Assembly: GCA_016196415.1 (NCBI GenBank)
Contig: JACPXS010000036.1
Span: 1 to 20,640, forward strand
Origin: Candidatus Omnitrophota bacterium
Lineage (GTDB): Bacteria > Omnitrophota > Koll11 > Aquiviventales > Aquiviventaceae
Reading direction: 5' to 3'
DNA: 20,640 nucleotides
The position numbers were made by a program, and so were the translations under genes. Positions 1 through 20,640 of this stretch are shown piece after piece; the stretch's first letter is position 1, and every line of letters starts with the position of its first letter. The notes under the pieces are model-generated. The model did not search any database and was not told the DNA's origin. It saw only the letters and a list, made by a program, of their open reading frames with translations.

Positions 1-141
1 TGAAATGTTTTTCGAAGCGAAGAAGCGTTGAGAAAAAGCGGAGTTCTCGGGGGATTACAAGAAAAGCTTGAGTGTAATGGATGGGAAAGGCTATATACCT
101 ACGGACGTTTGGATGGCAGATGAATGAGCGGGGCGCACCTC
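1..141. other. Left edge, no gene supported
   Basis: All three plus frames are closed quickly (stops at 1-3, 29-31 and 69-71). Frame 2 could be the last nine codons of an upstream gene ending at 31, but this is too short to identify. The stretch looks richer in A and T than the genes that follow. I see no RNA gene and no clear terminator in it. Confidence 0.4.
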
Positions 142-170
142 TTGACGTCCTGACGAGCTTTCCTTATTAG
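142..170 (+). promoter_or_regulatory. Candidate sigma70-type promoter for lolC-lolD
   Basis: TTGACG at 142-147 and TATTAG at 165-170 are separated by 17 bases, the ideal spacing for a housekeeping promoter. Transcription would begin about 6-8 bases downstream, at or next to the ATG codons at 177 and 180. No Shine-Dalgarno sequence lies before these ATGs, which agrees with a leaderless or nearly leaderless message. This is prediction from sequence only. Confidence 0.4.
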
Positions 171-176
171 TCATCC

Positions 177-1385
177 ATGATGCGTTACGAACTCTGGTTA
201 GGGCTGCGGTACCTGTTCGCCAAGCGGCGGGAGCGGTTCATCTCGATTATTGCGGTGCTGTCCATGGCCGGGGTCACGGTGGGGGTCTTCGCCTTGGTCG
301 TGGTCATGGCGGTCATGAGCGGCTTTGATCACGAGATGAAAGAGAAGCTCGTCGGCACCAACGCCCAGGTGATCGTCGATACGCCGCAAGGCGTGCGAGA
401 CTCCGAGGAACTCATGCGACGCCTCTCCGCGATGGAGCACGTCGTAGGTGTCAGCCCATTCGTCTCCGGCCAGGCGATCCTCCGGTTGCCTGAGCAGGCC
501 TTCGGCGTGTTGGTGCGCGGGATCGACGTGGAACGGGAATCGCGTGTCAACCGGTTGGCGGACTACCTGATCATGGGCCATCTGCCGGCGCGCGATGATG
601 AAGCGGCGATCGGCACCGAACTGAGCGCGCTTGTCCGGGCAGCCCCCGGAGACCGGCTGCTGCTGATGAGTCCCGCGGACGGCAAGACGCATGAGCTGAC
701 GATCAGCGGGCTGTTCCGCTCCGGCATGTATGAATACGACTCCAGCCTCGTCGCGGTGACGCTTTCAGCAGCCCAACAACTGTATCGGCTGGACGGGTTG
801 GTGAGCGGCGTTGGAGTGAAAGTGGACTCCCTCGAGCGCGCCCCGGACCTCGCCGGCGCGATCGACCGGCGGCTTGAGGCGGCCTATCGCGTGCGGACGT
901 GGATGGAGTTGAACCCGGCGCTGTTTGGCGCGCTGCGAATCGAGAAGACCGTCATGTTTCTCATTCTGACATTGATCATTGTGGTGGCGGCCCTGAACAT
1001 CCTCGCGATGCTCATCATGATCGTCATGGAGAAGACCAAAGATATCGGCATCCTCAGGGCGCTGGGAGCGACCCGGACGTCCATCGCCGCGCTCTTTCTC
1101 TCGCAGGGCTGCGTGATCGGGATCGTGGGGATCAGCATCGGGCTGGCCCTGGGCGTTGCGGTGACCTGGAATCTGGATGCCATCGCCCGGTGGCTTGAGC
1201 GCGTCTTCGGGGTGTCGCTGTTCCCCCCGACGATTTACTATCTGGATCACATCCCGACCCACATTGACCTCTCGGATGTCATCGGGATTGCGGGGGCAAC
1301 GTTTCTCTTGACCGTGCTGGCGGGCGCCTACGCGGCGATCCGCGCGGCGCACCTGGCTCCTGTCGAAGCCCTGCGCTATGAGTAG
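177..1385 (+). CDS. lolC: LolC/LolE-family lipoprotein-releasing ABC permease
   Basis: This is an inner-membrane permease of the FtsX/MacB fold. With LolD it extracts lipoproteins from the inner membrane and passes them to a periplasmic carrier. The protein has 402 residues, normal for LolC/E. There are four membrane helices at about 22-48, 258-283, 303-331 and 367-388, with a large periplasmic domain between the first two. The cytoplasmic motif KTKDIGILRALGA (286-298) is the family's contact with the ATPase. ATG codons at 177 and 180 are both possible; neither has a ribosome binding site, but a promoter sits just upstream. Only one permease gene is present, so the transporter is probably a homodimer of a merged LolC/E type, not the LolC-LolE heterodimer of E. 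coli. The partner ATPase follows after a 123-base gap. MacB-type or cell-division FtsX roles are less likely given the full LolC/E pattern. Confidence 0.9.
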   Translation: MMRYELWLGLRYLFAKRRERFISIIAVLSMAGVTVGVFALVVVMAVMSGFDHEMKEKLVGTNAQVIVDTPQGVRDSEELMRRLSAMEHVVGVSPFVSGQAILRLPEQAFGVLVRGIDVERESRVNRLADYLIMGHLPARDDEAAIGTELSALVRAAPGDRLLLMSPADGKTHELTISGLFRSGMYEYDSSLVAVTLSAAQQLYRLDGLVSGVGVKVDSLERAPDLAGAIDRRLEAAYRVRTWMELNPALFGALRIEKTVMFLILTLIIVVAALNILAMLIMIVMEKTKDIGILRALGATRTSIAALFLSQGCVIGIVGISIGLALGVAVTWNLDAIARWLERVFGVSLFPPTIYYLDHIPTHIDLSDVIGIAGATFLLTVLAGAYAAIRAAHLAPVEALRYE

Positions 1386-1418
1386 AACGGTTGTGCCGAT
1401 CCCGCCGGGCTTGCAAGC

Positions 1419-1473
1419 CGGGACACTGCTCTTTTCGCTCAACGCAAGCGATGGCGAAAAGAGCAGCGTCCCG
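1419..1473. repeat. Long palindrome between lolC and lolD
   Basis: Arms at 1419-1438 and 1454-1473 are reverse complements over 20 bases with one mismatch (1425 against 1467). The core CTGCTCTTTTCGC at 1426-1438 pairs perfectly with 1454-1466, around a 15-base loop. A second palindrome, GGCTTGCAAGCC, lies at 1408-1419. No T-run follows, so a classic intrinsic terminator is unlikely. It could be a REP-type element or an mRNA stem separating lolC from lolD. Confidence 0.75.
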
Positions 1474-1508
1474 ATAGCTGCGAATGACCAGGATTCTTTG
1501 ACGGGGCG

Positions 1509-2201
1509 ATGATTGAAGCTCGTGACGTATATAAACAGTACGTGATGGGCAAAGTCACGCTCGAGGTGCTGAAGGGCGTCTCGCTGCAGCTCGAGGCTGG
1601 AGCGTTTGTGGCCATCATGGGCCCTTCGGGGGCGGGGAAGTCCACGCTCCTGCACCTGTTGGCCGGGCTTGATACCCCCACCAGGGGTACGGTCGTGTGG
1701 AACGGACGGAGCGTCTCGAGCCTCAGCGATGCGGAGCGGGCGAAGTTCCGGAATCACACGATCGGCGTTGTCTTCCAGTTTTATCACTTGCTGCCGGAGC
1801 TGTCCGCGTTGGAAAATGTCTGTTTGCCCGGCCTCGTCAACGGGCATCAGGCGGCTCGGGCCTTGCGAACGCGCGCGACGAGTTGCCTCGAGCAAGTTGG
1901 CCTCAGCGCCCGGATGCGCCATCGGCCCCGCGAGCTCTCCGGGGGAGAACAGCAGCGCGTGGCGATCGCCCGGGCGCTCGTCAATGACCCGAAACTCTTG
2001 CTGTGCGATGAGCCGACTGGTAATCTGGATTCGAAAACCGGCGCTGAGGTGATCGACTTGCTGGCGCGCGTGCATCGCCGGCGAGGGGTCGGGCTGGTCT
2101 TGGTGACCCATGAAGCGAGATTGGCCGAGTTGGCCGATCGCATCGTCCTGCTGGAAGACGGGCGTATCGTCCAGGACATCTCGAAGAACGCCGCAGGGTG
2201 A
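1509..2201 (+). CDS. lolD: LolD-type lipoprotein-releasing ABC ATPase
   Basis: The ATPase subunit powers lipoprotein extraction by the permease encoded just upstream. At 230 residues it has the compact LolD length. Visible motifs are Walker A GPSGAGKS (38-45), the Q-loop glutamine at 90, the signature LSGGE (143-147), Walker B LLLCDEP (164-170, catalytic E169) and the H-loop histidine at 201. The segment after Walker B, TGNLDSKTG, is typical of the MacB/LolD/FtsE subfamily. A weak ribosome site (ACGGGG, 1501-1506) lies very close to the ATG. The 123-base gap from lolC is filled by a large palindrome, so the two genes may not be translated at equal rates. FtsE and MacB are the alternatives, but the neighbour decides for LolD. 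Confidence 0.9.
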   Translation: MIEARDVYKQYVMGKVTLEVLKGVSLQLEAGAFVAIMGPSGAGKSTLLHLLAGLDTPTRGTVVWNGRSVSSLSDAERAKFRNHTIGVVFQFYHLLPELSALENVCLPGLVNGHQAARALRTRATSCLEQVGLSARMRHRPRELSGGEQQRVAIARALVNDPKLLLCDEPTGNLDSKTGAEVIDLLARVHRRRGVGLVLVTHEARLAELADRIVLLEDGRIVQDISKNAAG

Positions 2202-2300
2202 AGGCGCCCGGCGTCATCCCGTCGCACGCCACGCGTATCCCGATGCCTGCCGCGTGCAGCTTGAAGCCATGGGGCATCGCGCGCTGAAGGAGGAGCTGAC

Positions 2301-3167
2301 GTGAAAGTCTACTTGAACGGGAAATTTGTGGATCAGTCGAAAGCGGTCGTGTCGGTGTTCGACCACGGCCTGCTCTATGGCGATGGGGTGTTTGAGGGAA
2401 TCCGCTCGTACGACGGGTTGATCTTCAAGCTGCGGGAGCATATCGACCGGCTCTTCGAGTCGGCGCACACCATCATGCTCAAGATTCCGCTCAGCAACGC
2501 CGAACTGATCGAAGTGGTGAAACAGAGCCTTCGGATCAATACGCTCCACGATGCGTACATCCGGCTCGTGGTCACGCGGGGGGAAGGCGACCTCGGGTTG
2601 GATCCACGCAAGTGCGTGCAGCCGACGGTGTTCGTGATTGCCGATCGGATCGAGCTCTACCCCAAGAAGCTCTACGAGCAAGGCTTGGAGCTGATCACGG
2701 TGGCGACCCAGCGGAATGTGCCAGAAGCCCTCAATCCGCAGATCAAATCGCTGAACTACCTGAACAACATCCTGGCCAAGATCGAAGCCCTCAACGCGGG
2801 CTACGAAGAGGCGATCATGTTATCGCCCTCCGGCTACGTCACCGAGTGCACCGGAGAGAACCTCTTCATCGTGAAACGTCGACACCTGCTGACCCCGCCC
2901 CCCTATATCGGGGTCCTCCGGGGGATCACCCGGCAGACCGTGATGGGGCTTGGCGTCCGGCAGCGGCTGATCGTGCGGGAGGAGCTGCTCACCCGTCATG
3001 ACCTCTTCAACGCGGAGGAAGTCTTTTTGACCGGCACCGCCGCAGAGATTGTGCCCGTGGTCAAGATCGATGGCCGCGTCATTGGCAAAGGCTCGCCCGG
3101 TCCAGTCACCAAGCGACTGCAACAGGGCTTTCGCCAGTTGACGAAAACCGAAGGGGTCCGCTACTGA
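2301..3167 (+). CDS. ilvE: Branched-chain amino acid aminotransferase
   Basis: This is a fold-type IV, PLP-dependent aminotransferase that interconverts leucine, isoleucine or valine and their 2-oxo acids in the cytoplasm. It has 288 residues, close to the family norm of about 290-310. The PLP lysine is K149 in PQIKSLNYLNN. The ECTGEN motif (182-187) supplies the glutamate that contacts the pyridine nitrogen, and TGTAAEI (244-250) the phosphate cradle. The N-terminal DHGLLYGDGVFEGIR (21-35) is also diagnostic. It starts with GTG at 2301, supported by a strong ribosome site AAGGAGGAG at 2287-2295. It lies 99 bases after lolD and about 300 bases before mcsA and has no obvious functional link to either. 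D-amino-acid aminotransferase and aminodeoxychorismate lyase share the fold and cannot be fully excluded. Confidence 0.88.
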   Translation: MKVYLNGKFVDQSKAVVSVFDHGLLYGDGVFEGIRSYDGLIFKLREHIDRLFESAHTIMLKIPLSNAELIEVVKQSLRINTLHDAYIRLVVTRGEGDLGLDPRKCVQPTVFVIADRIELYPKKLYEQGLELITVATQRNVPEALNPQIKSLNYLNNILAKIEALNAGYEEAIMLSPSGYVTECTGENLFIVKRRHLLTPPPYIGVLRGITRQTVMGLGVRQRLIVREELLTRHDLFNAEEVFLTGTAAEIVPVVKIDGRVIGKGSPGPVTKRLQQGFRQLTKTEGVRY

Positions 3168-3371
3168 TCGCCGCGTGTGAGCGTTGAGCCCTGACCCGTG
3201 TCGCCGGGTGGTGCTTCAGTTTGACGTGACACACGCAGAAGCGCCTGCCTGCGCCGAGCGCCTGTCTGCCGTGCCAACGGCACAGGCAGGCAGCGCGGCA
3301 GGCAGAGCAGACGCAGCATCGCAGAAGAAGGCGGTACCTCGTTGACGACGTCACGTGTAAAACCTGGTAGA
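3168..3371. repeat. Intergenic stretch with GC-rich hairpin, ilvE to mcsA
   Basis: No gene is seen here. A long imperfect hairpin spans about 3243-3306. Its apex is GTGCC (3271-3275), loop AAC, GGCAC (3279-3283), and arms rich in GCCTG/CAGGC extend outward with small bulges. Wider still, ACGTGAC near 3225 is inverted in GTCACGT near 3351, so a composite inverted repeat may enclose the hairpin. It looks like a dispersed non-coding hairpin element. There is no T-run to make it a standard terminator of ilvE. Confidence 0.6.
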
Positions 3372-3373
3372 CT
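3342..3373 (+). promoter_or_regulatory. Weak candidate promoter for mcsA-mcsB-clpC
   Basis: TTGACG occurs at 3342-3347. TAGACT at 3368-3373 resembles a -10 box and is preceded by TG at 3365-3366, as in extended -10 promoters. The 20-base spacing is longer than optimal. No CtsR-type direct repeat (GGTCAAA) and no CIRCE element are visible, so the usual Bacillota heat-shock control is not evident. Confidence 0.25.
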
Positions 3374-3458
3374 AGAAGTGGTTTCATACATCCCTTCATG
3401 GGGCGGGCCCGATCGGCTGCCACCCGCCGCACAGAGGGATGTATGAAACCGGTTCTAG
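3372..3458. repeat. 87-base hairpin element before mcsA, bounded by CTAG
   Basis: Arms 3380-3395 and 3435-3450 (GGTTTCATACATCCCT and its complement) pair perfectly over 16 bases. After a two-base mismatch the pairing resumes with CTAGAA (3372-3377) and TTCTAG (3453-3458). The 39-base interior has its own 6-base stem, GGCGGG (3402-3407) with CCCGCC (3423-3428). The CTAG tetramer at both ends could be a target-site duplication of a tiny MITE-like element. The right arm covers an in-frame ATG at 3439, upstream of the likely mcsA start. In RNA this would be a very stable 5' leader structure. Confidence 0.8.
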
Positions 3459-3474
3459 AGAGAGTGAGGCGGCG

Positions 3475-3996
3475 ATGCTCTGCGAAGTCTGCAAACAGGC
3501 GCAAGCGACGGTCCATCTGACCGAGATCGTCAACGATCAGATGACCGAACTGCATCTGTGCGAAGCCTGCGCGAACCAGAAGGGCGCTCAGGTGGAGAGC
3601 CATTTCGGGTTGGCCGATTTGCTCTCGGGGCTGGCGGATTTCGGCAAGACGCAAGAGCCCGAAGAGGTCTCCACCAAAGCCTGCCCCACCTGCGGGATGA
3701 CCTACGACGATTTCCGCAAGGTAGGACGGCTGGGGTGCGCCGAATGCTACACGACGTTCAAGCGCAGCTTGGGCGGCTTGCTGAAGCGGATCCACGGCTC
3801 GCCGATCCACGTCGGAAAGTCGCCGGTTCGGCTGATCAAGTCGTCGAAGATCACCAAGACGGAGCTGTTGGATCTGAAGCGCAAGCTGGAACACGCGATT
3901 GAACACGAGGAGTTTGAAGAAGCGGCCAAGCTTCGGGATCAGATTCGCAGGCTCGAGCAGCAAGAGCAGCAAGCCAAATCCAAGAGCAAGACCTAG
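3475..3996 (+). CDS. mcsA: McsA, zinc-finger activator of McsB arginine kinase
   Basis: McsA is the cytoplasmic zinc-binding adaptor that activates the protein-arginine kinase McsB and helps deliver substrates to ClpC. From the chosen start the protein has 173 residues, usual for the family. Four Cys pairs are visible: C3/C6, C29/C32, C70/C73 and C88/C91. A UVR motif at about 130-163 forms the C-terminal helical pair, followed by a Gln/Lys-rich tail. The start at 3475 is chosen because McsA proteins begin with M-x-C-x-x-C and because GTGAGG (3464-3469) is a suitable ribosome site. An in-frame ATG at 3439 would add 12 residues encoded by the hairpin and is less likely. mcsB follows 14 bases later, so the genes form an operon. 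ctsR, the first gene of the Bacillus operon, is absent. Confidence 0.9.
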   Translation: MLCEVCKQAQATVHLTEIVNDQMTELHLCEACANQKGAQVESHFGLADLLSGLADFGKTQEPEEVSTKACPTCGMTYDDFRKVGRLGCAECYTTFKRSLGGLLKRIHGSPIHVGKSPVRLIKSSKITKTELLDLKRKLEHAIEHEEFEEAAKLRDQIRRLEQQEQQAKSKSKT

Positions 3997-4010
3997 CAGA
4001 GTGGACGACG

Positions 4011-5102
4011 ATGCCAAAAGAGTTAGATGAGCTGATCAAACAACCGAGCGAATGGCTCCGTGGGGCGGGGCCGGTGTCGGAGATCGTGATCTCAAGCCGC
4101 ATCCGGCTGGCCAGAAATCTCGACAAGCACCTCTTTGCCACCCGGGCAACGAAAGTCTCGCAGCGCGAGGTCCTGGCGGTTGTCCGAGACGGGTTGGGCC
4201 GCAGCCTCAAGCTGAAGCACCCCCTGCTGCTTGAGATGGGGGGGCTGGATGAGGTGGACCGCCAGTTCCTCGTCGAGCGCCACCTCGTCAGCCGCGAGCA
4301 TATTGTGCACCCCGATCAGAAAGGGGTGGCCATCGGGCCGGGCGAGGTGATCAGCATCATGATCAACGAGGAAGATCACCTGCGGATTCAAGTCATGCAG
4401 TCCGGGTTGAATCTGCACGACGCGTGGACGCTCATTGACGAACTGGATGACGAGCTCTCCGAAGTCCTCCCGTACGCCTATGCAACGGACTGGGGCTACC
4501 TCACCTGCTGCCCCACGAATACGGGTACGGGGATGCGCGCCTCGGTGATGGTGCACTTGCCCTCGCTGGTCATCACCAAGCAGATCAACAAGGTGCTGCA
4601 CACCATTACGAAGCTGGGGCTGACCGCTCGGGGGCTCTATGGGGAGGGCACCGAAGCGTCCGGCAACTTCTTCCAAATTTCGAACCAAGTCGCTTTGGGT
4701 CGTTCCGAAGAGGAGATTCTGGAGAACCTTGAGCGTATCCTGAAAGAAGTGATCCACCAGGAGCAAGCGGCTCGCGAGTCGTTGATGGCCAACAACCGGA
4801 TCCAACTTGAGGACCGCATCTGGCGCGCTTTTGGGATCCTGCGCCATGCGAAAACGATGAATTCCGGCGAGGCGCTTGATCTGCTCTCGGCGGTCCGTCT
4901 CGGGGTGGATCTCGGTCTCATGTCCGCCAACGGCGGATCTCCCTCTGGCGGAAACGGGTTGGATCGAGTGAAGGTGAACGAGCTGTTCATCTTTTCGCAG
5001 CCGGCTCACTTGCAGAAGCTCGAGGGGAAGGCGCTCACCGCGAAAGAGCGCGACGCCAAACGCGCGCAACTGATCCGGAGCCAGCTCGGCGGGCAAACAT
5101 AA
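4011..5102 (+). CDS. mcsB: McsB protein-arginine kinase
   Basis: McsB phosphorylates arginine residues on damaged or regulatory proteins, marking them for ClpC. It has 363 residues, the family's length. The phosphagen-kinase domain shows SSRIRLARN (28-36), NEEDHLRIQ (119-127), CCPTNTGTG (166-174, with C167 matching the numbering I recall for the B. subtilis active site), R207 in the RGLYGEG region and SGNFFQISNQ (217-226). A C-terminal regulatory domain of about 100 residues follows, with RDAKRAQLIR near the end, the region that binds phospho-arginine in B. subtilis. All expected catalytic residues are present, so the kinase looks active. It is 14 bases after mcsA and 24 before clpC, a typical co-transcribed unit. 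Creatine or arginine kinases for small molecules are excluded by the length and neighbours. Confidence 0.95.
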   Translation: MPKELDELIKQPSEWLRGAGPVSEIVISSRIRLARNLDKHLFATRATKVSQREVLAVVRDGLGRSLKLKHPLLLEMGGLDEVDRQFLVERHLVSREHIVHPDQKGVAIGPGEVISIMINEEDHLRIQVMQSGLNLHDAWTLIDELDDELSEVLPYAYATDWGYLTCCPTNTGTGMRASVMVHLPSLVITKQINKVLHTITKLGLTARGLYGEGTEASGNFFQISNQVALGRSEEEILENLERILKEVIHQEQAARESLMANNRIQLEDRIWRAFGILRHAKTMNSGEALDLLSAVRLGVDLGLMSANGGSPSGGNGLDRVKVNELFIFSQPAHLQKLEGKALTAKERDAKRAQLIRSQLGGQT

Positions 5103-5126
5103 TTCAGACAACACGGGGAGTCTCGC

Positions 5127-7580
5127 ATGTTCAATAAATTTACAGAACGAGCTCGGAAAGTAATCCTCTTGGCGAAAGAGGAAGCCAAGCGTTTTAACCA
5201 CGACTATATCGGGACCGAGCACATCCTCCTCGGCCTCATCCGCGAGGGGGAAGGCGTGGCCGCGGCGGTCCTGCAGAAGCTGGGCCTCTCGCCTGAGAAA
5301 ATCCGTCTTGAGGTGGAGAAGCTGGTCCAAAGCGGGCCCAGCACGATGGTCTCCGGCGACATCCCCTTTACTCCCAAGGCGAAGAAGGTCATTGAGCTGG
5401 CGATGGAAGAGGCGCGCAGCCTGGGGCACAACTACATCGGCACCGAGCATCTCCTCCTCGGCCTCATCCGCGAAGGCGAGGGGGTGGCCTCGCAGGTGTT
5501 GATGAACCTGGGGTTGGACCTGAACCGCGTCCGGAACGAAGTCATTACGCTCTTGGGCTCTTCGAGCCCCGCCCCGACGGGCGGCCAGGGCGGCATCCGA
5601 ACGAAGACTCCGGCCCTGGATGCGTTTGGGCGCGACCTCACCCAGCTGGCGCGCGAGGGAAAGCTGGACCCGGTCATTGGCCGAAAAGAAGAGATCGAAC
5701 GGGTCATCCAGATCCTGGCGCGGCGGACGAAGAATAACCCGGTGCTGCTGGGCGAGGCCGGGGTCGGCAAGACCGCCATCGTGGAAGGCCTGGCGCAGAA
5801 GGTCATCAAGGGGGACGTGGCGGAGATCCTGCGGGACAAGCGAGTGATCATCCTCGATCTGGCCCTGATGGTGGCGGGGACGAAATACCGCGGCCAGTTT
5901 GAGGAGCGGATCAAGGCGGTGATGGATGAGATCCGCCGGACCGAAAACGTGATGCTCTTCATCGACGAGATCCACACGCTCGTCGGGGCCGGCTCGGCGG
6001 AAGGGGCCATCGATGCGTCCAACATCTTGAAGCCAGCGCTCTCCCGCGGCGAGATCCAGTGCATCGGGGCCACGACGCTGGATGAGTATCGCAAGTACAT
6101 CGAGAAGGACGCCGCCCTGGAGCGGCGGTTCCAAACGATCATCGTCGAGCCGCCCTCGGTCAGCGAGACCATCGAGATCCTCAAGGGGCTGCGGGATAAA
6201 TATGAAGCGCACCACCGCGTCAAGTATCTCGATGAAGCGCTGGAAATGGCCGCGAAGCTCTCCGACCGCTACATCCCCGGCCGCTTTTTGCCCGATAAGG
6301 CGATCGACCTCATCGATGAGGCGGGTTCCCGCGCGCGGCTCTCCGTGCTGACGGTCCCTCCGGAGGTCAAGGACCTGGAGGAGAAGATCGAGCAGATCCG
6401 CAAGGAGAAAGAAGCGGCCATCAAGGGGCAGGACTTTGAGCTCGCGGCCTCGCTGCGCGATCAGGAACGCGAAGCGCGAGAGCAACTGGAGAAAGTGAAA
6501 GGCGACTGGAAGAAGACCAAGGGGGAAGCGATGCCGGTAATCACCGGAGAAGACATCGCGCTGATCACCTCCAAGTGGACCGGCATTCCGCTGGTGCGGC
6601 TTGAAGAGAAAGAAACCGAGCGGCTCCTCAAGATGGAGGAGGCTATCCACAAGCGCATCATCGGCCAAGAGGAAGCGATCACCGCGATCGCGCGCGCGGT
6701 GAGGCGTTCGCGCGCCGGCATCAAGGATCCCAAGCGGCCCATCGGATCCTTCATCTTCCTGGGGCCCACCGGGGTCGGGAAAACGTTGCTGGCGCGCGGC
6801 CTGGCCGAATTTCTTTTCGGCGATGAAGACGCGCTCGTGCAGCTTGACATGTCCGAGTACATGGAGAAATTCAACGTCTCCCGGCTCGTCGGAGCTCCGC
6901 CGGGCTATATCGGCTATGAAGAAGGGGGCCAGCTGACCGAGCGGATCCGTCGTCGGCCCTACTCGGTGATCTTGTTAGACGAGATCGAGAAGGCGCACCC
7001 GGACGTGTTCAACATCCTCCTCCAAGTGTTGGAGGACGGTCGATTGACGGACAGTTTCGGCCGCAGGGTCGACTTCCGCAACACCGTCTTGATCATGACC
7101 TCCAACTTGGGCGCGGAGCTCCTCAAGAAGCAGGGGAGCATCGGCTTTACGCCGACGAAAGCAGAGGTGACTTTTGAGCAGATGAAGGGCCAGCTCCTCG
7201 ATGAGGTCAAACGCACCTTCAAGCCGGAGTTCCTCAACCGGATCGACGAAGTCATCGTCTTCCACCCGCTCTCGCAAGAGGAGCTGGTGAAGATCGTGGA
7301 GCTGGAAATCGGCCTGGTGAAGGAGCGGTTGCGCGAGCAGGGCATTGCCATCGAGCTGGATCAATCGGCCAAGGAACTCCTGGTGGAGAAAGGCTTCGAT
7401 CCGGTCTACGGCGCGCGGCCCCTAAAGCGCGTCATTCAACGGTTGCTGGAAGATCCCCTCGCCGAGTCGGTCATCGCCAAGCGGGTGAAACCCGGGGCGG
7501 CGCTCCATGTCTTCCGGAGCGGCGAGGCGCTCGAATTCGAAGAGCGCGTCGCGGTGGAGCCCCCCGCAACGGCGAACTAG
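5127..7580 (+). CDS. clpC: ClpC-type AAA+ unfoldase for ClpP protease
   Basis: ClpC unfolds proteins, including phospho-arginine-tagged ones, and feeds them to ClpP in the cytoplasm. It has 817 residues. Domains in order: two Clp-N repeats (about 1-145; each contains [21 protein letters not shown] sequence), AAA1 with Walker A GEAGVGKT (209-216) and Walker B around D280/E281, a middle domain with a UVR motif (about 415-460) shared with McsA, then AAA2 with Walker A GPTGVGKT (546-553) and Walker B LLDE (616-619). Pore loops are KYRG (253-256) and GYIG (593-596). IGF at 672-674 is the expected ClpP-docking tripeptide, so a ClpP should exist elsewhere. The ribosome site GGGGAG lies at 5115-5120. 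The UVR middle domain and the partner genes separate it from ClpA and ClpB. Confidence 0.96.
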
Positions 7581-7593
7581 AGCTCTACAGTGA

Positions 7594-7680
7594 AGACGTC
7601 CACCAGGTCCCATCGGCCGTCCGGCGCGATGCCGCGTGCGCGGCGTCCTGTTGACGGTCGGCTGTGGAGGGTGGACGTTT
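7594..7680. repeat. Near-symmetric 87-base palindrome after clpC
   Basis: The sequence is symmetric about position 7637. The outer arms CGTCCACC (7597-7604) and GGTGGACG (7670-7677) pair perfectly and extend three bases with one G-T pair. The inner arms GATGCCGCG (7628-7636) and CGCGGCGTC (7639-7647) pair with one G-T pair. The segments between are also complementary with small offsets. It fills most of the gap between clpC and mlaE and overlaps the possible GTG start at 7664. It could end clpC transcripts or protect their 3' ends. Confidence 0.7.
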
Positions 7681-7702
7681 GTGTTGTGGTCGGCCTCCTC
7701 TC

Positions 7703-8509
7703 ATGATCGAGCGGCTCAACGCGTCGTTCCTTCAGACCACGGCGATCGCCGGCGCGTGGGCGGTGGAGCTGTTCTGGTACGCCGGCAGCCTCTGCCTGCT
7801 CTTTGCGCAGACGGTCGGCGGGGCCTGCTGCCGGCCCCTTCGTGGCAAGGCGGTGCTGCATGAGTTGTGGAAGGTCGGGGTCCAGTCGTGGTTCATCGTG
7901 GCGGTGTCCTCGCTGTTCATCGGGATGGTGCTGGCGTTCCAGAGCGCGTACCAGATGCAAAAGCTCGCTGCGGAGATCTACATCGCGAGCTTGGTGGCGC
8001 TCTCCGTGGTGCGAGAAATCGGTCCCGTCATTACGGCGCTCATTGTGGCAGGCCGTGTGGGCTCCGCGATCGCCGCGGAACTCGGCACGATGAAGGTCAC
8101 CGAGCAAATCGACGCCCTGATGACGCTGGCGACCGATCCCGTGCGGTTCCTCGTCGTGCCCAGATTCGTCGCCATGCTCCTCGCACTCCCCTTGCTGACC
8201 CTGTGGGCGGATGCCATCGGTATCTTCGGTGGGTTCCTCGTGGGGACGATGAAGTTGAGCATTCTGCCCGGCCTCTACTGGAAGATGACCACCTTGCCGC
8301 TGGCGTTTAAAGATCTGACCTCGGGACTGCTGAAGGCGTTCATCTTCGGCATGATCATCTGTATCGTGAGCTGCTTCGAAGGGTTCCGGACGGAAGGGGG
8401 TGCGGAAGGGGTCGGTCGTTCGACGACGGTGGCGGTCGTGACCTCCTTCATCCTCATCATTGCGGCGGACTGCGTGTGCACCGCGTTGTTCTATTTCGTG
8501 TGGAGATGA
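7703..8509 (+). CDS. mlaE: MlaE-family permease of a phospholipid ABC transporter
   Basis: This inner-membrane permease works with the MlaF ATPase and the MCE protein MlaD to move phospholipids between the inner and outer membranes. From ATG 7703 it has 268 residues, the usual MlaE size. It is strongly hydrophobic, with about five or six membrane segments (for example about 62-80, 105-125, 150-180, 210-225 and 245-265). The family motif AGRVGSAIAAELGTM (116-130) followed by VTEQIDAL forms the coupling region, and EGGAEGVGRSTT (231-242) is also typical. No good ribosome site precedes 7703. An in-frame GTG at 7664 would add 13 poorly conserved residues lying in a palindrome, so 7703 is preferred. 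mlaF follows after about 100 bases. No mlaC, mlaB or mlaA is present in the window. Confidence 0.88.
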   Translation: MIERLNASFLQTTAIAGAWAVELFWYAGSLCLLFAQTVGGACCRPLRGKAVLHELWKVGVQSWFIVAVSSLFIGMVLAFQSAYQMQKLAAEIYIASLVALSVVREIGPVITALIVAGRVGSAIAAELGTMKVTEQIDALMTLATDPVRFLVVPRFVAMLLALPLLTLWADAIGIFGGFLVGTMKLSILPGLYWKMTTLPLAFKDLTSGLLKAFIFGMIICIVSCFEGFRTEGGAEGVGRSTTVAVVTSFILIIAADCVCTALFYFVWR

Positions 8510-8611
8510 AGACCGTTGACGCGTTAGCCAGTTGCGCGTGAGCGCGTTGAGACGAGCCCGGTCCGATCGATCGCGTCCACGCGCCAACACGACACATGCG
8601 AACCGACACCG
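8510..8611. other. mlaE-mlaF spacer with a modest inverted repeat
   Basis: No gene is seen in this 102-base gap. GTTGCGCGTG at 8531-8540 is the inverse of CACGCGCCAAC at 8578-8588 apart from one extra base, giving a possible stem with a loop of about 37 bases. A TTGACG hexamer occurs at 8516-8521, but no -10 box follows at normal spacing. Confidence 0.35.
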
Positions 8612-9415
8612 ATGATTGAAATCCAGGAGCTCTCCAAGTCGTTTGAGACCCACAAGGTGCTCGATCGCGTCACCCTCACGATCAAGACCGGGGAGACGAT
8701 GGTGATCATCGGGCGCTCCGGTTGCGGGAAATCGGTGCTGCTGAAGCACATGATCGGGCTGATCAAACCCGATGAGGGGCGGGTGTTGATCGACCAAGCG
8801 GACATCACGCAGCTCTCCGGCCGCGCGCTGGATGAGATTCGCCTGAAATTCGGTATGCTCTTTCAAGGCGCTGCGCTGTTTGATTCGATGACCGTCGCCG
8901 AGAATGTCGGGTTCCCGCTGCGTGAGCATTCGACCATGTCTCGGGAGGCCATTGGCCAGCGCGTCCACGAATGCCTGCAACTGGTGGGGCTGGAGGGCGT
9001 GGAAGAGCTCTCTCCCTCGGAGCTTTCCGGCGGGATGCGAAAACGCGTGGGGTTGGCTCGGGCGCTCGCCATGAGCCCGGAGATCGTCCTCTACGACGAG
9101 CCGACGACCGGCATTGATCCGATCATGGGGGACATCATCAACGATCTCATCGTGGCGCTGCGGGATCGCTTGAAGGTGACCTCCGTGGTGGTGACCCACG
9201 ACATGCGCAGCGCCTACAAAGTGGCAGATCGGATCGCCATGCTCTACAATGGAGGCCTTATTGGAGTCGGCAGCCCTGAGGAACTTCGACACTCAGCCAA
9301 CCCGATCGTCCAGCAGTTCATCAAGGGGGAGGCGGTCGGGCCCATCAAGGAGGGGTTGCCGGATCGCCGCGTACTCTCCGGCTGGTCGCCACACAGCCGA
9401 GCCGGGCTGAGGTAA
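8612..9415 (+). CDS. mlaF: MlaF-type ATPase of phospholipid transporter
   Basis: This cytoplasmic ATPase partners MlaE. It has 267 residues. Motifs are Walker A GRSGCGKS (34-41), Q-loop FQGAALFDSMTV (84-95), where GAALFDS is characteristic of MlaF, signature LSGGMRKR (138-145), Walker B VLYDEP (159-164) with TTGIDP after it, and H-loop histidine H196. The C-terminal tail contains the helix with PIVQQFIKG (231-239) seen in MlaF, then about 25 residues rich in Arg and Ser that look less conserved. The ATG at 8612 is the only sensible start, and no clear ribosome site precedes it. The gap to mlaD (120 bases) is filled by a heptamer-periodic inverted repeat. Confidence 0.92.
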   Translation: MIEIQELSKSFETHKVLDRVTLTIKTGETMVIIGRSGCGKSVLLKHMIGLIKPDEGRVLIDQADITQLSGRALDEIRLKFGMLFQGAALFDSMTVAENVGFPLREHSTMSREAIGQRVHECLQLVGLEGVEELSPSELSGGMRKRVGLARALAMSPEIVLYDEPTTGIDPIMGDIINDLIVALRDRLKVTSVVVTHDMRSAYKVADRIAMLYNGGLIGVGSPEELRHSANPIVQQFIKGEAVGPIKEGLPDRRVLSGWSPHSRAGLR

Positions 9416-9438
9416 CCACATCATCATGGAAACGGCAT

Positions 9439-9525
9439 GGGTGCGTCAGGGGGAATGCGTCATGCGGACGGGGAGGGGTTTCACATTCCGCATCCCACAT
9501 GACGCATTCCACGGCCACGCGCGTG
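9439..9525. repeat. Inverted pair of 7-base-period arrays, mlaF-mlaD
   Basis: Two arrays face each other about position 9481. The perfect arms are 9452-9464 and 9498-9510 (GGAATGCGTCATG and its complement). Read in 7-base steps, the right half shows units starting at 9484, 9491, 9498 and 9505 that all begin with CAT and centre on CATTCCG. The left half shows units at 9439, 9446, 9453 and 9460 on the complementary pattern. CATTCCG is the same heptamer as the array at 20098-20118. Confidence 0.75.
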
Positions 9526-9535
9526 GGGAGCGGTG

Positions 9536-10312
9536 ATGGCGCAGCGGTGGACGTTAGAGATTAAAGTCGGAGCGTTTATCGTCTCGGGCCTCGCCTTGCT
9601 CGTCATTTTTATCTTTGCGATCGGCGATCTCTCCACGACGTTCCAGCCCGGCTATCGGCTTCGGGTGGTGTTTGACTCCGCCAACGGGATTACCGATGGC
9701 TCCCCGGTCCAATATGCCGGGGTGGAGGTCGGGAAGGTGCAAGAGATCAAGATCGTCTACTCCAAACAAGAAGGGCCCAAGGTGCAGCTGAGTATTCGGC
9801 TGCCCTCAAGCGTGATGGTGCGGGCCGATGATGAGGCCTCGATCAGCACCTTTGGCCTGTTAGGAGAGAAATACCTTGAGATCAGCCCCGGCCCGGGGCA
9901 GGGCCCCATGTTGGAACCGGACGGGCAGCTCGTCGGCAAGCCGCCGGTCTCCACCGAACGCATCATCGAACGCTCCAACGAAGTCCTCAATGAGTTTAAG
10001 CAAACCCTCCAAGGCCTCAATAGCCTCGTCGGGGATCCGGAGGCGCGCATTTACCTCAAGGAGGCGGTGCAGGAGGCCCGAGACGCGACGCGACACTGGA
10101 AGGCGCTTGGCGAGCGGCTCAATGTGGCGATGATGTACACCGAGTCGGGACAAGGGAGCTTGGGCAAAATCTTGTTTGACGACGAGCTCTATCAGCGCAT
10201 GGTGTCATTCGTCGATGACCTCCGGGCCCACCCCTGGAAACTCCTGGTGAAACCGAAGGATCAGAAGTCAGATGTCAGCCGTCAGAAGTCGGGTGAGAGC
10301 GGGCCACGGTGA
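9536..10312 (+). CDS. mlaD: MlaD-type MCE-domain phospholipid transport protein
   Basis: This is the substrate-binding MCE subunit. It is anchored in the inner membrane and forms a ring in the periplasm that conducts lipid between membranes. It has 258 residues: one membrane helix (11-29), the MCE domain (about 38-118, containing FDSANGITDGSPVQYAGVEV), then a helical tail of about 120 residues. The ATG at 9536 is preferred over GTG 9533 because GGGGAG (9525-9530) sits five bases upstream. The last dozen or so codons (from 10261) lie in a 7-base repeat, so the residues KSDVSRQKSG are repeat-derived and probably not functional. It follows mlaE-mlaF and completes the minimal transporter core. 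Confidence 0.9.
   Translation: MAQRWTLEIKVGAFIVSGLALLVIFIFAIGDLSTTFQPGYRLRVVFDSANGITDGSPVQYAGVEVGKVQEIKIVYSKQEGPKVQLSIRLPSSVMVRADDEASISTFGLLGEKYLEISPGPGQGPMLEPDGQLVGKPPVSTERIIERSNEVLNEFKQTLQGLNSLVGDPEARIYLKEAVQEARDATRHWKALGERLNVAMMYTESGQGSLGKILFDDELYQRMVSFVDDLRAHPWKLLVKPKDQKSDVSRQKSGESGPR
10261..10288. repeat. Heptamer array at the 3' end of mlaD
   Basis: Four consecutive 7-base units start at 10261, 10268, 10275 and 10282, with consensus TCAGAAG. The first and last are exact; the second and third differ at two positions each. The array lies inside the mlaD reading frame just before its stop codon. Confidence 0.8.
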
Positions 10313-10469
10313 GGGAAGCGCGCCAGCCGGTTGGTGGTTGCGGATCCTGCGACTGACCTCTCCCGCGACCCCTCGACGCCCACACTGAGTTCCCCGGGCA
10401 TGCTCGGGGGCATCGACTTCCCGGCTGCGGGGTTCTGCCCGCGGTCCCCTGAGCGCATCAGCCACGCGC
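10313..10469. other. mlaD-radA spacer
   Basis: This 157-base gap has no gene. A near-palindrome of 18 bases, CCCCGGGCATGCTCGGGG, lies at 10392-10409 with one mismatched pair. No promoter or terminator is convincing, and radA has no evident ribosome site. Confidence 0.35.
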
Positions 10470-11831
10470 ATGCCGAAACTGACAACCCTTTATTGCTGTC
10501 AACAGTGCGGCCATCAGTCCATTAAATGGGGCGGCCGCTGCCCTGGCTGCGGGCTCTGGAATACCCTGGTCGAAGAGATCATCGAACGAAGCCCAGCGAC
10601 GCCGACTGCATCGAGGGAATCGGCCAAGCCGACCCTGCTCTCCGAGGTGTCGCTGGAAGACGCAGGACGGGTGCGAACCGGCTTAGGAGAATTTGATCGG
10701 GTGTTGGGGGGCGGGATCGTGCCCGCGTCCATCACGCTGGTCGGCGGAGAGCCCGGAATCGGGAAATCAACCCTACTGCTGAGTGTGGCCGGCTCGTTAG
10801 CGGCGGCGCATCAGACCGTGCTCTACGTCAGCGGCGAGGAGTCGCTGCGCCAGACCAAGTTGCGCGCCACCCGCCTTGGGCTCAGCGCCGCCCCGATCCA
10901 TTTGGCGTCGCAGACGCGCCTGGAAGCCGTCATCGAAATGATTCGGCAGCTCTCGCCTCAGGCGGTCATCATTGATTCCATCCAGGTGATGGAGATGGAT
11001 GCGCTGAATTCCGCGCCGGGCTCCATCGGACAGGTGCGCGCGTGCGCCCACGAACTGGTGCGCCTGGTGAAGGCCAGTCGCAGGGCGGCGCTGTTTTTGG
11101 TCGGGCATGTCACGAAGGAAGGATTTCTCGCTGGGCCAAAGGTCTTGGAGCATCTGGTCGACACCGTCCTCTACTTCGAGGGTGAGCCGACGAGTGGCTT
11201 TCGCGTCTTGCGCTCCACGAAGAACCGGTTCGGCGCGACCTATGAGCTCGGGGTGTTCCACATGACCGCCGAAGGGTTGGTCGAAGTCGCCAACCCCTCG
11301 GAGCTTTTCCTGAGCGATCGCGCGGAGGCTGTACCGGGATGCATGGTGACGGTCAGCGTGGAAGGCAGCCGGCCGTTGCTGGTCGAGGTGCAGGCGCTGA
11401 CGAGTCCCTGTGGGATGGGGCTGCCGCGCCGCCGAACCACCGGCGTCGACTTCAACCGGCTCTCCATGCTGCTGGCGGTGTTGGAGCGGCGCGTGGGACT
11501 CCATCAGCTGACGCAGCAAGATGTCTTTGTGTCTTCCCTCGGCGGCGTGCGGTTGTTGGAACCGGCCGCTGATTTGGGGATTGCCGTGGCGATTGCCTCG
11601 AGCGTGAAGGAGCGGCCCACCCAGCGAAAAGACTTCGCCATTGGCGAGGTCGGGCTCACCGGGGAAGTTCGCCCCGTGACGAACGTCTCACAACGGATCC
11701 ATGAAGCGAAGCGCGTGGGGTTCCAGCGGTGTTTTGTCGCGGCGTCGCGAGGAGGCGTGAACGCTGTCGAGGGCATTGAGATCGTACCGGTCCGGCACGT
11801 CAGAGAGGCGATCGCTCAGGCGCTTGAGTAA
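10470..11831 (+). CDS. radA: RadA/Sms DNA repair ATPase
   Basis: RadA is a RecA-like, DnaB-like motor that helps branch migration and processing of recombination intermediates. It has 453 residues, normal for the family. A zinc finger uses C10, C13, C24 and C27. The RecA-like domain has Walker A GEPGIGKS (93-100), Walker B VIIDS (166-170) and the RadA hallmark KNRFG (251-255). The C-terminal Lon-like domain (about 290-453) includes the PRRRTTGVDFNR segment (residues around 320-331). In Bacillota radA lies directly downstream of the clpC operon; here three mla genes are in between. The next gene, a YacL-type protein, is also a classic radA neighbour. Confidence 0.96.
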   Translation: MPKLTTLYCCQQCGHQSIKWGGRCPGCGLWNTLVEEIIERSPATPTASRESAKPTLLSEVSLEDAGRVRTGLGEFDRVLGGGIVPASITLVGGEPGIGKSTLLLSVAGSLAAAHQTVLYVSGEESLRQTKLRATRLGLSAAPIHLASQTRLEAVIEMIRQLSPQAVIIDSIQVMEMDALNSAPGSIGQVRACAHELVRLVKASRRAALFLVGHVTKEGFLAGPKVLEHLVDTVLYFEGEPTSGFRVLRSTKNRFGATYELGVFHMTAEGLVEVANPSELFLSDRAEAVPGCMVTVSVEGSRPLLVEVQALTSPCGMGLPRRRTTGVDFNRLSMLLAVLERRVGLHQLTQQDVFVSSLGGVRLLEPAADLGIAVAIASSVKERPTQRKDFAIGEVGLTGEVRPVTNVSQRIHEAKRVGFQRCFVAASRGGVNAVEGIEIVPVRHVREAIAQALE

Positions 11832-11858
11832 TCCCGCGAGCGCGTAGGAGAAACCATC

Positions 11859-12872
11859 ATGGACCTCCGATTTGTCCGAGTCGGGTTCCTCGTCATTAGC
11901 GCGCTGCTGGGTTCCCAGGTCATCGGCCCGGCAGCCGATTGGCCGTTTTGGCTCCGCACCCTCTTGGGAGCGGGGGCGGGCGCCCTCTTAGTGATCCTCG
12001 AGGCCGTCATCCATCGAATCGGCCGGGTGTCTGTTCGGGGATTCTCGGCCGCGGTCTTCGGGCTACTGTTTGGTTTGATCATGGCGAAGCTGGTTTCGGA
12101 TGCGATTGCGCTCATCCCCCTTGATCCCGGGACGGTGGCGATTATCCGCGTGTCGCTCACCTGGGCGTTCTGCTATTTGGGGATGACGATGGCGCTGCGG
12201 GGTCGTGATGAATTCAGCGTCATCATTCCGTACGTCCGCCTCTCCCGGCATGATCGCGGAGAAGAGGCCTACTTGGTGGATACGAGCTCGATCATCGACG
12301 GCCGGTTGCTCGATCTGTGCAAGACGCGGTTTGTCGAGGGCCGGCTGGTCGTCCCGCGCTTTGTCCTGAAGGAACTCCAGGCGGTCGCTGACAGCGCCGA
12401 TCCCATCAAACGAGGCCGGGGGAGGCGAGGCCTGGAAGTCCTCAACCAATTGCGGCAACTCACCACCATTGATGTGCGAATCCACGAGGAAGATCTGCCG
12501 GGGATTGCCGAGACCGATGCCAAACTGGTCAAGCTCGCCCAAATGTTGGGGACCCGGGTCATCACCAACGACTACAACCTCAACAAGGTCGCGGAGCTCC
12601 AAGAGGTGAGCGTCTTGAACGTGAACGAGCTGGCTCAAGCGCTTCGGCCGATCGTCTTGCCTGGGGAGACGCTCGAGGTGAAGCCCATCAAGGAGGGCAA
12701 GGAACACCATCAAGCGGTCGCCTATCTTGAGGATGGGACAATGGTGGTTGTTGAAAACGGGCGCCCGCTCATTGGACAGACCATCAGGGGATTGGTGACC
12801 AGCGTCCTGCAAACCTCGGCGGGGCGGATGGTGTTCGTGCGAGCCGAAGGCGCGCCGCCCGTCAAACGCTAG
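11859..12872 (+). CDS. Membrane-anchored PIN/TRAM protein, YacL family
   Basis: The first 115 residues contain about four membrane helices (about 7-24, 32-52, 62-82 and 93-112). They are followed by a PIN nuclease-like domain (about 137-260) and a TRAM domain (about 265-330). Likely PIN metal-binding acids are D141 (VDTSSIIDGR), E172, D220 and D238 (TNDYN). The TRAM domain suggests RNA binding, so the protein is probably a membrane-tethered ribonuclease, although its substrate is not established. The family is known from B. subtilis YacL, encoded after radA and disA; here disA is missing. AGGAG at 11846-11850 is a good ribosome site. It has 337 residues, slightly shorter than YacL. Confidence 0.9.
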   Translation: MDLRFVRVGFLVISALLGSQVIGPAADWPFWLRTLLGAGAGALLVILEAVIHRIGRVSVRGFSAAVFGLLFGLIMAKLVSDAIALIPLDPGTVAIIRVSLTWAFCYLGMTMALRGRDEFSVIIPYVRLSRHDRGEEAYLVDTSSIIDGRLLDLCKTRFVEGRLVVPRFVLKELQAVADSADPIKRGRGRRGLEVLNQLRQLTTIDVRIHEEDLPGIAETDAKLVKLAQMLGTRVITNDYNLNKVAELQEVSVLNVNELAQALRPIVLPGETLEVKPIKEGKEHHQAVAYLEDGTMVVVENGRPLIGQTIRGLVTSVLQTSAGRMVFVRAEGAPPVKR

Positions 12873-12881
12873 TGGAGCCCC

Positions 12882-13059
12882 ATCCCTCGGCCTTTGGCCT
12901 TGGGATCCTGGCCGAGCGATCCCGAGCGAACGCGAAGGACGGGCGAAACAAGAAGTGCCACGGACTTCCCTCCACGCGGCTCGGGACCCTCTCGACCGAC
13001 GAAGGACCCTGAGCGTCCTTCGACGGGCTCAGGAGGCTCATCCTGAGGCCCTCGAAGGA
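12882..13059. repeat. Cluster of REP-like palindromes before ispD
   Basis: Three stems are visible. (1) 12882-12892 with 12896-12906, 11 bases, two mismatches, loop TTT. (2) 13000-13007 with 13015-13022, GAAGGAC type, perfect over 8 bases. (3) 13017-13034 with 13041-13058, 18 bases with two mismatches, loop GGCTCA. Stems 2 and 3 overlap and are mutually exclusive. The motif CCTTCGACGGGCTCAGGA resembles intergenic repeats I recall from many metagenomic genomes. The 258-base gap holds no gene. Confidence 0.75.
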
Positions 13060-13130
13060 TGAGCGGAGTCGAAGGGCTGCCCGTGAGGCTCCACACGGAT
13101 GGCTCCAACATCGTATGAGCGACGCGGCTG

Positions 13131-13913
13131 ATGATGAATGTGGCGGCGATTATTCCAGCGGCGGGATCAGGCAGGCGGATCGGCGGGACGATCAGCAAGC
13201 TGTTCCTTCCCCTCAATGGCCGACCGCTCCTGGCGCATACGCTGACGGCGTTGCAACGCAGCCCATCGATCCGCTGGATCGTGCTGGCGATCCGCGCCGT
13301 CGATCGAGCGCGCATGGAGGCCTTGCTTCACCGGTGGAAGATCACCAAAGCGCTGCCGCCGTGCCTTGGGGGTGGTTCACGAGCCGAGTCGGTGGCTCGA
13401 GGCGTTGCCATGGTCCCTCCGGCGGCGCGGTGGGTATTGGTCCATGACGGGGCGCGGCCGTGTGCCACGCAGGCCCTTATCGCGCGATCGGTTCGTGCGG
13501 CAAGACGCCATGGAGCGGTCGCGTGCGGATTGCCCGCGGCCCTGACCGTGAAAGCGGTGGATGAGCGACGCCACGTGCGGCTGACGCTGGACCGCGACCA
13601 GCTCTGGTTCGCGCAAACCCCCCAGGTGTTCCGGCGGGACTGGTTCGCGCAAGCGCTCGCCCGGGCCGGAGACCGACTAGCGCACTATCCGGATGACGCA
13701 GCCCTCGTCGAGGCCGCGGGGTTTCCGGTGGCGATGGTCGCGGGTGACCCGGCCAATCTCAAAGTCACGACGAAAGAGGATTTGTTGCTGGCGGAAGCGA
13801 TCCTTGCTTCTTGGGACCCCCGCCAAGTCAAAAGGCAAAAGGAAAAAAGCCACACCACAATTCAAAAGTCAAAAGCGAGTCGAGCGCTTCTTGTGGGAGC
13901 ATTTCAGTTTTAA
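13131..13913 (+). CDS. ispD: IspD, 4-diphosphocytidyl-methylerythritol synthase
   Basis: IspD transfers CMP from CTP to methylerythritol 4-phosphate in the MEP pathway to isoprenoids. Motifs: PAAGSGRR (9-16) with K23 for CTP binding, GGSRAESV (81-88), VHDGARP (104-110), and the C-terminal GDPANLKVTTKEDLLLAE (205-222). The catalytic core ends near residue 228. The remaining 30 or so residues (from about 13815) are encoded by an A-rich 7-base repeat and its loop, and look like an acquired tail rich in Lys, Gln and Ser; typical bacterial IspD proteins end near 230. ATG codons at 13131 and 13134 are both possible. ispF follows immediately, as in many bacteria, and some species fuse the two. Confidence 0.92.
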   Translation: MMNVAAIIPAAGSGRRIGGTISKLFLPLNGRPLLAHTLTALQRSPSIRWIVLAIRAVDRARMEALLHRWKITKALPPCLGGGSRAESVARGVAMVPPAARWVLVHDGARPCATQALIARSVRAARRHGAVACGLPAALTVKAVDERRHVRLTLDRDQLWFAQTPQVFRRDWFAQALARAGDRLAHYPDDAALVEAAGFPVAMVAGDPANLKVTTKEDLLLAEAILASWDPRQVKRQKEKSHTTIQKSKASRALLVGAFQF

Positions 13914-13952
13914 ATTTCCTTGTGGTGTTGCCTTGTTCGTTTTGAATTTTAC
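13827..13952. repeat. Inverted pair of A-rich heptamer arrays, ispD-ispF
   Basis: The left array is seven 7-base units from 13827 to 13875 (first unit GTCAAAA, last two both TCAAAAG). The right array is seven units from 13904 to 13952 on the opposite strand. They are symmetric about 13890 and separated by a 28-base loop. The best pairing is GCCACACCACAA (13849-13860) with 13920-13931, 11 of 12 bases. The ispD stop codon (13911-13913) lies inside the right array, and ispF starts 14 bases after it. Confidence 0.8.
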
Positions 13953-13965
13953 CTTCGGTGACGCG

Positions 13966-14373
13966 ATGCGGGTTGGGAGTGGATACGACGTCCATCGGTT
14001 CAAGGGACGCCACCCGTTGAAACTCGGCGGCGTGACGGTTCCCTCGGCGAGAGGGTTGGCCGGCCACTCGGATGCGGATGTGCTGCTCCACGCTGTGGCG
14101 GACGCCATCCTGGGCGCTGTCGGCGCGCCGGATTTGGGGGAGCAGTTCCCGCCGAGTGATCCGCGCTGGCGCGGCGCGGACAGCCGGGTGTTTGTGCGGC
14201 GCGCGCTCTTGCTGGCGCGGCGCAAGGGCTGGACAGTCGGGAATGTGGACGCGACCGTCGTCGCCGATGCGCCGAAGCTGGCCGGCCACAAGGCGCGGAT
14301 GTCGCAGGCGATTAGCAAGCTGCTGGATGTGGAGCCGGAGCGCGTGTCGGTCAAGGCGAGCGTCAAGCGATGA
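13966..14373 (+). CDS. ispF: IspF, MECDP synthase, C-terminally truncated
   Basis: IspF cyclises CDP-methylerythritol 2-phosphate to MECDP in the MEP pathway. The first 127 residues match well: GSGYDVHRF (metal-binding D and H), [20 protein letters not shown] (metal-binding His in GHSDAD), [11 protein letters not shown] and the PKLAGH region. The protein then ends as VSVKASVKR at 135 residues. Family members continue here with a block of the form K-A-T-T-T-E-x-L-G-F-T-G-R and end near 157-160. About 25 residues, including the Thr and Glu that bind the cytidine diphosphate, are missing. The frame closes at the TGA overlapping the cysE start (ATGA at 14370). The enzyme may be inactive, or the shortening may reflect a sequence error or misassembly. 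ATG 13966 is chosen because family proteins begin with MR-(I/V)-G. Confidence 0.85.
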
Positions 14374-15065
14374 ACTGGCTGGCGGTCGTCCTCGTCCTGC
14401 TCGGGCTGGCGCTGCTCATCCGCGCCGCCTTCGCCGCGGAGATCAAGGCGTGCTTCGAGCGCGACCCGGCGGCCCGCAATCTCCCCGAAGTCCTGCTGAC
14501 CTATTCCGGGCTGCACGCGCTCATCGTCTACCGGGTGGCCCACGTGCTCGACCGGCTGGGTCTGCCCATCCTGCCGCGGCTCCTCATGACGGCGGCGCGG
14601 TGGCTCACCGGCATCGAGATCCATCCCTCGGCGGCGATCGGCCGCGGCCTCTTCATCGACCATGGCATGGGGGTGGTGATCGGCGAGACCGCCGTCATCG
14701 GCGACAACGTAACCATCTTCCAGGGCGTGACGCTCGGCGGCACCGGCAAGGAGCGGGGCAAGCGCCACCCGACGATCGGCAACCACGTCGTCATCGGCAC
14801 CGGCGCGAAGGTGCTGGGCAATATTACCGTCGGCAACCACTCGATGATCGGGGCCAACGCCGTCGTCGTCCGCGACGTGCCCGAATACTCCACCGTCGTC
14901 GGCGTGCCCGGCCGGATCGCGCGGACGAAGGACCGCCACTTCCAGGGTATCAACCTCGACCACACCCACCTGCCGGACCCACTGGCCGAGCGCCTCGAGA
15001 CGCTCCAGCACGAGATCGATGCGCTCGAACGGCATCTCAAAGAGCACCGCAAGTCGCAGTCCTGA
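14370..15065 (+). CDS. cysE: Serine O-acetyltransferase with N-terminal membrane helix
   Basis: CysE acetylates serine with acetyl-CoA to give O-acetylserine, the precursor of cysteine. It has 231 residues. The core shows the DPAARN and [14 protein letters not shown] segments, then left-handed beta-helix hexapeptides: [18 protein letters not shown] (about 81-98), [23 protein letters not shown] (about 102-124) and GKRHPTIG (130-137). The expected catalytic H and D of the IDHG motif are present. Unusually, residues 3-20 form a hydrophobic helix before the core, suggesting membrane attachment. A short helical tail (about 205-231) follows. It overlaps ispF by four bases. In Bacillota gltX would lie between ispF and cysE. 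The upstream genes are cut short at this junction, so cysE may mark a recombination boundary. Confidence 0.9.
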
Positions 15066-15067
15066 TG

Positions 15068-15122
15068 GGGTCAGACCCCAATCGTGAAACGTGCCAACTT
15101 CTGAGCCTGGGGTCTGACCCCC
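15068..15122. repeat. Paired GGGGTC-GACCCC inverted repeats before cysS
   Basis: GGGGTCAGACCCC at 15068-15080 and its exact complement at 15110-15122 face each other across 29 bases. Each copy is also nearly palindromic itself. The pair starts three bases after the cysE stop and ends one base before the cysS ATG, leaving no room for a ribosome site. Similar GGGGTC-GACCCC motifs are, from memory, frequent next to IS200/REP-type transposases in environmental genomes. Confidence 0.85.
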
Positions 15123-15123
15123 G

Positions 15124-16668
15124 ATGAGCCTGCGCCTCTACAATACCCTCAGCCGAACCCTCGAAGCGTTCGTGCCGCTCGACCCCGAAGGCTCGAAGGT
15201 GGGCATCTACGTCTGCGGCCCGACGGTCTACGACGACCCGCACATCGGCCACGCGCGCAGCGCGTACCTCTTCGACGTCCTGCGCCGCTACCTGAAGCAC
15301 AGGGGCTATGATGTGACGTTCGTCCGGAACGTGACGGACGTGGACGACAAGATTATCGAGAAGGCGAGGCAAGAATTCGTGGCGTGGGACGCGGGGCGCG
15401 GAGCGGAGGATCTGAAGGCCAAGTGTCGGGAAGTGGCAGACCGCTACCTCAAGAGCTACCACGAGGCGCTTGGCCGGCTTGGCATTGCCGCCCCTGACAT
15501 TGAGCCAAAAGCGACGGAACACGTCATCCCCGATTCACAGAACGTTGAAACCACGAAGCAGATCGACGCCTCCATGACGGGCTTCATCGGCCAACTGATG
15601 ACGAAGAACATGGCGTATCAAGCCGGAGGGGACGTCTATTTCCCGGTGCGCAAGTTTGCAGAGTACGGGACATTGTCGAATCGCTCGCTCGACGAGTTAC
15701 AGGCTGGAGCGCGAGTCGAGCCGGAAGAGCAGAAAGAAGACCCGCTTGATTTTGCGCTCTGGAAGGCCGCGAAGCCCGATGAGCCTTCGTGGAACAGCCC
15801 CTGGGGACCTGGACGGCCTGGGTGGCATATTGAATGTTCCGTGATGAGCATAGCCTATCTGGGCGACGCGTTTGATATTCATGGTGGGGGTGTCGATCTT
15901 GTCTTTCCCCACCACGAAAATGAAGTCGCCCAGGCGCGCGCACTGGGCAAGCCGTTCGCGAAATATTGGATGCACAACGGCCTGCTCACCGTGAAGGGCG
16001 AGAAGATGTCGAAGTCGCTCGGGAATTTTGTGACCATTGAGCAAGCGCTCAGAAAAGCTGGCAACGCAGATGTCCTGAAAGTTTTTTTCCTTGGCACTCA
16101 TTATCGAAAACCAATTGACTATGCTGAGGCCAATGTTGAGATGGCAGAGAAGCGCTTTAGCGGGCTCTGGCACTTCCTGGGGCAAGCCAAAAACTGCCAC
16201 TTAGCTCTTGCTGGAAGCCGGGCCATCCCAGAGCAAGTCGCGCGGCTTCGGGAAAGATTTGTCCAGGTGATGGACGATGATCTGAATACTCCGGGTGCCT
16301 TAGCAGTGCTCGATAAGCTTGTTGAGCTCGGTCACCGGTGGATTGAGTCATGGCGAGAACGGAAGTCGCAGTGGCAACAAGCCCATCCCGGAGAACTCCT
16401 CGATCCAGGCGATGACCCCAATCTCGACGCGCTGCAAGGTCACATTGATGCTTGTGCGGCGGCAGTCGAAGAGCTTGGAGCGGTATTAGGGGTAACGTTT
16501 CGGATGGGTGAGGTCAGCGATGAGGCAAACGTACTCTTCGAGGAGTATAAAGCGGCAAGAGCACGCAAAGATTTTCAGACTTCTGATCAGAAACGACGGC
16601 TGTTGCAAGAAAAAGGATTTACGATCCAAGACACGTCAACCGGTTCCATCATGCTTCCCAAGCGATGA
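15124..16668 (+). CDS. cysS: Cysteinyl-tRNA synthetase
   Basis: This is a class I aminoacyl-tRNA synthetase that charges tRNA-Cys. It has 514 residues against about 460 in E. coli. The HIGH motif is at 40-43 and KMSKS at 294-298. Zinc ligands that bind the cysteine thiol correspond to C31, C238, H263 and E267. The C-terminal helical domain ends with the DFQTSDQKRRLLQEKGF block seen in the family. Extra length lies around residues 130-165 and 410-440. Base composition shifts within the gene: 15181-15240 has 41 G or C in 60, but 15541-15600 has 33 and 16081-16140 only 24. The 5' fifth resembles cysE and the rest does not. It pairs with cysE, as in many genomes, linking cysteine synthesis and use. 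Confidence 0.96.
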   Translation: MSLRLYNTLSRTLEAFVPLDPEGSKVGIYVCGPTVYDDPHIGHARSAYLFDVLRRYLKHRGYDVTFVRNVTDVDDKIIEKARQEFVAWDAGRGAEDLKAKCREVADRYLKSYHEALGRLGIAAPDIEPKATEHVIPDSQNVETTKQIDASMTGFIGQLMTKNMAYQAGGDVYFPVRKFAEYGTLSNRSLDELQAGARVEPEEQKEDPLDFALWKAAKPDEPSWNSPWGPGRPGWHIECSVMSIAYLGDAFDIHGGGVDLVFPHHENEVAQARALGKPFAKYWMHNGLLTVKGEKMSKSLGNFVTIEQALRKAGNADVLKVFFLGTHYRKPIDYAEANVEMAEKRFSGLWHFLGQAKNCHLALAGSRAIPEQVARLRERFVQVMDDDLNTPGALAVLDKLVELGHRWIESWRERKSQWQQAHPGELLDPGDDPNLDALQGHIDACAAAVEELGAVLGVTFRMGEVSDEANVLFEEYKAARARKDFQTSDQKRRLLQEKGFTIQDTSTGSIMLPKR

Positions 16669-16732
16669 CGCCCGGCCCACAACGCCTCTGGGGTAGTGCG
16701 TCCCTCGCACCGCGTCATACTTCTTGCGGTCC

Positions 16733-16774
16733 GATGTCTCGGATCTCATGTCTCAGGTCTGATGTCTGATGTCT
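16733..16774. repeat. Heptamer array containing the tmk start codon
   Basis: Six 7-base units start at 16733, 16740, 16747, 16754, 16761 and 16768. The consensus is GATGTCT, exact in units 1, 5 and 6, and all six end in TCT. The tmk ATG (16769) is inside the last unit. Because the period is not a multiple of three, ATG codons in neighbouring units fall in different frames; the only other in-frame one (16748) meets a stop four codons later. Confidence 0.85.
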
Positions 16775-17437
16775 CCCCGCCGCGGCTGCTTCATTACCCT
16801 CGAGGGTCCCGAAGGCTCGGGCAAATCCAGCCAGGCGCGCGCGCTGGTGCGGCTGCTCGCGCGAGTCGGTCGCCGGGTGACGTTCGTGCGCGATCCGGGC
16901 TCGACCGCGCTAGGTCGACAGCTACGGCGCGTACTGTTGCATAGCCACGCCGCGCTCTCGCCCCTGGCGGAGGCCCTCCTGTTTATCGGGGGCCGGGTCC
17001 AGCTGGTGGAGGAGCGCATCCGTCCGGCCCTGGTCGGCGACCGGGTGGTGGTCTGCGACCGGTTCCATGACTCCACGGTGGCCTATCAAGGCTTCGGCGG
17101 GGGGCTGAACGTCACATGGCTGGAACGGGTGGGGCAGCGGGCCATTGGTGGGATCATGCCGGACCTGACGATTCTGCTCGATCTGCCGACGGCGCGTGGC
17201 TTCGCGCGGCTGGGCCGCTCACGCGACCGGATGGAGCGCAAGACGAGGGAATTCCATCGGAGAGTCCGGCAAGGCTTCCTCCGATTGGCGAAACGCGAGC
17301 CAAAACGGTTCGTGGTCATCAATGCCGACCGGCCGAGTCAGATGGTCCAGCGGGACGTGGAGCGGGCGGTGCTGCGGCTGATGACCGCAACACACTGTTC
17401 ACTCGCCACTCGCCACTCGCCACTCGCCACTCGCTAA
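16769..17437 (+). CDS. tmk: Thymidylate kinase
   Basis: Thymidylate kinase phosphorylates dTMP to dTDP for DNA synthesis. It has 222 residues. Motifs: P-loop GPEGSGKSS (13-21), RDPGST (41-46) in place of the usual REPGGT, DRFHDSTVAYQG (97-108), and a LID segment DRMERKTREFHRRVRQGF (153-170). The last dozen or more residues are a 7-residue repeat (two copies of HSPLATR after SLATR) encoded by a 7-base array, and are probably not part of the fold. The start at 16769 lies in another 7-base array and has no clear ribosome site, but the conserved core begins right after it. It is followed by holB with a TAATG overlap; tmk-holB is a widely conserved pair. Confidence 0.92.
   Translation: MSPRRGCFITLEGPEGSGKSSQARALVRLLARVGRRVTFVRDPGSTALGRQLRRVLLHSHAALSPLAEALLFIGGRVQLVEERIRPALVGDRVVVCDRFHDSTVAYQGFGGGLNVTWLERVGQRAIGGIMPDLTILLDLPTARGFARLGRSRDRMERKTREFHRRVRQGFLRLAKREPKRFVVINADRPSQMVQRDVERAVLRLMTATHCSLATRHSPLATR
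17394..17435. repeat. Heptamer array encoding the Tmk C-terminal tail
   Basis: Six units of 7 bases start at 17394, 17401, 17408, 17415, 17422 and 17429. Units 2-5 are exact ACTCGCC and unit 6 is ACTCGCT. Three units make 21 bases, so the protein repeats every seven residues (HSPLATR). The T of unit 6 is the first base of the tmk stop codon. Confidence 0.95.
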
Positions 17438-18417
17438 TGGGCTGGGACGACCTGCTCGGACACGAAAGCGCCAAACGGCTCCTGCGCGCACACGCGGAGT
17501 CAGGCCGGATGGCCGGCGCCTACCTCCTCGTCGGCCCCGAGGGTGTGGGCAAGCGTCGATTGGCCCGCGAGATGGCCAAGGCGCTCAATTGCACCGCACA
17601 AGGGCCGAGGCCCTGCGATGCCTGTGCGGTCTGTCGCCAGATTGATCGAAACAGCCATCCCGATGTGCACGGCCTAGCGCCTGGCGGGGCTTCCGATCAG
17701 ATCAAGATCGATGACGTCCGGGGACTGCTTGGTCGCATCGCCCTTCACCCATTCAGCGCCGCCACTCAGGTGGTGATCATCGATGGAGCAGAGCGGTTGA
17801 CTGAAGAAGCCGCCAACGCGCTCTTGAAAACCCTGGAGGAGCCGAACCCCCATACGCGATTTCTGTTGACGAGCGCGCATGTGGCGGATTGCTTGCCGAC
17901 GATTCGGTCCCGCTGCCAGCTCATTCGGTGTGACGCGCTGCCCGCCGATGCCATCGCGCGCATCGTGATAGGCGAGCGGGGCTGCGAGCCGCAGGTTGCG
18001 GAGTCGGTGGCGCGTATCGCCGGCGGCAGCGCCTCCGGCGCGCTCGCGCTGGCCGCGCGATGGACTCGCCACCAGCAGATCGCCGCCCAATTGGCAGACG
18101 ACGCGCCTTCGGCATGGGCCGCCCATCCGCTGCCTGAGACGCGCGAGGAGGTCGCCGAGTTCTTGGACGATCTCATGCAATGGCTGCGGGATCTCGCGGT
18201 GGTGGATGCGGATCCGGCGCATTTGGTGTACGCGGAGCACGCCGAGCGACTCCGCCGCCAGGCCCGCGCGTTCGATCGGGACCGGTGTATCGAGACGGCG
18301 CTTGAGTTGGTGGCGCTCCGCGATTCGCTGGAGCAGTTTGTCAGCCCGAGGTTGGTGGCCGCGCTGGCACGAGAGAAATGGCTGGAACTTCTGAAGGGTG
18401 GAGGGGTGGACCAGTGA
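17437..18417 (+). CDS. holB: DNA polymerase III delta-prime subunit
   Basis: HolB is the delta-prime subunit of the clamp loader that opens the sliding clamp for DNA polymerase III. It has 326 residues, as expected. Features: GHESAKRLLRAH near the N-terminus, P-loop GPEGVGKR (33-40, no Ser or Thr after the Lys, as is often the case in delta-prime), a zinc module with C52, C60, C63 and C66, VVIIDGAERL (112-121) and the SRC motif (158-160), which carries the trans-acting arginine. The C-terminal collar domain follows from about 200. The ATG at 17437 overlaps the tmk stop (TAATG), which implies translational coupling. The final codons (GGGVDQ) fall in a G-rich repeat arm. DnaX is excluded by the length and degenerate P-loop. 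Confidence 0.93.
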   Translation: MGWDDLLGHESAKRLLRAHAESGRMAGAYLLVGPEGVGKRRLAREMAKALNCTAQGPRPCDACAVCRQIDRNSHPDVHGLAPGGASDQIKIDDVRGLLGRIALHPFSAATQVVIIDGAERLTEEAANALLKTLEEPNPHTRFLLTSAHVADCLPTIRSRCQLIRCDALPADAIARIVIGERGCEPQVAESVARIAGGSASGALALAARWTRHQQIAAQLADDAPSAWAAHPLPETREEVAEFLDDLMQWLRDLAVVDADPAHLVYAEHAERLRRQARAFDRDRCIETALELVALRDSLEQFVSPRLVAALAREKWLELLKGGGVDQ

Positions 18418-18453
18418 TGCAGTTAGACCCCTGCACCCTCGACCCTCCACCGA
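18397..18453. repeat. Inverted heptamer repeats at holB-metG junction
   Basis: The right half has four 7-base units at 18426, 18433, 18440 and 18447, with the common core ACCCT. The left half, at the end of holB, is the G-rich complement. GGTGGAGGG at 18397-18405 pairs perfectly with 18443-18451. The holB stop and a TGATG overlap at 18415-18419 lie in the loop. Confidence 0.7.
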
Positions 18454-18455
18454 GC

Positions 18456-20060
18456 ATGATGTCTAAAATTGTCTATTTGACCACGCCGCTCTACTACGTG
18501 AATGCGGCGCCGCACATCGGCCATTCCTACACCACCATCGCGGCCGACTGCCTGGCGCGCTACTACCGCGTGAAGGGGCGGGAGGTGTTCTTGCTGACGG
18601 GCACCGACGAGCATGGCCAGAAAATCGAGCAGGCGGCTGCCGCGTCAGGCCAAGCCCCGCAGGTCTTTGTCGATCAGGTCGTGGAGCGCTTCGTGGCGCT
18701 GTGGAAGCTGCTGCACATCGCGTATGACGATTTTATTCGCACGACGCAAGCTCGGCACACCGCCGCGGTCCAGGCCATCCTCGCGCGGCTCTATGACGAG
18801 CACAAGCTGACCCGCGCGACCTATCAAGGCTGGTACTGCACGCCGGATGAGACATTTTGGACCGACGCGGAGCTGGCCCAATTGGTCCGCACCGGCCAAC
18901 GCCCCACGTGTCCCGCCTGCCAACGTCCGCTCGAGGCGGTGACCGAGGACGGCTGGCATCTGCCGTTGCGCGCGGCGCAGCCGTGGTTGAAGGCGTTTGT
19001 GAAGGCGCATCCCACTTTTGTCCAGCCAGCGAGCCGGTACAACGAGCTCGTCAGTCTGCTGGAACAGCCGTTGCCCGAGTCGCTGTGCATCACGCGCCCG
19101 CGGCGGCGCGTCAACTGGGGCATCCCCGTGCCGTTTAGTCACGAGCACGTCACCTACGTCTGGTTCGACGCGCTGCTCAACTACATCACCGTGCCCGGGT
19201 ATCTCGCCGATCCCGCGCGCTTTGCCCGGCTGTGGCCCGCCGACGTCCACTTCATCGGCAAGGACATTTTGCGCCATCACGCCGTCTACTGGCCGATCAT
19301 CCTGCACGCGCTGGGGTTCTCCGATGCGCAGATGCCGAAGGCGATCGTGGCGCACGGCTGGTGGAAGATCGGCGAGCAGAAAATGTCGAAATCGCTGGGG
19401 AACATCGTGGACCCCTCGGTGGTCATCGCGCAGGTGCTGAAGGGCCAGCCGTATGCGGCGGATAGCTATCGCTACTTTCTCTTGCGGGAAATCCCCTTCG
19501 GGCAAGACGGGAGCTTCTCCGAAGAGGCGCTGGTCACCCGGCTCAATGCCGATCTGGCGAATGATCTGGGCAACCTCGTGAACCGGGCCTGCTCCATGAT
19601 TGAGCGGTACTGCCGCGGGGCCGTCCCATCACTGGGTCCCGTCGGCTGCGCGGTCGAGGATGAGCCGCTTCAGCAGGCCGCGATCGCCCTCGCGGCGACG
19701 GTCGATCAGGCGATGAGCCGTTTGGAATTCTCCGCAGCCCTTGAAGCCATCATGGGCGTCGTGACGTGCGCCAACCGATACATTGAGCACGTGGCGCCTT
19801 GGCAGTTGGCCAAACACCCTGAAGACCGGCCCCGGTTAGAGATGACGCTCCATGTGGTCGCCGAGGTCCTTCGCATCGTCAGCATCGTGCTTGAGCCGTT
19901 CATGCCGGCTGTCGCGGAAGCGATGTGGCAGCAGCTCGGCTTGGGCCAGCAGCCCCGTCGTCTTCAAGACGCCGGCCAATGGCGCGGGATCGGCGCGGGA
20001 TCGACCATCGGGGCGCATCCGGTGTTGTTCCCTCGACTTGAATCCAGCACATCCCGGTGA
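18456..20060 (+). CDS. metG: Methionyl-tRNA synthetase
   Basis: This class I synthetase charges tRNA-Met and initiator tRNA. From the preferred start it has 534 residues, the short form without the C-terminal dimerisation domain. Numbering from the second Met (18459): SKIVYLTTPLYYVNAAPHIGHSY holds the HIGH motif at 19-22; KMSKS is at 308-312. A single zinc knuckle is suggested by C127, C151 and C154; the position expected to be the second Cys is D130 (YCTPDETF), which may weaken zinc binding. The start at 18456/18459 matches where the family begins. An upstream in-frame ATG at 18417 overlaps the holB stop (TGATG) and would add 13 residues encoded by the repeat; coupled translation from it is possible. 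The anticodon-binding helical domain occupies the last 170 residues or so. Confidence 0.95.
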   Translation: MMSKIVYLTTPLYYVNAAPHIGHSYTTIAADCLARYYRVKGREVFLLTGTDEHGQKIEQAAAASGQAPQVFVDQVVERFVALWKLLHIAYDDFIRTTQARHTAAVQAILARLYDEHKLTRATYQGWYCTPDETFWTDAELAQLVRTGQRPTCPACQRPLEAVTEDGWHLPLRAAQPWLKAFVKAHPTFVQPASRYNELVSLLEQPLPESLCITRPRRRVNWGIPVPFSHEHVTYVWFDALLNYITVPGYLADPARFARLWPADVHFIGKDILRHHAVYWPIILHALGFSDAQMPKAIVAHGWWKIGEQKMSKSLGNIVDPSVVIAQVLKGQPYAADSYRYFLLREIPFGQDGSFSEEALVTRLNADLANDLGNLVNRACSMIERYCRGAVPSLGPVGCAVEDEPLQQAAIALAATVDQAMSRLEFSAALEAIMGVVTCANRYIEHVAPWQLAKHPEDRPRLEMTLHVVAEVLRIVSIVLEPFMPAVAEAMWQQLGLGQQPRRLQDAGQWRGIGAGSTIGAHPVLFPRLESSTSR

Positions 20061-20088
20061 TTCGTATGCGTCTGACGAGACAGCTCCC

Positions 20089-20640
20089 TTGACGTTCCAT
20101 TCCGCATTCCGCATTCCCCTGGTCCGACGCCTATTGCGGGGACGGCTGCTCTACGTGGCGTTGGGGCTGTTGATGGCGATCCTCTATGCCCGCACGATCA
20201 CGTTCACACCCAGGCGGGTGTTCCAAGCGGAACCGGTTTCTGAGGCGGCTCAGACCGAATCGCTTGAGTGGTGGCCGACCGCACAAGAAACGGCGGTGTT
20301 CCAGCGCGCCATGGTCCAAAAACCCCATCTGGCGCTTGCCTTGTCCCTCGTAACGATCGGCATGGGAGGGCTGGCGGTCGTCGGATTGATCGGCTTCGGC
20401 TGGGCGCTTGCGACCGGTCGGCTCCGCACCATCTGGCACTTTTCCTCGCGCGGGGTCCCGCCATGGTCATTCGGCGAGTTCGGGCGGATCATGATCCTGA
20501 CGGTCGTTGTGGCCAGCCTCCTGCCGTTTGTGCGCATCGCGGCGCTCGCCTCATGGCTTGACGTGCACGACGCCAATCTGTGGATCACCACGTCGATGGT
20601 GACGCTAGATGTGTTTGTGATCCTCGCCATCCTCGCCTTC
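20089..20640 (+). CDS. N-terminal part of unrecognised membrane protein
   Basis: An open frame of 184 codons runs off the right edge without a stop. It has the strong hydrophobic pattern of an inner-membrane protein, with helices at about 21-36, 80-103, 128-145 and 165-184, and a charged loop (about 45-78) with two adjacent tryptophans. The start is uncertain: TTG at 20089 is the first in-frame candidate near the end of metG, while ATG 20173 would cut into the first helix. The first dozen codons overlap a CATTCCG repeat. A PPWSFGEF stretch near residue 122 faintly recalls the segment before the CPBP-type membrane protease domain, but the diagnostic motifs would lie beyond the window, so no function is assigned. 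Confidence 0.6.
   Translation, partial: MTFHSAFRIPLVRRLLRGRLLYVALGLLMAILYARTITFTPRRVFQAEPVSEAAQTESLEWWPTAQETAVFQRAMVQKPHLALALSLVTIGMGGLAVVGLIGFGWALATGRLRTIWHFSSRGVPPWSFGEFGRIMILTVVVASLLPFVRIAALASWLDVHDANLWITTSMVTLDVFVILAILAF
20098..20118. repeat. CATTCCG heptamer array after metG
   Basis: Three 7-base units, CATTCCG, CATTCCG and CATTCCC, start at 20098, 20105 and 20112. The same heptamer organises the mlaF-mlaD island about 10 kb upstream. The array overlaps the probable N-terminal codons of the last gene. Confidence 0.8.

Follow-up and report, generated by a model that had tools for sequence, protein, structure and literature searches.

Heptanucleotide repeats at gene junctions have precedents, namely the STRR sequences, the GGGAATC repeats of Xanthomonas and the P6b stem of the trnL intron in Nostoc. 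STRR are short tandemly repeated repetitive sequences of cyanobacteria, and we know of no description of them that includes hairpins or unit turnover at orthologous junctions.

For Calothrix, three heptanucleotides are cited in the available part of a study which also describes the intergenic heptamers GGGAATC and GGGGA(C/T)T in Xanthomonas and Nostoc (PMC4692102). According to the same excerpt, two Xanthomonas carry 70 and 75 convergent inverted pairs, few inverted pairs occur in Nostoc, and 83% of the repeats lie in the same gene context while their length and sequence vary (PMC4692102). The P6b stem of the Nostoc trnL (UAA) intron is composed of heptanucleotides of Class I (TDNGATT) or Class II (NNTGAGT), as far as the accessible text of two papers describes it (PMC4476775, PMC3488679). 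Furthermore, intergenic TAACTGA direct repeats, most of them close upstream of start codons, are described for Beggiatoaceae in the portion available of PMC4679880, and elements of four GGGACCG or five MTYCTGA heptamers for Geobacter metallireducens in that of PMC2700814.

The window analyzed here is a stretch of 20,640 nt from an Omnitrophota genome. It was scanned for repeats with periods of 2 to 15 (match +1, mismatch −2, score of at least 9), using 50 second-order Markov sequences as a control. Five period-7 arrays were found, compared to 0.20 ± 0.40 expected, and each of the remaining periods gave 0–2 arrays, the two with period 14 being period-7 arrays again. Tandem Repeats Finder agreed with the scan. 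All five arrays are located at gene junctions from position 10261 onward, and no array was found by the scan in the left 9.4 kb. A chance origin is thereby rejected for the arrays taken together, but not for the island at 18397-18453 alone. The pooled intergenic bases of the window showed a small excess in autocorrelation at lag 7 (z 1.6) and lag 14 (z 2.0).

For each island, the lag-7 identity and the fraction of equal-length windows on the same contig reaching that identity were determined, and its RNA fold was compared with 200 shuffles. The original prediction of strictly heptameric islands at almost every junction from mlaF on, three of them forming inverted pairs, was partly confirmed. 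Islands occupy 7 of the 11 junctions (gene starts as set in this analysis), and the period is strict in four of the seven, those at 9439-9525 and 13827-13952 being degenerate and that at 18397-18453 preferring lag 8.

One of the four strict arrays is an ACTCGCC repeat with five perfect units at 17394-17435, which reaches from the C-terminal codons of tmk to the inferred start of holB (identity 0.89, fraction 0.0003). In two tmk relatives (P0122 and P0126), the protein tails show such a repeat at the matching position. The final codons of mlaD contain the heptads TCAGAAG, TCAGATG, TCAGCCG and TCAGAAG at 10261-10288 (0.76, 0.002), a degenerate GATGTCT array at 16733-16774 extends into the start codon of tmk (0.71, 0.0013; lag 14 exceeds lag 7), and 2.9 units of CATTCCG lie at 20098-20118, close to where the ORF following metG begins (0.93, 0.001). 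These four arrays were detected by both the scan and Tandem Repeats Finder.

The other three islands are the proposed inverted pairs. In the gap between mlaF and mlaD, a degenerate heptad island at 9439-9525 (GGAATGCGTCATG .. CATGACGCATTCC; identity 0.42, fraction 0.019), which was missed by the period scan, belongs to a firm hairpin at 9440-9528 (fold z −4.45, 0 of 200 shuffles as good). An A-rich degenerate island with inverted arms at 13827-13952 covers the 3′ end of ispD and the ispD-ispF gap (0.44, 0.008). It was also detected by the scan and by Tandem Repeats Finder, several ispD relatives carry tails resembling this ispD end, and its inverted pair at 13825-13955 is possible (z −1.82, 13 of 200). 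At the holB-metG junction, the island at 18397-18453 (GGTGGAG .. CTCCACC; 0.40, 0.047) fits lag 8 (0.51) better than lag 7, and its pair at 18388-18456 is weak (z −0.97, 36 of 200). Some islands overlap coding ends, namely at the 3′ end of mlaD, the start and 3′ end of tmk and the 3′ end of ispD.

No Rfam family scored above the gathering threshold in the window, and no group I intron of the trnL P6b type was found. The heptamers TCAGAAG, TCTCATG/GATGTCT, CACTCGC, CATTCCG and AAGGCAA contain no run of three or more G on either strand, as expected in each unit of quadruplex heptamers of the Xanthomonas type; such a run is present only in the unit CCCTCCA of the weak stretch at 18429-18451. With regard to the terminal inverted repeats and dispersal of mobile palindromes, the window has one firm hairpin, and dispersal was seen only in other genomes. 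A scan of IMG/VR with an Omnitrophota PIN alignment returned a single distant locus with 43% identity.

For a wider survey, 80 loci from many phyla were kept from a RadA scan of genome contigs, among the matches listed, none of which was named Omnitrophota. Period 7 was the commonest with 15 arrays in 11 loci; the next were period 14 (7 arrays) and period 8 (6 arrays). It was also foremost in stretches of Chloroflexi, Acidobacteria, Desulfobacteraceae, Gemmatimonadetes and cyanobacteria, and the arrays were mostly intergenic. Inverted pairing was frequent: 20 of 58 arrays had an inverted partner (score of at least 14, within 300 nt), compared to 0 and 4 in two controls and to 9 direct partners. 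Arm polarity was mostly constant across the hairpins; a universally purine-rich 5′ arm is rejected, since AGCCATC and AGTCCCT are exceptions.

Intergenic autocorrelation, proposed as a check, gave a mixed outcome beyond the weak excess in the window. The 80 pooled loci (z 0.5) and Acidithiobacillus (z −1.7) showed no lag-7 peak, and Chloroflexi G005 had z 5.3 at lag 7 and an even higher value at lag 8 (z 6.9). Period-8 arrays form a second class, and the 7-base register is therefore not exclusive. Judging from other genomes, assembly artefacts are an improbable general explanation, as arrays of this kind occur on contigs longer than 4 Mb.

At one orthologous Gemmatimonadetes junction, 11 of 20 loci have a hairpin with about five heptamers per arm, and 7 of 20 have a short spacer alone. 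The heptamer varies between species, with four main heptamers, and the arms mainly change jointly. Two-sided changes were found in 8 of 24 stem pairs, and some pairs are broken. Turnover was also observed between 12 genomes of one cyanobacterial genus (89–97% alike), in which array copy number, unit family and the presence of a hairpin core vary at fixed junctions. Indels of at least 3 nt near arrays were multiples of 7 in 21 of 62 cases, compared to 0 of 35 elsewhere, and the other 41 were not; array 3 was comparable in only 2 of 15 loci. These differences support the proposed active process copying 7-base units. The claim that the period and not the sequence is conserved was also supported at the orthologous junctions of Gemmatimonadetes and cyanobacteria. 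In Omnitrophota, it was seen solely at the level of protein tails, whose lag-7 residue identity is 0.124 in tmk and 0.152 in ispD, compared to 0.078 and 0.080 in the respective bodies.

In G055, an 86-base hairpin query gave 91 matches (palindromes counted on both strands). Among 20 copies taken from the best matches, 16 have a 16-nt loop, with loops occurring in two orientations, and a hairpin length of 78 is modal (8 of 18 measured). A universally fixed length is rejected, as groups other than G055 span 57 to 175.

These observations bear on several explanations. Neutral replication slippage alone, with a polymerase favoring 7-base steps and arrays that arise anywhere and persist only intergenically, appears unlikely. 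The over-representation of heptameric repeats and an idea of polymerase contact are published, as far as the accessible text of two papers goes (PMC4692102, PMC4679880), and close genomes do differ in copy number, partly by whole heptads. However, slippage predicts neither inverted arms and their joint change at nearly fixed length, nor a mostly constant polarity, nor dispersed copies that share a similar loop. REP- or MITE-like palindromes, mobilized in trans by a transposase that recognizes their heptad arms, would fit the dispersed G055 copies with their two loop orientations, the cyanobacterial hairpin core, which 3 of the 12 genomes carry at one junction, and the arm polarity. We consider them a rather doubtful alternative, as units vary between the copies of one genome and no target duplication was seen by eye around the 20 G055 copies.

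Functional RNA hairpins between cistrons, acting as terminator, attenuator or in translation coupling, would account for the two-sided stem changes, the strong folding of both the Gemmatimonadetes hairpins and the region 9440-9528, and the window islands that directly border start and stop codons. This explanation is nevertheless very unlikely: for the four single arrays of the window, folding does not exceed that of shuffled sequences, the spacer-only Gemmatimonadetes junctions lack a hairpin, and Rfam gave no match at the gathering score for four sources. In addition, the arrays lie in 43 co-directional, 8 convergent and 10 divergent gaps, compared to 923, 264 and 260 in the background (sums of the same five sets), which is no clear preference at these small numbers and crude ORF calls, so that neither a terminator-only nor a promoter-only role is supported. 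Selection on a 7-base pitch, the other explanation offered originally, likewise found no direct support.

The interpretation is partly supported, and the islands of the window are best explained, with a probability of about 60%, as hypervariable junction repeats, which are remodeled in steps of seven bases and give way to dispersed copies. They would belong to a class present in several bacterial phyla, in which tandem heptamers often form a pair of inverted arms flanking a short loop. Whole heptads may be gained or lost inside an array by slippage or unequal exchange, or the entire array or hairpin may be swapped for another dispersed copy; we infer these steps, and a like behavior of the Omnitrophota islands, from the other phyla. 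In this way the 7-base register and the hairpin shape would persist while the letters turn over, and the location at gene junctions, as observed in the window, would follow from insertions being tolerated there. Several results speak against this explanation: the flat or weak intergenic autocorrelations, the second class with period 8, the broken stem pairs, the 41 indels near arrays that are not multiples of 7, and the arm length at the Gemmatimonadetes junction, which in most copies stays at about five heptads and is not predicted by free slippage.

Changing letters with a kept step and hairpin shape in distant bacteria hint at a common copying process. It is possible, although doubtful, that one conserved putative process acts across phyla in a 7-base register, makes or swaps the junction hairpins, reads a degenerate word (about RTSAGKA in the 5′ arm) with a favored polarity, and thereby keeps the period, the order of the arms and, in some families, the hairpin size constant while the letters change. 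If heptad repeats are one phenomenon whose register outlasts the sequence, the question why it is seven becomes testable. They may also account for the odd 7-residue tails seen in predicted proteins, and they can cause gene ends to be wrongly annotated.

In the literature searched, heptamer repeats were treated per genus with few units each, and we found no account there of their phylum breadth, their arm polarity or the shared degenerate wording. The likeness to STRR is good, as both comprise degenerate tandem heptamers (strict in four of the seven window islands) with several units in one genome, although the host, whose named relatives are Omnitrophica, is an Omnitrophota bacterium instead of a cyanobacterium. 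The unit change from site to site is no distinction, because cyanobacterial units vary by site as well.

Going by the excerpts available, the Beggiatoaceae repeats are likewise intergenic heptamers but have a fixed single unit, related heptamers rarely being direct repeats there (PMC4679880). The Geobacter elements are also multi-copy tandem heptamers, with an octamer class besides, but occur within genes too and were interpreted as regulatory elements (PMC2700814). The Xanthomonas and Nostoc repeats share the intergenic location, the inverted pairs and the variation in length and sequence; in contrast to the units found here, one G-rich unit was studied as a quadruplex, and the accessible text ties the repeats to stable regions, whereas turnover was found here (PMC4692102). 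Finally, in the Nostoc P6b stem, as described in the available text, the unit class was repeatedly replaced while the fold was kept, which resembles the Gemmatimonadetes junction and the arrays of the cyanobacterial genus. However, P6b is a single locus within a group I intron, whereas the heptad arrays described here are located at ordinary gene junctions in several phyla.

Five period-7 arrays, which are tandem heptamers, were found in the window taken as a whole against 0.2 expected, which confirms its 7-base periodicity. When all intergenic bases of the window are averaged, lag 7 (the identity seven positions apart) is barely raised (z = 1.6). The original prediction held that seven islands (9439 to 20118) with a strict 7-base period lie at almost every gene junction. 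The strict period stands for four of the seven islands, whereas two are degenerate and one is weak, with lag 8 fitting better, and islands are present at 7 of the 11 junctions from mlaF onward. As for the three islands predicted to be in inverted pairs, the one at 9440-9528 folds far better than shuffled sequences, but the other two do so to a lesser degree. The RNA folds of the four single arrays of the window are no better than those of their own shuffled sequences.

Based on ORFs and Pfam, the 20.6-kb window has an operon-like run whose last genes are mlaE-mlaF-mlaD-radA-PIN-ispD-ispF-cysE-cysS-tmk-holB-metG, in which names going past the Pfam labels are our own assignment. The 120 listed PIN relatives, the window itself excluded, show 80-87% identity, and 5 of them (84-85%) are named 'Candidatus Omnitrophica', as are likewise the named tmk and ispD relatives. 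The PIN-ispD gap (12895-13105) contains a palindromic CTTCGAC/GTCGAAG-type element, presumably resembling a known dispersed palindrome. An inverted repeat GGGGTCAGACCCC .. GGGGTCTGACCCC is located within the cysE-cysS gap (15060-15125).

With a probability of about 0.6, the islands are junction-bound, hypervariable heptad repeats, the register and hairpin form of which outlive the letters. Turnover of heptad arrays in register would preserve the period and the hairpin form; dispersed copies may also replace arrays, by which the letters would change and register and hairpin form persist.

The Omnitrophota relatives of the window were compared via protein sequence only. The tmk array of the window is translated into HCSLATRHSPLATR. 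The C-terminal end reads HFSLATRHSPLITR in the closest tmk relative among those listed (79%) and SSSLVTRHSSLATR in a second one (71% identity), and many others of the 120 listed show, as judged by eye, different 7-residue end patterns or no tail. Several ispD relatives carry tails like that of the window's ispD. Tails of at least 15 residues occur in 41 of 120 listed tmk and 71 of 120 listed ispD relatives, counts which are not independent because the sequences are related. The lag-7 residue identity is 0.124 in tmk tails vs. 0.078 in bodies and 0.152 vs. 0.080 for ispD; at no other lag between 3 and 12 do the tails exceed 0.098 (tmk) or 0.108 (ispD).

One cyanobacterial genus, represented by 12 genomes, allowed turnover between close relatives to be followed; the best matches are 94-97% identical in one comparison and 89-97% in another. 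At the first junction the core of the heptad hairpin, which lies between two inverted arms of tandem heptamers, is found in 3 of the 12 genomes, with spacers of 228, 242, and 221 nt, i.e., differences of 14 and 7. At the adjacent junction the copy number varies, and locus L302 has another unit family without the core. At the third junction, which could be compared in 11 of the 15 loci, the arrays are of the GTCAGGA type, of the GGATTAG type or GATGGGG; locus L316 has octamers instead. Indels of at least 3 nt are multiples of 7 in 21 of 62 cases near arrays vs. 0 of 35 elsewhere, a tally over 9 of 15 loci in which the indels are not independent because each locus was aligned against locus L296. 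In L296, near 2681, a GC hairpin resembling a terminator, with TTTT after it, closes the core between the inverted arrays.

In the Gemmatimonadetes family of genome G003, a single junction was compared in 20 loci. Eleven of these, the query counted, have a hairpin whose predominant unit is AATGCGG, ATTGCGG, AACGCGG or AGTGCGG, with mixtures in some, and at seven a spacer of 42-70 nt stands alone. Two-sided changes were found in 8 of 24 stem pairs and several pairs are broken; stem pairing is therefore kept only in the main. Two of the 20 loci (L171, L179) show by eye an unrelated GC-rich hairpin without heptad period, as if different hairpin kinds swap at one junction. The units occur dispersed in these genomes: one pattern was matched between 9 and 103 times per genome, with arms and overlaps scored separately. 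The control gave 0 hits in 8 of the 11 genomes and at most 14 in any other. All four units are among the matches listed for genome G050 and for genome G075. Genome G055 has ATTGCGG arms common to 20 copies taken from the best matches, with a 16-nt loop in 16 of them, the loop being mostly CGA(A/C)GNNCGNNC(T/G)TCC. At a Chloroflexi junction the unit is ATTAGGG in one species, and a relative with 81% identity has AGTAGGG; no array is present in four others (about 73%), and one further relative is not comparable.

An inverted partner scoring at least 14 within 300 nt was found for 20 of 58 testable arrays, with 0 for the reversed and 4 for the complement-only control and 9 direct matches. A larger set of 276 arrays, with a looser threshold, a control that was not tallied and sets selected by pattern included, comprises 122 paired and 149 unpaired arrays and 5 without flanks. 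When hairpins with similar words were paired within a set of 75 non-identical ones, 343 pairs agreed in arm order and 11 were opposed (six of these involve one hairpin), the pairs not being independent; between groups, the IMG/VR set taken as one, the numbers are 70 and 9. The 51 distinct heptamers of the 5′ arms align with 3.52 bits vs. 2.72 ± 0.14 (maximum 3.16) for letter-permuted words, slightly above words of random polarity (3.32 ± 0.08, maximum 3.50; 60 trials each). In an Acidobacteria contig (L049:4951-5596) two inverted AGATTTC arrays flank an entire gene that, judged by eye on its initial residues, is pth-like, and at locus L052 (9500-10000) about 500 bases of degenerate heptads with two inverted arms lie immediately upstream of radA.

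In 80 RadA-linked loci of many phyla (1.37 Mb, score at least 14), 15 arrays have period 7, seven period 14 and six period 8, with 0-3 for each remaining period from 4 to 15. With a score threshold of 12, period 7 is again the commonest in stretches from other genomes: 18 and 13 arrays in two Chloroflexi genomes (12 and 3 for period 8), 9 in one Acidobacteria genome, 6 in one Desulfobacteraceae genome, 27 in Gemmatimonadetes (12 for period 8) and 55 across ten cyanobacterial genomes (6 for period 8). All of these genomes were selected for having pattern hits, and many of the stretches surround such hits. No arrays were found in 60 kb of one Vicinamibacteria genome or 40 kb of Acidithiobacillus. 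Intergenic autocorrelation at lag 7 is raised in six array-rich sets (z 2.3 to 5.3) and stays flat for Acidithiobacillus and for the 80 RadA-linked loci taken together; in coding DNA, the lag-7 z is at most 2.0. Octamer arrays form a second class next to heptamers, as in L316 and in stretches of the Chloroflexi genome G005, where lag 8 (z 6.9) exceeds lag 7. By a crude ORF caller, which called about 93% of the Gemmatimonadetes stretches coding, 12 of 76 elements lie within gene cores and 3 are without usable neighbours.

Among the papers searched, the closest published behaviour is the repeated replacement of one heptamer class by another in the P6b stem of Nostoc trnL (PMC4476775), together with the Xanthomonas repeats, which form convergent pairs and vary between species (PMC4692102). 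Beyond these precedents, the islands and their counterparts add breadth, with Omnitrophota as well as several phyla covered, joint change at junctions of ordinary genes, and an arm polarity that is mostly consistent.
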